Positions 1 to 64,000 of a stretch of 64,000 bases of DNA are shown in pieces; position 1 is the first letter of the stretch, and each line of letters starts with the position of its first letter. Under the pieces are notes generated by a model. It saw only the letters and a list, made by a program, of their open reading frames with translations, did not search any database and was not told the origin of the DNA. Source of the stretch: Xanthobacter flavus (GTDB lineage Bacteria > Pseudomonadota > Alphaproteobacteria > Rhizobiales > Xanthobacteraceae). The position numbers were made by a program, and so were the translations under genes. Where the stretch lies: the NCBI RefSeq assembly GCF_017875275.1, contig NZ_JAGGML010000001.1, forward strand, positions 682,001 through 746,000. The letters are read 5' to 3'.

Positions 1-134
1 CTCAACCGCGGCCATTCCTGCGCCGATGCCTGCGGGGCGGCAACCCGCGAACCACGAGACATCCATCGCCGAGCGATCAGAATCGCGGCGAAAAGCAGCC
101 CCACGATAACGAGGACAACACCACCCCCATCCAC
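1..134 (-). CDS. Possible small membrane protein, N-terminal part only, divergent from the element operon
   Basis: A leftward frame opens with GTG at 132-134 behind a purine-rich ribosome site (AAGGGGG about 8 bases upstream). It reads without a stop to the window edge. The predicted start is Val/Met-Asp-Gly-Gly-Gly followed by one hydrophobic segment of about 17 residues (VVLVIVGLLFAAILIA) and then a basic stretch (RRWMSRGSR), as in an N-out, positive-inside membrane anchor. It would be transcribed divergently from the rightward operon across the palindromic control region. No family is recognised. The call rests on frame, start signal and hydrophobicity alone, and the fragment is too short to be sure it is a gene. 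Confidence 0.3.
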   Translation of the reverse strand, partial: MDGGGVVLVIVGLLFAAILIARRWMSRGSRVAAPQASAQEWPRL

Positions 135-177
135 GGCCAGCCCCCTTTTCGGGCAAGCTAGGCCGCAGTTTCTACGC

Positions 178-244
178 CCGTCATGTAGACGCCGAATGAG
201 ATCAACACGAACCATGTTGACAGCATCAACACGTATCGTGTAGA
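178..244. promoter_or_regulatory. Tandem palindromic operators in the divergent control region of the element
   Basis: Two imperfect 19-bp palindromes lie head to tail: TCAACACGAACCATGTTGA at 202-220 and TCAACACGTATCGTGTAGA at 226-244. Both have 8-base arms around a 3-base centre, and their starts are 24 bp apart. A further half-site (CATGTAGA) lies at 182-189. Spacing of about two helical turns upstream of the first gene is what a repressor operator pair looks like. The binding protein is not identified in the window. Confidence 0.45.
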
Positions 245-272
245 CGTTGGCTCACCTTCACGGGAGCCACCC

Positions 273-644
273 ATGATCCCCCACCCGGACCAGTTGAACC
301 TCAAGGAGGCCGCAGACGCGCTCGGCACCCTTGCCGGCGTCGACGAGCTCGCCACCAAGCTCTCCCACCAAATCCAGCGCATCGCCCAGCTTGTCGAGTT
401 TCGCTTGCCCGGCGTCGCACAGGCCTTAGTGGAGGAGCCGCAGAGCGAAGCGGCCACCATCGCCCTCGCACGCGTTCAGGTGGAGGCCGCTGACAGGGCC
501 GCCGAGATCTGCGCCGCTATCGAGTTGCTGACCGCCCGTCTGGCCAAGGCCGGCCCGGCGCTCCATCAGGTGCTCGATGCGGCCGAGGAAGCCGAGTTCG
601 AAGCGCAGAAGGCCGCGGCCATTGCCGCCGGCTTTGACTCTTGA
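273..644 (+). CDS. Hypothetical protein, first gene of the element operon
   Basis: A 123-residue, Ala/Glu-rich, predicted mostly helical protein without membrane segments or cysteines. The ATG at 273 has a GGGAG ribosome site 8 bases upstream. It begins directly after the tandem operator palindromes and is followed 10 bases later by the next gene, so it should be the promoter-proximal gene of the rightward operon. The composition (many Ala-Glu-Ala segments in residues 55-120) suggests a coiled coil or helical bundle. I do not recognise a family. Its position is consistent with a small early phage regulator or DNA-metabolism accessory, but that is inference from place only. Confidence 0.6.
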   Translation: MIPHPDQLNLKEAADALGTLAGVDELATKLSHQIQRIAQLVEFRLPGVAQALVEEPQSEAATIALARVQVEAADRAAEICAAIELLTARLAKAGPALHQVLDAAEEAEFEAQKAAAIAAGFDS

Positions 645-654
645 AGTCCGCGCA

Positions 655-1122
655 ATGACCGCGCCCCTCTCCAATTCCAACCCCCGCGCCGTCTTCCCGG
701 CGCCCTGCCCCTTCGGGCCCGGCGACATCGTGCGCTGCGTGAACCTCGCCGGCTCCGGCGCGCCGCTGCCGCTTACCGTCGGCAACATCTACACCGTCGC
801 CGCCGTCAAGGAGGCCGAAAGCCTCGACGCCGCCCTCGGGCAGGAAGCGCCGCTCGTCTATCTCCGCGGTTACGAACGGTCGTTCCTCGCGGTGCGCTTC
901 GAGCTCGTCATCAAGGCCCCGGCCAATGACCAGCCGTGCGAGGCCGTCGCCATTCCCGCCCGCATGGCGCGGGTGTTCCGCGAATGCTTCGAGGCCCACG
1001 GCGCCTGCGACGTGCACGACCTCGCCCGCGCCGGCTTCACCGCCGCGCAGATCACCGAATATGCCGACGAGGCCCGCCGCATCGCCGGCCCCGTCGACCC
1101 CGACTGCGGCGAGGTGGCGTGA
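655..1122 (+). CDS. Hypothetical element protein
   Basis: A 155-residue protein. I chose the ATG at 655 rather than the upstream in-frame ATG at 577, because the latter would overlap the preceding gene by 68 bases and add an Arg/Pro-rich leader that looks like out-of-frame shadow. Residues about 20-85 (FGPGDIVRCVNL, VGNIYTV, YLRGYERSFLAVRFELV) look like a small beta-barrel of the kind seen in phage proteins annotated as KOW/SH3-like. The C-terminal 60 residues are helical (VFRECFEAHGA...ITEYADEARRIAG). The stop overlaps the next start (TGATG), so translation is probably coupled. No function is assigned. Confidence 0.6.
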   Translation: MTAPLSNSNPRAVFPAPCPFGPGDIVRCVNLAGSGAPLPLTVGNIYTVAAVKEAESLDAALGQEAPLVYLRGYERSFLAVRFELVIKAPANDQPCEAVAIPARMARVFRECFEAHGACDVHDLARAGFTAAQITEYADEARRIAGPVDPDCGEVA

Positions 1123-1466
1123 TGCTCGGCATCGGCTCCGCCCTTTCCGCGCTCGCCGCGCGCTTCAACGGGCTCTCCGGGCCCGAAGTGAAGGCCATGG
1201 TGCGGGCCGCCGCCGAGAGCCGCACGCGCACAACGGTTTTGCGCGGCGGCGGCGCAGGCGGTGGCGGCCCCAAGATGCGCCGGGCGGTCTATCACGACCG
1301 CTCCCGCTACACCGGCGCCATGCTGCGCGCCATCCGCGCCGAGCGCGGCTGCGGCCGCCCGCCCAAGGTGCTCGCCGCCCGGCGGGCCAGGCGCGAGATG
1401 CTGGCGGAGCTTCGCGCGGAGGCTGATCTGCGCGCCGCCCACACCAGTCACAAGGCGGGCGCCTGA
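1122..1466 (+). CDS. Hypothetical basic protein
   Basis: A 114-residue, strongly basic protein. The start at 1122 overlaps the previous stop and the end overlaps the next ATG at 1466, which is typical of a compact phage operon. It has a Gly-rich linker around residues 42-50 and an Arg-rich C-terminal half (RAERGCGRPP, RRARREMLAEL). The basic tail could bind nucleic acid. No family or catalytic motif is recognised. Confidence 0.5.
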   Translation: MLGIGSALSALAARFNGLSGPEVKAMVRAAAESRTRTTVLRGGGAGGGGPKMRRAVYHDRSRYTGAMLRAIRAERGCGRPPKVLAARRARREMLAELRAEADLRAAHTSHKAGA

Positions 1467-1795
1467 TGGGCCGCCTCCTCCCCTTCTCCCTTCCCAAGCG
1501 GCGGTCGCGGGGCCGCGCGCGGGAGGCATCGGCGGAAACGCACGCCGATGCCGTGGCGGCGCCGGCCGAAGCCATCGCCCCCGGTCCGGCCGGTGCCGCC
1601 ACTTATTTTGAGCTGAAGGCCGAGCGCGCCGCGCGCATGGCCCCGGCCCGCGCCCGCACCGGCTCCGACCTCATCGGCGCGGCCGGCGCCCTCGCCACGG
1701 CGGCAAGTGTGCTCACGCTCACCGCCGCCTGTCTGCCCGCCAGCCTCGCCCTCGCCTTCATGGTGCGGGTGGGGCGCCAGCCAAAGGGGAGGTGA
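1466..1795 (+). CDS. Hypothetical small membrane protein
   Basis: A 109-residue protein with a basic N-terminus (RRSRGRAREAS) and an Ala-rich middle. A hydrophobic C-terminal segment at about residues 70-100 (IGAAGALATAASVLTLTAACL, then LALAFMVRV) could form one or two membrane helices. It overlaps the preceding gene by one base and is followed 2 bases later by the next ATG. No homologous family is recognised. It is kept as a gene because of the unbroken translational coupling on both sides. Confidence 0.45.
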   Translation: MGRLLPFSLPKRRSRGRAREASAETHADAVAAPAEAIAPGPAGAATYFELKAERAARMAPARARTGSDLIGAAGALATAASVLTLTAACLPASLALAFMVRVGRQPKGR

Positions 1796-1797
1796 CG

Positions 1798-2124
1798 ATG
1801 GGCACACTCATCACCTGGTGCCCGGGCGGCACCGGCCCCGGCGCGATTGCCAAGGTGGTGTGGGGCATCTCGCAGGGGCTACTCGAGGCCGCAACGCTGG
1901 GTCATCGCGAAGTGGCCGGCAATCTGGGCATGGCCCTCATCAACATGCGCGTCGGTGAGCCGCGCTGCACCCCGGCGATGGATCGCGTCATCGACCACGC
2001 GCTCGCCGCCGCAAACCGCCGCCTCGACGCTGCGCCAGAGGCCGAAACCCCGGCTGCGCCTGTGATCCCCCTGCGCCGCTGGCGCTTTGAACCCATCCAG
2101 CCCGACGACGGAGAGGTGGCATGA
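1798..2124 (+). CDS. Hypothetical protein
   Basis: A 108-residue protein. The ATG at 1798 follows a GGGGAGGTG ribosome site. A GTG six bases earlier is in frame but sits inside that site. The first 45 residues (LITWCPGGTGPGAIAKVVWG, then a Leu/Ala-rich helix) are followed by a segment predicted helical up to about residue 75 (MDRVIDHALAAANRRL) and a Pro-rich tail. The stop overlaps the next start by 4 bases (ATGAG). No recognised domain and no function is claimed. Confidence 0.5.
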   Translation: MGTLITWCPGGTGPGAIAKVVWGISQGLLEAATLGHREVAGNLGMALINMRVGEPRCTPAMDRVIDHALAAANRRLDAAPEAETPAAPVIPLRRWRFEPIQPDDGEVA

Positions 2125-2750
2125 GCAAGTCCATCCCGCTCACCAACATGATGCGCGACCGGTTCATCACCGACTTGCTCGGCCATCGCTATGCCGACGA
2201 GATCGCGGCACTGGAAGGCGAGGCCGCTGCCTTCGCCCTCGCCATCTACAACGACATCTACAAGTCCGCGCAGCGCGCGGCCATGGCGGACCTACCCGCC
2301 GGCTGGATGCCCGAAGTCACCAGTGTTGCCATCCAGTTCGGCGACAGCAGCGGCTACACCCGCCTGTCGTTCGACGGCACGCACACCTATCACGGCGAAT
2401 GGAGCGGCTTGCGCAAGAAGTCGGATGCCAAGCCCGCGACGATGCGCATGGCGCATAAGCACACGACAGGCTGCGCCAAGGTTTATGCGCCGGAGCATCG
2501 CTTCACCGCCACGTTCCGGAGCATCGAAGAGCGCAAGAAAGATCTGGCCGAGCGGGTGCGGGACTCCCGCACGCAGATCAAGGCCGTGGTCTATGCGGTC
2601 TCCTCCACCAAGATGCTGCGCGATCGCTGGCCGGAGGCCTCCGCTTTCGTTGCCCGCCTTGAGCGGGACGTGCCGCCGCGCCTGCCGTCGGTGCCTCTGT
2701 CGAGCCTGAACGCCAGCCTCGGCCTGCCGCCGGCGGAGGTGCGGCCATGA
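2121..2750 (+). CDS. Nmad5-like protein (nucleotide-modification-associated domain 5)
   Basis: A 209-residue protein. The layout matches what I recall of the Nmad5 family found in phages. It has an N-terminal LTNMMRDRFITDLL segment, a helical region, a beta segment (GWMPEVTSVAIQFGD), then an AKVYAPEHRF segment, a charged helix (ERKKDLAERVRDSRTQIKAV) and an SSTKMLRDRWPEASAFV motif near the end. Nmad domains were defined by their association with phage base-modification enzymes. The molecular function of Nmad5 is not established as far as I know. The assignment is from memory of the family pattern and needs a profile search. It is coupled to its neighbours by 4-base overlaps and precedes an HD phosphohydrolase by one gene, which would fit a nucleotide-metabolism role. 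Confidence 0.5.
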   Translation: MSKSIPLTNMMRDRFITDLLGHRYADEIAALEGEAAAFALAIYNDIYKSAQRAAMADLPAGWMPEVTSVAIQFGDSSGYTRLSFDGTHTYHGEWSGLRKKSDAKPATMRMAHKHTTGCAKVYAPEHRFTATFRSIEERKKDLAERVRDSRTQIKAVVYAVSSTKMLRDRWPEASAFVARLERDVPPRLPSVPLSSLNASLGLPPAEVRP

Positions 2751-3091
2751 GCGCGCCCGATCTCACCCCGGAAGAAGCCGACGCCCTGAAAAGCATGGGC
2801 ATCGATGTGATCCGCGCCATGAACGTGGCGATGCAGAGCATTCGCACTGCGACCGAGATGCATCCAAGCCTCATGATGCAAGCGTCCATCGCCGATTTCG
2901 TGTCCAGCATGGCCGGCGGCTTGGCCGCCCGCGCAGAGTTCATCGCCACGAACGCGGGCTGCAGCCGGAAGGATGTGGTCACGCTCTGCTCGGGCGCCTT
3001 CCAGCACGGGCGCAGCCTTGCCTGGGCGCAGGCCGAAGCGGCAGGCGACATCATCCAGACCAACGCCCCCACCACGGGAGCGGCGCAATGA
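2747..3091 (+). CDS. Hypothetical protein
   Basis: A 114-residue, all-helical-looking protein (LTPEEADALKSMGIDVIRAM, then SIADFVSSMAGGLAARAEF) with single cysteines at about residues 76 and 87 (GCSRKD, TLCSGAF). It overlaps the genes before and after by 4 bases. No domain is recognised. It sits between the Nmad5-like protein and the HD phosphohydrolase. Confidence 0.5.
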   Translation: MSAPDLTPEEADALKSMGIDVIRAMNVAMQSIRTATEMHPSLMMQASIADFVSSMAGGLAARAEFIATNAGCSRKDVVTLCSGAFQHGRSLAWAQAEAAGDIIQTNAPTTGAAQ

Positions 3092-3768
3092 GCGACATCT
3101 GGATGCAGACGGGCACCGGCCGCGCGTTCGACCTCATGGCGCCCGCGGCGGAGATGGTGGATCTGGAGCACGACGTGGCCGAGGCCCTCGCCCGCGAGCC
3201 GCGTTTCGGCGGGCATGTGCGCTCCGGCCCCTACAGCGTGGCGCAGCACTGCGTGCTCGGCGCCGACGCCATCATCGCCGAGACCGGCTCCATCGAGACG
3301 GCCCGCGCCTTCCTGCTGCACGACGCGAAGGAAGCCTACATCAAGGACCAGATGACGCCGCTCAAGCAGGCGTTCGCGGCGCATGTCGGGCTTGTTTTTG
3401 CGTCGGAGATCGGCGGCGGCAAGGCGGCGAAGGAGAATGCCCAGCTCACGGGCGAACTCATCTTCCGCCGCGCCCTGGCGGAGTTGGAATTCAAGATCGA
3501 CGCGGCCATCCACGCCGCCGCCGGCCACCCGTGGCCCCTCCCGCCCGACATTGCCGCGCGCGTCCACCTCTGGGATCTCGCCATGCTCGCCGCCGAGCGG
3601 CGCGACATGCTCTGCAAGCCGCCCAAGCCCTGGCACGCCAGCGTCGAACGCGTGCCCCCGCCCCGCCGTCTCGGCCGCATCACGGTGTGGCCGTGGCCTA
3701 AGGCCGCCGACGAATGGCGCGCCCGCCTTCACACGCTGTTCCCCCACCTCGCCGCCAACGCGGCCTGA
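3088..3768 (+). CDS. HD-domain phosphohydrolase (YfbR / 5'-nucleotidase-like)
   Basis: A 226-residue soluble protein. It has the HD-superfamily metal-binding pattern: H54 in SVAQHCVLGA, the H78-D79 pair in FLLHDAKEAY with Glu82 following, and a distal Asp at about residue 135 (KIDAAIH). The N-terminal TGTGRAFDLMAP segment followed by 'YSVAQHC' is typical of phage-borne relatives of YfbR, a dNMP 5'-nucleotidase. Known members hydrolyse nucleoside monophosphates with a divalent metal, and phage copies are thought to adjust the nucleotide pool or support base modification. The specific substrate here is inference. The start overlaps the upstream stop by 4 bases. Confidence 0.75.
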   Translation: MSDIWMQTGTGRAFDLMAPAAEMVDLEHDVAEALAREPRFGGHVRSGPYSVAQHCVLGADAIIAETGSIETARAFLLHDAKEAYIKDQMTPLKQAFAAHVGLVFASEIGGGKAAKENAQLTGELIFRRALAELEFKIDAAIHAAAGHPWPLPPDIAARVHLWDLAMLAAERRDMLCKPPKPWHASVERVPPPRRLGRITVWPWPKAADEWRARLHTLFPHLAANAA

Positions 3769-3782
3769 AGGAGCCCGAACCC

Positions 3783-4130
3783 ATGCAACGCATCCGCGAT
3801 GCGCAGACCATCCTCGGCACGCTGGAAGACGGCGAACTGGCCAAGGAACTGTCGTTTCAGATCACCGACTCGCTGCGCCAGCTCAAGGAGCAGTGCGGCA
3901 ACCGCCCGAAGGTGAAGGCCAAGGGCAAGGTGACGCTCACCATCAACCTCGAAGTGCAGGATGGGTCGGTCACCATCGACTGCGAGGTGGCGGCCAAGGT
4001 GCCGAAGCCGCCCCGCGCATCGACCTTCCTGTGGGTGCTCGAAGACGGCTCCCTCTCCACCGAGCACCCCAAGCAGATGGACATGTTCGGCGGCCCGAAG
4101 CCGGTCGCCAGCTCGGCCATCAACGCCTGA
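3783..4130 (+). CDS. Hypothetical phage protein upstream of the DUF2303 gene
   Basis: A 115-residue protein starting at ATG 3783 behind a GAAGGAGCC ribosome site. A longer frame from 3714 would overlap the HD gene by 55 bases and is unlikely. Residues 1-40 are helical (DAQTILGTLEDGELAKELSF). Residues 45-75 alternate as beta strands (KGKVTLTINLEV, VTIDCEVAAKV). The last part ends in a short MDMFGGPKPV segment. I recall similar proteins beside DUF2303 genes in proteobacterial prophages, without a known function. Confidence 0.55.
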   Translation: MQRIRDAQTILGTLEDGELAKELSFQITDSLRQLKEQCGNRPKVKAKGKVTLTINLEVQDGSVTIDCEVAAKVPKPPRASTFLWVLEDGSLSTEHPKQMDMFGGPKPVASSAINA

Positions 4131-4175
4131 GCCGCCGCGCGGCTCGCCCTCTCCCCTCCGAAGAAAGGTTAGACC

Positions 4176-5129
4176 ATGGCCGAGAAAACCACCCCGCCGC
4201 CCGCGACGCTGCTCGCCGAAAGCATCGGCATGCCGCCCGTCGCCCCCGGCTTCGATGCCAAGTACATCGCCGAGCTGGGCGCCAAGGTCGCCGAGCCCAC
4301 CTCCGGCATCATCACCCTCGACCCCAAGATCCATGTCGGCCTTCCGCCGGAACTCCCCATTGTGTGGGACCCGCGCAAGGGTGAGTTCATGGCGGTCAAG
4401 AGCTACGCGGAGCAGTTCCGCCTCAAGCCCGCCCGCAAGGTCGGCACGGCCAAGGCGCTCACGCTGGAAAGCTTCATCGCCCTCGCCAACCGGCACAAGA
4501 CCGAGCACACGGCCGTGTTCGCCGATACCTCGTGGCACAAGCCCGGCTTCACCGCCGTCATCGACTATCACGACAACACCTCGGGCGGCCCGGCCGACAA
4601 CGGCAAGCACCGCATCCAATACGACTTCCCGCTCTCCGAGGAGTGGAAGGCGTGGGTGAAGCTGGATGGCGAACCCATGAGCCAGGTGGATTTCGCGGCT
4701 TTCCTCGAAGATCACATCCAGGAGCTGTGCAGCCCCACGGAGGCCGAGAAGAACACGCTGGAGCGCGATTTCGTCACCACGGTCGCGACGCCGGCGGAGG
4801 TGGTGCAGCTCTCCCGCGGCCTGCAGGTGCATATTGCGAGCCAGGTGAAGAACGCCCACACGCTCCAGACGGGCGCCGGCCAGATCCAATGGCAGGAGGA
4901 GCACCAGACGGCGGACGGCAAGCCGCTCACCGTGCCCGGCATCTTCCTCCTCAACATCGCGCCATTCTTCATGGGCGAGCCGGTGCGCATTCCCGTGCGC
5001 CTGCGCTATCGCGTCTCCGGCAAGATCACCTGGTTCTACCAGATATTCCGGCCCGACTTCTTCGTGACCGAGCGGTGTGCGCGACGACCTCGACAAGGTG
5101 CGGCAGGAAACCAGCCTGCCCGCCTTTGA
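4176..5129 (+). CDS. DUF2303 (YfdQ-type) phage protein with a C-terminal frameshift
   Basis: A 317-residue protein as read, starting behind GAAGAAAGG. The core (residues 50-295, with YAEQFRLKPARKVGTAKALT, IDYHDN, PLSEEWKAW and an RLRYRVSGKITWFYQ segment) matches the DUF2303 family, whose E. coli prophage member is YfdQ. The function is unknown. After FVTER the frame runs into an Arg-rich tail unlike the family. Removing one base (T at about 5076) restores an ending with VRDDLDKVRQE and LPAFEGAPEMAA, which I recognise as the usual family C-terminus and which would stop at 5152-5154, just before the next gene. Either the gene carries a real one-base insertion or the assembly has an error. Confidence 0.75.
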   Translation: MAEKTTPPPATLLAESIGMPPVAPGFDAKYIAELGAKVAEPTSGIITLDPKIHVGLPPELPIVWDPRKGEFMAVKSYAEQFRLKPARKVGTAKALTLESFIALANRHKTEHTAVFADTSWHKPGFTAVIDYHDNTSGGPADNGKHRIQYDFPLSEEWKAWVKLDGEPMSQVDFAAFLEDHIQELCSPTEAEKNTLERDFVTTVATPAEVVQLSRGLQVHIASQVKNAHTLQTGAGQIQWQEEHQTADGKPLTVPGIFLLNIAPFFMGEPVRIPVRLRYRVSGKITWFYQIFRPDFFVTERCARRPRQGAAGNQPARL

Positions 5130-5158
5130 GGGCGCGCCCGAGATGGCGGCCTGACGCC

Positions 5159-5422
5159 ATGACCCGCGCCGCCGGCATCTCCCGGATCGCACATCTTGAA
5201 CGGCGCCGCCGGGAGATGGCGGCGGCCTATGTGAAGGCGACGCGCCGGCATGCCCCGCGCGCCGCCCTCGCCCAGAAGCTGGTGCGCGCCACCTGCGACG
5301 CGCTGCGCGCGGAAATCCGCGACGAGCGTGTGGCGGCCAAGGCGCGGCTTGCGCCGGGCATGCCGGACCTATTCGCCGCGCCCGACGAGGCAAGCGCTGA
5401 CGAACGAAAGGCTGCGGCATGA
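5159..5422 (+). CDS. Hypothetical small basic protein
   Basis: An 87-residue, helical, Arg/Ala-rich protein (RIAHLERRRREMAAAYVKAT). The ATG at 5159 lies 4 bases after the stop that the repaired DUF2303 frame would use (5152-5154), which supports both calls. It overlaps the next start by 4 bases (ATGA). No family is recognised. Confidence 0.5.
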   Translation: MTRAAGISRIAHLERRRREMAAAYVKATRRHAPRAALAQKLVRATCDALRAEIRDERVAAKARLAPGMPDLFAAPDEASADERKAAA

Positions 5423-5742
5423 CCGACGACATCGGCCTCGCCTTCGAGCGGATTCGCGCGCTCCAGAGCGTCACCTTTCCGGTGGCCCATCCACACAAGC
5501 GGTTCGCATGGCAGATGGACTATGCCCAGCCCGCGACCATCACGCCGGCTCAGGTGCGCCACGTGACGTATCTCGCCTGGCGCTACCGGCGGCAGATGCC
5601 GGCACACCTCGTGCCGCCCGCCGACCCCTATGCCGGTGACCCGATGCATGTGGCGCAACCGCCTGCGGAGGAGGTGCCGCCGCTGCCGGAGCCGCTGGCG
5701 CCGGAACCCGATCTCTTCTCCCGCCTAAGGACCGTCCGATGA
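5419..5742 (+). CDS. Hypothetical protein
   Basis: A 107-residue protein with a globular N-terminal 65 residues (FERIRALQSVTFPVAHPHKR, then ITPAQVRHVTYLAWRYRRQM) and a Pro/Glu-rich C-terminal tail that ends PDLFSRLRTVR. Coupled by 4-base overlaps to the preceding gene and to dnaN. The tail's DLF motif resembles the hydrophobic end of a clamp-binding peptide, and the next gene is a sliding clamp. That resemblance is only suggestive. Confidence 0.5.
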   Translation: MTDDIGLAFERIRALQSVTFPVAHPHKRFAWQMDYAQPATITPAQVRHVTYLAWRYRRQMPAHLVPPADPYAGDPMHVAQPPAEEVPPLPEPLAPEPDLFSRLRTVR

Positions 5743-6863
5743 AACTCACCATCAGCCGCGACGCGCTGGCCGCCGCCCTGGACCGCGTCGGCCGCGTGGT
5801 CGAGACCCGGAACACCGTCGCGATCCTCTCCAACGTCCGGCTTTCCGCCCATAACGGCACGGTTGCCGTCACCGGCACGGACCTCGATATGGAGGCCATC
5901 AGCACGGCCGAGGCGGAGGTGGCCGCCGCCGGCGCGACCACGCTTCCGGCGAAGATGGCGTCGGACTTCGTGCGCAAGCTGCCGGCCGGCGCCAAGGTGG
6001 AGCTTTCGGACGACGGCGAGCGCGGCAAGCTCACCATCAGGAGCGGGCGCAGCCGCATCAGCGTGAACACCCTGCCCTCCGGCGACTTCCCGAATCTGTC
6101 GACCGGCGAATTCTCCAACAGCTTCGCGCTCCCGGCGTCCGCCCTCTTGAACATGCTGGACCGCGTGGACTTTGCCATCTCCAGCGAGGAGACGCGGTAT
6201 TATCTCAACGGGATTTACCTGCACCTCGCCCAGGCCGAGGACGGCCCGGCCCTACGCGTCGTGGCCACCGACGGCCACCGGCTGGCGCAGCACCAGGTGC
6301 AGGCGCCGCAGGGCAGCGAGGACCTGCCGGGCGTCATCGTGCCGCGCAAGGCGGTAAGCGAGATCGGCCGCCTGCTCAAGCCGTTGGGCGAGGAGAGCGT
6401 GCGGCTGGAAGTGAGCACCACCAAGCTGCGGCTGACGGCGGGCGTCACCACGCTCACCACCAAGCTCATCGACGGCACCTTCCCGGACTATGGCCGCGTC
6501 GTGCCCTCCGGCAACGACAAGCTGGCGACGCTCGACAAGGAGGCGCTCGGCGAGGCCGTCGCCCGCGTCTCCACTGTTTCCAGCGAGCGCGGGCGGGCGG
6601 TGCGGTTCCGTTTCGATGGCGGCATGCTGACGCTCTCCGTCACCAATCCCGACACAGGCGACGCGACCGACGAGCTCGAAGCCACATATGACGCCGAGCC
6701 GCTCGATATCGGCTTCAACGCCTCCTATGTGGCCGACATCCTCGCCGCCGTGCCCGGCGCGAAGGTGACGATGGCCATGGCCGACCCCGGCTCGCCGTGC
6801 CTCATCATCCCCGAGGCGGAGGGCACCGGCTCCCTCTTCGTCCTCATGCCGATGCGGGTGTGA
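5739..6863 (+). CDS. dnaN: DNA polymerase III beta subunit (sliding clamp), element-borne copy
   Basis: A 374-residue full-length beta clamp made of three repeats of the clamp fold. It starts MKLTISRDALAAALDRV and has typical segments such as VVETRNTVAILSNVRL, a GSRI-like RSRISVNTLPSGDFPNL segment, YYLNGIYLH in domain 2, VATDGHRLA, and the usual C-terminal PMRV. The clamp encircles DNA and tethers polymerases. A host chromosome normally encodes dnaN beside dnaA. Here it lies in a run of element genes with 4-base overlap to the upstream gene, so I read it as a phage-carried paralogue that would load the host or phage replication machinery on element DNA. The family call is firm. The phage role is inference. 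Confidence 0.93.
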   Translation: MKLTISRDALAAALDRVGRVVETRNTVAILSNVRLSAHNGTVAVTGTDLDMEAISTAEAEVAAAGATTLPAKMASDFVRKLPAGAKVELSDDGERGKLTIRSGRSRISVNTLPSGDFPNLSTGEFSNSFALPASALLNMLDRVDFAISSEETRYYLNGIYLHLAQAEDGPALRVVATDGHRLAQHQVQAPQGSEDLPGVIVPRKAVSEIGRLLKPLGEESVRLEVSTTKLRLTAGVTTLTTKLIDGTFPDYGRVVPSGNDKLATLDKEALGEAVARVSTVSSERGRAVRFRFDGGMLTLSVTNPDTGDATDELEATYDAEPLDIGFNASYVADILAAVPGAKVTMAMADPGSPCLIIPEAEGTGSLFVLMPMRV

Positions 6864-7061
6864 GCGATGCACACCCCCGGTATCAGCCGGCTCATGAGCC
6901 AAACTGCCACCTTCGGCAATTTGGCTCGCCTGTATACAGAGCTCGTCGAGAATGAAAGTCGGTGGCTACCCAGCAGCACCGCCGACGCCCATCCGACGGG
7001 GGCAAGCTCTAATGCTCAAGCCTGCTTCGGGTGGCGCAATGACCTCATTGCAGCAGCCGCC

Positions 7062-8294
7062 TCACGATGGGTCCGGAGCTCTGACGCCGTATTGGTCCCG
7101 TGGACGGTCGTCATGAGGATGCCAGTCAGGAGACCTTTCATACGTCGTAGGAGCTTGCTCATCCATCCACATGTAAATTCCCATTCGACCAAATTTCTGT
7201 TCGTATTGCAAAAATTCATTGGGCGGCGCCGGCCGAGCCTCATCTTCTCGTACACAAATATCATCAATACAATTATTTCCAGAATAATATGCGAACTCTA
7301 TCGCAAACGTACCGTCGTCTCGCCTAGATGCCCCACGACTTCTGAAACAGAATTTCGTTATATGGTATTGCCCATATATGTCTTCGTACGACATCCATCC
7401 CCAACAAAAAATTATCCTCCAATTACGTATAATTTCTTCAATCTGTTGCTCCGGAACAGTCGCAATATTGTGAGTTATTTGAGTGCCAGCGGCGAGAACG
7501 CTGGGATCACCGGTTTCATAGCCCCACAGTCTTGGCATGTCTGGAAATGGGAACCAAGGCGGAAGAACACCTGTCGTCCATGCCATAGCGGACGCCGCCG
7601 ATCTCACGCGAAGGGCCGGCGTTGCGCCACAGTTCTTCCATACAACGTAGATTTGCTCACCCGCGAGCGTTCCATCCGGACGATATTCTGCCCTAGATGC
7701 AATGGCTTCATTGTGAGCGTAAGCTCGGAGTTGCGTTCGGCTCGACTCCATCGCAACTGCTACTCCCGCCTCTGTCGCTTTTGCGGCATTGAGTGCTGTC
7801 CTGGAAGATTCCTCGGCAATCGCAAGCGATCTGTGGGTGAGCCGTATTGTGTAGATGAGCAGGCCAGTGCCTGCCGTGGCGACAACCGTGCCAAGGACAG
7901 CTATCCAGATTTGCCACCAGGCATAGGTCGCTTGGTCCCGCGCCGCGTGAGCGGCCTCCCACTGAGCCTTGAGTTCGGAGTCAGCGCGTACATCCGCATG
8001 TGTGTCCTCGATATCGGCGCGCCGGGCGGAGGTTGGATCACTCGTCGGCGCCGCGTGCTCGTCGGCGAGTCGTTCGGTACCGGCCGACGAAGCGCCCGCA
8101 GCGCCATCCGTGACCGTCGTTGTCGTAGTGGCCTGGTGAATCTCGTTCGCTGCAGGTGACTCATTTTGGACGTCGCTCTGCGCGTCAACTGCAGTGAACG
8201 GGGATCCGGCGCCCGCTGGCGTCGCCGCAATGGCCGAAATGGTCTTCGCCGCGAACACGAACGCTATCATCGTCAATCGGAGATGGCTGAACAT
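7062..8294 (-). CDS. Secreted/membrane accessory protein of the element (moron-like)
   Basis: A 410-residue protein on the strand opposite to the surrounding operon. It begins with a signal-peptide-like segment (MIAFVFAAKTISAIAATPAG), then about 100 residues of low-complexity Thr/Ala/Glu. One clear membrane helix lies at about residues 140-165 (IWIAVLGTVVATAGTGLLIY), followed by a helical linker rich in Ala/Glu (SSRTALNAAKATEAG). A C-terminal, probably beta-rich domain carries several Trp and Tyr (WFPFPDMPRLWGYE, CWGWMSYEDIYGQYH). The 3' half of the gene (about 7130-7460) is distinctly AT-rich compared with the rest of the window. The opposite orientation, different base composition and lack of overlap suggest a separately acquired cargo gene. 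The family is reminiscent of prophage membrane proteins with a LRAYAHNEAI-like segment. Function unknown. Confidence 0.7.
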   Translation of the reverse strand: MFSHLRLTMIAFVFAAKTISAIAATPAGAGSPFTAVDAQSDVQNESPAANEIHQATTTTTVTDGAAGASSAGTERLADEHAAPTSDPTSARRADIEDTHADVRADSELKAQWEAAHAARDQATYAWWQIWIAVLGTVVATAGTGLLIYTIRLTHRSLAIAEESSRTALNAAKATEAGVAVAMESSRTQLRAYAHNEAIASRAEYRPDGTLAGEQIYVVWKNCGATPALRVRSAASAMAWTTGVLPPWFPFPDMPRLWGYETGDPSVLAAGTQITHNIATVPEQQIEEIIRNWRIIFCWGWMSYEDIYGQYHITKFCFRSRGASRRDDGTFAIEFAYYSGNNCIDDICVREDEARPAPPNEFLQYEQKFGRMGIYMWMDEQAPTTYERSPDWHPHDDRPRDQYGVRAPDPS

Positions 8295-8440
8295 AACGGA
8301 GACTGCCGTTGAAGATACGAAAGGGATCTATCACAGATGAACTGTGCCCGTCTTCAATCTTCGGGAGCGGTAACGTATGGCTGGCAGCGCTAATCAGGTC
8401 ATCATCAGCGGCCGTCGGCCGCCAAGCCGGACGATGGACA

Positions 8441-8935
8441 ATGGAATCCCCTTCTGACTATGAAAGGGCCCGCAACGCCCTGATCGTGGCGGGTGCCATC
8501 GTGCTCGGCCTGTTCCTTGTCTTGGTCATCCTGCTGGCACAGGCCCGTGCCGAGCCCATCGCGCCCGGCTCCATCCATGTCATCGATGGCGACACCATCG
8601 CCGTCGGCCCGGCGCATTATCGCCTCGTGGGATTCGACACGCCCGAGGCCGGCGAGCGCGCCCGCTGCCCGGCCGAGCGCATGCTCTCCGCCCTCGCGAC
8701 GCGGCGCCTGCGGCAGATCGTGGTCGCCGGCGGGCTGGACCTTGAGGAAGTGGATTGCCGCTGCCGCCCCGGCACCGCCGGCACCAAGCGCTGCAACCAC
8801 GGGCGCCTCTGCGGCCGGCTCACCGCCAACGGCCAGGACGTGGGCGATACCCTCCTCGCCGAAGGCTACGCCCAGCCCTACGCGTACGATCCGGACGCCC
8901 CGCGCCCGCCGGCCAGCTGGTGCGGGAGGCAGTGA
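8441..8935 (+). CDS. Thermonuclease (SNase) family protein with N-terminal anchor
   Basis: A 164-residue protein starting at ATG 8441. A longer frame from 8309 would add a leader without a ribosome site. Residues 12-36 are a hydrophobic signal or anchor ending in AQARA. Then the staphylococcal-nuclease-like core follows: VIDGDT (D49-D51), YRLVGFDTPEAGE with the catalytic-type Arg61 and acidic Glu69, and a second basic site GRLCGRL (Arg122/Arg126). The fold hydrolyses phosphodiesters with calcium. The Cys-rich insert CRCRPG...KRCNHGRLCG (residues about 106-125) is also seen in rhizobial and phage relatives. It would act in the periplasm or at the membrane. The stop overlaps the next gene's ATG. 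Confidence 0.8.
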   Translation: MESPSDYERARNALIVAGAIVLGLFLVLVILLAQARAEPIAPGSIHVIDGDTIAVGPAHYRLVGFDTPEAGERARCPAERMLSALATRRLRQIVVAGGLDLEEVDCRCRPGTAGTKRCNHGRLCGRLTANGQDVGDTLLAEGYAQPYAYDPDAPRPPASWCGRQ

Positions 8936-9279
8936 TGGGCACGCTCGGCAAGATCTTCACCATGGAAGAGGCCGCGGCCGAGTTGCGCATCAGCCGCCGC
9001 GCGTTGCAGGATTTGGTGAAGGATCACCCCCACTATGCGCAGAACGGACATCGCAAGCTGTTCAGCGAATCGGACATCCGCGCCCTCTGGGAGGCCATGA
9101 GGTGCCACTCAAGCTCGTCCCGCCCAAGCCGGGCAAAACGCCGAACTGGTACATCCGTGGAACCTACCTCGGACAGTACGTTGAGGAGACTACGCGAACG
9201 CCTGTCGAAGCCGTCGCGCGGCGGATCCTCGCAGCCCGCAAAGCGGAAATCGAACGTGGTGGGCTTCTCCCGCGAGTGA
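8935..9279 (+). CDS. xis: Excisionase-like helix-turn-helix protein overlapping the integrase gene
   Basis: The first about 57 residues form a MerR/excisionase-type winged helix (FTMEEAAAELRISRRALQDL, then HRKLFSESDIRALWEAM), the standard DNA-bending partner of a tyrosine integrase. It sits directly before the integrase and overlaps the nuclease stop. Odd: after ALWEAMR the frame stays open for another 56 codons, giving a Ser/Arg-rich tail that is simply the integrase DNA read in another frame (178-base overlap). Either the natural stop was lost or the overlap is genuine. The DNA-binding call is fairly safe. The directionality role is inferred from position. Confidence 0.7.
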   Translation: MGTLGKIFTMEEAAAELRISRRALQDLVKDHPHYAQNGHRKLFSESDIRALWEAMRCHSSSSRPSRAKRRTGTSVEPTSDSTLRRLRERLSKPSRGGSSQPAKRKSNVVGFSRE

Positions 9280-10193
9280 AATCCGGCGAGCCCGTCGTCA
9301 CATTCGAAATTGCCGCCGCTGCTTACGCCGAAGGCGGCGGGGACGACCGGTTCTTCGGCAAATATGACCCTGTGCGCGAGGAGTGGCATAGCGGCCTGAT
9401 CGCCCTCCTTGGCGAGAAGCCCATCGCCGACATCACACAGCAGGACATCGACCGCGCCGCCGCGACGCTTTACCCCGACGCCGGCGCGCCGACCCGCAAC
9501 CGTCAAGTCTACACGCCCGTTTCGGCGGTGCTGAAGCATGCGGGCATCGAGATGCAGCTGCGCCGGCCGAAGGGCTGGCGTGGATCCGCGCGCGTGGACT
9601 GGCTTCAGCCCGAGCAGGCGTTCCGCATTTTCGCCGCAGCCGACAGGAAGGACGCCGAGTTCGGCGCGTTCCTGCGACTCCTCTGCTACACCGGCATGCG
9701 CCTGGGCGAGGCTTTGGCCCTCACGTGCGACAAGCTGATGTTGCACGAGGCCTTCGCCTATGTGACGCAGACGAAGAACGACGACCCACGGGGCGTCCAC
9801 CTGCCGCCGGTGGTGGTGGCGGCGCTTGCGAATCACCCACGCGGGCTGGCGCGGGGCAAGAAAAAAGTGTTCCGCTTCCGCAAGTGCGGACGGCTGTATA
9901 CCTGGCTTGCTGAGGTCAAGGCCGAGGCCGGCGCGGATGTCGCATTCTGCAGCTTCCACACCTTCCGCCACACATGGGCGACATGGATGCGCCGCTATGC
10001 CGGGCTCGACACCCGCGGGCTGGTGGGTACTGGCGCTTGGCGCGATCCGAAATCCGCCGCGCGTTACGAGCACGTCGTGGTTTCAGAGGAGAGCCGCAAG
10101 GCCGACCTCCTACCCACGCCGCCGCGCGTCCGGAAAGCGAAATCCGGGGAAAATCCGGGAAGCGCAGTTAAGAAGCGCCGAAAAGCGTTGTAA
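9102..10193 (+). CDS. int: Tyrosine site-specific recombinase (phage integrase)
   Basis: A 363-residue integrase starting with GTG 9102 (no ATG is available at the right place). An N-terminal AP2-like arm-binding region (PNWYIRGTYLGQYVEET) is followed by a SAM-like core-binding domain (residues 70-155) and the catalytic domain. Catalytic set: Arg200 in TGMRLGEAL, Lys225 in TQTKNDDPR, His286-x-x-Arg289 in SFHTFRHTW, Trp313 at the usual His/Trp position in GTGAWRD, and the nucleophile Tyr322 in AARYEHV. It recombines attP with a chromosomal attB and here most likely used the tRNA-Val 3' end found 18 bases after its stop. All key residues are present, so it should be active. Confidence 0.93.
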   Translation: MPLKLVPPKPGKTPNWYIRGTYLGQYVEETTRTPVEAVARRILAARKAEIERGGLLPRVKSGEPVVTFEIAAAAYAEGGGDDRFFGKYDPVREEWHSGLIALLGEKPIADITQQDIDRAAATLYPDAGAPTRNRQVYTPVSAVLKHAGIEMQLRRPKGWRGSARVDWLQPEQAFRIFAAADRKDAEFGAFLRLLCYTGMRLGEALALTCDKLMLHEAFAYVTQTKNDDPRGVHLPPVVVAALANHPRGLARGKKKVFRFRKCGRLYTWLAEVKAEAGADVAFCSFHTFRHTWATWMRRYAGLDTRGLVGTGAWRDPKSAARYEHVVVSEESRKADLLPTPPRVRKAKSGENPGSAVKKRRKAL

Positions 10194-10210
10194 ACGCTCA
10201 ATCAGGCTTA

Positions 10211-10258
10211 CCCTTCACACGGGAGGGGTCGCAGGTTCAATCCCTGCATCGCCCACCA
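10211..10258 (+). other. attR-like site: 3' fragment of tRNA-Val(CAC)
   Basis: From 10214 the sequence reads as an anticodon loop TTCACAC (anticodon CAC), a variable loop, a perfect T arm (GCAGG TTCAATC CCTGC at 10231-10247), the 3' acceptor strand ATCGCCC (10248-10254), A73 and CCA. No D arm or 5' acceptor strand lies upstream, and the 5' side of the anticodon stem is imperfect. This is therefore a partial copy, as left by integration into the 3' half of a tRNA gene. The crossover probably lies in or near the anticodon loop. The complete tRNA-Val should be at the other end of the element. Confidence 0.85.
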
Positions 10259-10336
10259 TTCCGCGCTGGCGAGACTTCTCAAATTTTCTTTTATCCGAAC
10301 CGGCGCCACGCAGTCCGCGCAGCGCCCGCCCCCCCG

Positions 10337-10663
10337 TCACTGGCAGGCGCACTCGTAATTCTTCGCGGCCACTTCCTTGCCGCCATATCCCACCCAGCAG
10401 GCGCTGGCCCATTTGGGCTTCAGATTGTAGCCGGGGCGGTAGCCGTTCATGTTGGTGGCGCAGATGTAGAATTTGTCCTGCGTCACCTGATTGCCGGGCG
10501 TGTGGACGCCGGAATAGAGCGCCGTGAGGCGGGCGGCGCTGCACACCTGATCGCAGGAGCCGCCATTCGCCGGCTTCCACTGAATGTCGGCCGCGACGCC
10601 GGCGGTGGGCAGCATCGGCGCGGCGAGCGCGGCCACGACACCAAGAGCCTTTAGGATTTTCAT
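10337..10663 (-). CDS. Small secreted Cys-containing protein, function unknown
   Basis: A 108-residue protein. I chose ATG 10663 because it opens a clean signal peptide (MKILKALGVVAALAAPMLPT, cleavage near GVAA) and follows a GGGGGACC purine stretch. The frame upstream of it has no such feature. The mature part has Cys residues in CDQVCSAA, YICATN, ASACWVGY and ECACQ, enough for two or three disulfides, suggesting an exported, disulfide-bonded protein. It is the first chromosomal gene after the element. No family name is recognised with confidence. Confidence 0.65.
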   Translation of the reverse strand: MKILKALGVVAALAAPMLPTAGVAADIQWKPANGGSCDQVCSAARLTALYSGVHTPGNQVTQDKFYICATNMNGYRPGYNLKPKWASACWVGYGGKEVAAKNYECACQ

Positions 10664-10757
10664 CGGTCCCCCAAATGGATCGCCCCTGCCCTCCCGCAGG
10701 GAGCCCGCATATTGCATCAGGCTTGGCCGTGGACAATTCGCCACCGCGACCGGGCCA

Positions 10758-10790
10758 ATAAAAAACCCCGCCGGCGGACCGGCGGGGTTT
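10758..10790 (-). terminator. Rho-independent terminator of the yciF-like gene
   Basis: An 11-bp perfect stem (10764-10774 with 10779-10789, AACCCCGCCGG/CCGGCGGGGTT) with a 4-base loop. On the minus strand it is followed by a run of T. It lies 22 bases after the stop of the leftward gene at 10812-11318. Confidence 0.85.
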
Positions 10791-10811
10791 TGTGCTTGGG
10801 CCGCGGCTGGC

Positions 10812-11318
10812 CTATTCGGCCGCGCGCATGTTCAGCCTGGCCTCGGCGAGGCCGGTGAGCTTGGCGTCGGCCGCCTTCTCCTCGTCCAGGTTGCGCTGGA
10901 GCACGGAGGCGCAGTCGTTGCGGCCGAGCTGCTTGGCCCAGGCGATGAGGGTGCCGTAGCGGGTGATCTCGTAATGCTCCACCGCCTGCGCGGCGGCGGC
11001 CAGCGCCGCGTCCATCACCTCGGGATCGGCGACCTCGGAGGCGACGTCCTCGGCCTCCTCGATGATGCCGTCGATGGCCTGGCACTTCACCGTCTTGGCC
11101 TCGACGCCGTGCATGCGGAACACTTCCTCAAGCCGCTTCACATGCCCCTCGGTCTCGCCGAGATGGGTCTGGAAAGCCTGGCGGAGGGTAGAATTCTGCG
11201 CCTTCTCGATCATGGTCGGCAGCGCTTTCAGGATGCGCTTCTCGGCATAATAGATGTCGCGCAGGGTGTGGACGAACAGGTCGTCCATGGAGTGGATGTC
11301 CTTGGAGAAAAGGCCCAT
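10812..11318 (-). CDS. YciE/YciF-type ferritin-like stress protein (DUF892)
   Basis: A 168-residue four-helix-bundle protein of the YciF/DUF892 family. It starts MGLFSKDIHSMDDLFVHTLR. It has the family's DIYYAEKRILKALP helix, the THLGETEGHVKRLEEVF helix and the VEHYEITRYGTLIAWAK helix, which carry the Glu and His residues (E in YYAEK, E-x-x-H in ETEGH, E-H-Y-E) that bind a di-iron centre. Family members are induced by osmotic, oxidative or stationary-phase stress, and their exact reaction is unsettled. It lies downstream of a KGG-repeat (YciG-type) gene on the same strand, the same pairing as E. coli yciG-yciF-yciE, and ends in a strong terminator. Confidence 0.88.
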   Translation of the reverse strand: MGLFSKDIHSMDDLFVHTLRDIYYAEKRILKALPTMIEKAQNSTLRQAFQTHLGETEGHVKRLEEVFRMHGVEAKTVKCQAIDGIIEEAEDVASEVADPEVMDAALAAAAQAVEHYEITRYGTLIAWAKQLGRNDCASVLQRNLDEEKAADAKLTGLAEARLNMRAAE

Positions 11319-11396
11319 GTGGCACCTCCCGGAAAAATGAATGGAGAGAGGGGGAGCGGGCGCGGCCCTTCAGACCGCGCCCCGCTCAGCCTGCGA

Positions 11397-11717
11397 TCAG
11401 CGCTGACCGCCCTTGCGGCCGGCTTCGGAGGCGAGATCCTGATCCTGCGAGAAGGAGCGCTTCTCGTCCGGCACGCTCTGGCCGCCTTTGCGGCCCGCCT
11501 CGGAGGCGCGCTCCCGATCCTGGGAAAAGTTGCCGGAGCCGCCCTGCTGGCCGCGGTTGCCGGCGTCCTGCTGGCTCTGCTGGCGGTTGTCGCCGCCCGG
11601 CTGACCGCCCTGCTGGCGGTTCTGGGCGCTCTGCTCGCCGCCCTTGCGACCGGCCTCGGAGGCGCGCTCGCGATCATTCTCGAAGTTTCCGGATCCGCCC
11701 TGCTGACGATTGTTCAT
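11397..11717 (-). CDS. KGG-repeat stress-induced protein (YciG/GsiB/con-10 type)
   Basis: A 106-residue hydrophilic, probably disordered protein, very rich in Gln, Gly, Asn and Arg. It has three copies of a unit of the form ..DRERASEAGRKGG (the last as DQDLASEAGRKGG), separated by Gln/Gly spacers. The KGG motif defines the stress-induced family that includes E. coli YciG and B. subtilis GsiB. I chose ATG 11717, where MNNRQQGGSGNF starts after AGGATACC. The upstream extension looks non-coding. It is transcribed toward the YciF-type gene 79 bases downstream, suggesting a joint stress response. Confidence 0.85.
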   Translation of the reverse strand: MNNRQQGGSGNFENDRERASEAGRKGGEQSAQNRQQGGQPGGDNRQQSQQDAGNRGQQGGSGNFSQDRERASEAGRKGGQSVPDEKRSFSQDQDLASEAGRKGGQR

Positions 11718-11945
11718 CGGTTGGTATCCTCTCTTGTGCCCCCGCTCAGAGAACGGGAGGCAGGGAGGATGGTTCCGGCGCAGAGCATTACAAAACCGAA
11801 GCAATCATGGCCGGAATGTGCAGGCTTTGGCCTGTCTGAAAGCCTTACGCAAAGTAATCAATTTCGTATACCGTGAGGCTTGGCCGACGATATCTTGACC
11901 TGAACCGTACTGCGGCCAAGCTCAACTGGTCCGCCCATAACGAAA

Positions 11946-11968
11946 ATGCCCGGCAAAGGGCCGGGCAT
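11946..11968 (-). terminator. Rho-independent terminator after the 12013-13320 gene
   Basis: An ATGCCCGG/CCGGGCAT stem with a short loop (11947-11968). On the minus strand it is followed by TTTT. It lies 45 bases beyond the stop of the leftward secreted-protein gene. Confidence 0.7.
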
Positions 11969-12012
11969 CACGCGACATCAGGAAACGGTGAAGGTTCAGT
12001 CCCCACCCTGCC

Positions 12013-13320
12013 TCAGTTATCCTCGGCGGGGCTCACGTCGTCGATGGCGAGGTTGGTGCAGGAGAGGCTGCCGTCCGGCTCGTCGAACGCGGTCTGGGTC
12101 AGGAAGCTGCACCGGGTGCCTTCGGCGGCGGCGATGTAGGAGACGAGGCGGTGGCTGATGGCCGCCACCTGCGAGGAATCGTCCGCCGGCTTGAAGGCGG
12201 CATCGGCCGGCGCCTGCGGGCCGGATTTCTTCGCCACCTTGAGATCGGTGACGACGGGCACCAGCGACACCGACGCGGCGGTGTCGGCCGGCGTCACCAC
12301 CGGCTGGAGCAGTACGGTGAACTGGTCCCAGGTGCCCTTGGCGAGGCGGCTCGCCTCGGATTCGGCGGAGACGGTGGCCTTGTAGGCCGGCCCCGCCTCT
12401 CCCGGCACCACGGTGCCGGTGCTCTTGAACTTGCGCGAGCCCGTGCCGCCTTCGGGCGCCGCGCCGGAGAGGAGGCGCGCCAGCATGGCGTCGCCATAGG
12501 CCTTGAGCTTCGCCTCGGAGACCTTGTCCGCGTCCATCAGCTTGGCGCGCGGCACGGCGGCGAACGCCATCTCCCCGCACACGGAGGGCAGCGTGACGGT
12601 GGCCACCAGCGGCACCTTGCGCAGGTCCTGCGCGATCTTCGCCTCCGCGCCCAGCGGCACGGCCACGTCCACCGAAACGTCGTCGTCGTCGCGGGCGGCG
12701 AGGCGCAGGCGGCTCCAGTAGTCCTTCATCTTCACCGTCGCGGTGCCGCCCTGCTGGGGCGTGACCACGAGATCGATCTCGGCGAGCCCGGCGGGCGCGA
12801 CCGGCGTGCGGGCGAGGTCGGCGGCCTTGAGGCTCACGGCGAGGCCGCCGGTGACGAGGCCGCACCAATTGTCCTCGTCATGCTGGAGCACCAGCGCCGG
12901 CTCGGAGAAGCCGGCCTCGGGCCGGAACACCGTGACCGCCGTGAGGCCGGGGACGGACGCCGTCTCCTCATAGATGTGATGCAGGCCGCGCTGGTTCTCG
13001 GTGAAGGCGAGGGCGTAGCTGTCATCCCCCTGCCCGATGGTGAGCTTCAGCGCGCCGTTGGCCAGCGTGCCGGACACCGGCAGCGGCGCGCGGGCATCGC
13101 CCGCCGGCGGCGCGAGGGTGCCGGTGACCTTGCCGGCGCCATCCACATCGAGCGTCGCGATCGCCGCCCGATACGGCTTGAAGAAGGGCAGCCCCAGCAC
13201 CATGAACCGCTCCGAGGCGGCGCTCGCCGCCGTGGGCGCGATCAAGGCGGGCACGAGCGCGAGGGCCGAGAGGACGGAAAGAACCGTCCGGCGGTGGGCG
13301 GTGCGTGTCACGGTGCGCAT
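12013..13320 (-). CDS. Large secreted protein of unknown function
   Basis: A 435-residue protein. I chose ATG 13320, which gives a Tat/Sec-like leader with two Arg (RTAHRRTVLSVLSALALVPA, cleavage near ASAASE). The longer upstream frame is not supported. The mature protein is Ala/Val/Asp-rich with many short beta segments (FMVLGLPFFKPYRAAIATLDV, GTLAPPAGDARAPLPVSGTL, LKLTIGQGDDSYALAF). Few Cys are present, two of them near the end (TRCSFLTQTAF, SLSCTNLAIDD). The C-terminal part ends ISHRLVSYIAAAEGTRC. It looks like a periplasmic or surface protein. I do not recognise the family. It is monocistronic, with a terminator downstream. Confidence 0.7.
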   Translation of the reverse strand: MRTVTRTAHRRTVLSVLSALALVPALIAPTAASAASERFMVLGLPFFKPYRAAIATLDVDGAGKVTGTLAPPAGDARAPLPVSGTLANGALKLTIGQGDDSYALAFTENQRGLHHIYEETASVPGLTAVTVFRPEAGFSEPALVLQHDEDNWCGLVTGGLAVSLKAADLARTPVAPAGLAEIDLVVTPQQGGTATVKMKDYWSRLRLAARDDDDVSVDVAVPLGAEAKIAQDLRKVPLVATVTLPSVCGEMAFAAVPRAKLMDADKVSEAKLKAYGDAMLARLLSGAAPEGGTGSRKFKSTGTVVPGEAGPAYKATVSAESEASRLAKGTWDQFTVLLQPVVTPADTAASVSLVPVVTDLKVAKKSGPQAPADAAFKPADDSSQVAAISHRLVSYIAAAEGTRCSFLTQTAFDEPDGSLSCTNLAIDDVSPAEDN

Positions 13321-13695
13321 TCCGTCGCCTCTCTTTGCGATGCAGGTCTTTGCGATGCAGGTCTTCGATTCGGGCGGTGCTGTGCAAGCTGATCTATAGC
13401 ACCGCCCCATGGCGCCCCAAAGGCGGGGGGGGCTCATCAGGATCAGGACAAGTAAGCGCTCCCCACCGTTTGCACTGTCATCCCCCGGCTCGTCCGGGGG
13501 ATCCACGGTTTGGCTGGGTCCGCTTTCGGTTTTGGGGCACCGAGCAAATGGGGGTGTGGATGCCCCGGACAAGCCGGGGCATGACGGCGGGGAGACGGGG
13601 CACGTCCGCGCCTCGCTCCGGACTGCCCTCCCCCTTAAGCCCGCGCCCCCGCAATGCTAAAGCGGGCCGGACACCCTCGCTTCGGAACCCGCCCC
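13321..13695. repeat. Gene-free stretch with an interspersed palindromic element and a short tandem repeat
   Basis: This 375-base gap holds two things. At 13332-13361 a 15-base unit (TCTTTGCGATGCAGG) occurs twice in tandem, in the likely leader of the leftward gene. At 13476-13586 a long imperfect inverted repeat has outer arms of about 32 bases (13476-13507 and 13555-13586), each itself containing a GC stem (CCCCCGG..CCGGGGG and CCCCGG..CCGGGG), with about 47 bases between. The motif 'TGTCATCCCC..GTCCGGGGATCCAC' with its complement is typical of dispersed extragenic palindromic elements in alphaproteobacterial chromosomes. No gene is seen here. Confidence 0.7.
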
Positions 13696-14529
13696 ATGAC
13701 CATCCCCGCCCCCACCGACCGCGAGGTCCGCCGCATCCTCACCCCCGATGGCGTCGGCATCGCCAGCGCCGCCTTCGGGCCGGCCGACGGGGCGCCGGTG
13801 GTGTTCATCCACGGCTTCTCGCAATCCGGCCTGTGCTGGAACCGGCAGACGGCGAGCCCGGCGCTGGCCGGCCATCGGCTCGTGACCTACGACTTTCGCG
13901 GCCACGGCGCCTCCGACCGTCCGACCGATCCCGCCGCTTATCAGTCAGCGGAGATCTGGGCCGGGGAGCTCGATGCGGTCATCCGCGGCTGGGGGCTGGA
14001 GCGGCCGGTGCTGGTGGGCTGGTCCTATGCCGGGCGCATCATCTGCGACTATCTGGCGGTGAAAGGCACGGCTGGCATCGGCGGCATCGTCTTCGTCGAT
14101 GCCGTGACCGCCAACGAACGGCGCTTCTACGGCAGCTGCAACCGGCTGATGCGGCTAATGTGCAGCACGGACGTGGAAGAGAACATCGCCGCCACCCGCA
14201 CCTTCCTGCGCCGCTGCTTCGCCGCCCCCATCGCACAGCCGCTGTTCGAGCAATTGCTGGCGGTGAACATGATGGTGCCGCCCGAAGTGCGCGTCGCCCT
14301 GTTCGGCCGGACGGCCGACTATGAGGGCCTGCTGAAGCGCCTCGACGTGCCGGTGCTGGTGGCGCAGGGCGCGCTGGACGAGGTGGTGGCCCCGGCCATG
14401 GCGGAGCATATCGCCGCGACCGTTCCGGGCGCCCGGCTGGACCTCTACGCCGGCATCGGCCACGCCCCCTTCATCGAGGCGGCTGATCGCTTCAACGCCG
14501 CGCTCGCGGCCTTTGCCGCCGCGAAGTGA
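13696..14529 (+). CDS. Alpha/beta-fold hydrolase
   Basis: A 277-residue soluble alpha/beta hydrolase. It shows the HGFSQS oxyanion-hole strand (residues about 37-42), the DFRGHGASDRP loop, the nucleophile elbow GWSYAG (Ser about 107), an acid in GALDEVV and the catalytic His in GIGHAPF near the end. The pattern is closest to the haloperoxidase/esterase group (perhydrolase-like). The substrate is not predictable. I chose ATG 13696 rather than 13654 because the conserved domain starts shortly after it. It is followed by a long palindrome and the L,D-transpeptidase gene. Confidence 0.85.
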   Translation: MTIPAPTDREVRRILTPDGVGIASAAFGPADGAPVVFIHGFSQSGLCWNRQTASPALAGHRLVTYDFRGHGASDRPTDPAAYQSAEIWAGELDAVIRGWGLERPVLVGWSYAGRIICDYLAVKGTAGIGGIVFVDAVTANERRFYGSCNRLMRLMCSTDVEENIAATRTFLRRCFAAPIAQPLFEQLLAVNMMVPPEVRVALFGRTADYEGLLKRLDVPVLVAQGALDEVVAPAMAEHIAATVPGARLDLYAGIGHAPFIEAADRFNAALAAFAAAK

Positions 14530-14593
14530 GGGATTTCCAGAACGGTAGCATGATAGCTGGACGAAGCTTCACACTCCCGTGGGCCGGGAACCA

Positions 14594-14637
14594 TGTCGCC
14601 ACAAAGCGGTTGCAGTCTTGTCCGTTTTGTGGCGACA
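14594..14637. repeat. 16-bp inverted repeat upstream of the L,D-transpeptidase gene
   Basis: TGTCGCCACAAAGCGG (14594-14609) and CCGTTTTGTGGCGACA (14622-14637) are complementary with one mismatch around a 12-base spacer. There is no T run, so it does not look like a terminator. It could be an operator or an mRNA leader hairpin about 70 bases before the start codon of the next gene. Confidence 0.6.
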
Positions 14638-14709
14638 AAGCGGTGTTGCCGACGTATCCGGGCGTGCTCGATGGTCGTTCGCGCTCCGGACCATCCGAGA
14701 CGCAGAGCC

Positions 14710-15294
14710 ATGATGAAGCTGAAATCGCTTGTTTTCGCGGCCGTCGCCGCGCTGGTGGCGACAGGCTCGGCCAAGGCCGATGATCGCTACGACATCTTCA
14801 ATTTCAACAAGTTCTTCGGCGGCGGGAATGTCGGCGTGGTGGGCGGCTCCTCGCCCATCGGCCGGCAGATGGTCTCCATCGATCCGAAATATGCGCCCGG
14901 CAACATCGTCGTGAACACGTCGGAGCGGCGCCTTTATTTCGTGACCTCCCGTGGCCAGGCCATCCGCTACGGCATCGGCGTCGGCCGCGACGGCTTCCGC
15001 TGGTCGGGCGTGAAGACGGTGAGCGCCAAGAAGGAATGGCCCTCCTGGACGCCCCCGGCCCAGATGCTGCGGCGCCGGCCCGACCTGCCCCGCTACATGC
15101 CCGGCGGCCTCGACAACCCGCTCGGCGCCCGCGCCATGTATCTCGGCTCAAGCCTCTACCGCATCCACGGCTCCAACGAGCCGGAGACCATCGGGCAGGC
15201 GGTGTCGTCCGGCTGCTTCCGGATGACCAATGACGACGTGATCGACCTCTACAATCGCGTGCGCGTGGGCGCGACCGTCTACGTCCTGCGCTGA
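14710..15294 (+). CDS. L,D-transpeptidase (YkuD domain), exported
   Basis: A 194-residue protein with a signal peptide (MMKLKSLVFAAVAALVATGS, cleavage near AKADD). The YkuD catalytic domain spans residues about 60-194: IVVNTSERRLYFV at the start, His153 in YRIHGSNEPETIG and the nucleophile Cys169 in SSGCFRM. These match the HXX14-17[S/T]HGC-like signature, although the residue before Gly-Cys is Ser rather than His. The enzyme cross-links peptidoglycan 3-3 or attaches proteins to meso-DAP in the periplasm. ATGs at 14710 and 14713 are both possible. A strong bidirectional terminator follows at 15321. Confidence 0.92.
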   Translation: MMKLKSLVFAAVAALVATGSAKADDRYDIFNFNKFFGGGNVGVVGGSSPIGRQMVSIDPKYAPGNIVVNTSERRLYFVTSRGQAIRYGIGVGRDGFRWSGVKTVSAKKEWPSWTPPAQMLRRRPDLPRYMPGGLDNPLGARAMYLGSSLYRIHGSNEPETIGQAVSSGCFRMTNDDVIDLYNRVRVGATVYVLR

Positions 15295-15320
15295 GCGCGC
15301 GCCCCAAAAGGGCTCAACGA

Positions 15321-15356
15321 AAAAGGCCCGGCCGTCTTGCGACGACCGGGCCTTTT
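15321..15356 (+). terminator. Rho-independent terminator after the L,D-transpeptidase gene
   Basis: An AAAAGGCCCGG/CCGGGCCTTTT stem (15321-15331 with 15346-15356), followed by CTTG. The A-rich left flank could let it also work for leftward transcripts coming from the cold-shock gene. Confidence 0.8.
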
Positions 15357-15505
15357 CTTGTCAACGCCTGGACCTTTAGCCCTGCTCTGCGTGGCCCCTG
15401 AACCGCGACCGGCGCCGAGCGGGTTCGCTCAGGCACGGCGCAGCATCCAAAGGCGGCTTGGCCAAAAGCTGGTGAGCAAGCTCACGCGCCTTCGGCTTCA
15501 AGCAC

Positions 15506-15712
15506 TCAGAGAGCGGCGAGGTTCGCAGCCTTGCTCTTGCCGCGGTTGTCCGCGACGACGTCGAACGAGACCTTCTGGCCATCGTTCAGGCTGTACATGC
15601 CAGAACGCTCCACGTCGGAGATGTGGACGAACACGTCGGGTCCACCCTCATCCTGAACGATGAAGCCGAAACCCTTCTGGGCGTTGAAAAACTTTACGGT
15701 ACCCGTGGCCAT
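15506..15712 (-). CDS. Cold-shock domain protein (CspA family)
   Basis: A 68-residue single-domain cold-shock protein. It has the RNP1 motif KGFGFI (residues about 15-20) and the RNP2 motif VFVHIS (about 30-35) on the OB-fold surface that binds single-stranded RNA and DNA. It starts MATGTVKFFNAQKG at ATG 15712, preceded by a TACAGGAGGCC ribosome site. Family members act as RNA chaperones or transcription antiterminators, and not all are cold-induced. Upstream lies a long leader-like region without genes, as is usual for csp genes. Very confident on family, not on the individual paralogue. Confidence 0.95.
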   Translation of the reverse strand: MATGTVKFFNAQKGFGFIVQDEGGPDVFVHISDVERSGMYSLNDGQKVSFDVVADNRGKSKAANLAAL

Positions 15713-16206
15713 GGAGGCCTCCTGTAGAAACGCTCTCCGGGGGTTCCCCGAAGGCGCCGATCGTCCCGGCGACGCGCAACACACGAAGGTCGCGGCGCAA
15801 CGGGACGCAGTTCAGGACAGGTTCGTACTTGGGGAAGGCTTTTGCGTCGCGGCCCGAAGGAAACGAAGAAGAGGCCGTCGACGAACTTGTCCGCTCGGCT
15901 CGCCCCTCCGCACATCCATAAAATGGAAAGCGGAGGAACGAACACCCCGTGCCGTGGACCGATCTGCTCAGGCGGGATCGGAGTACATCCGTCCGTCTCC
16001 CGGAAGCGTCTGCGCTCAAAAGCGCGCCGCATCCATCGGCTGGGGTTGATGGGAAGATAGGGATCAATCGCGGCGGTTCAAGGGCGGGAGGCCAAGTTTT
16101 TCATCTGCCGCTCCCGAACCGTTTCCGAACCACTCCCGAACCCACCCGATACCGGGGGTGAACGCCCCCCGGCAAGGTGGTGAAACACACCCGAACCGGA
16201 GCCGGA
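15713..16206. other. Gene-free stretch between the cold-shock gene and the ABC transporter
   Basis: No convincing gene is seen in these 494 bases. The part next to the cold-shock gene probably holds its promoter and long 5' leader. At 16115-16150 the hexamer CGAACC recurs three times (CCCGAACCG, TCCGAACCA, CCCGAACCC) and again near 16193. A GC-rich stem (CCGGGGG..CCCCCGG, about 16153-16172) lies just past the stop of the leftward binding-protein gene and may be its transcription end, although it lacks a T run. Confidence 0.4.
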
Positions 16207-17223
16207 TTATTTCGCCGCCGCCGCCTTCGCCACGAAGGTGCCGTCGAAGGTCTTGGCGAGGTCGATCTTCGCGGCTTTCAGCTCGGAATCAAACTCCACC
16301 AACATGTTAAGGGCATTCTTCATGCCCCGCTCGGGGATCAGGCCGTTGCGCGAATAGATCGGCAGGGAGTTCTTGACCGCGTTGAGGTACAAGGCCTTGT
16401 CCCCAAGCAGATATTCCTCCGGCACCACCGCCGCCACGTCCTCGGGGGTGGCGGTCTTAAGCCATTGAAGGGCCTTGTAAAAAGCATTCACCAGCTTCTG
16501 CGTGGTGACCGGATTCTGCTCCACGAAGTCGCGCTTCATATAGAGCACGGCGGCCGGATTCTCGCCGCCGAAGATCTTGTCGTTTCCAGCTTCCGTCCGG
16601 CTGTCCGCCAGAATAATGACGTCTCCGTCATCCACCAGCTTGGTAATCACGGGGTCCAGATTGGACATCGCGTCAATCTCGCCGCGCTTCATCTGCGCCA
16701 CGGCAGAAGCTCCGCCGCCGACACCGACGTAGGAGGCATCATCCGGCTTCAGGCCATCTTTCGCCATCAGGAAATTGACGAAGAAATTCGTGGAGGACCC
16801 CGGCGCCGTCACACCGATCTTCGCGCCCTTGAGGTCCTTTACCGACTTGATCGGCCGGTCCTTCCGCGCCACCAGCACGATCCCCGGGAAGCGGCCCAAT
16901 TCGATAACGGAAACAATGTCCTGGCCCTTGGCCTGCATGCGGATGGTGTGCTCGTAGGCCCCCGTCACCACATCGATCGACCCGCCGATAAGGGCTTGCA
17001 AAGACTTGGCTCCGCCGCCGAAATCATTGATGGCGACATCCAGCCCCTCCTCCTTGAAGAAGCCCTTCCGCTCGGCGATCGTCAGCGGCAGATAATACAG
17101 CAGTGGCTTGCCGCCGACCCCGAGCGTGAGTTTCGGCTTCTCGATCTTGGTGGCCTGTTGCGCGACGGCCGGAGTGGCGACAGCGAGCGCGAGCACGGCC
17201 GCTGCGAGCTTGAGCATCCTCAT
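16207..17223 (-). CDS. ABC transporter substrate-binding protein, SsuA/TauA/NMT1 type
   Basis: A 338-residue periplasmic binding protein. It has a signal peptide (MLKLAAAVLALAVATPAVAQ), then a two-lobed type-II binding fold of the sulfonate/nitrate/taurine/pyrimidine-precursor group: LPLTIAERKGFFKEEGLDVAI near the start, GGAKSLQALIGGSIDVVTG, DLKGAKIGVTAPGSS. It is the most downstream gene of a leftward operon with its permease (20 bases upstream) and ATPase. The order ATPase-permease-binding protein is fixed by the overlapping spacing. The ligand cannot be read from the sequence; aliphatic sulfonates, nitrate and thiamine precursors are all possible. Confidence 0.88.
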   Translation of the reverse strand: MRMLKLAAAVLALAVATPAVAQQATKIEKPKLTLGVGGKPLLYYLPLTIAERKGFFKEEGLDVAINDFGGGAKSLQALIGGSIDVVTGAYEHTIRMQAKGQDIVSVIELGRFPGIVLVARKDRPIKSVKDLKGAKIGVTAPGSSTNFFVNFLMAKDGLKPDDASYVGVGGGASAVAQMKRGEIDAMSNLDPVITKLVDDGDVIILADSRTEAGNDKIFGGENPAAVLYMKRDFVEQNPVTTQKLVNAFYKALQWLKTATPEDVAAVVPEEYLLGDKALYLNAVKNSLPIYSRNGLIPERGMKNALNMLVEFDSELKAAKIDLAKTFDGTFVAKAAAAK

Positions 17224-17243
17224 GATTTTCCTCCCGTTTTTCT

Positions 17244-18053
17244 TTAGGCCTGCGTCGCCGGCGCGGGGCGCCAGATGAGGAGGCGGTTCTCGATGGCGCT
17301 CACCACCGTGTCGATGATGATGACGAAGATGGCCAGCACCAGCATGCCCGAGAACACGCCGGTGACATCGAACACCCCTTCCGCCTGATGGATGCGATAG
17401 CCCAGCCCCGCCGCCGACCCGAGATATTCCCCCACCACCGCACCAACCAGCGCAAAGCCAACGGCGGTGTGGAGCGAGGAGAACATCCAGGTCAGCGCGG
17501 AGGGCCAGAACACGTTCCGCATCAGCTGGCGCTCGCTCATGCCCAGCATGCGGGCGTTGGCGAGCAGCGTCGGGCTGACCTCCTTAACGCCTTGGTAAAC
17601 ATTGAAAAAAACGATGAAGAAGACCAGCGTCACCCCCAGTGCCACCTTGGACCAGATGCCGAGCCCCAGCCACAGGGCGAAGATCGGCGCCAGCACCACG
17701 CGCGGCAGGGCATTGGCCATCTTCACATAGGGATCGAACACCGCTGCGATCAGCGCCTTGCGGGCGAACCAGAAGCCCACCAGCACCCCGCCAAGGGCGC
17801 CGATGGCGAAGGCGAGCAGGGTTTCAAGGAGCGTGATGCCAAGGTGATACCAGATCACCCCCGTGTAGAAGTCCTTGAAAGTGCGCTCGAAAACGGCGAT
17901 CGGCGTGGAGAAGAAGAAGGGGTCCAGCGGGTAGAAGGGCTTCGGCGAAAGCGCCGGTATCGAGACCTTCACCGTGGAGCCGAAATGCCAGATGGCGATC
18001 AGCACCACCGCCACCAGCACCTGAAGGGCGAAAAGGACGAAGCGGTTGCGCAT
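17244..18053 (-). CDS. ABC transporter permease, SsuC/TauC type
   Basis: A 269-residue inner-membrane protein with about six hydrophobic segments (FALQVLVAVVLIAIWHFGS at the N-terminus, LAFAIGALGGVLVGFWF, ALGVTLVFFIVFFNVYQG, MLVLAIFVIIIDTVVSAI near the end). The cytoplasmic EAA-type coupling loop is seen around NARMLGMSERQLMRNVFWPSA. It belongs to the BPD_transp_1 family and would pair with the ATPase encoded 3 bases upstream. Confidence 0.9.
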   Translation of the reverse strand: MRNRFVLFALQVLVAVVLIAIWHFGSTVKVSIPALSPKPFYPLDPFFFSTPIAVFERTFKDFYTGVIWYHLGITLLETLLAFAIGALGGVLVGFWFARKALIAAVFDPYVKMANALPRVVLAPIFALWLGLGIWSKVALGVTLVFFIVFFNVYQGVKEVSPTLLANARMLGMSERQLMRNVFWPSALTWMFSSLHTAVGFALVGAVVGEYLGSAAGLGYRIHQAEGVFDVTGVFSGMLVLAIFVIIIDTVVSAIENRLLIWRPAPATQA

Positions 18054-18056
18054 GGT

Positions 18057-18869
18057 TCAGCTCGCGACCTCGGACTGGCGATACCCCTTCACCACCTCGT
18101 CCTTCAGCGCCGCCCAGATCTCGCGGTGAAGGTGGTGGAAGGCGGGCTCCAGCCGCACGTCGATGTCGCGGGGGCGGGGTATGGGCACCCGCCATTGGCC
18201 GATGATGCGCGAGGCCGGCCCGGCACCCATGATCACCACACGATCGGCCAGCGAGATGGCCTCCTCCAGATCATGGGTCACGAACATCACCGCCTTGCGG
18301 TCCTGGCTCCATAGGTCGAGCAGCAGGTTGCCCATGATCTGGCGGGTTTGGGCATCGAGCGGACCGAACGGCTCGTCCATGAGCAGGATCTTGGGGTCGC
18401 GGATCAGCACCTGGGCGAGACCCACGCGCTTCCTCTGTCCGCCGGACAATTGGTGCGGATAGCGATCCGCGAAGGCCGCGAGCCCCACTCGGGCCAGCCA
18501 CTTGCGGGCGCGGCTGCGCGCCTCTTCGGTGTCGGTGCCGGCGACCTCAAGGCCGATGGCCACGTTGTCGAGCGCGGTCTTCCAGGGAAACAGGGCCTCG
18601 GCCTGGAAGAGATAGCCCGCCGCGCTATTGAGGCCGGCAAGCGGGGTCCCGTGGATTGTGACCGTGCCGGAGGCCGGCTTCAGGAGGCCGGCCGTTGCGT
18701 TGAGAAGGGTGGACTTGCCGCAGCCGGTGGGGCCGACGATGGCGACGAACTCACCATCCGCGACTTCGAGATCGACACCCTGCACGGCCACAAAGGGCGA
18801 GGCGGCGCGGCTGGCGCCCGGGAAGGCGATGGTGATGTCGCGCAGCCCGACCGCGCATGCCTGAGCCAT
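18057..18869 (-). CDS. ABC transporter ATP-binding protein, SsuB/TauB type
   Basis: A 270-residue ATPase. Walker A GPTGCGKST (residues about 46-54), Q-loop YLFQAEALFPW, signature LSGGQRKR, Walker B ILLMDEPFGPLD and H-loop FVTHDLEEAI are all intact. I chose ATG 18869 because AGGGAGG lies just upstream. An in-frame GTG at 18905 is possible but has a weaker site. It is the first gene of the three-gene importer operon and energises uptake of the ligand bound by the 16207-17223 product. Confidence 0.92.
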   Translation of the reverse strand: MAQACAVGLRDITIAFPGASRAASPFVAVQGVDLEVADGEFVAIVGPTGCGKSTLLNATAGLLKPASGTVTIHGTPLAGLNSAAGYLFQAEALFPWKTALDNVAIGLEVAGTDTEEARSRARKWLARVGLAAFADRYPHQLSGGQRKRVGLAQVLIRDPKILLMDEPFGPLDAQTRQIMGNLLLDLWSQDRKAVMFVTHDLEEAISLADRVVIMGAGPASRIIGQWRVPIPRPRDIDVRLEPAFHHLHREIWAALKDEVVKGYRQSEVAS

Positions 18870-19013
18870 GCGGCCTCCCTGGACCACGCTGAAGGGTTGC
18901 ACCACTGAACGTCTCCCGATCCCGCCCGCGCGTCCGGTTGGCCCGGATCAAGCGGACAAGGTAGCCGAGGGCGCGCGGGAGGCAAGGGCGGAGGCGTGAG
19001 GTCGGGCGCCCCC

Positions 19014-22000
19014 TCACCCCGGCCGGGAAAAGGTCAGGATCTCCCGCTTGCCGGCGTGGTTGGCCGGGCCGACGATGCCCTCGTTCTCCATGCGCTCCAT
19101 GAGAGAAGCAGCCTTGTTGTAGCCCACCTGCAGCCGGCGCTGGATGTAGGAGGTTGAGGCCTTGCGGTCACGCATGACGATGGCCACGGCCTGCTCGTAA
19201 AGGTCACCGCCGGCGTCCGCGATGCCGGAGCGGTCGAACACCGCCTCGTCGTCGTCCTCGGCCACGGCGTCCTCGTCCAGCACCACCTCGTCGATATAGT
19301 CCGGCCCGCCCTGGGCCTTGAGGAAGGCGACGACCTTCTCCACCTCGCCGTCCGAGACGAACGGGCCGTGGACGCGGCTGATGCGGCCGCCGCCGGCCAT
19401 GAACAGCATGTCGCCCTGCCCCAGCAGCGTCTCTGCGCCCATCTCGCCGAGGATGGTGCGGCTGTCGATCTTGCTGGTCACCTGGAAGGAGATGCGGGTG
19501 GGGAAATTGGCCTTGATGGTGCCGGTGATGACATCCACGGAAGGCCGCTGCGTCGCCATCACGAGATGAATGCCGGCGGCGCGGGCCATCTGGGCGAGGC
19601 GCTGGATGGCGCCCTCGATCTCCTTGCCTGCCACCATCATCAGGTCGGCCATCTCGTCCACGATGACGACGATGTAGGGCAGCGCGGTCAGGTCCATCTC
19701 CTGTTCCTCGAACAGGGCCTCCCCGGTCTCGCGATCGAACCCCACCTGCACGTTGCGGGTGATGATCTCGCCCCTGGCCGATGCCTCGCGGACGCGGGCG
19801 TTGTAGCCATCGATATTGCGCACCGCGAGACGGCTCATCTTGCGGTAGCGCTCCTCCATCTCCTTCACCGCCCATTTCAGCGCGATGATCGCCTTCTTGG
19901 GGTCGGTGACGACGGGCGTGAGCAGGTGCGGGATGCCCTCGTAGACGGAGAGCTCCAGCATCTTGGGGTCGATCATGATGAGCCGGCAGGCTTCCGGCGT
20001 GTGCCGGTAGAGCAGGCTCAGGATCATGGTGTTGATGGCCACCGACTTGCCCGATCCGGTGGTGCCGGCGACCAGCAGATGCGGCATCCGCGCCAGGTCG
20101 GCAATCACCGGCACGCCGCCGATGGTCTTGCCCAGGCACAGGCCGAGCTTGGGATGGGCCTCGGCGAATTCGTGGCTCGCCAGAAGCTCGCGCAGCCACA
20201 CGGTCTCGCGCCGCCGGTTGGGCAGCTCGATGCCGATGACGTTGCGCCCCTCCACCACCGCGACGCGGGCGGAGACCGCGCTCATGGAGCGGGCGATGTC
20301 CGGCGACAGGCCGATGACGCGGGAGGACTTCACCCCCGGTGCGGGCTCGAACTCATAGAGGGTGACGACCGGGCCGGGATTGGCGTCGATGATCTCGCCG
20401 CGCACGCCGAAATCGCGCAGCACCTGCTGGAGCATGGTTGACGACTGGTCGAGGAATTCCTCGGAAAGTTCATAGTCCGGCTCGACTACCGGCGGCTCGC
20501 GCAAGAGATCGAGGGGCGGGAGGAAATAGGGGCCGCTGTCCCCCTCCGCCACTGCGGGAACAGCCTCGGGCGGGAGGGTTGCAACGGACGGCACCGGAAC
20601 AGGGGCGACGGCACCCGACGCTGCAGGCGCTGCTGCCGAGGCCGCGGGAGCGGACGTGGCAGCCGAATGCAGGGCGCCGAAGAACTGGGCGCTGATGCTC
20701 TGCTGGTAGGGCCGCCAGGACGCGAACGCTTCGCCCGACAGGATCGACCCGGCCGCGAGGGGTAGGGATTCATCCTCGGCTTCGGCCTCGTCCTGATCCT
20801 CGTCTTCGAGCACGGCGGTGTCTTCCGGCTCATCCTCGTCGAGTTCGGTGTCGAGTTCCTCGTCTTCCTCGTCCGTCAGGTCCGTTTCCTCGAAGGCATC
20901 GTCTGCGAGTTCGTCGTCTTCAAGTTCATCGTCCTCCAACTCCGAGGAGAGTGCCCCGTCGTCCTCGTCCAGTTCGTCGTCGTCCTCGGAAAGGTCGATC
21001 TCCTCTCCCTCCTCCTCGGCGTCGTCCGTGTCGCCCTCCAGTTCAGCGACCTCATCGTCCTCGGAGTCTTCCTCCTCGATCTCGTCGTCCTCGAGTTCAT
21101 CCTCCTCGGAGGCGTCCGCCTTGAAAACCTCGTCTTCGTCGAAGTCGACAGCCTCCTCGGCGTCGGACAGGACCTCGAACGCCGGGTCCTCGCTCTCCAC
21201 CAGGTCGTCTTCCGCATCGGCCGTCTCTGCGGGCGCAGGATCGAGGTCCTGCTCCCCGGCCGGAGCGGGCGGGGTGGCGGCGCGGCCGAGGACGACGAGG
21301 CGGAGCAGGCTCCACAGGTGATCGGGGACGTCAGCCGTGTCGACCTCCGAAGCCGCCTCGGCCACAGCCTGTGGCGCGGTGTCGGCCTCAAGGAGCGCAG
21401 GAGCTGCCGTTTCGGTCAGGATCTCCTCGCCCGGGACTGTCTCCACAAGCGCGACCTCGGAGGCAGGGGGCTCGCAAACCAGCGCAGTCGCTTCTTCCGC
21501 AACGGGCGGCAGGACGACGGGGGCCGCCGTCACCTCTTCCGGCACGGCGGCGGGCGCGGCGAAGGCGGTCTCCGTGGGGATATCCGCGAGCTTAGCGACG
21601 GGCTGTGCCAGCGGCTGGACCACGTCATCCGCCGGCTCGAACAGGAAGTGCCAGCCGCGGCTCGACCCCTGGGTCGTGACCGGGGTGGGCACCTGCGGCA
21701 GGACGGGCGGCATGCTCGGCAGCGGGGGCGCGCCCGGCTCGCGGGGCCGCAGCAGATGGTCCGGGGTGCGGGTGAAGCGGGTGTTGGCGTCGAGGGTGAA
21801 GGGCCGGAGCCAGCTCGGGACCAGTTCCAGGTCGATCCAGCTGTGGGTGGGCTCCGCAGTCTCGAAGGCGCCGTCATGGAGGCTCGGGTCGTATTCCGGA
21901 ATCCGCTCGTAGAACGAGGGCAAGCCGCGTTCGGAACCAGAATCGGCCACGGGCGCTTCGAACGTTTCGTCAGGAGCGAACGAGGGGTACGCAAAAGGTC

Positions 22001-22025
22001 TGGGAGGACGGTTGAAGGAAGACAT
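19014..22025 (-). CDS. ftsK: FtsK/SpoIIIE-type DNA translocase lacking membrane segments, with a long acidic domain
   Basis: A 1003-residue protein. The motor is typical: an alpha domain ([20 protein letters not shown]), a RecA-like beta domain with Walker A GTTGSGKS (residue about 655) and Walker [12 protein letters not shown] (about 793), a [13 protein letters not shown] segment, and a C-terminal gamma winged helix (residues about 940-1000, [23 protein letters not shown]) that reads KOPS-like sites. Odd: the N-terminal four-helix membrane domain is absent. In its place are about 540 residues of disordered Pro/Ala/Glu sequence, including about 145 residues (270-415) made almost wholly of Asp/Glu with Leu/Ser. 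I chose ATG 22025 ([11 protein letters not shown]). FtsK motors clear the terminus of DNA at division. How this one reaches the septum is unclear. Confidence 0.9.
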
Positions 22026-22256
22026 GGGAATCCGAAATCCGCAGCACCGGCGCCGTTTCGCAGACACTAGGGCGGGGGCGTTAAGGGGAGGTTTGCACCT
22101 CCAAACAACGGTTTCTGAATACCTTGTCTGTGAATCATGGGGACAAGCCGACACGGCCTCCCCTCGCCTGAACCCGGTTCGGTCCAGCCCCCGCAACCCC
22201 TGCTGCCGGACCTCCATACGGTTGACATTCCGCGCTCACGGAGTCCTTTCTAAAGA

Positions 22257-22271
22257 GAACAAAATAGGAAC
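22257..22271 (+). promoter_or_regulatory. LexA box (SOS operator) of the imuA-imuB-dnaE2 operon
   Basis: GAAC AAAATAG GAAC, a perfect alphaproteobacterial LexA site (GAAC-N7-GAAC), ends 14 bases before the imuA start. A TTGACA at 22222-22227 lies upstream and may be the -35 element. The position means LexA would block the promoter until DNA damage. Confidence 0.9.
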
Positions 22272-22285
22272 ATTGGTCTTCCTCC

Positions 22286-23104
22286 ATGCCCCCCCAGCAG
22301 GCTCCGCGCGAGGATCTGGCGGCCCTTCGCCGCCGCATCGTCGAAATGGAACGGCTGTCCGGACTTCCGGACGGGGCTGCCCGGCCGCGCCTGTCCCTGG
22401 GGGCCCCACTGGATGATGCCCTGGGCGGCGGCCTCGCCCGCGATGCGCTGCACGAGGCCTTCCCGGCGGAGAAGGGCAATGCCGCCGCCGTGCTCGGCTT
22501 CGCCCTCGCGCTCGCGGCCGGCACCCGCAAGCCGGTGCTGTGGGTGCGGCAGGATATGGCGGCGCTGGAGGGCGGCGACATCTACGGCCCCGGTTGCGCC
22601 GCCTTCGGGCTTGATCCCTCCCGCCTGATCCTGGTGGCCGCCGCCGACGCCGCCGACACGCTGGGCGCCGCGGAGGAGGCCCTTGGCCACGGCGCGCTCG
22701 GGCTGGTGGTGGCGGAGCCTTGGGGATCCCCGCGCCTCATCGACCTCACGGCTACCCGCCGGCTCGCCTTGCGCAGCGAGCGCTCCGGCGTCCCATCCCT
22801 CCTGCTGCGACCGGGGGCAGATCCCGGCCCTTCCGCCGCCGCCACCCGCTGGCGGGTCGCCGCCGTCCCCTCCCGCGTGGCGAGGGACGTGCCGGCCTTC
22901 TGCCTCGGGCCGCCCGCCTTCGCGCTGGAGATCGAGCGCAACCGCCTCGGACCCACCGGCCGCTTCACCGTGGAATGGAATGCCCATGCCCGACGCTTCA
23001 CCCCGGCGCCTCGCCGCGCTCTTCCTGCCGCACCTGCCGACCGACCGGCTGCACCGCAGCCGGCGGGGACGTCGCATGTCGTCGGCTGGCGCCGCACCGG
23101 CTGA
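22286..23104 (+). CDS. imuA: ImuA, RecA-like SOS mutagenesis protein
   Basis: A 272-residue RecA-fold protein of the alphaproteobacterial ImuA type. It starts after TCTTCCTCC. The RecA-like core is recognisable (LSLGAPLDDALGGGLARDALHEAF, LGFALALAAGTRKPVLWVRQ, GLDPSRLILVAAADAADTLGAAEEAL, LGLVVAEPWGSPRLIDLTATRRL), without a convincing Walker A motif, as is usual in this family. ImuA works with ImuB and DnaE2 in translesion synthesis and damage-induced mutagenesis. The gene follows a LexA box and its 3' end overlaps imuB by about 119 bases. Confidence 0.88.
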   Translation: MPPQQAPREDLAALRRRIVEMERLSGLPDGAARPRLSLGAPLDDALGGGLARDALHEAFPAEKGNAAAVLGFALALAAGTRKPVLWVRQDMAALEGGDIYGPGCAAFGLDPSRLILVAAADAADTLGAAEEALGHGALGLVVAEPWGSPRLIDLTATRRLALRSERSGVPSLLLRPGADPGPSAAATRWRVAAVPSRVARDVPAFCLGPPAFALEIERNRLGPTGRFTVEWNAHARRFTPAPRRALPAAPADRPAAPQPAGTSHVVGWRRTG

Positions 23105-24578
23105 CCTGCCGCTGGTCACGGTGGAGGTGAAGGCGAACGCCCGCCGCCTCGCCGCGGTGGACGCAGCCGCCGCCCGCCTCGGGCTTCATCCCGGCCTTAC
23201 CCTCGCCGACGCGCAGGCCCGCGTGCCGCAGATGGAGGCGGTGGAGGCGGATGCGGCGGCGGATGCCGCGCTGCTTGCGGCCATCGCATCGTGGTGCGAG
23301 CGCTGGACGCCGTTCGTCGCCGTTTCCGGGCCGGACGGGATCGTGCTCGACATCACCGGCTGCGCCCATCTGTTCGGCGGGGAGGGGGCCATGCTGGCGG
23401 CCATGACCGAGCGGCTCGCCGCCACCGGACTGGCCGCCCAGGGCGCGGTGGCCGGGACCGCCCGGGCCGCCCTCGCCCTCGCCCGCTGGCGGCCGGGGCA
23501 GGTGGTGCGGGCGGGGGGCGAGCGGGAGGCCGTCGCGCCCCTGCCGGTGGAGGCCCTCGACCTCGATGCGGAGGCGGCGCGCAGCCTCGCCTATCTCGGT
23601 CTCGTGCGGATCGGCGACATCGCCGGCAAGCCCCGCGCGGCGCTGGCCGCCCGCTTCGGCAGCGCCCTTGTGGACCGGCTGGACGAGCTGTGCGGCGCGG
23701 CTTCGCCGCCCATCTCCCCGCTCAATCCCCTGCCCGTCTACGTGGCGGAGCGGCGCTTCGCCGAGCCCATGGGCGATGAGGTGACCGCCCGCGCCGTGCT
23801 CGCCGACCTCGCCCGCGATCTCGCCGGTGTGCTGGAGCGGCATGGCGAGGGCGGACGACGCTTCGAGGCCGCCTTCTTCCGCAGCGATGGCGCGGTGCGG
23901 CGGGTGGCGGCGGGCACGGCGGCCCCCCTGCGCGACGGCGCCCGCCTCGCCGGCCTGTTCCGCGAGCGGCTGGCCGCGCTGGCCGATCCACTCGATCCCG
24001 GCTTCGGCTATGACGTGATCCGCCTCTCGGTGACCACAGCCGAGCCGCTGGCCGCCACCCAGTCCGGTTTCGGCGCCGAGCCGGCCGGCGCGGGGCTGGA
24101 CCAGTTGGTGGATACCCTCTCCGCCCGGCTGGGTCCGCGCCGCGTCACCTGCCTTGCCGCGCAGGACAGCCATGTACCCGAGCGCGCCGCCGTGCGGATG
24201 CCGGCGCAGAAGGCCTGGCGCAGCCGGGACATGCTTGCTCATGATTGGGCCGAGCCGGCTGCCGCAGATGCGCCCCTTGCCCGCCCGCCGGCCCTCTTGC
24301 CCGTGCCCGAGCCGGTGGAAACGCTGGCCGAGGTGCCGGACGGCCCGCCCCTGCGGTTCCGCTGGCGGCGCGTGCTGCACGAGGTGGCGCGGGCCGAGGG
24401 GCCGGAGCGCATCGCCCCCGAATGGTGGACCGCCCTCGATGGCAACCGGCCGGGCCTGACGCGGGACTATTTCCGCGTGGAGGACACCGAAGGACGCCGC
24501 TTCTGGCTCTATCGCGAAGGCACCTACGGACGCGAGACGTCGGCGCCGCGCTGGTTCCTGCACGGCCTGTTCCCGTGA
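22986..24578 (+). CDS. imuB: ImuB, inactive Y-family polymerase homologue
   Basis: A 530-residue Y-family (DinB-like) protein. I chose ATG 22986 (22980 is also in frame) because the family's N-terminal strand RRLAALFLPHLPTDRL follows it. The position where active Y-polymerases carry the catalytic acids instead reads DGIVLDITGCAHLFGG, keeping one Asp but with the rest diverged, in line with known ImuB proteins that lack polymerase activity. They act as a hub that binds the beta clamp, ImuA and DnaE2. The little-finger region and the C-terminal tail (PPLRFRWRRVLHEVARAEGPERI, FWLYREG) are present. It overlaps imuA in a different frame and dnaE2 by 4 bases. Confidence 0.9.
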   Translation: MPDASPRRLAALFLPHLPTDRLHRSRRGRRMSSAGAAPADLPLVTVEVKANARRLAAVDAAAARLGLHPGLTLADAQARVPQMEAVEADAAADAALLAAIASWCERWTPFVAVSGPDGIVLDITGCAHLFGGEGAMLAAMTERLAATGLAAQGAVAGTARAALALARWRPGQVVRAGGEREAVAPLPVEALDLDAEAARSLAYLGLVRIGDIAGKPRAALAARFGSALVDRLDELCGAASPPISPLNPLPVYVAERRFAEPMGDEVTARAVLADLARDLAGVLERHGEGGRRFEAAFFRSDGAVRRVAAGTAAPLRDGARLAGLFRERLAALADPLDPGFGYDVIRLSVTTAEPLAATQSGFGAEPAGAGLDQLVDTLSARLGPRRVTCLAAQDSHVPERAAVRMPAQKAWRSRDMLAHDWAEPAAADAPLARPPALLPVPEPVETLAEVPDGPPLRFRWRRVLHEVARAEGPERIAPEWWTALDGNRPGLTRDYFRVEDTEGRRFWLYREGTYGRETSAPRWFLHGLFP

Positions 24579-27500
24579 GCGGCCCCTTCTATGCGGAGCT
24601 GGCGGCGGCCTCGCATTTCTCCTTCCTGCGCGGGGCGAGCGCGCCGACCCATCTGGTGCGCACCGCCGTCGCCCTCGGCCTCGACGGGCTCGGCATCGCC
24701 GACCGCAACACGGTGGCGGGCGTGGTGCGGGCCTATAGCGCGCTGGAGGATCTGCGCAGTCTCGACGAGGATCTGGAGGCAGACGACCCCGAGGCGGAGG
24801 CAAAGCGCGCCGTCGCCGCCCGCGCCCGTGCCTTCCGGCTGGTGACGGGCGCGCGGCTCGTCTTCTGCGACGGCACGGCGGACATCATCGCCTATCCCTC
24901 CACCCGCGCCGGCTGGGCCCGGCTCTGCCGCCTGCTGACCACCGGCAACCGGCGGGCGAAGAAGGGCGACTGCCACCTGTCCCTTCCCGATCTCGTCGCC
25001 GATGCCCGCGACCTGATGCTCATCGTGCTGCCGGGCGAAGGCGGGAACGCTCTTCCGACCCTCCTCTCCCGCCTTGGCGAAGCGGCCGCCGGGGCAGTGT
25101 GGCTCGGCGTCGACATGCCCTTCTCCGGCGCCGACCGCCGCCGCCTCGCCGCGCTGAAGGCCATCGCCGGTGCCGCGGATGTGCCGCTGCTGGCGGTGAA
25201 CGAGGTGCTCTATGCGACGCCGCAGGAGCGGGACCTACAGGACATCCTTACCTGCGTGCGCGAGGGCACAACCATCGCCGAGGCCGGACGACGGCTGATG
25301 GCGAACGCCGAGCGCCATCTTAAGCCCCCCGCCGAGATGACCCGCCTGTTCCGCGACGCCCCGGAGGCGGTGGCGGAGAGCGCGGCATTCCTCGCCCGCA
25401 TCGACTTCACACTGAAGGAGCTGAAGTACGACTATCCCGAGGAGCCCGTGCCTCCCGGCTGGACGCCGCAGGCCTGGCTGGAGGAATTGACCTGGCGCTG
25501 CGCCGCCGTGCGCTATCCCCCCGGCATCCCCGAGAAGGTGGAAAAGCTGCTCAAGGACGAGCTGGCCCTCATCCGCCAGCTCGAATACGCCCCCTATTTC
25601 CTCACCATCCACGACATCGTGCGCTTCGCCGAGAGCCGCGGCATCCTCTGCCAGGGGCGCGGCTCGGCAGCCAATTCCGCCGTTTGTTACGTGCTCGGCA
25701 TCACTGCCGTTGACCCCGCCGACAACGATCTCCTCTTCGCCCGCTTCATCTCGGCCGAGCGGCGCGAACCGCCCGACATCGACGTGGACTTCGAGCACGA
25801 GCGGCGCGAGGAGGTGATCCAGCACATTTACGAGAAATACGGCCGCCACCGCGCCGGCATCGTCGCCACCGTCATCCACTACCGCCCGCGCAGCGCCATC
25901 CGCGACGTGGGCAAGGCCCTCGGGCTGACTGAGGACGTCACGGCGCGCCTCGCCTCCACCCAGTGGGGCAGTTGGGGCCGCGACATTTCCGACGCGCACA
26001 TCCGCGAGGCGGGGCTCGACCCCTCAAATCCCTTCATCCGCCGGGCGGTGGAACTGGCCGGCCGGCTGATGGGCGCACCCCGCCACCTCTCCCAGCACGT
26101 CGGTGGCTTCGTGCTGGCCCGCGGCCGGCTCGACGACACCGTGCCCATCGGCAACGCCGCCATGGCGGACCGCACCTTCATCGAATGGGACAAGGACGAC
26201 ATCGACGTGCTCGGCCTGATGAAGGTGGATGTGCTGGCGCTCGGCATGCTCACCTGCATCCGCAAGGCGCTCGACCTGATGCGCGCGCACGAGGGCATCG
26301 ACTGGGGCCTCGCCGACGTGCCGCGCGAGCAACAGGACGTCTACGCCATGCTCCAGCGCGGGGATTCCATCGGCGTATTCCAGGTGGAAAGCCGGGCGCA
26401 GATCAACATGCTGCCGCGCCTCAGGCCGAAGGAATTCTACGATCTCGTCATCCAGGTCGCCATCGTGCGGCCGGGGCCGATCCAGGGCGACATGGTTCAC
26501 CCCTATCTCAGGCGCCGCAACGGACTGGAGGCGGTGGACTACCCTTCCCCCGCCCCGGACTTCGGCGACAAGGACGAGCTTCGGGTGGTGCTGGGCAAGA
26601 CCATGGGGGTGCCGCTGTTCCAGGAGCAGGCCATGAAGCTCGCCATGGTCGCCGCCTGCTTCTCCGACAAGGAGGCGAACCGCCTGCGCCGGGCCATGGC
26701 CACCTTCCGCAACCTCGGCACTATCCAGGAGTTCGAGAGCTTGATGGTGGAGCGCATGGTGGGGCGCGGCTACAAGCGCGACTTCGCTCAGCGCTGCTTT
26801 GAGCAGATCAAGGGCTTCGGCAGCTACGGCTTCCCCGAGAGCCATGCCGCCTCCTTCGCCAAGCTCGTGTACATCTCCTCCTTCATCAAGTGCCGCCACC
26901 CGGCGGCCTTCGCCTGCGCCCTGCTCAACGCCCAGCCCATGGGCTTCTACGCCCCGGCGCAGATCGTGCGCGACGCGCGCGAGCACGGCGTGGAGGTGCG
27001 GCCCGTGGACATCAATTTCAGCCATCAGGACAACACGCTGGAGCGACGGGAGGACGGCACGCTGGCCCTGCGCCTCGGCTTCCGGCAGGTGGACGGCTTC
27101 CATGCCGACTGGGGCGGGCGCCTCGCGGCGGCACGATCCGGGTCTTTCGCGAGCATCGAGGAATTGGCCCGCCGCGCCCGGCTGCCCACCCGCGCGGTAA
27201 AGCTGCTGGCCGATGCGGACGCCTTCCGCTCCATGGCCCTCGACCGGCGCGCCGCGCTCTGGCACGCCCGCCGCCTGCCGGATGACGACGCCCTCCCCCT
27301 GTTCGCCGCGGCGGACGCCCGCGAGCTGGGCGTGGAGGAGGAGGTGACGCTGCCGCGCATGGCGCGCTCGGAGCACATCGTCGCGGACTACCAGACCGTG
27401 CGCCTCTCCCTGAAGGGGCACCCCATGGGCGAGCTGCGCGACCATTTCCGCAAGGAGCGCATCCTCACCTGCGCCGAGACGGCCGCGCTGAAGGACGGCG

Positions 27501-27874
27501 CGTTCGCCCGCAATGCCGGCGTCGTGCTGGTGCGCCAGCGGCCGGGCAACGGCAAGGCCATCTTCATCACCATCGAGGATGAGACCGGCATCACCAACAT
27601 CGTCCTATGGGAGCGCACGCTGGAGCGCTTCCGCCGCGAGGTGATGGGCGCGCGCCTGCTGCTGGTGGAGGGACGCATCCAGAAGAGCCCGGAAGGGGTC
27701 GTCCACCTCATGGCCCAGCGGCTTACCGACCGCACCGCCGACCTCACTTTGCTCTCCCGGGTGCGGCAGCCGCGCATGGAGGTGGCGCGGGCCGATGAGT
27801 TCGCCCACCCCCAGCATCCGCGCAAGCATCCGCGTGACGTAAGGGTACTGCCCAAGTCGCGGGACTTTCACTGA
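24575..27874 (+). CDS. dnaE2: DnaE2, error-prone DNA polymerase III alpha subunit
   Basis: A 1099-residue C-family polymerase starting at GTG 24575, overlapping the imuB stop. The N-terminal PHP domain (ELAAASHFSFLRGASAPTHL) lacks most of the metal ligands kept by the replicative DnaE1. The palm holds PPDIDVDFEHERREEVI with the catalytic aspartates. The finger and tau-like regions and a C-terminal OB domain (GIVLV-like NAGVVLVRQRPGNGKAIFITIEDETG) follow. It performs the mutagenic lesion bypass with ImuA and ImuB. It ends the SOS operon. The length and order are canonical for alphaproteobacteria. Confidence 0.95.
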   Translation: MSGPFYAELAAASHFSFLRGASAPTHLVRTAVALGLDGLGIADRNTVAGVVRAYSALEDLRSLDEDLEADDPEAEAKRAVAARARAFRLVTGARLVFCDGTADIIAYPSTRAGWARLCRLLTTGNRRAKKGDCHLSLPDLVADARDLMLIVLPGEGGNALPTLLSRLGEAAAGAVWLGVDMPFSGADRRRLAALKAIAGAADVPLLAVNEVLYATPQERDLQDILTCVREGTTIAEAGRRLMANAERHLKPPAEMTRLFRDAPEAVAESAAFLARIDFTLKELKYDYPEEPVPPGWTPQAWLEELTWRCAAVRYPPGIPEKVEKLLKDELALIRQLEYAPYFLTIHDIVRFAESRGILCQGRGSAANSAVCYVLGITAVDPADNDLLFARFISAERREPPDIDVDFEHERREEVIQHIYEKYGRHRAGIVATVIHYRPRSAIRDVGKALGLTEDVTARLASTQWGSWGRDISDAHIREAGLDPSNPFIRRAVELAGRLMGAPRHLSQHVGGFVLARGRLDDTVPIGNAAMADRTFIEWDKDDIDVLGLMKVDVLALGMLTCIRKALDLMRAHEGIDWGLADVPREQQDVYAMLQRGDSIGVFQVESRAQINMLPRLRPKEFYDLVIQVAIVRPGPIQGDMVHPYLRRRNGLEAVDYPSPAPDFGDKDELRVVLGKTMGVPLFQEQAMKLAMVAACFSDKEANRLRRAMATFRNLGTIQEFESLMVERMVGRGYKRDFAQRCFEQIKGFGSYGFPESHAASFAKLVYISSFIKCRHPAAFACALLNAQPMGFYAPAQIVRDAREHGVEVRPVDINFSHQDNTLERREDGTLALRLGFRQVDGFHADWGGRLAAARSGSFASIEELARRARLPTRAVKLLADADAFRSMALDRRAALWHARRLPDDDALPLFAAADARELGVEEEVTLPRMARSEHIVADYQTVRLSLKGHPMGELRDHFRKERILTCAETAALKDGAFARNAGVVLVRQRPGNGKAIFITIEDETGITNIVLWERTLERFRREVMGARLLLVEGRIQKSPEGVVHLMAQRLTDRTADLTLLSRVRQPRMEVARADEFAHPQHPRKHPRDVRVLPKSRDFH

Positions 27875-28048
27875 TCGCCGCGCCGAAATTGCCGAAGAGG
27901 TATCCAGCAGCCCAAGTCCGTCGGCGAGGAGGCGAAAACCCGATAATTCAGGCAAAAAAGGCACGACAGCCCTGCACGCTTCACGATTTATCCACAAAAA
28001 CCCGTGAGGCTTCAGGGCATATGGAACTAAGGCCGGGATACCGCCGCC

Positions 28049-29083
28049 GTGAAGCCGCTCCTCATCGTTACCGGATTTGTGGCCGCCGCCGCCGTTGGCG
28101 CAGGCATGGCCATCAGCCCGTTCCTGTCGGCCAAGGACGACGGCCCGGCAACCACCCAGTCCATCTCACAGGCCGCGACACCGGCTTCTGGACAGGCGGC
28201 CCAGGGCAAGGGCGCAACCGCCGCGCAGAAGACGGCGGCGGCCGCTGCCCAGCCGACGCCGGCCCCCGCGCCGGAACCCGCCGCGCCGCCGCCGGTGACG
28301 CCGCGCAAGAACTACACCTACAAGTCGTTCGACGTGGACGGCTCCTACATCGCCCTCACGTTCGACGACGGCCCGAGCCCGGAGACCACCCCCCGGCTGC
28401 TGGAGATGCTGCGCCAGCGCAACATCAAGGTGACCTTCTTCGTGCTCGGCAACATGGTCGCCAAGCATCCTGAAGTGCTGAAGATGATTGCCGACGAGGG
28501 GCACGAGATCGGCAGCCATTCCTGGAGCCATCCGCAGCTCACCCGCATCAGCGCCGCGGCGCTGGACAAGGAACTCGGCAACACGACCGAGGCGATCTTC
28601 CAGGTCACCGGAAAGCGCCCGATCTTCCTGCGTCCGCCCTACGGCACCATGAAGCCGACACTACGCACCACCATCGAGGAAAAGTACGGCCTCACCATCG
28701 TCAACTGGTCTGTGGACCCCAACGACTGGAAGAACCGCAACAGCCAGGCGGTGCATGACGCCATCATGGCGCAGGTGAAGCCGGGCGCCATCGTGCTCTC
28801 GCACGACATCTACGCCACCACCGTGGACGCCATGCCGCGCATCCTCGATGAGCTGATCGCCAAGGGCTACAAGTTCGCCACGCTGTCGCAGATGGTGGCC
28901 ATGGACAAGCCGCTGAAGGTCGCGCTCGCGACTCCCGGCGCAGCCAAGCCGCAGCAGAAGCCGAAGCCCGCTGGCGCAAAACCCGACGCGGCGAAGCCCG
29001 CTGGTGCGCCTAAGCCGGCCGCCACCTCGGCGCCGAAGCCCGCCGCGTCCCCGGCCCCGGCCCGCAGCGCCGGCGTCTACTGA
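28049..29083 (+). CDS. Exported polysaccharide deacetylase (NodB domain)
   Basis: A 344-residue protein with a GTG start at 28049 and a signal/anchor (MKPLLIVTGFVAAAAVGAGM). An Ala/Pro linker follows, then a NodB homology domain at about residues 95-290. The motifs of carbohydrate esterase family 4 are present: TFDDGPSP (metal Asp), HSWSHPQL (two metal His), RPPYG, an NWSVDPNDW motif and LSHDI. The C-terminal 60 residues are a Lys/Pro/Ala-rich tail. It should remove N-acetyl groups from a cell-wall or exopolysaccharide sugar in the periplasm. Substrate unknown. Terminator downstream at 29106. Confidence 0.9.
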   Translation: MKPLLIVTGFVAAAAVGAGMAISPFLSAKDDGPATTQSISQAATPASGQAAQGKGATAAQKTAAAAAQPTPAPAPEPAAPPPVTPRKNYTYKSFDVDGSYIALTFDDGPSPETTPRLLEMLRQRNIKVTFFVLGNMVAKHPEVLKMIADEGHEIGSHSWSHPQLTRISAAALDKELGNTTEAIFQVTGKRPIFLRPPYGTMKPTLRTTIEEKYGLTIVNWSVDPNDWKNRNSQAVHDAIMAQVKPGAIVLSHDIYATTVDAMPRILDELIAKGYKFATLSQMVAMDKPLKVALATPGAAKPQQKPKPAGAKPDAAKPAGAPKPAATSAPKPAASPAPARSAGVY

Positions 29084-29105
29084 CACGCAGGTCGATCCCT
29101 AACAG

Positions 29106-29135
29106 AAGGCGCTCCGGTCCTCCGGGGCGCCTTTT
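29106..29135 (+). terminator. Rho-independent terminator after the deacetylase gene
   Basis: An AAGGCGCTCCGG/CCGGGGCGCCTT stem (29106-29117 with 29122-29133) with a 4-base loop, followed by TTTT. It lies between convergent genes. Confidence 0.8.
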
Positions 29136-29149
29136 GCGTTTCGCGGCGA

Positions 29150-29851
29150 TCAGTCCTCGGCCGGATGGCGATGCCCATGGTGCGCGTGGTCGTGATGGGC
29201 ATCCGGCGCGGGAAGCGTGAGGCCGAAGGTCTTCACCAGATCGTCCACCTGCGCCGGCGACAGATAGCGCGGGTTGAGGCCGCGCAGCAGCAGATAGAGC
29301 TTCGCGGTCTCCTCCAGCTCCTCGGTGGCGAATACGGCCGCCTCCAGCGTGTCGCCCGCCACCACCGGCCCATGGTTGGCCAGCAGTACGGAGGAATAGC
29401 GGCCCGCGAGGCCCCGGATGGCATCGGCGACGGCGGGGTCACCCGGCCGGTAATAGGGCAGGAGCGCCGTCTGGCCGGCGCGCATGACGTAATAGGGCGT
29501 CATGGGCGGCAAGGCCGCGCGCGGGTCGATCTCCGGCAGCATGGTGAGCGCCACCGAATGTGTCGAATGCAGATGCACGATGGCCCGCGCCGTGCCGCGG
29601 GTCTCGTAGAGTGCAGAATGCAGCGGGATCTCCTTCGTAGGCTTGTCGCCGGTGAGGAGCCGCCCTTCTGCATCGAGCCTCGAGATGCGCGCGGGATCGA
29701 GGAAGCCGAGAGAGGCGTTGGTGGGTGTCACCAGCCACCCGCCGTCATCGAGCCTGAGGCTGATATTGCCGGACGAACCGGGCGTCAGCCCCCGCTCGAA
29801 CAGAGAGCGCCCGAAGCGGCAGATCTCCTCCCGCAGTCTGGTCTCGTCCAT
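29150..29851 (-). CDS. Class II aldolase family protein, OtnC-like (3-oxo-tetronate 4-phosphate decarboxylase)
   Basis: A 233-residue protein of the class II aldolase/adducin fold. It has the PGSSGNISLRL phosphate loop (residues about 24-34), a KPTKEIPLHSALY catalytic-region motif with Glu, and the metal His pair in VHLHSTHS plus the third His in LLANHGP. OtnC-type members decarboxylate 3-oxo-tetronate 4-phosphate. Class II aldolases are hard to separate by eye, so the OtnC reading leans on the divergent L-threonate dehydrogenase-like gene next door. Odd: the last 20 residues form a His-rich tail (DAHHDHAHHGHRH) that may bind metal. ATG 29851 was chosen because it gives the family's usual length. 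Confidence 0.75.
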   Translation of the reverse strand: MDETRLREEICRFGRSLFERGLTPGSSGNISLRLDDGGWLVTPTNASLGFLDPARISRLDAEGRLLTGDKPTKEIPLHSALYETRGTARAIVHLHSTHSVALTMLPEIDPRAALPPMTPYYVMRAGQTALLPYYRPGDPAVADAIRGLAGRYSSVLLANHGPVVAGDTLEAAVFATEELEETAKLYLLLRGLNPRYLSPAQVDDLVKTFGLTLPAPDAHHDHAHHGHRHPAED

Positions 29852-30027
29852 GGGCAACCTCCGCTTGTTCCGCCGTCGCACCAAAGCGAAGCGCAACCGC
29901 CTTGGCAAGCGTGAACGCCGCCGGGCTAAAACGATTTGATCAGCTTCCGCGAGGCTCCTACAACATGCGCAGGATGCCGCTGCGCTAAAAAGCGGCCGAA
30001 ACACCAGAACAAGACGGGGAAACGGCC

Positions 30028-30966
30028 ATGGCCGATCAGGCGGAAGGGACAGCGGGCAAAATGGGCGCCGGACGCGCGGCCGTGATCGGCCTCGGCTCCA
30101 TGGGCTTCGGCATGGCGCAGTCGCTGCTGCGGGCCGGCCTGGATGTCGCGGGATGCGACGTGGGCGCGGCGGCGGTGGAGCGCTTCGTCGCCGCGGGCGG
30201 ACGCGGCGCGGCCTCGCCGGCACAGGCGGCCGAAGGCGCGGACATGGTGGTCAGCGTGGTGGTCAACGCCGCGCAGACCGAGGCGATCCTGTTCGGCCCG
30301 TCCGGTGTCGCCGAAACCTTGCCCGAGGGCGCGGTCTTCATCTCCTCCGCCACCATGGACCCGGACGTCGCCCGCAGCCTCGCCGCGCGGCTGGAAGCCA
30401 CCGGCCGGCATTATCTCGATGCCCCCATCTCCGGCGGCGCCCAGCGGGCGGCGGAAGGGGCGCTGACCATCCTCGCCTCCGGCAGCCCCGCCGCCTTCGC
30501 CAAGGCGAAGCCCGCGCTAGATGCCATGGCCGCCAAGCTCTACGCACTGGGCGACGCGGCGGGCCAGGGCGCGGCCTTCAAGATGATCAACCAGCTCCTC
30601 GCAGGCGTGCATATCGCCGCCGCCTCGGAGGCCATGGCGTTCGCGGCGCGGCAGGGGCTCGACCTTAAGAAGGTCTACGATGTCATCACCGCGTCCGCCG
30701 GCAACAGCTGGATGTTCGAGAACCGCATGCCCCACGTGCTCGACGGCGACTACACGCCGAAGAGCGCGGTGGACATCTTCGTGAAGGATCTCGGCATCAT
30801 CCAGGATATGGCGCGCAGCGCGAAGTTCCCGGTGCCGGTGTCCGCCGCCGCCCTGCAGATGTTCCTCGCCACCTCCGCCGCCGGCATGGGCCGTGACGAC
30901 GATGCGTCCGTGGCCCGGCTTTATGCCCGGATCACCGGCACGAAACTGCCCGGCGAGGCGGGCTGA
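30028..30966 (+). CDS. NAD-dependent beta-hydroxyacid dehydrogenase, LtnD-like (L-threonate dehydrogenase)
   Basis: A 312-residue protein of the 6-phosphogluconate/3-hydroxyisobutyrate dehydrogenase superfamily. Rossmann motif GLGSMGFGMAQSLLRAG (residues about 17-33), substrate-binding DAPISGGAQRAAEG (about 131-144), and the catalytic Lys in FKMINQLLAGVHIAAASEAM. The last motif is characteristic of LtnD and its relatives, which oxidise L-threonate or D-erythronate at C2. The gene is divergent from an OtnC-like class II aldolase with 176 bases between. The kinase (OtnK) and isomerase (OtnI) usually linked to the pathway are not in the window. Confidence 0.8.
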   Translation: MADQAEGTAGKMGAGRAAVIGLGSMGFGMAQSLLRAGLDVAGCDVGAAAVERFVAAGGRGAASPAQAAEGADMVVSVVVNAAQTEAILFGPSGVAETLPEGAVFISSATMDPDVARSLAARLEATGRHYLDAPISGGAQRAAEGALTILASGSPAAFAKAKPALDAMAAKLYALGDAAGQGAAFKMINQLLAGVHIAAASEAMAFAARQGLDLKKVYDVITASAGNSWMFENRMPHVLDGDYTPKSAVDIFVKDLGIIQDMARSAKFPVPVSAAALQMFLATSAAGMGRDDDASVARLYARITGTKLPGEAG

Positions 30967-31103
30967 GGCACGGCACTTGTCGCTTTTCCGCCGCGTGGAC
31001 GGCGTTACACTCCGTCGCGATTCGTCACGTTCGGGGAACGCCCCTGCAACCTCGCGCCGCGAGGGTAGTTGTCGACCCGACGCATCCAAAGAGGATCCCG
31101 CCG

Positions 31104-31361
31104 ATGACCCTCCCGCTCCGCGCCGCCTTCCTCGCGCTGCCTCTTCTCGCGCTGTGCGCCGGCCCGGCCTCGGCCCAGACGGCCGCCACCCTCACCGCGG
31201 ATCAGGCCCAGGCCCTGCGCACCGCCTGTTCCGCTGACGTGAAGAAGCTGTGCGGCGATGTGCAGCCGGGCGGTGGCCGCGTGGTCCAGTGCATGCAGGC
31301 CAAGAAGGAACAGACCACCCCGCCCTGCCAGGCCGCCCTCGGCGCCCTGAGCAAGAAGTAA
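31104..31361 (+). CDS. Small secreted protein with a Cys-rich (GLG1-type) repeat
   Basis: An 85-residue protein. A signal peptide (MTLPLRAAFLALPLLALCAGPASAQ) is followed by about 60 residues with four Cys in the spacing RTACSADVKKLCGDV...RVVQCMQAKK...PPCQAAL, which is the bacterial 'cysteine-rich repeat' resembling Golgi GLG1. Single-repeat secreted versions are common in rhizobiales. No molecular function is known. It ends 13 bases before the convergent putA stop. Confidence 0.75.
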   Translation: MTLPLRAAFLALPLLALCAGPASAQTAATLTADQAQALRTACSADVKKLCGDVQPGGGRVVQCMQAKKEQTTPPCQAALGALSKK

Positions 31362-31374
31362 GCCCCGGCCTGCC

Positions 31375-34300
31375 TCAGGCGAGGGTCATGAGGCTGGCAT
31401 TGCCCCCCGCAGCGGCGGTGTTCACCGACACCGCGCGCTCCTCCAGAAGCAAATTCGCAGGATAGGCGAAGGGCGACGCCGCGATCTCCGACGCCGTCGC
31501 CGCATGAAGGGGCACTATCGCGCCCTCCCGCTCCACCAGATCCTGGGCGGCGACGCGGTAGCGTTCCCCTTCCCCCTCCACAAGCGCCACGGCGACCGGC
31601 TCGGGACCAGCGGCGAGGCGGGCGCGGACGTCCTCCGGCACCGTTGCGAGCATCCCCGCCAGGCCAGCCGGCGCGTCCAGCAGCGCACGGTTGCCAGTGG
31701 CGAGGGTGACGCCCAGCTGCCGGATCAGGCCCGTTTCCGTCTCCGGCATCAGCAGAACCGTGCCGCGCGGGTGGAGGGCGTAGGTATTGCGCTCCCCCAC
31801 CGGACCGGGAAGCTCCAGAGACAGGCCGAGCGGCACCCGCGCCACCAGTGCCCGGACGGCGTCCGCGTCCAACCGCCGGCCGGATCCCTCCAGCCAGTTG
31901 GCGAAAGCCAGCGCCGCCGGATCGGCCGTCCCGCCGGGAAGGTCGAAATCCGGCCCGTGCACGAGCCGCGAGAGGTAGAGCGGCCCGCCTGCCTTCGGCC
32001 CCGTGCCGGAGAGTCCGCGCCCGCCGAACGGCTGCACCCCCACCACGGCGCCGATGATGTTGCGGTTCACATAGAGGTTGCCGGCCTCGACCCGCTTGGT
32101 GACCTCGGCGACGGTCGCATCCAGCCGGGTGTGCAGGCCGAAGGTGAGGCCATAGCCGGTGGCGTTGATGGCCGCGATGAGCCGCCCGAGATCGGCGCGC
32201 CGCCAGCGCACCACATGCAGCACCGGCCCGAACACCTCGCGGCCAAGATCGGCGATGGACTCCACTTCGATCAGCGTCGGCGCCACGAAGGTGCCATGCG
32301 CCGTGCCGGACGGCAGCGGCAGGCGATGAACCGGAAAGCCCTTCCGCGCCATGGCGGCGACATGCGCCTCGATGGTCTCGCGGGCCTCGGCATGGATCAC
32401 CGGCCCGACATCCACCGAAAGGCGATCCGTGCGCGCCACCTCCAGTTCAGCCATGGCGCCCTTCAGCATGGCGAGCATGCTGTCGGCCACCTCCTCCTGA
32501 AGGCACAGGACCCGAAGGGCTGAGCAGCGCTGGCCCGCGCTGTCAAAGGCGGAGGCGATCACGTCCGCCACGACCTGCTCCGGCAGAGCGGAGGAATCGA
32601 CGATCATGGCGTTCTGACCGCCGGTCTCGGCGATGAACGGCACCGGTCGGCCATCCAGCCCCTGCCGGTCCGCCAGCGTGCGGGCGATCAGCCGCGCGAC
32701 TTCGGTGGAGCCAGTGAACATCACCCCAGCCACAGGCGCCGACACCAGCGCCGCGCCCACGCGGCCATCTCCCGGCAGAAGCTGGAGCACTTCGGCCGGA
32801 ACGCCGGCGTCGTGCAGAAGGCGCACCGCCTCTGCCGCGACGAGGGGAGTCTCCTCCGCCGGCTTGGCCAGCACCGGATTGCCGGCGGCAAGGGCAGCCG
32901 CCACCTGCCCGGTGAAGATGGCAAGCGGGAAGTTCCACGGGCTGATGCAGGCGATGGGGCCGAGAGGGCGATGGGCGGGCGTGAGCCGCGCCTCCGCTTC
33001 ACCCGCGTAATAGCGCAGGAAATCCACGGCCTCGCGCACCTCGGCCACCGCATTGGCGGCGGACTTGCCGGCCTCGCGCATGATGAGGCCCATCAGCCCC
33101 ATCATCTGCGCTTCCATGGCGTCCGCCGCGCGCCGAAGCATCCCCGCCCGTTCGGCCGGCGGGCGGGCGGCCCAGTCGGCTGCGACCGAGGCGGCGCGGG
33201 CGGCAGCGCGCGTCACATCCGCAACAGTCGCGTCGCGCACCTCGCCGACCGCATCGCGATGGTCGCCGGGGTTCAGCACCAGCCGTGCGGCCGCGCCGCC
33301 GGATGCGGGCGCCGCTATTGTCCACTTGCCCGCCTGTGCCGCGAGCTGCGACGAGAGCACGGCGAGCGTCGCGTCGTCCGCAAGATCGAGCCCGGCCGAA
33401 TTCACCCGCTTCCCATAGAGGGCGCGCGGGGCGGCGATGGCGGGATGGGGCGCGCCGGGCACCGGCATTGCGGCGATGACCTCTGCGGGATCGGCGATGA
33501 GGTCCTCCACCGGGACGGCGGGGTCACGGATGCGGTTGACGAAGGAGGAATTCGCGCCGTTCTCCAGCAGCCGCCGCACCAGATAGGCGAGCAGCGTCTC
33601 GTGGGTCCCCACCGGCGCATAGATCCGGCAGGGCCGCCCGTGCGGACCGACGACCTCCTCGTACAGTGGCTCGCCCATGCCGTGGAGGCACTGGAATTCA
33701 TAGTCGCCGGTTCGGAAGTCGGGGCCGGCCATTTCGTGGATGGCGGCGAGCGTCTGGGCGTTGTGGGTGGCAAACTGGGGGAAGACCGCATCCTTCGCCG
33801 CGAGCAGCTTGCGGGCGCAGGCGATGTAGGAGATGTCGGTGTGGACCTTACGGGTGAAGACGGGGAAATCCGGCATCCCGTCCACCTGCGCGCGCTTGAT
33901 CTCGGCATCCCAATAGGCGCCCTTCACCAGGCGCACCGCGATCCGGCGCCCGGTGCGGCGCGCGAGGTCGATGATGAAATCCAGCACCGCCGGGCAGCGC
34001 CGGCCATAGGCCTGCACCACGAAGCCGATGCCGTCCCAGCCGGCCAGCTCCGGCGCGGCGCAAAGCGCCTCCAGCAGATCGAGGGAGAGTTCGAGCCGGT
34101 CCTGCTCCTCGGCATCGATGTTGAGGCCGATATTCCAGCGCCGCGCCTCGACGGCGAGGGCGAGCAGGCGCGGGAACAGTTCGCCCATCACCCGCTCCGC
34201 CTTGGCGCGGGCGTAGCGCGGATGCAGCGCCGAGAGCTTCACTGACAGCCCCGGCCCGCCGAAGATGCCGCGCCCGCCTGAAGCCGCGCCGATGGCGGCG

Positions 34301-35034
34301 ATGGCATGACGGTAGGCCTCGAAATAGCGCGCGGCATCCGCCGCCGTCATGGCCGCCTCGCCCAGCATGTCGAAGGAATAGAGGAAACCCGCGTGCTCGC
34401 CCTTGCCGACGCGCGCCAGTGCTTCCTCGATGCTGCGGCCCATGACGAACTGCTCGCCCATGATGCCGATGGCCACATCGACCGCCCGGCGGATCACCGG
34501 CGCGCCGCAGCGGGCGATGAGCCGCGTGAGCACGCCGGACAGGCCCTGGGCATCCTCCGCCGTGGCCAACCGGCCGGTGAAGAGAAGGCCCCAGCTGGCC
34601 GCGTTCACGAACATGGAATGGCCGCCACCCACGTGCGCCCGCCAGTCGCCGGGACCGATCTTGTCGCGGATGAGCGCATCGCGTGTGGCCGCGTCCGGAA
34701 TGCGCAGAAGCGCCTCGGCAAGGCACATGAGGGCGATGCCCTCGCGGCTGGAGAGGTCGTATTCCTGCACCAGCTCCTCCACCGCCGAGCCGCGCGGCTT
34801 TTCCCTGAGCCGCGTGACGAGGGCCCGGGCATGGGCGGCGACCCTCTCGCGCTGCGCAGGTGAGAGCTGCGCCTGCGGCAGTAGCGCGGCGACACACGCC
34901 GCTTCGGGCGCGCGTGTCATGGCGGTGATCGCCCGCCGCAGGTCGCCGCGGGGCGCGAGCGGGGGCGCAAAGTTTGCGAACAGCGGCGGGCGAAGTGTCT
35001 CCCGAGGCGGGCTGAGCAATGCGGGGCTTGGCAT
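31375..35034 (-). CDS. putA: Bifunctional proline dehydrogenase / P5C dehydrogenase PutA
   Basis: A 1219-residue enzyme that oxidises proline to glutamate in two steps with FAD then NAD. The proline dehydrogenase barrel spans about residues 130-500 (EEQDRLELSLDLLE, VKGAYWDAEIKRAQ, ATHNAQTLAAI, HGMGEPLYE, YAPVGTHETLLAYLVRRLLENGANSSFVNR). The P5C dehydrogenase spans about 560-1010, with ETGGQNAMIVDSSALPEQVV and nucleophile Cys in SAGQRCSALR. A C-terminal ALDH-like domain ends SVNTAAAGGNASLM. The N-terminal ribbon-helix-helix DNA-binding domain of E. coli PutA is absent, so it should not autoregulate. An Lrp-type regulator is divergent. I chose ATG 35034, behind AAAGGTG. A GTG at 35043 is possible. 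Confidence 0.95.
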   Translation of the reverse strand: MPSPALLSPPRETLRPPLFANFAPPLAPRGDLRRAITAMTRAPEAACVAALLPQAQLSPAQRERVAAHARALVTRLREKPRGSAVEELVQEYDLSSREGIALMCLAEALLRIPDAATRDALIRDKIGPGDWRAHVGGGHSMFVNAASWGLLFTGRLATAEDAQGLSGVLTRLIARCGAPVIRRAVDVAIGIMGEQFVMGRSIEEALARVGKGEHAGFLYSFDMLGEAAMTAADAARYFEAYRHAIAAIGAASGGRGIFGGPGLSVKLSALHPRYARAKAERVMGELFPRLLALAVEARRWNIGLNIDAEEQDRLELSLDLLEALCAAPELAGWDGIGFVVQAYGRRCPAVLDFIIDLARRTGRRIAVRLVKGAYWDAEIKRAQVDGMPDFPVFTRKVHTDISYIACARKLLAAKDAVFPQFATHNAQTLAAIHEMAGPDFRTGDYEFQCLHGMGEPLYEEVVGPHGRPCRIYAPVGTHETLLAYLVRRLLENGANSSFVNRIRDPAVPVEDLIADPAEVIAAMPVPGAPHPAIAAPRALYGKRVNSAGLDLADDATLAVLSSQLAAQAGKWTIAAPASGGAAARLVLNPGDHRDAVGEVRDATVADVTRAAARAASVAADWAARPPAERAGMLRRAADAMEAQMMGLMGLIMREAGKSAANAVAEVREAVDFLRYYAGEAEARLTPAHRPLGPIACISPWNFPLAIFTGQVAAALAAGNPVLAKPAEETPLVAAEAVRLLHDAGVPAEVLQLLPGDGRVGAALVSAPVAGVMFTGSTEVARLIARTLADRQGLDGRPVPFIAETGGQNAMIVDSSALPEQVVADVIASAFDSAGQRCSALRVLCLQEEVADSMLAMLKGAMAELEVARTDRLSVDVGPVIHAEARETIEAHVAAMARKGFPVHRLPLPSGTAHGTFVAPTLIEVESIADLGREVFGPVLHVVRWRRADLGRLIAAINATGYGLTFGLHTRLDATVAEVTKRVEAGNLYVNRNIIGAVVGVQPFGGRGLSGTGPKAGGPLYLSRLVHGPDFDLPGGTADPAALAFANWLEGSGRRLDADAVRALVARVPLGLSLELPGPVGERNTYALHPRGTVLLMPETETGLIRQLGVTLATGNRALLDAPAGLAGMLATVPEDVRARLAAGPEPVAVALVEGEGERYRVAAQDLVEREGAIVPLHAATASEIAASPFAYPANLLLEERAVSVNTAAAGGNASLMTLA

Positions 35035-35043
35035 CGGAGGCAC

Positions 35044-35175
35044 CTTTCGTCGCGCCGTTCGGGCGATCTCGAACAGGCTTTGATGCTAACCCGGACGGCC
35101 GGAGGCGATCTGACCGAATGCGAAGCGCATAGTTTAGGAATTGACTTTTTTTGCCTCAAATCGAAAATCGAATTT
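35044..35175. promoter_or_regulatory. putA/putR divergent promoter region
   Basis: A 132-base region that turns sharply AT-rich at 35135-35175 (TTGACTTTTTTTGCC, TCGAAAATCGAATTTATG). Lrp-type activators bind loosely conserved AT-rich sites of this kind, so this is where PutR probably acts on both genes. Individual boxes cannot be fixed by eye. Confidence 0.5.
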
Positions 35176-35646
35176 ATGCAGAATGACTATATTTCTGATC
35201 AAATTGACTCTTTCGATGCGCGCATCATCGCCGCCTTGGTGGAGGACGGGCGCATCTCCGTCACGGATCTCGCCGCCAAGGTCGGGCTGTCGCGCAGTCC
35301 GTGCCAGGCGCGGCTGAAGCGGCTGTTGGACGAGGGCTATATCCGCGGCTTTCGGGCCGTGCTCGATCCGGCCAAGCTCGGACTCGACCACATCGCCTTC
35401 ACCGAGGTGAAGCTCTCGGAGACCACCGAGGCGGCGCTCACGGCGTTCAACAGGGCGGTGATGAAGATCCGGGAGGTGGAGGCGTGCCACATGATCGCGG
35501 GCTCGTTCGACTACCTGCTCAAGGTCCGCACCCGCGACATCCGGCGCTATCGCGAAGTGCTGGGGGAAAGGATCTCCAGCCTGCCGCACGTCGCGAGCAC
35601 CTCCACCTACGTGGTGATGGAGCCGGTGAAAGACGACGGTGCGTAA
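35176..35646 (+). CDS. putR: Lrp/AsnC-family regulator, putative PutR
   Basis: A 156-residue regulator with an N-terminal helix-turn-helix (ARIIAALVEDGRISVTDLAAK, then GLSRSPCQARLKRLLDEGYI) and a C-terminal RAM ligand-binding domain (residues about 75-150, with KIREVEACHMIAGSFDYLLKVR). I chose ATG 35176 (MQNDYISDQIDSFD); the frame extends further upstream, but that part is AT-rich promoter DNA. The divergent position next to putA is the standard arrangement of PutR, which activates proline catabolism in alphaproteobacteria when proline is present. Confidence 0.88.
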   Translation: MQNDYISDQIDSFDARIIAALVEDGRISVTDLAAKVGLSRSPCQARLKRLLDEGYIRGFRAVLDPAKLGLDHIAFTEVKLSETTEAALTAFNRAVMKIREVEACHMIAGSFDYLLKVRTRDIRRYREVLGERISSLPHVASTSTYVVMEPVKDDGA

Positions 35647-35733
35647 GGCGCGCAACCGCCGGTCTTCTGGTTTTGCGGCATTGCATCATGGCTCAGGTGG
35701 CGTTTCACTGGAGGCGATTTCCGGAGCCCGACC

Positions 35734-37563
35734 TTGCCCCATCCCCTGCCGACCCTAGAGACGCCGCTGCTGCGGTTCATCAAGGAGACCCACACGGAGT
35801 TCTCCCGCATCGATGCGGGTGAGGTCGCCTCCTACATCCCGGAGCTGGGCAAGGCCAATCCGGACCATTTCGGCATCGCCGTCGCCACCACGGACGGGCA
35901 CGTCTACGAGGCGGGCGACACGCAGGTGCCCTTCACGATCCAATCCGTGTCGAAGGCGATGGTGTTCGCTTTGGCGCTGGACCTGCTGGGAGCCGAGCGG
36001 GTGGAGGCGGCCATCGGCGTGGAGCCGAGCGGCGAGGCGTTCAACTCCATCCGCCTGAGGGCCGACAACAAGCCGTTCAACGCCATGGTGAATGCCGGCG
36101 CCATTGCCTGTTCCGGCCTGATTGCGGAGAGCGCGGGGGACGAGGCGTTCGAGCTGATCCGCACCGCCCTCGGCCGCTTCGCCGGGCGGGATCTCGGCGT
36201 CGACGAGGCCGTGTTCGAGAGCGAACGCTCCACCGGCGACCGCAACCGCGCCATCGCATACCTCCTGCGCACCTACGGCGGCGTCGTGGGAGACGTGGAC
36301 CGGCTGCTCGACGTCTATTTCCGCCAGTGCTCCGTGCTGGTCACCGCCCGTGACCTCGCGGTCATGGGGGCGACCTTCGCCAACCACGGCGTCAATCCGC
36401 TCACCGGCGATACGGTGTCGTCGAACTATGCCGTGGCGCGCACGCTGGCGGTCATGAGTTCCTCCGGCATGTACGACTTCGCCGGCGAGTGGATCTATCG
36501 CGTGGGCGTGCCGGCCAAGAGCGGCGTAGGCGGCGGGATTCTGGCGGCCCTGCCCTCCCAGCTTGGCCTCGGCACCTTCTCGCCCCGGCTCGACATGCAC
36601 GGCAACAGCGTGCGCGGCATCCGTACCTGCGAGGCGATTTCCGAGGCCTTCGACCTGCACATGCTGTCGCGTCGGGACGATGTGCGCACATGCGTCGTCG
36701 CCGATTACGATTTCCGCACCGTGCCCTCCAAGCCCGGCCGGCAGCCGCACGAGCAGGATATCCTGTCCGCCCGTTCCGGCGCCATACGGGCCATCGAGTT
36801 GGCCGGCAAACTCTCCTTCGCCTCCATGGACTACGTGACCCGCCGGCTCACGGCCCCTGCGGACGTGCCGGAATTCCTCATTCTCAACCTCCACCGCGTG
36901 GCCACCATCACCGACGCGGGCCTGAAGCTCCTCACCGGCCTCATCAAGAACCAGCTGCCGGCAGGGACCACGGCCGTGATCGCCGGTGTAGAGGCCACAT
37001 CGCCCGTGGCGCCGCAGCTGAAGGCGCTGCGGGAACAGGGCGTGCGCGTGCGCATCTTCCCGACCTACGACGCGGCGGTGGAATGGGCCGAGGATCAGGT
37101 CGTGTACCGCCATGGCGGCTTCTCGCGGATCGAGGTGGAGGCGGATCTCAGCCGCCAGGCGCTTCTCGCCGGCCTCTCGCCCCAGGAACTGGCCGATCTA
37201 TCCCGGCTCGGCACCCGAGTCGTGTTCCCGGCCGGCACGCGCATCATCTCCGCCAACGAGCCGCCGGCCAGGGTCTATTTCCTCCTTCGGGGCATGGTGA
37301 ACGCGCGCTCGGCGGGCGACGTGCGGCTCTCCACCATGATCCCCGGCATGGTCTTCGGGGAGATGGCCCTCATCGAGCAGCCGCGCAGCACGGATGTCTG
37401 GGCCGACACGGAGGCGGTGTGCGTGGAGGTGACGGCGGACCAGTTCCGCGCCTTCCAGGAGACCCACGCCCGCGCCGCGGACCGGATCATGCGCAATCTC
37501 GCGGTCCTGCTCGCCGGGCGCATCCGCATGGCCACAGCCCGCATCGAGATGCTGACCGGCTGA
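35734..37563 (+). CDS. glsA: Glutaminase fused to STAS and cyclic-nucleotide-binding domains
   Basis: A 609-residue three-domain protein. Residues about 15-310 are a beta-lactamase-fold glutaminase with the catalytic Ser71-x-x-Lys74 (QSVSKAM), NAMVNAGAIAC, the YFRQCSVLVTARDLAVM segment and AKSGVGGGILAALP. It deamidates glutamine to glutamate. Residues about 345-455 are a STAS domain. Residues about 470-605 are a Crp-like cNMP-binding domain (FPAGTRIISANEPPARVYFL, MVFGEMALIEQPRSTDVWA) without a DNA-binding helix-turn-helix. This suggests allosteric control by a nucleotide or partner protein. The start codon is TTG at 35734 with GGAG 7 bases upstream. Its neighbours putR and putA also feed glutamate. 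Confidence 0.9.
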   Translation: MPHPLPTLETPLLRFIKETHTEFSRIDAGEVASYIPELGKANPDHFGIAVATTDGHVYEAGDTQVPFTIQSVSKAMVFALALDLLGAERVEAAIGVEPSGEAFNSIRLRADNKPFNAMVNAGAIACSGLIAESAGDEAFELIRTALGRFAGRDLGVDEAVFESERSTGDRNRAIAYLLRTYGGVVGDVDRLLDVYFRQCSVLVTARDLAVMGATFANHGVNPLTGDTVSSNYAVARTLAVMSSSGMYDFAGEWIYRVGVPAKSGVGGGILAALPSQLGLGTFSPRLDMHGNSVRGIRTCEAISEAFDLHMLSRRDDVRTCVVADYDFRTVPSKPGRQPHEQDILSARSGAIRAIELAGKLSFASMDYVTRRLTAPADVPEFLILNLHRVATITDAGLKLLTGLIKNQLPAGTTAVIAGVEATSPVAPQLKALREQGVRVRIFPTYDAAVEWAEDQVVYRHGGFSRIEVEADLSRQALLAGLSPQELADLSRLGTRVVFPAGTRIISANEPPARVYFLLRGMVNARSAGDVRLSTMIPGMVFGEMALIEQPRSTDVWADTEAVCVEVTADQFRAFQETHARAADRIMRNLAVLLAGRIRMATARIEMLTG

Positions 37564-37717
37564 GACCAGCCGCATCGCGGATTGCAAAACTGCGGGCGCG
37601 CGCAGGCTTTGTCGACCCTCCGGCCTAGCACTTTCGGCCAGCCTTGAGCGAAGCCCTTTACAACCCCCTTTTCCCCTCCCAGTCTTCTCTCAAAGAGAAG
37701 AAATTCGGGAGGTAAAG

Positions 37718-38515
37718 ATGGTGGATACGGTCGAGAACCGGCCACAGACCGTGCAGGCAATGCCGGCGGTCCGGGCGGTGACGTTCGCGGATGTGAAGGC
37801 CGCGCTCATCGAGGGACTTTCGGACTTCGCGCGGGCACCGGCGTTCGGGCTGGCGTTCGGCGCTCTTTATGCGGCAGGCGGCCTTGCCATCGTCGGCTGC
37901 GTCTTCTTCTTCGACCTCGGTTACCTTGCTTATCCCCTGTTCGCCGGCTCGGTGCTGATCGGCCCGTTCGTGGCAGCCGGCCTCTATGACGTGAGCCGCG
38001 AACTCGAGGCGGGCCGGCAGCCCACCTGGCATGGCGTCATGTCCACCATCTTCGCCCAGCGCCAGCGCGAACTCGGCTGGATGGCCTTCGTCACCATCTT
38101 CGCCTTCATCATCTGGATGTACCAGGTGCGGCTGCTGCTGGCGCTGTTCCTCGGCTTTGCCTCGTTCGCCACGCTCAGCGACTTCCTGCGCGTACTGTTC
38201 ACGACCTCCGACGGCATCGCCTTCCTGGCCGTGGGCCATGTGATCGGGGCGGCGCTGGCGCTGGGACTGTTCTCCATCACCGTCGTATCCTTCCCGCTGC
38301 TCATGGACCGGGACCTGGACGTGGTCACCGCCATGATCACCAGCGTGCAGGCCGTGCTCACCAGCCCCGGACCGATGATCCTGTGGGGCATCTGCGTGGT
38401 GGCGCTCATCGCCATCGGCGCCGCGCCGGGCTTCCTCGGGCTCATCTTCGTTCTGCCGGTTCTGGGCCACGCCACGTGGCACCTTTACCGCCGGGCCGTG
38501 GCGCCACTGCCGTAA
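37718..38515 (+). CDS. Integral membrane protein, DUF2189 family
   Basis: A 265-residue membrane protein with about six hydrophobic helices (FGLAFGALYAAGGLAIVGCVF, AYPLFAGSVLIGPFVAAGLYD, MAFVTIFAFIIWMYQVRLLL, AVGHVIGAALALGLFSITVV, MILWGICVVALIAIGAAPGF, LGLIFVLPVLGHATWHLYRR). The ending 'LPVLGHATWHLYRRAV' and the YDVSRELEAG loop are characteristic of DUF2189. The function of the family is unknown. The start at ATG 37718 follows GGGAGGTAAAG. No operon partner is evident. Confidence 0.85.
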   Translation: MVDTVENRPQTVQAMPAVRAVTFADVKAALIEGLSDFARAPAFGLAFGALYAAGGLAIVGCVFFFDLGYLAYPLFAGSVLIGPFVAAGLYDVSRELEAGRQPTWHGVMSTIFAQRQRELGWMAFVTIFAFIIWMYQVRLLLALFLGFASFATLSDFLRVLFTTSDGIAFLAVGHVIGAALALGLFSITVVSFPLLMDRDLDVVTAMITSVQAVLTSPGPMILWGICVVALIAIGAAPGFLGLIFVLPVLGHATWHLYRRAVAPLP

Positions 38516-38555
38516 GAGGCGCCGCCGGCGCCCTGCGCGGCGCGGCGCGGCTGGC

Positions 38556-39857
38556 CTAACGCTTCGGCTTGGGTGCGGGTTTGGTCGTGGATTTGGGTGC
38601 AGCCGCGTTCCGTGGCCGACCTTTCTTGATCGCGCCGGCCGCTTCGGCGACGGACGCGAGAGGGGACTGGGCGGCTTTCAGCACCTTGGCCTTCACAGCC
38701 GGCTTCTTGGTAATCGCGGCTTTGGCCGCGGATTTTGCCGGAGCACCCTTCGCCGGCACAGCCTTCACAGCAACCTTGGCCTTCGTTCCATTGCCCTTCG
38801 TCGCCTTGGGACGCACGACCTTGGCGGGTGTCACCATCTTGGCCGGCGCTGCCGCCTTGGCTGGCGTTGCCGTCTTGGCTGGCTTGGCGACCGCCTTTTT
38901 CGCGGCGTCTTTTGTCTTTTCGACCGCTTCAGCCGGGATGGGCTCAACCGACTCGGTCTTCGCCTTCGCCGGAGGCGCTTTCGACACCTTTTTCTTGGCT
39001 GTCTTGGCTGTCTTGGCCACGGCAATCGGCGCGGTCTCTTTGTCCCCTGCCTCGCCGGGATAACGGCTCTCCGGCTCGATGGCCGCCGTCTCACCGTCCT
39101 TTGCGGCCTTCGCCTTCCCTGCCTTCGCCTTGGGCGTTTTGGCCTTTGGGGGTTTGGCCTTCGAGGGTTTGGCATCGGCCTTGGCCGGCTTCGCCTCTTT
39201 AAGCGCCTTGACCTTGGGCGCCTCAGGCTCCGCCTGAGCCGTCGCAGGGTCCTTGCCTTTGGCGACCTTGGCCTTGCTGCCCGAAGCCCTGTCGTCCTGA
39301 GCCTTCGCCGCCTTCACTTTCGCCGGCTTCGCCTTGGCTTCAGGCTGCTCTTCCGCTCCCGCCGTTTCGGCGTTCTTCTCCGCCCAGCGCCGCGCCATGA
39401 TGGCTCCAAACGACAGGATCAATTCGGAGAGATCCTCCTCCTGAACCGCCGCAGCCGCCGTCTCGACGGAGAACCAGAAGCCGTAGCGCTGGAAGCGCTC
39501 CGGCCATTTCTGCAACAGCCGCTTCACCTTGAGGGGAAACACCAGCACGTCGCAGAGCACCGAGCGGGTGCCGAGGCGCTTCTCATAAGTGTAGGCGCCG
39601 AGCGGCTCGCGGGAGACTACGCCGACGAGCCCGGCTTCCTCATAACACTCGCGCGCCGCTGTCTTGGGCGGGGTGAGGCCCTTGATGGGCCACCCTTTGG
39701 GAATCACCCAGCGGCGCGTCTCGCGCGAGGTGATCAGGCGGATCTGTACTTCGCCATCTCGCCGGACACGATATGGCAGGGCGGCATACTGCACCCTGCG
39801 CCCGCCCGGAACACCGGTGGCAACCCGAACATGTGGCCAATCCGACCAAGGCGCCAT
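38556..39857 (-). CDS. DIPP-type Nudix hydrolase with a histone-H1-like C-terminal tail
   Basis: A 433-residue protein. Residues about 1-150 are a Nudix domain of the diphosphoinositol-polyphosphate-phosphohydrolase type. WVIPKGWPIKG leads into the box ending RECYEEAGLVG; the first Glu of the classical box is replaced by Leu, as is usual in this subgroup. It should cleave a diphosphate linked to another group, substrate unknown. Residues about 175-433 are a long low-complexity tail dominated by Lys, Ala and Pro (units such as KAKPAKVKAAKA and AKTAKK), like bacterial histone-H1-like proteins, which would make this part bind DNA or RNA non-specifically. Confidence 0.85.
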   Translation of the reverse strand: MAPWSDWPHVRVATGVPGGRRVQYAALPYRVRRDGEVQIRLITSRETRRWVIPKGWPIKGLTPPKTAARECYEEAGLVGVVSREPLGAYTYEKRLGTRSVLCDVLVFPLKVKRLLQKWPERFQRYGFWFSVETAAAAVQEEDLSELILSFGAIMARRWAEKNAETAGAEEQPEAKAKPAKVKAAKAQDDRASGSKAKVAKGKDPATAQAEPEAPKVKALKEAKPAKADAKPSKAKPPKAKTPKAKAGKAKAAKDGETAAIEPESRYPGEAGDKETAPIAVAKTAKTAKKKVSKAPPAKAKTESVEPIPAEAVEKTKDAAKKAVAKPAKTATPAKAAAPAKMVTPAKVVRPKATKGNGTKAKVAVKAVPAKGAPAKSAAKAAITKKPAVKAKVLKAAQSPLASVAEAAGAIKKGRPRNAAAPKSTTKPAPKPKR

Positions 39858-40005
39858 GGGCGTTCCAGGAGCGGCGGAACGTGAAAGACGAACTCAGGAA
39901 GCGCGGATTCCCTTCTCCGCCCGCCGACGGCAGAATCGGTCATCAAACCTGATCTATCATAAAGCCTTGCAACCAAGAACCGCGCCGGACGGCACGGCTG
40001 GCCCG

Positions 40006-40758
40006 TCACTGGGGCTCGGCCTCGTAAACCAGCACGGTGCGCGCCCGAACCTCGATCTCACCGGCTTCCACGGGCACCGCCATGCGGGCCGCATCGGCCT
40101 TCATCATCATGGGCGCCGGCATGATGGGTCCACCGCTCTGTCCCTCGGGCTGGATCGACATGATGCGGGTCAGCCGAAGCCCCGCCGCCGCGGCGACGCC
40201 TTTCGCCTGGTCAATGGCGTCCTTCACGGAGGCGGCGCGCGCCTCGCCTTCAAGCCGCTCGCTGTCGGCGAGCGCGAAAGAAAGGCCAGAGGCCTGATTG
40301 GCGCCGGATTGCACCACCTTGTCCAGCAGCGCGCCGAGCTTGCCGAGATCGCGCACCGTGATCCGCACCGAATTGCGCACTTCGAACCCGATCAGCTTCG
40401 GCGCCTCCCTGGACGGCGGCTGCGGATAGGACTGCTGGGGCTGGATCGAGAAAGACGAGGTGGAGATGTCGTTCGGCGCGATGCCGGCCGCCTTCAGCGC
40501 CGCAATCACATCCGAAACCGACTTGGAATTGGCGGCCAGCGCCTCGTCCGCCGTCTTGGCGTTGCTGACGACGCCGGTGGTGAGGACCGCCATGTCCGGC
40601 GGCGCGGTGCGCTTCGCCTCGCCGACCACGGTGATGGTCGCTGCCGCCGCGGCCGGTCCGGCAACGGCCAATGTCGCAGCCAGAGCCGCCGCGAACACAA
40701 CCGCCGCGCGAGTGGCGACGCGCGGGATGGAAACGGTGCGGGGCGGCGCATGACGCAT
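40006..40758 (-). CDS. SIMPL-domain (DUF541) periplasmic protein
   Basis: A 250-residue exported protein. I chose ATG 40758 (MRHAPPRTVSIPRVATRA), which opens a signal peptide ending near AGPAAAA. The SIMPL domain is clear: ITVVGEAKRTAPPDMAVLTTGV, a long helical middle (SNAKTADEALAANSKSVSDV), TSSFSIQPQQSY, FEVRNSVRITVRDLGKLGALL and a final EVRARTVLVYE strand. Family members (e.g. E. coli YggE, Brucella BP26) are outer-membrane or periplasmic, implicated in oxidative stress and as channel-like oligomers. The exact role is unknown. Confidence 0.88.
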   Translation of the reverse strand: MRHAPPRTVSIPRVATRAAVVFAAALAATLAVAGPAAAAATITVVGEAKRTAPPDMAVLTTGVVSNAKTADEALAANSKSVSDVIAALKAAGIAPNDISTSSFSIQPQQSYPQPPSREAPKLIGFEVRNSVRITVRDLGKLGALLDKVVQSGANQASGLSFALADSERLEGEARAASVKDAIDQAKGVAAAAGLRLTRIMSIQPEGQSGGPIMPAPMMMKADAARMAVPVEAGEIEVRARTVLVYEAEPQ

Positions 40759-40948
40759 GACGGTATCCTCGTTCGGTCCCGGCCGATGTCCGGGGGACAC
40801 GGAACGGGAGACGACAGCGCGAACGCGGCACCATTGCGGCGAAGCCACCCGCCATCCCCACCCTGGCGACCCGACGGCACCCGCCGGCGGGAATCTGTTG
40901 TTCCCGGCAGGCAGGATTGCTAGAGCAGCAACCAGACGCTGCGCGTTG

Positions 40949-41024
40949 GGGCCTGTAGCTCAATGGTTAGAGCTGACCGCTCATAACGGTTAGGTTGGGG
41001 GTTCAAGTCCCTCCGGGCCCACCA
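40949..41024 (+). tRNA. tRNA-Ile2 (CAU anticodon, lysidine type)
   Basis: A 76-base tRNA with encoded CCA. Acceptor GGGCCTG pairs with CGGGCCC. The D arm is AGCTC...GAGC, the anticodon loop CTCATAA (CAT) sits on the stem GACCG/CGGTT, and the T arm is GGGGG TTCAAGT CCCTC. CAT can mean initiator Met, elongator Met or Ile2. The short D loop (CAATGGTTAGAG) and the GGGCC acceptor match alphaproteobacterial tRNA-Ile2, whose C34 is converted to lysidine by TilS. Elongator Met remains the alternative. Confidence 0.85.
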
Positions 41025-41269
41025 TTTTTGTCAAAGGCTTACGCCGAGGGCCGCTCACCAACCTGTGCTTTGGCCAACTAATCGCCAATGGCACACGGTC
41101 TGGGCGTAGATTCCCGCCGTTCTCGGTCCGGTGCCGCTGGCGTTCCGCAGTGGCGGCAAGGCTCGGCGCCTCCGAAGGATCCGGTTCATCGGGATTTGCT
41201 GCGAGGCGGTCTCCGATACTGGTATCTTGGTCTTGCAGCCCATCCCCTTGGGCCGGAGGTCAGGGACGG

Positions 41270-41929
41270 ATGCCTTTACTCCCATCGAAAGCGACAAGGC
41301 GCAGCATCGGCAACGTGATTGCCCCGGCGCGCTTCATCGCGTTCGCGGTCCTGCTGGTTCTTGTTGGCGGCGTATCCGTATGGCTCTTGGGCTGGCGCCT
41401 TGGCTTCATGACCGGGTTCGATGTCGCATCGGCCATCTTTCTCCTGTCCTGCTACGGCCTGCTGGACGATGCGCCCAGCGACATGCGCGCGAATGCCAAG
41501 CGCAATGATGCCAACCGGCCGGCGCTGTTGGCGCTGACATTCGTCATGGGGCTGCTGATCCTCACGATCGTGGCCAGCGAGCTGATGGAAAAGGGCAGCG
41601 CCGGCCCCGGCACGATCGCGTTGATCGTGCTAACGTTGGTTTTGGCGTGGATCTTCAGCAATACGGTCTATACGATCCACTACGCCCATTTATTCTATAC
41701 GAATTCAGAAGACGACACGGATGTGGGCGGCCTGGCGTTTCCCCAGACACGTGAACCCAATTATTGGGATTTCATCTATTTTTCCTTTTGCCTTGGCATG
41801 ACGTTCCAGACTTCGGACGTGGAGGTGACAAGCACGTACATACGCCGCGCGGTGACGTTCCATTGCCTCGCCGCCTTTATTTTCAACATCGGCATTCTTG
41901 CATTCAGCATCAATTCTCTGGGCGGCTGA
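41270..41929 (+). CDS. DUF1345 family membrane protein
   Basis: A 219-residue membrane protein with about five helices (FIAFAVLLVLVGGVSVWLLG, FDVASAIFLLSCYGL, ALLALTFVMGLLILTIVAS, IALIVLTLVLAWIFSNTVYT, FHCLAAFIFNIGILAFSIN). The family signature YWDFIYFSFCLGMTFQTSDV followed by TSTYIRRAVTFHCL is evident. The function is unknown. I chose ATG 41270 (ribosome site GGAGG 10 bases upstream). The upstream extension to 41150 has no support. Somewhat lower GC than its neighbours. Confidence 0.88.
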   Translation: MPLLPSKATRRSIGNVIAPARFIAFAVLLVLVGGVSVWLLGWRLGFMTGFDVASAIFLLSCYGLLDDAPSDMRANAKRNDANRPALLALTFVMGLLILTIVASELMEKGSAGPGTIALIVLTLVLAWIFSNTVYTIHYAHLFYTNSEDDTDVGGLAFPQTREPNYWDFIYFSFCLGMTFQTSDVEVTSTYIRRAVTFHCLAAFIFNIGILAFSINSLGG

Positions 41930-41949
41930 ATTGATCGTACCGGCACCCG

Positions 41950-42210
41950 TCAGGCCATGCCGCGACCCGTCGCGCCTTCCGCGACGGGCGTGCCGCGATG
42001 CCCCGGGGACATGACAGCCGAAACGACATGCAGGCCGGGATGGAAGCGGCTGCGATAGGCGGCCGGGGTCACGCCGATGGTTTTGGCCAAGATGCGCCGC
42101 ATGGTGTTCATGTCAGCGAAGCCGCAGTTCGTGGCGATGCGCTGGAGCGGCTGGGCGGTGTCCTCCAGCAGGCGGCGGGCGGCACCCGGGTCGGAAAGGC
42201 CGCGGCCGGC
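41950..42210 (-). pseudogene. C-terminal remnant of an AraC-family regulator
   Basis: A leftward frame without start codon reads the last part of an AraC-type double helix-turn-helix: ARRLLEDTAQPLQRIATNCGF, ADMNTMRRILAKTIGVTPAAY and RSRFH, then a short tail to a stop at 41950-41952. The spacing of 'IA..CGFAD' and 'GVTPAAYR' is diagnostic of the family (GlxA-like subgroup). The first HTH helix and the whole N-terminal ligand domain are missing, and the frame runs straight into the nitrile hydratase accessory gene at its 5' side. It is a truncated remnant at the edge of a decayed locus. Confidence 0.75.
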
Positions 42211-42211
42211 G

Positions 42212-42562
42212 TCAGGCGGCGTGCGGTTCGGCCAAGGCGGTGGACAGCGCGGCGGACAGCTCCGCCGGGTCGAGGAGGCCGGTCTTCACCACGGCCGTTT
42301 CCAGCGCGGCGAGCCAGCGCTCGTAATAGTTCCAGGACGAGCGGTCGGCGGGGTGCGCTGCCTCCCATCGGCCGATTTCCGCGATGAGTTCGTCGCGGAA
42401 ATCATCCCATTCGAAATAGCCGTTGCGCGCGAGGGTCAGGGCGACACCGAAGGCCGTCCGCTCCCATTCGCTGCCGAAGCACAGCGTGCCGTTTGCCCGG
42501 GCCGGGGTGTCCGGCTGGCCCATCATCTCGGTGACGGCGAACTGCTCGAAGCGGGTGAGCAT
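42212..42562 (-). CDS. Nitrile hydratase accessory protein (beta-subunit N-terminal-like)
   Basis: A 116-residue protein. Residues 1-110 resemble the N-terminal helical part of nitrile hydratase beta subunits and the separate accessory protein (LCFGSEWERTAFGVALTLAR, YFEWDDFRDELIAEIGRWEA, SSWNYYERWLAALE). The short length fits the accessory protein rather than a beta subunit (about 220 residues with a C-terminal SH3-like barrel). Accessory proteins help insert the metal into the alpha subunit. The frame is intact, but its partners on both sides are truncated, so it is probably a leftover without function. Confidence 0.65.
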   Translation of the reverse strand: MLTRFEQFAVTEMMGQPDTPARANGTLCFGSEWERTAFGVALTLARNGYFEWDDFRDELIAEIGRWEAAHPADRSSWNYYERWLAALETAVVKTGLLDPAELSAALSTALAEPHAA

Positions 42563-42573
42563 CGCGCCCTCCC

Positions 42574-43035
42574 CTACGCCGCGCGAGCGACGGCGACGCC
42601 CATCATCGCCTCGGGCGTGACGAGAGCTTCCAGCTCCGCCTCGCTCAGGCCCTCCGTACCGGCGGGCCGCTCAGGCACCACGAACCAGCGGATCTGCGCG
42701 CTCGAATCCCACACCTTCACCTGCGTGCTCTCGGGCACCGCGAGGCCGAATTCCTTCAAGACCACCCTCGGCTCGCGTGCCGCCCGGCTGCGGAAGGTGG
42801 GGTCCTTGTACCAGTAGGGCGGCAGGCCCAGAACCGGCCAGGGATAGCAGGAGCAGAGCGTGCAGATGATGAGGTTATGGACGCCCGGCGCATTGGCGAC
42901 CGCCCGCATGTGCTCGCCCTCGGCCCCCGCCATGCCGTCCGGCAGCGCCAGCTCGGCGATGGCAGAGGGCGTGTCGGCGACGAGACGGTCCTTGAAGCCG
43001 GGATCGACCCAGGCGCGGGCCACGATCTTGGCCCC
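42574..43035 (-). pseudogene. Nitrile hydratase alpha subunit lacking its N-terminus
   Basis: The frame covers the C-terminal about two thirds of a nitrile hydratase alpha subunit, including GAKIVARAWVDPGFKDRL, the metal claw CTLCSC in IICTLCSCYPWPVLGLPPYW and the end domain (VWDSSAQIRWFVVPERPAGTEG). The Thr in CTLCSC points to the cobalt type, which hydrates nitriles to amides. About 60 N-terminal residues that should precede are absent. At about 43032 the sequence switches into a CobW gene in another frame, so no proper start exists. It could only be read from an internal GTG (43023). I treat it as a broken gene. Confidence 0.75.
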
Positions 43036-43373
43036 GGGTTGAGACGGCTCAGCATCTCCTGGGTCGCGGCCAGGGCCGCCTCGTCCACCAGATCCACCTT
43101 GTTGAGCAGGATCATATCGGCGAAGCAGATCTGTTCGCGTGCTTCGTCGAGGGCGAGATGGTCGGCGACGTGGCGGGCGTCCACCACGGTGACGATGGCA
43201 TCGAGCGCGATCCGCGCGCGCAGGACCTCATCCAGCATGAAGGATTGGATGACGGGGCCGGGTTCGCCGGGCGATGCCTCCAGCAGACGGTTGAGGAGCG
43301 TGGTCTTGCCTGCGCCCAGGAATCCGGTGAGAATCGTCGCCGGCATCTTGTCCATCGTGCCGCCCAGCTTCAA
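43032..43373 (-). pseudogene. CobW/P47K-type GTPase (nitrile hydratase activator) with internal deletion
   Basis: The frame starts MKLGGTMDKMPATILTGFLG with an intact P-loop GFLGAGKTTLLNRLL. It then jumps from LLEASPGEP directly to GPVIQSFMLDEVL, missing about 65-70 residues that normally carry the NEFGEVGID and CxCC metal-binding motifs. After that it continues correctly (IVTVVDARHVADHL, ILLNKVDLVDEAAL, LSRLNPG) and then breaks off at the junction with the nitrile hydratase alpha fragment. Beyond the junction the frame reads the alpha gene out of phase. CobW-type chaperones deliver metal to nitrile hydratase. This copy cannot be functional. Confidence 0.75.
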
Positions 43374-43868
43374 CTAATCGTGTCGAAGTCGACAGAATTG
43401 AAGGCGACGCTCGGCTTGCGGGCAATATGCTGGAAGCGTCAGATTCTGCCAAAGGGGCTGCAAAAACGGACAAGCCCGAAAAGTTCGGCAGAGATGATTT
43501 AATTATTGTCATTATACTTACTATTTAATCGGAAAAGGCGCAACACGAATGCAGACCAACTCCGCTGCCGGCGCACAGTCGGCGGAAGCCGTGCTTACCG
43601 TTCCGACACGTCAAGCAAAGCTGCGTGGCAGGGCTCGCTCTGGCCTTCCACCGTCCCGCCGCTCCGCCCCCTCAGACGCAACCGCCCTGAGCGCCGCATC
43701 GCGCGAGGACGGCAGCCGCTCGCCATTGCCTCCTATCTCGCCCAGGCTCCGGGCGACGATGCCCGGCGCAACGGGGTCCACGCGGCCGTCGCTGCGCCGT
43801 GGCCGCCGCCCTCACTGGCTCAGGCGGGGTAAAAAGGCGCGCGCAGACAGGGTGACAAATCATCGCCC
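43374..43868. other. Gene-free stretch next to the decayed nitrile hydratase locus
   Basis: No convincing gene in 495 bases. The part at 43490-43560 is AT-rich (GATTTAATTATTGTCATTATAC) against GC-rich surroundings and could be an old promoter. Two overlapping rightward frames over 43506-43881 have the Arg/Pro-rich look of random GC-rich DNA. Nothing else is identified. Confidence 0.3.
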
Positions 43869-44366
43869 TCAGGCCAGCTGACGAAACGCACCATCGAAGT
43901 AAAGCAGCGGCTCGGCGCCGCGACAGCTGACGCCGATGACCTCTCCGACGAAGATGGTGTGCGTGCCGGCGTGGTGGCGCTCGCGCAGCCGGCATTCGAG
44001 CACAGCCACGGCTTCGGCAAGGAGGGGACAGCCGGTCTCGCCCCACCCGTGGGCGATACCCTCGAACGGCTGATCGAGCCGGCGGGCGAACCGCCCGGCC
44101 AGATCCTGCTGGTGCGCGGCAAGGATGTTGACGGCGAAGGCACCGCTGTCGGCGATCAGTCCATGGGAGGTGGTCTCGCGGTTCACCACGGCGAGGATCT
44201 GCGGCGGGGCGGTGCTGACACTGCACACGGCCGTCGCCGTCATGCCGTTGAGCTGGTCGCCCCGGCGCGAGGTGATGACGGTGACGCTGGCCGCGAGCAC
44301 GCGCATGGCCGCCTTGAAATCCGCCGCGTCCACCGGCGGTTTCTCGATGCTGGCGGAAGGGCGCAT
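43869..44366 (-). CDS. Flavin reductase, partner of the adjacent monooxygenase
   Basis: A 165-residue flavin-reductase-like (FMN-binding split-barrel) protein. Typical motifs: FKAAMRVLAASVTVITSR, LNGMTATAVCSVSTAPPQIL (flavin-binding loop), VNRETTSHGLIADSGAFAVNIL and a C-terminal EPLLYFDGAFRQL. It reduces FMN or FAD with NAD(P)H for a two-component monooxygenase. The gene overlaps the stop of the upstream LLM-family monooxygenase (44366), so the two are co-translated. Confidence 0.92.
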   Translation of the reverse strand: MRPSASIEKPPVDAADFKAAMRVLAASVTVITSRRGDQLNGMTATAVCSVSTAPPQILAVVNRETTSHGLIADSGAFAVNILAAHQQDLAGRFARRLDQPFEGIAHGWGETGCPLLAEAVAVLECRLRERHHAGTHTIFVGEVIGVSCRGAEPLLYFDGAFRQLA

Positions 44367-45685
44367 CAGGCCGCCCCTTCGGCGAGGAGATCGCGCAGAT
44401 GCCCGCCGCCATACCCCCGCCGAAGATATCCGCGGGCCTGCAGGAGCGGCACCACCGCGCCGACGAAATCCTCGAACGTGTCCGGCAGGAAGGCGGGCGA
44501 CACGACGAAGCCGTCCGCCGCCCCGCTGTCGATGATGGCGATGAGCTGGTCCGCCACCTCCTCGGCCGTGCCCACGGCGCGCGGGCACATGACGCCGCGC
44601 GCATAGACCCCCCCTGCCTCGGCGATGGTCATGCCGCCATCGGGCGTGATGCTGCGCAGCGCCGCCATATTCCCCTGGCTGCCCGAGGCGGCGATCTCCT
44701 TCACCGTGGCCTCCATGGGCAGGCCGGAGAAATCGGTGTTGGCGTGGGCCGCCAGCGTGGACAGGCCGGCCACCGGGTCGGCGAGGGAATCGTGCAGCGC
44801 CTCCTTCTCCTGCGCCTCGGCGCGGGTGGCGCCGATGAAGGGCATGATGGCCATCAGCACCTTGCTGGCGCCCGGCGGCCGGCCCGCGGCTTCCAGCGCG
44901 CCAGCGACGTCGGCCTTGAAGGCATGCATGCGCTCCAGATTGGGCTGCAGCGCGAAGATGACATCCGACCAGCGCGCCGCGAACGCCTTGCCGCGACCGG
45001 AGGAGCCGGCCTGCACGATCACCGGCCGCCCCTGCGGGCTGCGCGGGATGTTGAGCGGCCCGCGCGACTGGAACCACGGCCCGCGATGGTTCACGTAATG
45101 CACCTTGGCGGGATCGGCATAGATGCCCGCCGCCCGGTCGAGGACGAGGGCGTCCTCATCCCAGCTGTCCCACAGGCGGAAGGCCAGCTCCATGAATTCG
45201 TCGGCCCGGTCGTAGCGCTCGTCATGGCCGAGATGGGGCACGGTGCCGAAGTTCAGCGCCTCGCCGTCATTCATGGAGGTGACGACGTTCCACGCGGCGC
45301 GCCCGGCGGAGATGTGGTCCAGCGTCGCGAACTCGCGGGCGATGTTGTAGGGCGCGTCATAGGTGGTGGAGCGCGTGGCGCCGAGGCCGATGTGGCGGGT
45401 CACCGCCGCCATGGCGCCGAGGATGGGCATGGGGTCCATGCGGGTCGCGTCCTGATCGCCCCGCGCGAGGCCGGCGGCATGGCTGTCGCCGTAGCGATCG
45501 GCGATGGCGAGGCGGTCGGCGAAGAACAGGAAGTCGAAACACCCCTGCTCCAGCAGACGCGCGATGCGCACATAATGGTCGAGGCTGAGAAACGGCGTCT
45601 CGTGGGCCGGATTGCGCCAGATGGCGTGGCTGTGGACCACCGGCCCGGCGATCAGGAAGCCGCACAGATGCATGGGTTTGGGCAT
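44366..45685 (-). CDS. LLM-class FMNH2-dependent monooxygenase, NtaA/SnaA/DszA family
   Basis: A 439-residue TIM-barrel protein of the bacterial luciferase-like group. It starts MPKPMHLCGFLIAGPVVHS, behind AGGGAGGAAAAATC. Family features include ARLLEQGCFDFLFFADRLA, YNIAREFATLDHISAGRAAWN, RPVIVQAGSSGRGKAFAARW and HANTDFSGLPM. Relatives (nitrilotriacetate, dibenzothiophene sulfone and pristinamycin monooxygenases) use FMNH2 from a separate reductase, which is the next gene. They oxidise aminopolycarboxylates, organosulfur compounds and similar. The substrate here is not predictable, but the upstream uptake operon suggests an imported compound. Confidence 0.9.
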   Translation of the reverse strand: MPKPMHLCGFLIAGPVVHSHAIWRNPAHETPFLSLDHYVRIARLLEQGCFDFLFFADRLAIADRYGDSHAAGLARGDQDATRMDPMPILGAMAAVTRHIGLGATRSTTYDAPYNIAREFATLDHISAGRAAWNVVTSMNDGEALNFGTVPHLGHDERYDRADEFMELAFRLWDSWDEDALVLDRAAGIYADPAKVHYVNHRGPWFQSRGPLNIPRSPQGRPVIVQAGSSGRGKAFAARWSDVIFALQPNLERMHAFKADVAGALEAAGRPPGASKVLMAIMPFIGATRAEAQEKEALHDSLADPVAGLSTLAAHANTDFSGLPMEATVKEIAASGSQGNMAALRSITPDGGMTIAEAGGVYARGVMCPRAVGTAEEVADQLIAIIDSGAADGFVVSPAFLPDTFEDFVGAVVPLLQARGYLRRGYGGGHLRDLLAEGAA

Positions 45686-45780
45686 GATTTTTCCTCCCTG
45701 TCCCGTTGGGCAAGGCTCTGCGTTCATGCGCCGGGTGCCGCGCGCATGGTGATGATGGACCTAGATGCTCAGCCTCGACG

Positions 45781-45809
45781 GCCGTTCCCCGGCCGGGCCG
45801 GGGAACGGC
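45781..45809. terminator. Strong hairpin between the binding protein and the monooxygenase genes
   Basis: GCCGTTCCCCGG/CCGGGGAACGGC, 12 bp with a 5-base centre, 15 bases past the binding-protein stop. No T run follows, so it may attenuate, stabilise the upstream mRNA, or mark a processing site rather than terminate completely. Confidence 0.55.
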
Positions 45810-45823
45810 GGGTCAGGAAGGCC

Positions 45824-47050
45824 TCAGGTAATGACGCCGAGGGTCACGTTCTTCCCGCCCTTGATTTCCTGGACGAGGAAGGAGCGGTTGATCTGATCGC
45901 CACGGGCGTCAAAATCGCAGGTGGCGCCGGCGCCGATGAACTTGATCTTCTTGCCGGCGCGGATCAGCTCCAGCCCCTTCACCACGTCGTCCACTTCCTC
46001 GCCGGGCGGGTTGCAGACCTCGAACACCGACTTCGCCCACACCTTTGCGTCGGATGATTTGGCGTGCTCCATGGCGAGGGCTGTCACGCACATCTGGTCG
46101 TGGGCATTGCCCGCGAAGAGGAACACCGTGCCGGGCGCCGCGCCCATCTCCTTCACGAATTTCTTGTAGGAGGGCGAGTCCAGCGGCGGCGCGGGCTGGA
46201 GATGGTAGATGCCGTTGGCCACCTCCGGTCCCGCTGCCTGGAGGAACTTGCCCTCCGCATCGGCACCGATGGACAGCGCGACGATCTTGGACTTGAAGCC
46301 GCCGCGATAGGCCTCCTTGGCGATGGAGACGAAATCGGTGAGCAGCGAGAGGCAGAACACCGCGTCCGGATCGCCGCCGAACGCCTTCTCGACTTCCGAG
46401 CGGTAGGACGGCTGGTCCGGGTTGTACATCACCACTTCGAGCACCTTGCCGCCGAGCTTGGCGAATTCGGCCTTGAAGGGCTCGATCATGGCCACGACGA
46501 AGGGGTTCTGCTGGGCCAGCACCACCGCCGTCTTGGCGCCGATGGTCTTCATCACCTTGGCGCCGGCGGGGCCCCAGGAGGTGCTCTTTGCCTGGAAGCG
46601 GAAGACCATGCCCTTGGTGTCGCCCTCGGTCACCGCGTTTGCGGCGCACGAGACCATCTGCACCTTGTCGGCGGCGAGGATGATGGGCTTGGCCGCCAGC
46701 GCGATGGGGCTGCCCCAGAAGCCGCCCACCAATTCCACCTTGTTCACCTCAAGGAGCTTCTTGGTGGCGGTGACACCGACCGTGGGATTGGTCTCGGAAT
46801 CCTCGATGAACAGCTTCAGCGGGCGCCCGCCGAGGATGCCGCCGGCATCATTCACCCATTTCACCGCCATCTCGGCGGCCTTCTTCATGTCCGGGCCGTA
46901 GGGGCCGGTCGCGCCGGAGAAGGGCAGCACCATGCCGATAGGGATCTCGGCCGCCTGCGCTGCGGCTGGCCGCCCAAGCAGGGCAGCCGCCGGGAGCGAA
47001 GCGAGGCCGGCGACCACATGCCGGCGAGTGAGGGGCAGACTGCGCGTCAC
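45824..47050 (-). CDS. Branched-chain-amino-acid-type ABC substrate-binding protein (module 1)
   Basis: A 408-residue type-I periplasmic binding protein. GTG start at 47050 behind AGGAGAAC. The leader carries twin Arg (LPLTRRHVVAGLASLPAAAL), Tat-like, with cleavage near AAAQAAE. The Leu/Ile/Val-binding fold follows: IPIGMVLPFSGATGPYGPDM, ALAAKPIILAADKVQMVSCA, PSYRSEVEKAFGGDPDAVFC. Such proteins bind amino acids, amides, urea, aromatic acids and other ligands. It ends the transporter part of the operon (livG-livF-livH-livM-ahpD-like-binding protein); its start overlaps the previous stop. Ligand unknown. Confidence 0.9.
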   Translation of the reverse strand: MTRSLPLTRRHVVAGLASLPAAALLGRPAAAQAAEIPIGMVLPFSGATGPYGPDMKKAAEMAVKWVNDAGGILGGRPLKLFIEDSETNPTVGVTATKKLLEVNKVELVGGFWGSPIALAAKPIILAADKVQMVSCAANAVTEGDTKGMVFRFQAKSTSWGPAGAKVMKTIGAKTAVVLAQQNPFVVAMIEPFKAEFAKLGGKVLEVVMYNPDQPSYRSEVEKAFGGDPDAVFCLSLLTDFVSIAKEAYRGGFKSKIVALSIGADAEGKFLQAAGPEVANGIYHLQPAPPLDSPSYKKFVKEMGAAPGTVFLFAGNAHDQMCVTALAMEHAKSSDAKVWAKSVFEVCNPPGEEVDDVVKGLELIRAGKKIKFIGAGATCDFDARGDQINRSFLVQEIKGGKNVTLGVIT

Positions 47051-47628
47051 GGCTGTTCTCCTGCTGCTATGTCGGGTTCGGGATGGAGGTGGAGCAGCGC
47101 TTCTGCGGCGCCGTCGTCGATCTGGAGCGCGTCGTTGAAGCGGTTGAAGAAGCCGGCGAGCGCCGAGCGAAGGGTCAGCTCGACGATCTGCGCCTCGGTG
47201 AAATGCCGCCTGAGGTCGGCGAACACCTGATCGCGGATGCCCCAGGCGCGCTGGGTGACGAGGCGGGCATAGTCGATCACCGCGCGGTCGGCCGCGTCGA
47301 AGGCGGGATGGCCGCTCGCGGGCAGCGCCGCGACCGCCTCCGCCGGGACGCCTTCCACTTCGAGCAGAGGAGTGTGGTGGGAGACGCAATAGGGGCAGGC
47401 ATTGAGCTTGGAGACCGTGACGACCGCCAGCTCGATGTAGCGGAACGCCACGCCCTCGCGCGCCCGCAGCTCCATCAGCATCCGGTAGAGATGGTCGAGT
47501 GCGGGCGGCACATGGGCGAGCACCGCCGCCTGATCGCGGAAATCGGCGTAGCCGCCGGCGAAGGCCGCGAAGACCTCCGCATAGGCCGGCGGCAGATCGG
47601 CCGCGGTGAGGGGTGCGACGCGGGGCAT
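47047..47628 (-). CDS. AhpD-like carboxymuconolactone decarboxylase-family protein
   Basis: A 193-residue, all-helical protein. The core has the redox motif Cys-x-x-Cys with His (NACPYCVSHHTPLL, residues about 80-95) of alkylhydroperoxidase AhpD and its relatives, preceded by RYIELAVVTVSKL. True carboxymuconolactone decarboxylases lack these cysteines, so a peroxidase or general thiol-redox role is more likely. The gene lies inside the transporter operon, overlapping livM and the binding protein, which is unusual and suggests it serves the same substrate's catabolism. Confidence 0.85.
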   Translation of the reverse strand: MPRVAPLTAADLPPAYAEVFAAFAGGYADFRDQAAVLAHVPPALDHLYRMLMELRAREGVAFRYIELAVVTVSKLNACPYCVSHHTPLLEVEGVPAEAVAALPASGHPAFDAADRAVIDYARLVTQRAWGIRDQVFADLRRHFTEAQIVELTLRSALAGFFNRFNDALQIDDGAAEALLHLHPEPDIAAGEQP

Positions 47629-48548
47629 CAGGCTTTCTCGCTTTCGGGCGGGAAGAATTCGGCGAAGCGGCGCTTCGGCTCGGAGACGAGGCCCTCCGGC
47701 CGCAGGATGAGCAGGAGCACGATGCCGACCCCGATCATCCCGAGCCGCAGCGCGGACAGCTGGGCGCCGTCGATGCCGGGGATGAGGTCCTTGAGGAAGC
47801 GCGTCGCCTCCAGGATCAGCATGATGGAGCCGGCGCCAAGCACCAGGCCGAGGTTGGAGCCGCGCCCGCCGGCGATCACCGCCATGAAGGCATAGGCGGT
47901 GATGATGGGCGTGAACTGGCTCGGGTCGATATAGGTCAGGAAGAAGGCGTGCAGCGCCCCAGCCACGCCCATGATCGCCCCGCCGATGGCGAAGGCGCGC
48001 ACCCGCAGGGCGAGCACCGGCTTGCCCAGCGCCGCCGCCGCCGTCGCATCGTCGCGGACCGCGCGCAGGGCGCGGCCGAAGGGCGAGCGGACCAGCGCCT
48101 CGCTGAAGACGAAGGCGACCGCCACCAGCCCAACCGCGAAGGCGAGGATCACCGCATCGCCCCACCCGGCCGGCGTGATGCTCGCGAAGGGTCGCGGTAT
48201 GTCGGCGATGCCGAGGGCACCACCGGTCAGGCCGCCGAGATTGAGCAGCAGGATGCGCACGATCTCCGCGAAGCCGATGGTGACGATGGCGAGATAGTTC
48301 TCCTCCAGCCGGATGGTGAGCAGCGACAGCAGCATGGACAGCCCGGCGCAGACCGCCGCGGCCAGTGCGAGACCGGCGAACCAGCCCACATACGGCGCGC
48401 TGATGGCGAGGGTGTATGCGCCGAGCGCGACGAAGCCGGCGACGCCGAAATTGACCAGACCCGCTAGGCCCCATTGCAGGTTCAGCGCCAGCCCCACGAG
48501 GGCCGCGATGGCGACGAGGATGACGACGGTGACGAGGTAGGAGATCAT
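47628..48548 (-). CDS. livM: Branched-chain-amino-acid-type ABC permease LivM (module 1)
   Basis: A 306-residue inner-membrane protein with about eight or nine helices (YLVTVVILVAIAALVGLALNL, WGLAGLVNFGVAGFVALGAYT, GVGIVLLLILRPEGLVSEPK near the end). The LivM-type motif 'QWGLAGLVNFGVAGFVALGA' and the coupling loop RSPFGRALRAVRDDATAAAALG are clear. I chose ATG 48548 (MISYLVTVV). It would pair with the LivH encoded upstream. Confidence 0.9.
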   Translation of the reverse strand: MISYLVTVVILVAIAALVGLALNLQWGLAGLVNFGVAGFVALGAYTLAISAPYVGWFAGLALAAAVCAGLSMLLSLLTIRLEENYLAIVTIGFAEIVRILLLNLGGLTGGALGIADIPRPFASITPAGWGDAVILAFAVGLVAVAFVFSEALVRSPFGRALRAVRDDATAAAALGKPVLALRVRAFAIGGAIMGVAGALHAFFLTYIDPSQFTPIITAYAFMAVIAGGRGSNLGLVLGAGSIMLILEATRFLKDLIPGIDGAQLSALRLGMIGVGIVLLLILRPEGLVSEPKRRFAEFFPPESEKA

Positions 48549-48558
48549 TGCCGCACCC

Positions 48559-49422
48559 TCACTTTCTGATGGCCTTGGCCCCGAACAGGCCATTGGCGCG
48601 GAACAGGAGGAGCAGCAGGATGACGCCGAAGCTCACGATCTGCCGGAACGAGACGGGCAGGACGAGGGCGGACATCTCCTCCGCCACGCCGATGAGAAGC
48701 GCGCCTGCCACCGCGCCGATGGGACTGCCCAGCCCACCGAGGATGGCGGCGGCGAAGATGGGAATCTGATAGTTCCAGCCCATCAGCGGATCGATGGCGC
48801 GATCGAGCCCCGCCAGCACGCCCGCAAGCCCGATCAGCGCGCCAGTGAGGGCGAAGGTGATGCGCGCGATGGTCCGCCGCTCCACCCCGCGCACGGCCGC
48901 GAGCGCGGCGTTGTCCGCCACCGCCCGCATGGCGCGGCCGAGCGGCGAGGCGGTAATGAGCAGGTGCAGCAGCACAAGCGCGATGACAACCACGCCGGCG
49001 GTGATGATCTGCTCGTGATTGATGCGCAGGCCGTTCCAGCGGATCGGTCGCGCAACCGCGAGATCGAAGCTGCGCGCGGCATTGCCGAAGATGAAGCGGC
49101 AGATGTTCTCCACCACGAGCGAGACGCCCATGGAGGCGACCAGCAACGTGATGGAGCCGCGGGCGCGCAGCCGCTCGAATACCAGCGCATCGGCGATGAG
49201 GGAGGCGAGCGCCACCGTCGCCGCAGCAAAGGCCGCCGCAATCGGCAGGGGCAGCCCGAGCACCACGTTCGCCGTATAGGCCGCATAGGCCCCCAGCGTG
49301 AGGAAAGCGCCCACGGCGAAGTTTGCGAAGCGCAGGATGCCGAACACCAGAGTCAGCGCCAGCGCCGGCAGGGCGAGCAGAAGGCCGGTGACGAGGCCGT
49401 TGAGGAAAAGCTGAAGCGCCAT
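48559..49422 (-). CDS. livH: Branched-chain-amino-acid-type ABC permease LivH (module 1)
   Basis: A 287-residue membrane protein. Starts FLNGLVTGLLLALPALALTL with the LivH-type FGILRFANFAVGAFLTLGAYA motif, the loop SPLGRAMRAVADNAALAAVRG and IFAAAILGGLGSPIGAVAGALL. About eight helices. It lies 3 bases after livF and 10 bases before livM in transcription order, consistent with one transcript. Confidence 0.92.
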   Translation of the reverse strand: MALQLFLNGLVTGLLLALPALALTLVFGILRFANFAVGAFLTLGAYAAYTANVVLGLPLPIAAAFAAATVALASLIADALVFERLRARGSITLLVASMGVSLVVENICRFIFGNAARSFDLAVARPIRWNGLRINHEQIITAGVVVIALVLLHLLITASPLGRAMRAVADNAALAAVRGVERRTIARITFALTGALIGLAGVLAGLDRAIDPLMGWNYQIPIFAAAILGGLGSPIGAVAGALLIGVAEEMSALVLPVSFRQIVSFGVILLLLLFRANGLFGAKAIRK

Positions 49423-49425
49423 GGC

Positions 49426-50180
49426 TTAGGCCGCCTTTCCGAAGAACAGGCCGGCGAGGTCCGCCTGCCGGATGTCGCCGGCAGTGGCGCGCAGGGTCAG
49501 CCGGCCGGCGACCAGCACCACCACCTCATCGGCGATACCGAGCGCCGCGGCGACATTCTGCTCCACCAGCAGCACTGTGACGCCCGCCTCCCGCACGCGG
49601 ACCACCGCCTCCATCGTCTCACCGACGATCTTGGGCGAGAGGCCTGCGGAGGGCTCGTCCAGCAGCAATACCTCTGGGTTTGCTAGGAGCGCACAGGCGA
49701 AGGCCAGCATCTGCCGCTGGCCGCCGGAGAGGTTGCCCGCGAGCGTGCGCGGCCGCTGGCGAAGCTCCGGGAAGAGGTCCAGCACCTTCTCCCGCTGCTC
49801 CGGCCCCACGCCGGCCCGGCCGCGCAGGAATTCGGTGGCGAGCTTCAGATTCTCGGCGATGGTGAGGGTGGCGAAGATGTTGGCTTCCTGCGGCACATAG
49901 GCGAGCCCCGCCGCCACCCGGCGCGCCGGCGACAGCGTGGTGATGTCCCGGCCGGTCACGGCCACGGTCCCGGCCCGCGTCGGCACCAGGCCGGCGATTG
50001 TCTTGATGAAGGACGACTTGCCCGAGCCGTTCGGACCGATGACGGCGACGATGCTCTCGGCCTGCTGCGCGAGGTCGATGCCGCACACGATGTCCCCGCC
50101 CCTGCCGTAGCCTGCGCGCAGACCCGATACGGACAAAGCGAGGGACAGCTCGGCCGTCTTGGAATCGAGGGGGGCCGCCG

Positions 50181-50184
<4 letters not shown>
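49426..50184 (-). CDS. livF: Branched-chain-amino-acid-type ABC ATPase LivF (module 1)
   Basis: A 252-residue ATPase with Walker A GPNGSGKSS, Q-loop YVPQEANIF, signature LSGGQRQM, Walker B VLLLDEPSAGLSP and H-loop-like VLLVEQNVAAAL. The 'VEQN' ending and short length mark the LivF subgroup. I chose ATG 50184 because it overlaps the livG stop by 4 bases. It hydrolyses ATP for the LivHM channel. Confidence 0.93.
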
Positions 50185-50951
<767 letters not shown>

Positions 50952-51000
50952 GTCGTCTCCACGGCGCAGGCGAGAGTGCCTCGCTGTTGCGCAAATGCCT

Positions 51001-51018
51001 TTTTGATGTGCATCAAAA
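51001..51018. promoter_or_regulatory. Palindromic operator candidate between livG and the LysR gene
   Basis: TTTTGATGTGCATCAAAA: perfect 8-bp arms with a 2-base centre, 50 bases upstream of the livG start and 122 bases before the LysR start. A related half (ATTTTGAAC) follows at 51025. The location fits a LysR-type recognition site controlling both directions. Confidence 0.6.
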
Positions 51019-51139
51019 TCAGAGATTTTGAACAGTCGTTGGACAGTCGATCACGACCACGCACAGATTAGACCGAGACATTCCGCTCAAATCAAATTTA
51101 TATTGCTTTGCACTTGGCCAAGTATTTTTAATGAGGCCG

Positions 51140-52012
51140 ATGTCGCACCCGTTGGAGATCGCCCTGCTGCGCACCTTCGTCCTCCTGGTGGAGGAGAAGA
51201 GCGTGACCCGCGTGGCCCGGCGCCTGAACCGCACGCAGCCCGCCGTTAGCCTGCAGATCCGGAGGCTGGAGGCGGCTGCCGGCTTTCCTTTGTTCGAGCC
51301 GGACCTGCGGCATCTCAAGCTGTCGCGCCACGGGGAGATGCTTCTGCCGCATGCGCGCACCATGCTGCGGCTCGACGAGGAGGCCCGGCTGCGGCTCTCT
51401 GCGGACGATGTGGCGGGGCGCGTCACGCTGGGCTGTCCGGATCTTTATGCCGCCTTCCTGCTGCCGGACACCCTGGCGCGCTTTCGCGACACCTATCCGG
51501 GGGTGGAGGTGACTGTGCGTTGCGCTCTGTCGCGACAACTCGCGCAGGACATGAGCGAAGGCCTTCTGGACATTGCTATCGCCACACGGATGCCCGGCGT
51601 CTCGCCGCGCGTGGGCACCGGCACACTCCTGCGGCCCGAGCCGTTGATCTGGCTGGGGGCGGAAGGCGGCAGCGCGCACCTCGCCGACCCTGTCCCGCTC
51701 GCCATGCTGCCGGACGGCAATCTCTATCGGGACTATGCGCTGGCGGCGCTCGACCGTATCGGCCGGCGCTGGCGCATCGCCTGCGTATCGGAAAGCATTG
51801 CCGGGCTTCAGTCCATGGCTCTCGCGGATTCGGCGGTCTGCGTCCTGGCCCAGTCGGTGCGCACGCCGGGGCTGGTCCGCCTCGGCAGCGCGGAGGGCCT
51901 GCCGGCGCTTGAAGGCGTGGACCTCATCCTGTGGGAGCGCCATCCCGGCGGCTCGTCGGCAGCGGACCATCTTGCCGCTCACATTCGCCGGTCCGTGTCG
52001 GAAGGGGCGTGA
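51140..52012 (+). CDS. LysR-family regulator, probably controls module 1
   Basis: A 290-residue LTTR. Winged helix-turn-helix at residues about 5-65 (LLRTFVLLVEEKSVTRVARRL, NRTQPAVSLQIRRLEA), then a periplasmic-binding-like effector domain from about residue 90. I chose ATG 51140 because GAGG lies 5 bases upstream; ATG 51131 has no ribosome site. Divergent from livG with a palindrome between. LTTRs usually activate the divergent operon when they sense its substrate or a product, so this regulator likely responds to the compound imported and oxidised by module 1. Confidence 0.9.
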   Translation: MSHPLEIALLRTFVLLVEEKSVTRVARRLNRTQPAVSLQIRRLEAAAGFPLFEPDLRHLKLSRHGEMLLPHARTMLRLDEEARLRLSADDVAGRVTLGCPDLYAAFLLPDTLARFRDTYPGVEVTVRCALSRQLAQDMSEGLLDIAIATRMPGVSPRVGTGTLLRPEPLIWLGAEGGSAHLADPVPLAMLPDGNLYRDYALAALDRIGRRWRIACVSESIAGLQSMALADSAVCVLAQSVRTPGLVRLGSAEGLPALEGVDLILWERHPGGSSAADHLAAHIRRSVSEGA

Positions 52013-52039
52013 TCCGCCCGCGTCCGCGACCGCAAGGAC

Positions 52040-52660
52040 TCACGCCATGCGTACCGAAACGGCCGCGGGCGGACGGAGGCCATCAAAAACGCAGTCGGCG
52101 AGGCTCCCGGCCCACGCTGGGGTCAGGGGTGCGTGCGGAACGAGGATGCGATACCAGATCGGCCCGTAGAGCGCATCGATCACCACATCGAGATCGATGT
52201 CGGCGCGCAGCTCCCTGTTCGCGATCCCCCGCAGGAGGGCCTTCTTCGCCTCTTCCCGGCGCGGCAGGACATAGCCCTCGAGGAGCGCGCGCAACGTCTC
52301 CGGGTCGCTCTGGCCCTGGGCGACCAGCGCGGAAATGGTGCGCCCCACCTTCTGGCCATAGACCTCGGCGACCCGCATCATCTGGCTCTTCACGTCGGCA
52401 ACCGCCGAGGACGTCGTCGGATAGCTGATCTTTTGAGCAGTCTCCGCGAGGAAGCCTGCCATCGCCAATGCCCCACGGTTCGGCCACCAGCGGTAGATGG
52501 ATGAGCGCGCCGTACCCGAGCGGGTTGCAACGGCATCGATCGTAAAGCCCGAAAGTCCGCGCTCTTCGAGCAGCTCGTTCGCTGCCTTGAGGATTGCGAT
52601 CTTCACTTCATCACCTTGCGGGCGACCGCGGCGGCGAACGGTTTTATTGTCCGTGCTCAA
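52040..52660 (-). CDS. TetR/AcrR-family regulator of module 2, with TTG start
   Basis: A 206-residue regulator. N-terminal HTH: ILKAANELLEERGLSGFTID, then AVATRSGTARSSIYRWWPNR. The RSSIYRWWPN variant belongs to the TetR_C_11-like group, with a C-terminal ligand/dimer domain. The first codon is TTG at 52658-52660; a stop (TAA) lies just two codons upstream and no ATG fits, and no clear ribosome site is seen, so the message may be leaderless. Divergent from the dioxygenase gene at 52871, whose operon it presumably represses. Confidence 0.88.
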   Translation of the reverse strand: MSTDNKTVRRRGRPQGDEVKIAILKAANELLEERGLSGFTIDAVATRSGTARSSIYRWWPNRGALAMAGFLAETAQKISYPTTSSAVADVKSQMMRVAEVYGQKVGRTISALVAQGQSDPETLRALLEGYVLPRREEAKKALLRGIANRELRADIDLDVVIDALYGPIWYRILVPHAPLTPAWAGSLADCVFDGLRPPAAVSVRMA

Positions 52661-52712
52661 AATTTAACGCCCATCATCGAGATTTTGCCCAGATTATCGC
52701 CCGGCCCTTAAC

Positions 52713-52733
52713 TTGACAATCAGCCGGCCTGAT
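52713..52733 (+). promoter_or_regulatory. Putative -35 element with a palindrome in the spacer (TetR operator candidate)
   Basis: TTGACA at 52713-52718 is followed directly by ATCAGCCGGCCTGAT (52719-52733), a palindrome with 5-bp arms. A weak -10-like AAAACT lies about 16 bases from the -35. A TetR repressor bound here would block RNA polymerase. The site is about 140 bases before the dioxygenase start and about 55 bases before the TetR start. Confidence 0.45.
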
Positions 52734-52870
52734 TAAAACTACACACTGTCGCTTTTATCCGGATCCATGGAGCGAAGCCCACGGTGTGCGTCGGCCGGCG
52801 CCGCCTTCCTGTGAAGCCCCGAAACCGCCTGCACACGCGCAGGCATACGCAAACACAGCGAGGAAGCGCA

Positions 52871-53692
52871 ATGACTGGCGTGCTCAGCCCCGAACAGATC
52901 GCGCATTTCAATTCCGAGGGATTTCTCTGTCCGGTCCGGGCCATCAGCGCCGAAGAGGCCCGCGCCTATCGCAATAAAATCGAAGACTTCGAGGCCAGCT
53001 CCGGCGAGGAGGTGAACAAGCGCCTCAAGATCAAGGCCCATCTGGCCTTTCCCTGGCTGATCGAACTGGCGCGCCATCCGCGCATCGTGTCGGCCGTCCA
53101 GGATATTCTGGGGCCAGACATACTGCTCTTCGGCTCGTCCGCCTTCGCCAAGAATGCGCGAGACCCCCGCTTCGTTTCCTGGCACCAGGACTCCGCTTAC
53201 TACGGCCTGAACCCGCACCAGGAAGTCACCGTCTGGCTCGCTCTGTCGCGCGCCAGCACCGAGAGCGGCTGCATGAAGGTCATCCCGAAGAGCCACCTTG
53301 GCCCGGACCTCGTCCACGAGGAGACCTTCGATGCCGACAACCTGCTCGCCCGCGGCCAGAAGGTGACGGTGGACGAGAGCCTCGCCGTCGACATGCCCCT
53401 CGAACCGGGCGAGTTCTCCCTGCATCACGAGCGCACGGTGCATGGATCGCCCGCCAACATGTCGGACGACCGGCGCATCGGCATCGCCTTCTTCTACATG
53501 CCCGCTCATTGCCGTTCGATGCTGGGGCGCCGTTCCGCCCTGCTCATCGCCGGCGAAGATCGCCACGGCCATTGGGATCGCGATCCCGAGCCGCGCTTCG
53601 ACCTCGACCCCGAGAGCCTCGCCTTCATGGAAGAGGTCTGGGCGAGCTACCGCGACGACGCGACGACCGTTCAGGCCGCCCGCCTCGCCTGA
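52871..53692 (+). CDS. Phytanoyl-CoA dioxygenase (PhyH) family protein
   Basis: A 273-residue Fe(II)/2-oxoglutarate-dependent oxygenase of the PhyH group. It has the double-stranded beta helix with the facial triad: His and Asp in SWHQDSAYYG (residues about 99-108), a distal His in HHERTVHGSPANMS, and the 2-oxoglutarate Arg in DDRRIGIAFFYM. It hydroxylates or oxidises an unactivated carbon using O2. Many bacterial PhyH enzymes act on small compounds, including natural products. It is the first gene of module 2. Substrate unknown, but it is presumably linked to the imported compound. Confidence 0.88.
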   Translation: MTGVLSPEQIAHFNSEGFLCPVRAISAEEARAYRNKIEDFEASSGEEVNKRLKIKAHLAFPWLIELARHPRIVSAVQDILGPDILLFGSSAFAKNARDPRFVSWHQDSAYYGLNPHQEVTVWLALSRASTESGCMKVIPKSHLGPDLVHEETFDADNLLARGQKVTVDESLAVDMPLEPGEFSLHHERTVHGSPANMSDDRRIGIAFFYMPAHCRSMLGRRSALLIAGEDRHGHWDRDPEPRFDLDPESLAFMEEVWASYRDDATTVQAARLA

Positions 53693-53782
53693 CCCATTGC
53701 TCCGGCCGGGCACATGCTTCGGCCGGAGCACAGCCATCTGGAAGCCGCCCGCCTGCCCCCTTTGAAACCGAGAGCGCATTCC

Positions 53783-54946
53783 ATGAAAGCCAGCATCCTT
53801 TTCAGCGCAGCCCTGTCTCTCCTTTGCGCCGCCCCCGCCTTTGCCGACCCGGTGAAGGTCGGCGTCATCCTGCCCCAGACCGGTGTCGGTGCCGTGCTCG
53901 CCAAGCAGATGCAGGCGGCTATCGAACTCGCCGTCGCCCACGAGGGCGGCAAACTTGGCGGACAGCCGGTGGAATTCATCTGGAGCGACAGCCAGGGCAA
54001 GGCGGACGTGGCCAAGCAGCTCGCCGACGAGATGGTGAAGTCGAAGCGCGTGGACTTCCTCGTCGGCCCCGTCTTCTCCTCGGAGATGATGGCGGTGCAT
54101 GGCGGCCTCGCCCGTACCGACGCCTTCGTGATCTCGCCCATTTCCGGGCCGGCGCCCATCGCCGGCAAGTCCTGCTCGGCGAATTTCTTCAACGTGTCGT
54201 CGCAGAACGACCAGCAGGCCGAGGCGCTCGGCGCCTATCTGGAGAAGCTCGGCGTCAAGCGCGTCTATGTCATGACGGTCAACAACCAGGCCGGCAAGGA
54301 CATGGTTTCCGGCTTCAAGCGCAACTTCAAGGGCGAGCTCGTCGGCGAGGTCTACACGCGGTTCGGGCAGGTGGACTTCGCCGCCGAGCTGAGCGCCCTG
54401 CGCACCGGCGCGCCGGAAGCCACCTTCATCTTCTATCCCGGCGACATGGGCGTCCAATACGTGAAGCAGTACGCCCAGGCCGGCCTGGCAAAGTCGACGC
54501 CGCTCTACACCGTGTGGACGGTGGACCAAGCGACGCTGCCGGCCGTGGGCGACGACGCCATCGGCGTGCGCTCCGGCAATGTGTGGAGTGTGGACCTGCC
54601 CAACGCCGCGAACGCCCGGTTCGTTGCCGACTTCAAGCAAAAGAACGGCTTCCTGCCCAACGACTACGCAGCCCACGCATACGATTCCATTCTGCTTGTC
54701 TCCAGCGCGGTCAAGGCGGTGAATGGCGACATGAGCCGGAAGGACGACATCCGCAAGGCGCTGCAGAAGGCGGACTTCGCCTCGAACCGCGGAAAATTTG
54801 CATTCAATACCAACCACTTCCCCATCGAAGACTATTATGTCCGCGAGGTGGTGAAGGGCGAGGATGGCACGCTCGTGACGAAGACCGTCGAGAAGGTGAT
54901 GACGGACGCGAAGGATGCCTATTACCAGGACTGCCCGCTGAAGTGA
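53783..54946 (+). CDS. Branched-chain-amino-acid-type ABC substrate-binding protein (module 2)
   Basis: A 387-residue type-I binding protein. Signal peptide MKASILFSAALSLLCAAPAF (cleavage AFADP), then VGVILPQTGVGAVLAKQM, HEGGKLGGQPVEFIWSDSQG, AKQLADEMVKSKRVDFLVGP, VYVMTVNNQAGKDMVSGFKR, NDYAAHAYDSILLVSSA. It resembles relatives of aromatic- or hydroxy-acid-binding Liv proteins (lid loop PVFSSEM). It follows the dioxygenase by 90 bases and precedes the fused permease by 47, so it is part of one operon. Confidence 0.9.
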   Translation: MKASILFSAALSLLCAAPAFADPVKVGVILPQTGVGAVLAKQMQAAIELAVAHEGGKLGGQPVEFIWSDSQGKADVAKQLADEMVKSKRVDFLVGPVFSSEMMAVHGGLARTDAFVISPISGPAPIAGKSCSANFFNVSSQNDQQAEALGAYLEKLGVKRVYVMTVNNQAGKDMVSGFKRNFKGELVGEVYTRFGQVDFAAELSALRTGAPEATFIFYPGDMGVQYVKQYAQAGLAKSTPLYTVWTVDQATLPAVGDDAIGVRSGNVWSVDLPNAANARFVADFKQKNGFLPNDYAAHAYDSILLVSSAVKAVNGDMSRKDDIRKALQKADFASNRGKFAFNTNHFPIEDYYVREVVKGEDGTLVTKTVEKVMTDAKDAYYQDCPLK

Positions 54947-54993
54947 TCGCGGATCATCTTGAAGAGAACTCCTGACACAGCGGGACGTCGATC

Positions 54994-56970
54994 ATGCAAC
55001 TCCTGTTCGTCGAGCAACTCCTGAACGGGGTCCAGCTCGGGGTCATCCTGTTCCTGATGGCGGCGGGGCTCACGCTCACCTTCGGCATCATGAACCTCGT
55101 GAACCTCGCGCACGGCTCCCTGTTCATGCTCGGCGCCTATCTGGGCGTCGCCTTCGCGCTGGTCACGGGCTCGTTCGTCGCGGGGTTCGTCGCGGCCGGC
55201 ATCGCCACCTTCGTCATCGGCCTCATACTTGAGAGGCTGGTGATCCGGCATCTCTATGCCCGCAGTCACCTCGATCAGGTGATGTGCACCGTGGGCCTCG
55301 TCTACGTGCTCAACGAGGCGACGCGGATGGTGTTTGGGCCGGAGCCGCTGCACGCGCCCATCCCGGCCTTTCTCGCCGGCTCGGTGGAGCTCATTCCCGG
55401 CGCGCCCTATCCCGCCTACCGGCTGGCGATGATCGGGGCCGGGCTTGTCATCGCAGGCCTGCTTTATGTCCTCATCGGCCGGACGCGGATGGGCATGCTC
55501 ATCCGCGCCGGCGCCAGCAACCGAGTGATGACGAGCGTTCTGGGCGTGAATATCGGCGCGATCTATGCCGTGGTCTTCGGCATCGGCGCGGCGCTGGCGG
55601 GCTTTGCGGGCTACATCGCCGCGCCCATCCTCACCGTCTATCCGGGCATGGGCGACAACGTGCTCATCCTGGCGCTGGTGGTGCTGGTCGTCGGCGGCAT
55701 GGGATCGGTGAAGGGGGCCTTCGTGGCGGCCCTGCTGGTGGGCGTCATCGACACCATCGGCCGGGCCTATCTGAAGGACCTCATGGCGCTGGTCCTCTCG
55801 CCGGTGGCGGCGAACACGGTGGCGCCGGCTCTCGCCTCCATGCTCATCTACATTCTGATGGCGGTGATCCTGTTCTTCCGGCCGCAGGGGCTCATCCCGG
55901 CCGCCGGCCTGCGCCGGCCTGAGGCGCCGCCGGAGGCATCCGACCTCGGCCCGACAGGCCCCGGCCTACTGGCGCGCTGGCGCGTGCCGGCCATCGGGCT
56001 TCTCGGCGGCGGCTTCCTGCTGTTGCCGCTGGTCGCCGGTATCGCCGACCAGCCGTTCTGGGTGGACATGGGGCTGCGGGTCATCATCTTCGCCATCGCC
56101 GCCCTGAGCCTCGACCTCATCCTCGGCCAGACCGGGCTGGTGAGCTTCGGGCACGCGCTCTATCTCGGCATCGGCGCCTATGTGGTGGGCATCCTGGCGG
56201 ATGCCGGGGTCGAGAGCGGCTTCGTCCAGTGGCCACTGGCCATGGCGATCTCTGCTCTGCTGGCCGCGGCGCTGTCGGTGGTGGCGCTGCGCACCTCCGG
56301 CACCTTCTTCATCATGATCACCCTCGCCTTCGCGCAGATGATGTTCTACGGCGCCTCCAGCCTCTACGAATATGGCGGCGACGACGGCATGCACCTCGCC
56401 GTGCGCAGCACCTTCGGCGGGCTGGTGGACCTCTATGATTCCCGTCAGTTCTACTATGTCGCCCTCGGCCTGCTGGTGGTGCTCGCGGCTCTCAACATAC
56501 GCCTCACACGGGCGCGCTTCGGCATGGTGCTGAAGGGCATCCGCATCAATGAGCGACGCATGGCGGCGGCCGGCTTTCCCACATTCCGTTACAAGCTTGT
56601 CGCCTGCATCATTTCGGCAGCGGTGTGCGGGCTCGCGGGCGCAATGCTCGCCAATGCGGCGGAGTTCGTCGGCCCGCAATATATGGACTGGACCCGCTCG
56701 GCCGAGCTGATGATCATGGTCGTGGCCGGCGGGCTGGCGACGCCCTTCGGCGCCATCATCGGCGCGCTGGCCTATCTCGGCATCGAGAAATACCTCTCCG
56801 ATCTCACCATCCACTGGCGGCTCGCCTTCGGCGCGCTGCTCATCCTCCTCGTCTTCCTCGGCCGGGGCGGGCTCAGCGCACTGTTCGCGCCGGGCGCGGC
56901 GCGGCAGGCGGCTCCGGCGCACAAGGGATCATTCCGATGGGCAAGACCCTTCTTCAGACCGCGGGCGTGA
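54994..56970 (+). CDS. Fused LivH-LivM ABC permease (module 2)
   Basis: A 658-residue membrane protein holding both permease subunits in one chain. Residues about 1-295 are LivH (MAAGLTLTFGIMNLVNLAHGSL, TRMGMLIRAGASNRVMTSVLG, ILALVVLVVGGMGSVKGAFVA, ending FFRPQGLIPAAG). A linker of about 35 residues follows, then LivM at residues about 330-640 (LILGQTGLVSFGHALYLGIGAYV, FFIMITLAFAQMMFYG, EYGGDDGM, NERRMAAAGFPTFRYKLVACI). The EYGGDDG motif is typical of LivM. Such LivHM fusions occur in aromatic and ring-compound uptake systems, which replaces the usual heterodimer. The stop overlaps the livG start by 34 bases. Confidence 0.92.
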   Translation: MQLLFVEQLLNGVQLGVILFLMAAGLTLTFGIMNLVNLAHGSLFMLGAYLGVAFALVTGSFVAGFVAAGIATFVIGLILERLVIRHLYARSHLDQVMCTVGLVYVLNEATRMVFGPEPLHAPIPAFLAGSVELIPGAPYPAYRLAMIGAGLVIAGLLYVLIGRTRMGMLIRAGASNRVMTSVLGVNIGAIYAVVFGIGAALAGFAGYIAAPILTVYPGMGDNVLILALVVLVVGGMGSVKGAFVAALLVGVIDTIGRAYLKDLMALVLSPVAANTVAPALASMLIYILMAVILFFRPQGLIPAAGLRRPEAPPEASDLGPTGPGLLARWRVPAIGLLGGGFLLLPLVAGIADQPFWVDMGLRVIIFAIAALSLDLILGQTGLVSFGHALYLGIGAYVVGILADAGVESGFVQWPLAMAISALLAAALSVVALRTSGTFFIMITLAFAQMMFYGASSLYEYGGDDGMHLAVRSTFGGLVDLYDSRQFYYVALGLLVVLAALNIRLTRARFGMVLKGIRINERRMAAAGFPTFRYKLVACIISAAVCGLAGAMLANAAEFVGPQYMDWTRSAELMIMVVAGGLATPFGAIIGALAYLGIEKYLSDLTIHWRLAFGALLILLVFLGRGGLSALFAPGAARQAAPAHKGSFRWARPFFRPRA

Positions 56971-57695
56971 CCCGCCGGTTCGGCGGGCTCAATGCCGTCG
57001 ACGGGGTGGATTTCGAGCTTCGCACGGGCGAACTGGTGGCGGTCATCGGGCCCAACGGCGCGGGCAAGACCACCTTCGTCAATCTCCTCTCCGGCGCGCT
57101 CAGGCCCGATGCGGGCACCGTGACATTCGAGGGGCGGGACATTTCCCGCCTGCCGATGGATGCGCGCGCCCGGCTTGGCATTGCCCGCTCCTTCCAGATC
57201 GCCAGCATCTTCCCCGAGCTGAGCGTGGTCGAAAACGTGGCGCTCGCCGCCCAGGCCCACGCCGGCCACAGCTTCCATTTCTGGCGGGAGGTGGCGGACG
57301 AGGCCCCGCTGCGCCGGAAGGCGCAGGCGCAGCTCGCCGACCTCGGGCTTTCGGACTGCGCAGACCGGCCCGCGTCCCAGCTCTCCCACGGCGAAAAGCG
57401 GCTGCTGGAGATCGCCATGGCCCTCGTGGTCGAGCCACGGGTGCTGCTGCTGGACGAGCCCATGGCCGGTCTCGGCATCGCCGAGGCGCGTCGGATGATC
57501 GACTTCATCGCCGGATTGAAAGGGCGTTTCAGCATACTACTGGTGGAGCACGATATGGAGGCGGTCTTCACCCTCGCCGATCGCGTCTTCGTCCTCGCCT
57601 CGGGCGCGCGGGTGGCGGACGGGCCACCGGAGGTGGTGCGCGCCGATCCACGCGTGCAGCTCGCCTATCTCGGCGGCGAAGGGGAGGACCTGTGA
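56937..57695 (+). CDS. livG: Branched-chain-amino-acid-type ABC ATPase LivG (module 2)
   Basis: A 252-residue ATPase starting at ATG 56937, inside the end of the permease gene (34-base overlap in another frame). Walker A GPNGAGKTT, RSFQIASIFPELSVVENVAL, signature LSHGEKRLLEIAMAL (His in place of the second Gly), Walker B VLLLDEPMAGLG and VEHDMEAVF. It would energise the fused LivHM permease together with LivF. Confidence 0.92.
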   Translation: MGKTLLQTAGVTRRFGGLNAVDGVDFELRTGELVAVIGPNGAGKTTFVNLLSGALRPDAGTVTFEGRDISRLPMDARARLGIARSFQIASIFPELSVVENVALAAQAHAGHSFHFWREVADEAPLRRKAQAQLADLGLSDCADRPASQLSHGEKRLLEIAMALVVEPRVLLLDEPMAGLGIAEARRMIDFIAGLKGRFSILLVEHDMEAVFTLADRVFVLASGARVADGPPEVVRADPRVQLAYLGGEGEDL

Positions 57696-58396
57696 TGCTG
57701 GAGCTGCGGCAGGTGAGCGCGGCCTATGGCTCGAGCCGTGTCCTGTTCGGCGTAGACCTTGCCATTGCGGAGGGCGAGGTGGTGACGCTGCTGGGCCGCA
57801 ACGGCATGGGCAAGACCACGACGGTCAATGCCATCATGGGCCTCGTCTCCCTCACCCAGGGCGATATCAACTTCCGTGGCGCACGTATTTCCGGGCTGCC
57901 GGCCTACAAGGTGGCCCGCAACGGCCTCGCGCTGGTGCCGGAAGGGCGGCAGGTGTTTCCCAACCTGACCGTGGAGGAAAACCTCGTCGCCACGGCGGCG
58001 AACCGCATCCACGCCCCCGCGCCGTGGACGCTGGAGGCCGTCTATGGCTTGTTCCCGGCCCTCGCCCCCCTCGCCCGCCGCGGTGCCGGCCTGCTCTCCG
58101 GCGGCGAGCAGCAGATGCTCTCCATCGGCCGGGCGCTGATGACCAATCCTCGCCTGCTGATCCTCGACGAGGCGACGGAAGGCCTCGCCCCCCGCATCCG
58201 CCGCGAGATCTGGGATGCGCTGGTGCGCATCCGGGAACGCGGCCAGTCGGTGCTGGTGATCGACAAGAACATCGACATGCTGTGCCGCTTCGCTGACCGC
58301 CACCACATCCTGGAGAAGGGGCGCATCGTCTGGAGCGGCAGCTCGCCGGCGTTGATGGCCGACGAAGATGTCCGGATGCGCTTTCTGAGCGCCTGA
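57695..58396 (+). CDS. livF: Branched-chain-amino-acid-type ABC ATPase LivF (module 2)
   Basis: A 233-residue ATPase. Walker A GRNGMGKTT, signature LSGGEQQMLSIGRALM, Walker B LLILDEATEGLAP, and VLVIDKNIDMLC (the last His replaced by Asn, as in many LivF). I chose ATG 57695, which overlaps the livG stop as TGATG behind GGGGAGG; a GTG at 57692 is possible. Last transporter gene of module 2, followed by 224 bases without a gene and then a porin. Confidence 0.93.
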   Translation: MLELRQVSAAYGSSRVLFGVDLAIAEGEVVTLLGRNGMGKTTTVNAIMGLVSLTQGDINFRGARISGLPAYKVARNGLALVPEGRQVFPNLTVEENLVATAANRIHAPAPWTLEAVYGLFPALAPLARRGAGLLSGGEQQMLSIGRALMTNPRLLILDEATEGLAPRIRREIWDALVRIRERGQSVLVIDKNIDMLCRFADRHHILEKGRIVWSGSSPALMADEDVRMRFLSA

Positions 58397-58620
58397 TCGC
58401 CCCAAGCAGCCGTCGTTGCCGGACAAAGATCCGTCACCGGGCACCACCCGACGGCGCCGGCGGTAACGGGACGACGACTTGATTGGTATTCAAATATTCT
58501 TTGCGTTGACAGATCTTATCCGCCTCAAAAAAGTGCATTCTAAGAGGGCGATTCTCGGTCACGAGATCGCGCGATAGGCAGCGCTCGCGCGATCACCGAT
58601 GGCCTGCCACATATCGCTCA
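58397..58620 (+). promoter_or_regulatory. Intergenic region with a likely promoter of the porin gene
   Basis: In these 224 bases a TTGACA (58506-58511) is the only clear promoter-like element, and no convincing -10 sits at the ideal distance. The 58490-58550 part is AT-rich relative to its surroundings. There is no clear terminator for the transporter operon. Confidence 0.3.
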
Positions 58621-58647
58621 ATGGGCTTTCGGGGTGGAAACAGGCAC

Positions 58648-60045
58648 ATGAGGCTGCCCAGGCGATCAGAAGATCGGCGCCAAGACGGCGGCCGGGGGGT
58701 GAAGGTGCGGCTCGATCTCATCGCAGCGATCCTGGTTGCCTGCACGGCCCCCGTTGTCGCGTCGGATCTTGCACGTAGTGGCACTCCAGCCCAGCCCGCC
58801 AGCGCACAGGATGATTTCTGGACCCGCCCCTATCTGTTCGGGGATCTCGGCCGAGCCCGTCTGAAGGACCAGGGCATCGACATCTCGGGCGGGCTGGTCA
58901 ACGAAACGGTCGGAAACCTGACGGGCGGCACCCATCAGGCGGGGGCGAACGCCGGTCAGGCCTTCGTCCAAGGCATCTTCGACATGGAGAAGCTTGCCCA
59001 CATTACCGGCGGCACGTTCGGCATCACGCTGGTGGGCCGCTGGGGCGACAACCTGGCCGAAGTGGCGGACATCCCCGCGCTGATGCTGCTCAATGAAGTC
59101 TACGGCCGCGGCAACATCGTCCGCCTCGTGGACTTCCACTATAATCAATCCCTGTGGGACGGGGCAGTGGACGTCAAGTTCGGACGCCTCGCCGTCGGTG
59201 CCGACTTCGGCTTCGACCGCTGCGATTTCATCAACTTGACCTTCTGCGGGTCCGTCCCCGGAAATATAGCTGGAAACTATATTTTCAACTGGCCGGTCAG
59301 CCAGTGGGGCGGGGTCCTGAAGCTCCATCTCGCCGATGATCTCACCTTTTCCGCCGCCGTGTACGATGAGAACCCGACCTATCTGTCGGTGCAGGCGAAA
59401 TGGGCGCTGCTCCCCACCTGGCCGTCGGGGTCGGAGGGGGCGCTGGTGCCCATGGAGCTGAAATGGACGCCGACGCTCGGAGACCTCTCGGGCACCTACA
59501 GGATCGGCGGCTGGTTCGATACCGCGACTGCCGATAACGCCGTCACGAGCATCAACGGGCTGCCCGCGCTCATCTCGGGGCTGCCCTATGCGCAGGATTA
59601 TGCGCGGTACGGCTTCTATATTTCCTTCATTCAGCAGCTGACCGGCAATGCCAGCGGCCCGAGCCCCAAGCAGGGGCTGTGGAGCTTCCTGAACGTCACC
59701 TATTCCGACCCGCGCACCTCTACCACCCTCTATCAGGTGTCGTGGGGCCTTCAGCAGCATGGAACATTCGCGGGACGGCCGGACGACGAGATCGGCTTCG
59801 CCATCGGCACCACCGGCATCAACCCGCGCCTTGCGGACGCCCAGGCCCAGGCCAACTGGCTGGGTCTCGGGCCGGGATATGTGCAGCATAATGAGTATGT
59901 GATGGAAGCCTATTACGGGCTTCAGGCCACGGGCTGGCTCAACCTGAAGTCTTCGCTGCAATACGTCATCGACCCCGGCGGCTATTCTTCGCCCCTCAAC
60001 GAGAACGCCTGGGTGGTCGGCCTGCGGACGACCGTGGCCTTCTGA
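58648..60045 (+). CDS. OprB-family carbohydrate-selective porin
   Basis: A 465-residue outer-membrane protein of the OprB type. A basic start leads into a signal peptide (VRLDLIAAILVACTAPVVA), then the OprB pattern: PYLFGDLGRARLKDQGIDIS, LVGRWGDNLAEVADIPALML, VKFGRLAVGADFGFDRCDFI (with Cys pair C..FC), LPTWPSGSEGALVPMELKWTP, and a final aromatic-ended strand (ENAWVVGLRTTVAF). It forms a 16-strand barrel for diffusion of small solutes across the outer membrane. The start is uncertain: ATG 58621, ATG 58648 and GTG 58699 are all in frame. I chose 58648 for its weak GGTGG site. Located after module 2, it may be its outer-membrane gate. Confidence 0.88.
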   Translation: MRLPRRSEDRRQDGGRGVKVRLDLIAAILVACTAPVVASDLARSGTPAQPASAQDDFWTRPYLFGDLGRARLKDQGIDISGGLVNETVGNLTGGTHQAGANAGQAFVQGIFDMEKLAHITGGTFGITLVGRWGDNLAEVADIPALMLLNEVYGRGNIVRLVDFHYNQSLWDGAVDVKFGRLAVGADFGFDRCDFINLTFCGSVPGNIAGNYIFNWPVSQWGGVLKLHLADDLTFSAAVYDENPTYLSVQAKWALLPTWPSGSEGALVPMELKWTPTLGDLSGTYRIGGWFDTATADNAVTSINGLPALISGLPYAQDYARYGFYISFIQQLTGNASGPSPKQGLWSFLNVTYSDPRTSTTLYQVSWGLQQHGTFAGRPDDEIGFAIGTTGINPRLADAQAQANWLGLGPGYVQHNEYVMEAYYGLQATGWLNLKSSLQYVIDPGGYSSPLNENAWVVGLRTTVAF

Positions 60046-60193
60046 GCCATATCGACACGGCGCCGAACACCACGGTTCGGGTGCGATTCAGTGGGGGAAT
60101 CGGTATCGTTCGGGTGGCATTCGGCGCGGAGTCAGCGCGCGGTTCAGGTCGGACCGCGCATATCCCGCCTGACACGCAGGACGAGTCGATCAG

Positions 60194-60985
60194 ATGAACG
60201 CATGGGTTGCAGCGGGGGTTGCATTCGTCACCATGGCCGTCACGATGGCGGTGGGCATGGCCATCGGCAGCCGGCTATCCGACTCCCGCTATGAGGACGG
60301 GTCGGTCAAGAATTTGCGCACAAGCGTCGCCATCATCGCGACCATGTCTTCGCTGTTGCTTGGCCTCATGGTCAACTCGGCCCGCTACAATTTCAGCGAT
60401 GCCTATTCCGACGTGCAGAAATACGCCGCTGTTCTACAGATCACCGATCTCAACCTGCTCAGCTTCGGCGCCCCGGCCTGCCCGCTGCGCGGCGACCTTC
60501 AGGCCTATGCCCGCCAGCTGGTGGCGGAGACGTGGACCGCCGGCGAGGATGACGCCTCCGGGGCCGCGCAGGTGACGGCGCTTGCCGCCCTCCTCCGCTT
60601 TGATGCAGGGGTCCGCAGCCTGAAGAGCGAGACCCCCGACCAGCAGGACGTGCGGGGCACCCTGCTCGGCCTGTCGCGGCAGTTGGTGGAGTATCGATGG
60701 AAGGTCACGGGCGTCGCCCGCACGGCCACGCCCGTCACCTTCATCTTCGTGGTGATCTGCTGGTTCGCGCTGATCTTCCTCTATTCCGGCGTGTTCGCGC
60801 CGCGGAACGCGCTGGTCCTCATCGGCCATGGGCTGGGCATGGTGGGCATTTCCGCCGCCATCTTCCTCGTCATGGAGATGGGCCAGCCCTTCACCGGGCC
60901 GATCAAGGTGTCCCCCGCCCCGGTGGAGCGCCTGCTCGCGCGCATGCAGGCCGAGCCCTGCCCCACGGTGGCGCCGCAGCGCTGA
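60194..60985 (+). CDS. DUF4239-type (bestrophin-like) membrane protein
   Basis: A 263-residue membrane protein with an N-terminal helix (VAAGVAFVTMAVTMAVGMAI), a second near residues 45-62 (TSVAIIATMSSLLLGLMV), and a C-terminal pair (VTFIFVVICWFALIFLYSGVF; IGHGLGMVGISAAIFLVMEM). The layout with LRTSVAIIATMSSLLLGLMVNSAR and FAPRNALVLIGHGLGMVG fits the DUF4239 group, distant relatives of bestrophin channels. The middle region is helical and soluble. Function unknown. Followed by a convergent aldehyde dehydrogenase. Confidence 0.75.
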   Translation: MNAWVAAGVAFVTMAVTMAVGMAIGSRLSDSRYEDGSVKNLRTSVAIIATMSSLLLGLMVNSARYNFSDAYSDVQKYAAVLQITDLNLLSFGAPACPLRGDLQAYARQLVAETWTAGEDDASGAAQVTALAALLRFDAGVRSLKSETPDQQDVRGTLLGLSRQLVEYRWKVTGVARTATPVTFIFVVICWFALIFLYSGVFAPRNALVLIGHGLGMVGISAAIFLVMEMGQPFTGPIKVSPAPVERLLARMQAEPCPTVAPQR

Positions 60986-61044
60986 AACGGCGACGGCCGG
61001 ATCGCGGATGCGACCCGGCCGCCGAATGCCCCGGACGAAGCCGA

Positions 61045-62565
61045 TCAGTTCAGGCGCGGCTGCTGCGACGTGCCCTTGTACCAGTCGAAGGCCTTGCCCT
61101 CGGTGGAGAGCATCACCGACTTCACGTCGAAATGGTCGTTGAAGCTCTCGATGCCGAATTCCCGGCCGATGCCGCTGTCATCCACCCCGCCCCACGGCGA
61201 GGCGGGATCGAGGCGGTGATGGTCGTTGATCCAGACGATGCCGGCCTTCACCTTCGCCGCCACGCGATGGGCGCGGTGCACGTCGCGGGTGCGGATCGCG
61301 GCGGCGAGGCCGAACGGGCTGTCGTTGGCGATGGCGAGGGCCTCCTCCTCCGTCTCGAAGGGGATCACCACCGTGAACGGGCCGAACACCTCCTCGCGGG
61401 CGATGCGCATGTGGGGCGCCACATCGGCGAACACGGTGGGCTCCACGAAGAAGCCGTTCTCGTGCCCCGGCACGATGCGCCGCTGGCCGCCGGCCACGAG
61501 ACGCGCGCCATCGTCATGGCCCGCCTGCACGAAGGAGAGCACGCGGTCGAGCTGGCGCTGGGAGACCACCGGGCCGAGCTGGGTCTCGGGATCGCGCGGA
61601 TCGCCGATGCGGATGGCCTTGGTCTTGGCGGCCAGGCGCTCCACGAACTCGTCATAGATGGTCTTCTGCACGATATGCCGGGCGGCGCAGACGCAGGTCT
61701 GGCCGGCGCCGACGAAGGCGCCGAAGGCGGCATAGTTCACCGCCTGCTCCACGTCGTAATCGTCGAACACCATCACCGGCGTCTTGCCGCCCAGCTCCAG
61801 CGTCTGGTGGGCGAAGACCTTCGCCGCCGCCGAGCCGGCGATGCGGCCGGCCTCGGTGCCGCCGGTGAGCACCAGCTTGTTGATGTCGTGATGCTCGGCG
61901 AGGAAGCGGCCGGAATTGCCGCCGATGCCGTTCACCACGTTGAACACGCCGGGCGGCAGGCCGTTGTCGCTCATCAGCTTCGCGAGGCGCAGCGTGGTGA
62001 GGGGGGTATATTCGGAGGGCTTCACCACCGTGGTGCAGCCGGAGGCGAGCACCGCCGCCAGCGACTTGCACAGGATCATCAGCGGGTGGTTGAAGGGCGT
62101 GCAATTGGCCACCACGCCGATGGGCGTGCGGCGGGTGTAGTTGAGATAATTGCCTTCCACCGGGATCACGTCGTCGCGGCGGGCGAGCGCGAGGCCGCCG
62201 AAATAGCGCAGGAAGTCCGGCAGGCGGCCGAGCTGGGCGCGGGTCTCGTTCACCGGCCGGCCGTTGTTCTGGGTCTCGAGCTGGTACAGCTCCGGCAGCG
62301 CGGCCTCGAAGGCGTCGGCGATGCGGTTGATGAGCTTCACCCGCTCGCGGATGGCCATGCCGCCCCAGGCGTCGCCGTTGAAGGCGGCGCGGGCGCTTTT
62401 CACCGCCGCGTCCACGTCCTCGCGGGTGCTGTCGGGAATGGTGGCGATGACGGCGCCGGTGGCGGGGTTCTTCACCTCCACCGTGCCGCCGCCGATGCTT
62501 TCCACCTCGCGGCCATCGATGAAATTGCCGCGCGCCGCGATGGCGATCTCGGCTTTGGCGTTCAT
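61045..62565 (-). CDS. NAD(P)-dependent aldehyde dehydrogenase (module 3)
   Basis: A 506-residue ALDH superfamily enzyme. Oxyanion Asn in NCTPFNHPL, cofactor Lys in VVKPSEYTPL, general base Glu in LELGGKTPV and nucleophile Cys in GAGQTCVCAARH. The C-terminal region reads NDHHRLDPASPWGGVDDSGI. The preference for a specific aldehyde cannot be told from the sequence; relatives handle succinate semialdehyde-like, betaine or aromatic aldehydes. I chose ATG 62565 (MNAKAEIA). It lies 19 bases after a GntR regulator in the same direction, so both are likely one transcript. Confidence 0.92.
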   Translation of the reverse strand: MNAKAEIAIAARGNFIDGREVESIGGGTVEVKNPATGAVIATIPDSTREDVDAAVKSARAAFNGDAWGGMAIRERVKLINRIADAFEAALPELYQLETQNNGRPVNETRAQLGRLPDFLRYFGGLALARRDDVIPVEGNYLNYTRRTPIGVVANCTPFNHPLMILCKSLAAVLASGCTTVVKPSEYTPLTTLRLAKLMSDNGLPPGVFNVVNGIGGNSGRFLAEHHDINKLVLTGGTEAGRIAGSAAAKVFAHQTLELGGKTPVMVFDDYDVEQAVNYAAFGAFVGAGQTCVCAARHIVQKTIYDEFVERLAAKTKAIRIGDPRDPETQLGPVVSQRQLDRVLSFVQAGHDDGARLVAGGQRRIVPGHENGFFVEPTVFADVAPHMRIAREEVFGPFTVVIPFETEEEALAIANDSPFGLAAAIRTRDVHRAHRVAAKVKAGIVWINDHHRLDPASPWGGVDDSGIGREFGIESFNDHFDVKSVMLSTEGKAFDWYKGTSQQPRLN

Positions 62566-62584
62566 GGCGTTTCTCCGGTTTTTC

Positions 62585-63268
62585 TCACAGGACGACGGCG
62601 TGCCGCGACAAGGCCGCGACCACCCGTTTTTCGGCATCGGCGATATGGTCCCGCAGCAGGCGGGCGGCCTTGCGGCCGTCGCGGGACTGGAGCGCCTCGA
62701 TGATGGCGACGTGCTCGGCAATCAGCCGGTCAGGGTCGCGCCCCTGCATGGTGCCGATGCTGACCAGCACCAGCCGGTCGGCCTGCGCGACCAGATCCAC
62801 CACCTCTTCCCGCATGCGACGATGGGGCGAGCACATGGCAACCGCGACGTGGAAGGCGCGGTTGTAGCGGATGAAATCCGACTTCGACGCATCGAAGGTG
62901 CGGAAGGAATCAAGAGCGGCCAGCGCCGCGTCGGTGGCGTGGCGGGCGGCATCGGCCGCGCAGGCCGGCTCCATCACCTCGCGGAAGCGGAAGATGTCGC
63001 GCGCATCGGCCAGCGACACCGGATTCACCCGGTAGCCCTGACGCGGCAGCACGGTGATGAGGCGTTCCTGCTCCAGCCGCAGCAGAGCCTCGCGCACGGG
63101 CTGCTTGCTCACCTCGAAACGGCCGGCCAGCTCCTGCTCGCGCAGTTCCTCGCCGGGCTGGAGATGGCAGCCGAGAATCTCGTCCTTCAGCCGCGCATAG
63201 ACCGCGTCCCGCAGCAGGCCGGAGCCGCCGATGGCCTTATCAGAGGCGGAGTCATGATCGAATAACAT
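62585..63268 (-). CDS. GntR-family (FadR/FCD) regulator of module 3
   Basis: A 227-residue regulator. N-terminal winged helix (LRDAVYARLKDEILGCHLQPG, ELREQELAGRFEVSKQPVRE, ALLRLEQERLITVLPRQGY) and C-terminal FCD domain with metal-binding His/Asp (FHVAVAMCSPHRRM, IAEHVAIIEALQSRDGRKAA). It starts at ATG 63268, 147 bases from the divergent binding-protein gene, so it likely controls both directions in response to the ligand or its product. Confidence 0.9.
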   Translation of the reverse strand: MLFDHDSASDKAIGGSGLLRDAVYARLKDEILGCHLQPGEELREQELAGRFEVSKQPVREALLRLEQERLITVLPRQGYRVNPVSLADARDIFRFREVMEPACAADAARHATDAALAALDSFRTFDASKSDFIRYNRAFHVAVAMCSPHRRMREEVVDLVAQADRLVLVSIGTMQGRDPDRLIAEHVAIIEALQSRDGRKAARLLRDHIADAEKRVVAALSRHAVVL

Positions 63269-63415
63269 ATTTCATGCCCTGACAAACTGGAGGCATTCTG
63301 GAGGAGCGATAACGACAGAACAACGGAAAAATGGCCCTTGACGGCGGTTTTCGGTTCTGTCTGAAATATCACGACAAAAATTTTAGCCGTCAAGAGCATC
63401 TCAGGGAGAGCGAAA

Positions 63416-64000
63416 ATGCCCACACTCACCAAGCGCACCACGGCCGCGTGGCTGGCCGCGACGGCGCTGTCCGCGCTGATGGCCGTGCCCGCCGCGGCGC
63501 AGCAGCCGCCCATCAAGGTCGGCTTCATGACGGTGCGCTCCGGCGCGCTGGCGGCCGGCGGCAAGCAGATGGAGCAGGGCATGGAATATTGCCTTGCCGA
63601 GCGGAACGGCATGATGGGCGGCCGCAAGGTCGAGCTCATCACGGTGGACACCGCCGGCCAGCCGGCCACCACCAAGACCCGCGCCCAGGAACTGGTGGAG
63701 CGTGAGCGCGTCAACGCCATCATCGGCCCGCTCGCCGCCTTCGAGGCGCTGGCCATCGACGACTACATCCGGCAGGTGGGCGTGCCCGTCATCTCGCCCT
63801 CGGCGGCGGCGGAAGACCTCACCCAGCGCAAGGTAAACCCGTGGTTCGTGCGCGCCGTGGGCACCTCGGCCCAGGCCAACCACGCGCTCGGCGAATATGC
63901 CGCCAAGGACATGAAGCTGAAGCGCGTCGTCACCATCGGCGACGACTTCGCCTTCGGCCACGAGGCCACCGCCGGCTTCCAGCGCGCCTTCGAGGACAAT
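63416..64000 (+). CDS. Branched-chain-amino-acid-type ABC substrate-binding protein, cut by the window edge (module 3)
   Basis: The first 195 residues of a type-I binding protein; the end lies beyond 64000. It starts behind AGGGAGAG with a signal peptide (TTAAWLAATALSALMAVPAA, cleavage AAAQQ), then IKVGFMTVRSGALAAGGKQM, a long EYCLAERNGMMGG strand-helix, AQELVERERVNAIIGPLAAF and VVTIGDDFAFGHEATAGFQR. Transcribed divergently from the GntR regulator. A permease and ATPases may follow outside the window. Confidence 0.88.
   Translation, partial: MPTLTKRTTAAWLAATALSALMAVPAAAQQPPIKVGFMTVRSGALAAGGKQMEQGMEYCLAERNGMMGGRKVELITVDTAGQPATTKTRAQELVERERVNAIIGPLAAFEALAIDDYIRQVGVPVISPSAAAEDLTQRKVNPWFVRAVGTSAQANHALGEYAAKDMKLKRVVTIGDDFAFGHEATAGFQRAFEDN

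Follow-up and report, generated by a model that had tools for sequence, protein, structure and literature searches.

Nitrile hydratases (NHases) are alpha–beta heteromers, and the alpha-subunit motif C-T-L-C-S-C is one that we take to be of the cobalt type. Two intact clusters co-linear with the locus described here, one from the same genus (G003) and one from another genus of the family (G026), carry in order cobW, DUF1097, beta, alpha, accessory, a CbiM-domain gene and a DJ-1/PfpI-AraC regulator, with alpha subunits 94–95% identical to the one that survives here. With the alpha fragment as query, a search of the family (296 genomes, taken from a larger group) identified loci in G026 (95% identity), G003 (94%), G034 (90%) and G046 (80%), and the regions compared were 15 kb each around the G026, G003 and G046 loci and 13.6 kb around that of G034. 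No description of the remnant was found in the literature on nitrile hydratase clusters, taken as titles and abstract openings.

Here we describe a locus in a 64,000-nucleotide stretch of the Xanthobacter flavus genome (the window) that, from its sequence, is what is left of a cobalt-type NHase cluster, at 42040–43473 on the minus strand. We consider it, with a probability of about 0.93, to be a pseudogene cluster derived from a cobalt-type NHase operon that three deletions cut down to about 1.4 kb. Reading from 43473 to 42040, the survivors are two CobW pieces, a startless NHase alpha, an accessory gene at full length and the part of an AraC/GlxA-type regulator gene that encodes its DNA-binding end (Table 1). 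Gene frames were assigned with the guidance of homology, as picking the longest open reading frames (ORFs) gave many antisense frames in this GC-rich DNA. All four genes were matched by Pfam profiles (NHase_alpha, E 1.9e-70; cobW, E 6.3e-22; HTH_18, E 8.4e-10; and NHase_beta_N, which falls in the accessory protein, E 2.9e-15), and at these coordinates the matches are far beyond chance. The survivors keep the order and orientation of the G003 and G026 clusters, whereas beta, DUF1097, the cbiM-like gene, most of the regulator, the middle and C terminus of CobW and alpha residues 1–52 are missing.

Table 1 Features of the remnant, in window positions
Feature	Position	Strand	Basis
AraC/GlxA-type regulator remnant, residues 267–314 of 349	42040..42183	-	HTH_18 E 8.4e-10; 94% identical to G003 regulator
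Deletion 1 junction; about 1.6 kb lost, comprising the cbiM-like gene and most of the regulator	42184..42200		G003/G026 block edges
NHase accessory (activator) gene, complete, 116 aa	42212..42562	-	TIGR03889 77.7 bits, cut-off 46
NHase alpha without first 52 residues	42574..43035	-	PF02979 profile positions 40–184 of 184
Deletion 2 junction; about 2.0 kb lost, comprising the C-terminal part of CobW, DUF1097, the whole of beta and the N terminus of alpha	43035..43036		G003/G026 block edges
CobW (G3E GTPase) piece, roughly residues 100–175 of 331	43036..43261	-	PF02492; DNA identity 83% to G003, 82% to G026
Deletion 3 junction; about 0.2 kb lost from within cobW	43261..43262		G003/G026 block edges
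CobW N-terminal piece with P-loop stretch TGFLGAGKTTLLN, roughly residues 1–31	43262..43355	-	DNA blocks and translated alignment
Stretch upstream of cobW with homology to intact clusters retained	43356..43473	-	G003 block 4780–4992 matches window 43473–43262, 83%

The two intact clusters locate three missing segments and so bear out the decay by several deletions that had been proposed from the letters of the window. Against G003 the window falls into four co-linear blocks (43473–43262, 43261–43035, 43036–42200 and 42184–42036), four blocks match G026 as well, and the DNA identity of the blocks to the two clusters is 71–87% (blastn). The missing segments measure 203, 2007 and 1611 bases relative to G003 and 195, 1982 and 1603 relative to G026, and they affect cobW, DUF1097, beta, alpha, the cbiM-like gene and the regulator. 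As estimated by blastn, the blocks end and resume at 4992 and 5196 in G003 (4898 and 5094 in G026) for the 0.2-kb gap in cobW, at 5423 and 7431 (5315 and 7298) for the 2.0-kb gap from cobW to alpha, and at 8259 and 9871 (8154 and 9758) for the 1.6-kb gap between the accessory gene and the regulator. Two junctions had been proposed at 43025–43040 and 43270–43285, close to the edges found at 43036/43035 and 43262/43261; to these the comparison adds the third, between accessory gene and regulator, at 42184–42200. At a divergence of 15–20% from the intact relatives, no junction repeat beyond a few bases was established, and we therefore claim no deletion mechanism.

Three of the genes at the remnant are truncated and one, the accessory gene, is whole. 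The sequence-only reading had described four fragments: this holds for the regulator, alpha and CobW, but the accessory protein aligns over 116 of 116 residues to its G003 counterpart, at 86% identity, and passes TIGR03889. The pieces had also been described as joined without spacing, but the spacing between alpha and the accessory gene is native: the end of alpha and the start of the accessory gene lie at 42574 and 42562 here and at 7887 and 7897 in G003. The description of a cobalt-type alpha lacking its start was accurate. The fragment matches residues 53–197 of the 203-residue G003 alpha at 94% identity, retains the CTLCSC metal-site motif and scores 254 bits with TIGR01323 (cut-off 249.85) notwithstanding its truncation, and no ATG precedes its conserved part, the earliest possible start being a GTG at 43023. 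The same fragment also scores 51.6 bits as an NHLP leader peptide (RiPP precursor; cut-off 50.9), an assignment that we rejected because the same model gives 56.8 and 59.9 bits to the genome's other two alphas.

CobW had been said to lack its middle, which is indeed gone, but its C-terminal part is gone too: the remainder, 94 and 226 bases by DNA block edges, encodes about 107 of 331 residues, and an alternative count of 138 includes overlapping alignments. Residue numbers of the second piece derive from the G003 block edges 5196–5423 and the gene start at 4899, and in translated alignment CobW residues 1–36 align at 43355–43248. Both CobW pieces share one reading frame across deletion 3 (ORF 42756–43373), a frame different from that of alpha (ORF 42574–43023). 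The regulator keeps 48 of its 349 residues. Beta, DUF1097 and the cbiM-like gene were all absent by tblastn (E 1e-3) from 662000–786000 of the chromosome, and the reported loss of beta therefore stands. Elsewhere in the genome, at 5057590–5058264, there is a relative 74% identical to the CbiM-domain gene of the G003 cluster (L128 8298–8975); G003 has both kinds.

We propose that the ancestor carried a cobalt-type NHase operon of cobW, DUF1097, beta, alpha, accessory, cbiM-like and regulator genes, and that the three missing segments would represent three separate deletion events. As marks of the enzyme, the CTLCSC site and the accessory gene are present and the N-terminal part of alpha and beta are absent; as marks of a pseudogene, an intact co-linear orthologous cluster exists and disabling changes hit several genes. 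Because NHase acts as a heteromer, the locus would not be expected to yield an alpha–beta enzyme with beta and alpha residues 1–52 gone. Likewise, the CobW piece would not be expected to work as a metal GTPase, because the stretch after the P-loop and the whole C-terminal part are gone, and the complete accessory gene would be a passive leftover. Counted against decay are the whole accessory gene, the open alpha frame, the lack of visible relaxed selection, the in-frame 0.2-kb cobW deletion and the alpha score above the NCBIfam cut-off.

The surviving pieces show no visible erosion, alpha being open and 94% identical to G003, and because they are open and well conserved it is plausible that the deletions are young. 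Over 395 codons, the changes unique to each branch (synonymous/non-synonymous) number 43/16 in this genome, 53/8 in G003 and 44/11 in G026. With 16 non-synonymous and 43 synonymous changes here versus 19 and 97 in G003 and G026 pooled, Fisher's test gave p = 0.11 in a codon-level parsimony count that has no outgroup and little power.

The genome holds two further NHase-family alpha genes, at 3,216,683 and 1,483,788, each directly downstream of a beta C-domain, and these positions (3.216 and 1.483 Mb) account for both beta C-domain matches in the genome. The locus at 3.216 Mb, like the original cluster, has NHase alpha, beta, accessory and DUF1097 genes and, unlike the remnant, has the first three complete: a 224-aa beta (TIGR03888, 211.6 bits; cut-off 152.2), a 210-aa alpha (280.5 bits; cut-off 249.85) that is 61% identical to that of the window, and a 112-aa accessory protein (77.5 bits; cut-off 46), with DUF1097 next. 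An acetamidase/formamidase-family gene lies about 2.4 kb from this set, and the 12 kb covered at this locus gave no match to G003 CobW. At 1.484 Mb, the N- and C-domains of beta are split between two reading frames, both upstream of alpha (L007 5008–6343), an arrangement that resembles thiocyanate hydrolase. Although the split-beta architecture is alike, the sequence scores do not assign the locus to that enzyme: the alpha reaches 190.9 bits against the thiocyanate hydrolase cut-off of 291.45, and its NHase score is 253.3 (cut-off 249.85). Genes near this locus resemble, by eye, a nitrate/taurine-type ABC transporter. The loss of nitrile metabolism that had been read from the window is thus not supported, as the chromosome has two further alpha genes beside beta genes, one of them in a complete beta–alpha–accessory set. 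As predicted from its genes, the organism's nitrile capability may persist through these loci, and most likely it is they that would allow the cell to tolerate the loss.

The chromosomal setting of the remnant differs from that of the intact relative. The G003 flank beyond the cluster (L128 10585–14707) maps to 4.20 Mb in this genome, where there is no NHase cluster, and the position of the cluster therefore differs between two species of the genus. A tRNA-Met gene (40949–41024) is found on the left side of the remnant; at this gene synteny with another genome of the genus, G009, is broken, and it resumes after about 71 kb, at 794.5 kb. The part of this intervening stretch within the window (41025–64000) is a mosaic of G009 blocks, 83–92% identical, that lie at 0.987, 1.495–1.503, 1.666–1.672, 3.98 and 3.44 Mb in G009; the 746–786 kb stretch had no match in the few G009 regions compared. 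The idea of a classical island, bounded by an att copy of the 3′ end of the tRNA-Met gene, is not supported: exact matching finds 20 bases of that end (41000–41019) once in the genome, and a 25-base form has a single occurrence in the window even when up to 3 mismatches are allowed. Searching for PF00589, the one integrase family covered, gave no match at 723–795 kb, the nearest being at 691.6 kb. About 400 bases between the remnant and a flavin reductase gene (43473–43872) are covered by none of the listed matches to the genus's other 13 genomes, and GC content is locally low at the left end of this stretch (50–57% at 43301–43600).

An intact relative with the same compact arrangement had been named as the finding that would speak for a functional form, and it was looked for among 84 loci (probably 83 distinct), namely the best 80 of 588 confirmed places in named genomes and the four family loci. 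Two of the loci, L129 and L017, lie on contigs of equal length (46,646 bases) and are probably one and the same. Because the query itself lacked the alpha N terminus, truncated alphas were at no disadvantage in the search. No locus of the 84 had the compact form: in G003 numbering, alpha starts no later than residue 18 in all 84, compared with residue 53 in the window. All 84 also have a beta gene, of which at least 60% is covered in 83; in the exception (L084) the beta match starts at base 45 of its contig, whose end cuts the gene. Coverage of at least 60% was found for CobW in 53 of the 84, for DUF1097 in 54, for the accessory protein in 79, for the CbiM-domain gene in 13 and for the regulator in 52. 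Within the genus, an NHase alpha exceeds the family cut-off in 6 of 14 genomes, and only this genome (100%) and G003 (94%) have the window type; the others are 61% identical (G009 and G002) or weaker (G008 and G013; E 7.7e-50 and 2.0e-43). That the truncated alpha and the accessory protein work together, or with subunits from other loci, as a functional compact form would suit the whole accessory gene and an alpha fragment that is open, retains CTLCSC and has few amino-acid changes. We nevertheless judge it very improbable, as such an alpha occurs at none of the related loci, beta is absent nearby, the conserved part of alpha is preceded by no ATG, the CobW frame enters alpha out of register and the alpha of the second copy is only 61% identical. 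Fainter still is the prospect that expression of the accessory gene, and perhaps of the shortened alpha, continues and assists cobalt loading of the NHases encoded elsewhere; if it were true, the deletions would have made an operon into a stand-alone helper gene.

The junctions are those of the assembly, a single contig, and an assembly or sequencing artefact could in principle have dropped segments from an intact cluster. This would need three wrong junctions, and the assembly holds no displaced missing parts: the NHase alpha and beta genes elsewhere in it belong to the second and third copies, which are distant, and the sole cbiM homologue found represents a type present in G003 in addition to the copy in its cluster. 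We therefore regard an artefact as extremely unlikely. A variant of the main reading deserves more weight, although we hold it to be unlikely: recombination may have brought an already-broken piece of the cluster here, in place of decay on the spot. The flanks of the remnant differ from those of the G003 cluster, whose neighbouring genes sit at 4.20 Mb here, its surroundings in the window are a mosaic relative to G009, and the cluster family also occurs on plasmids. However, a source with a truncated alpha is missing from the 84 loci, and none of 137 matching plasmid records covers 80% of the query.

Decay of an intact operon by deletion remains our preferred reading. It is ordinary gene decay, with nothing surprising about its biology, and its value is that of a clean, small case of operon decay with the intact forms at hand. 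Because the alpha fragment passes the NCBIfam cut-off, profile-based annotation would call it 'nitrile hydratase subunit alpha', though no enzyme is expected; surveys of NHase presence and absence should demand a beta adjoining the alpha. Among known systems, the intact clusters of G003 and G026 are closest to the remnant, and those of Rhizobium and its allies are also close: in the ten top-ranking of the best 80 of 588 loci (one from Azospirillum, the others from Rhizobium, Ensifer and allied records), alpha is 87–91% identical to that of the window. In 14 NHase clusters from Rhizobium, Sinorhizobium/Ensifer, Neorhizobium, Boseaceae, Azospirillum and others, cobW, beta, alpha, accessory and AraC-type regulator genes were matched in 14 of 14. 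The alphas of these Rhizobium/Ensifer/Azospirillum-type clusters are 83–91% identical to that of the window and, unlike the window, all 14 clusters have both the alpha N terminus and beta.
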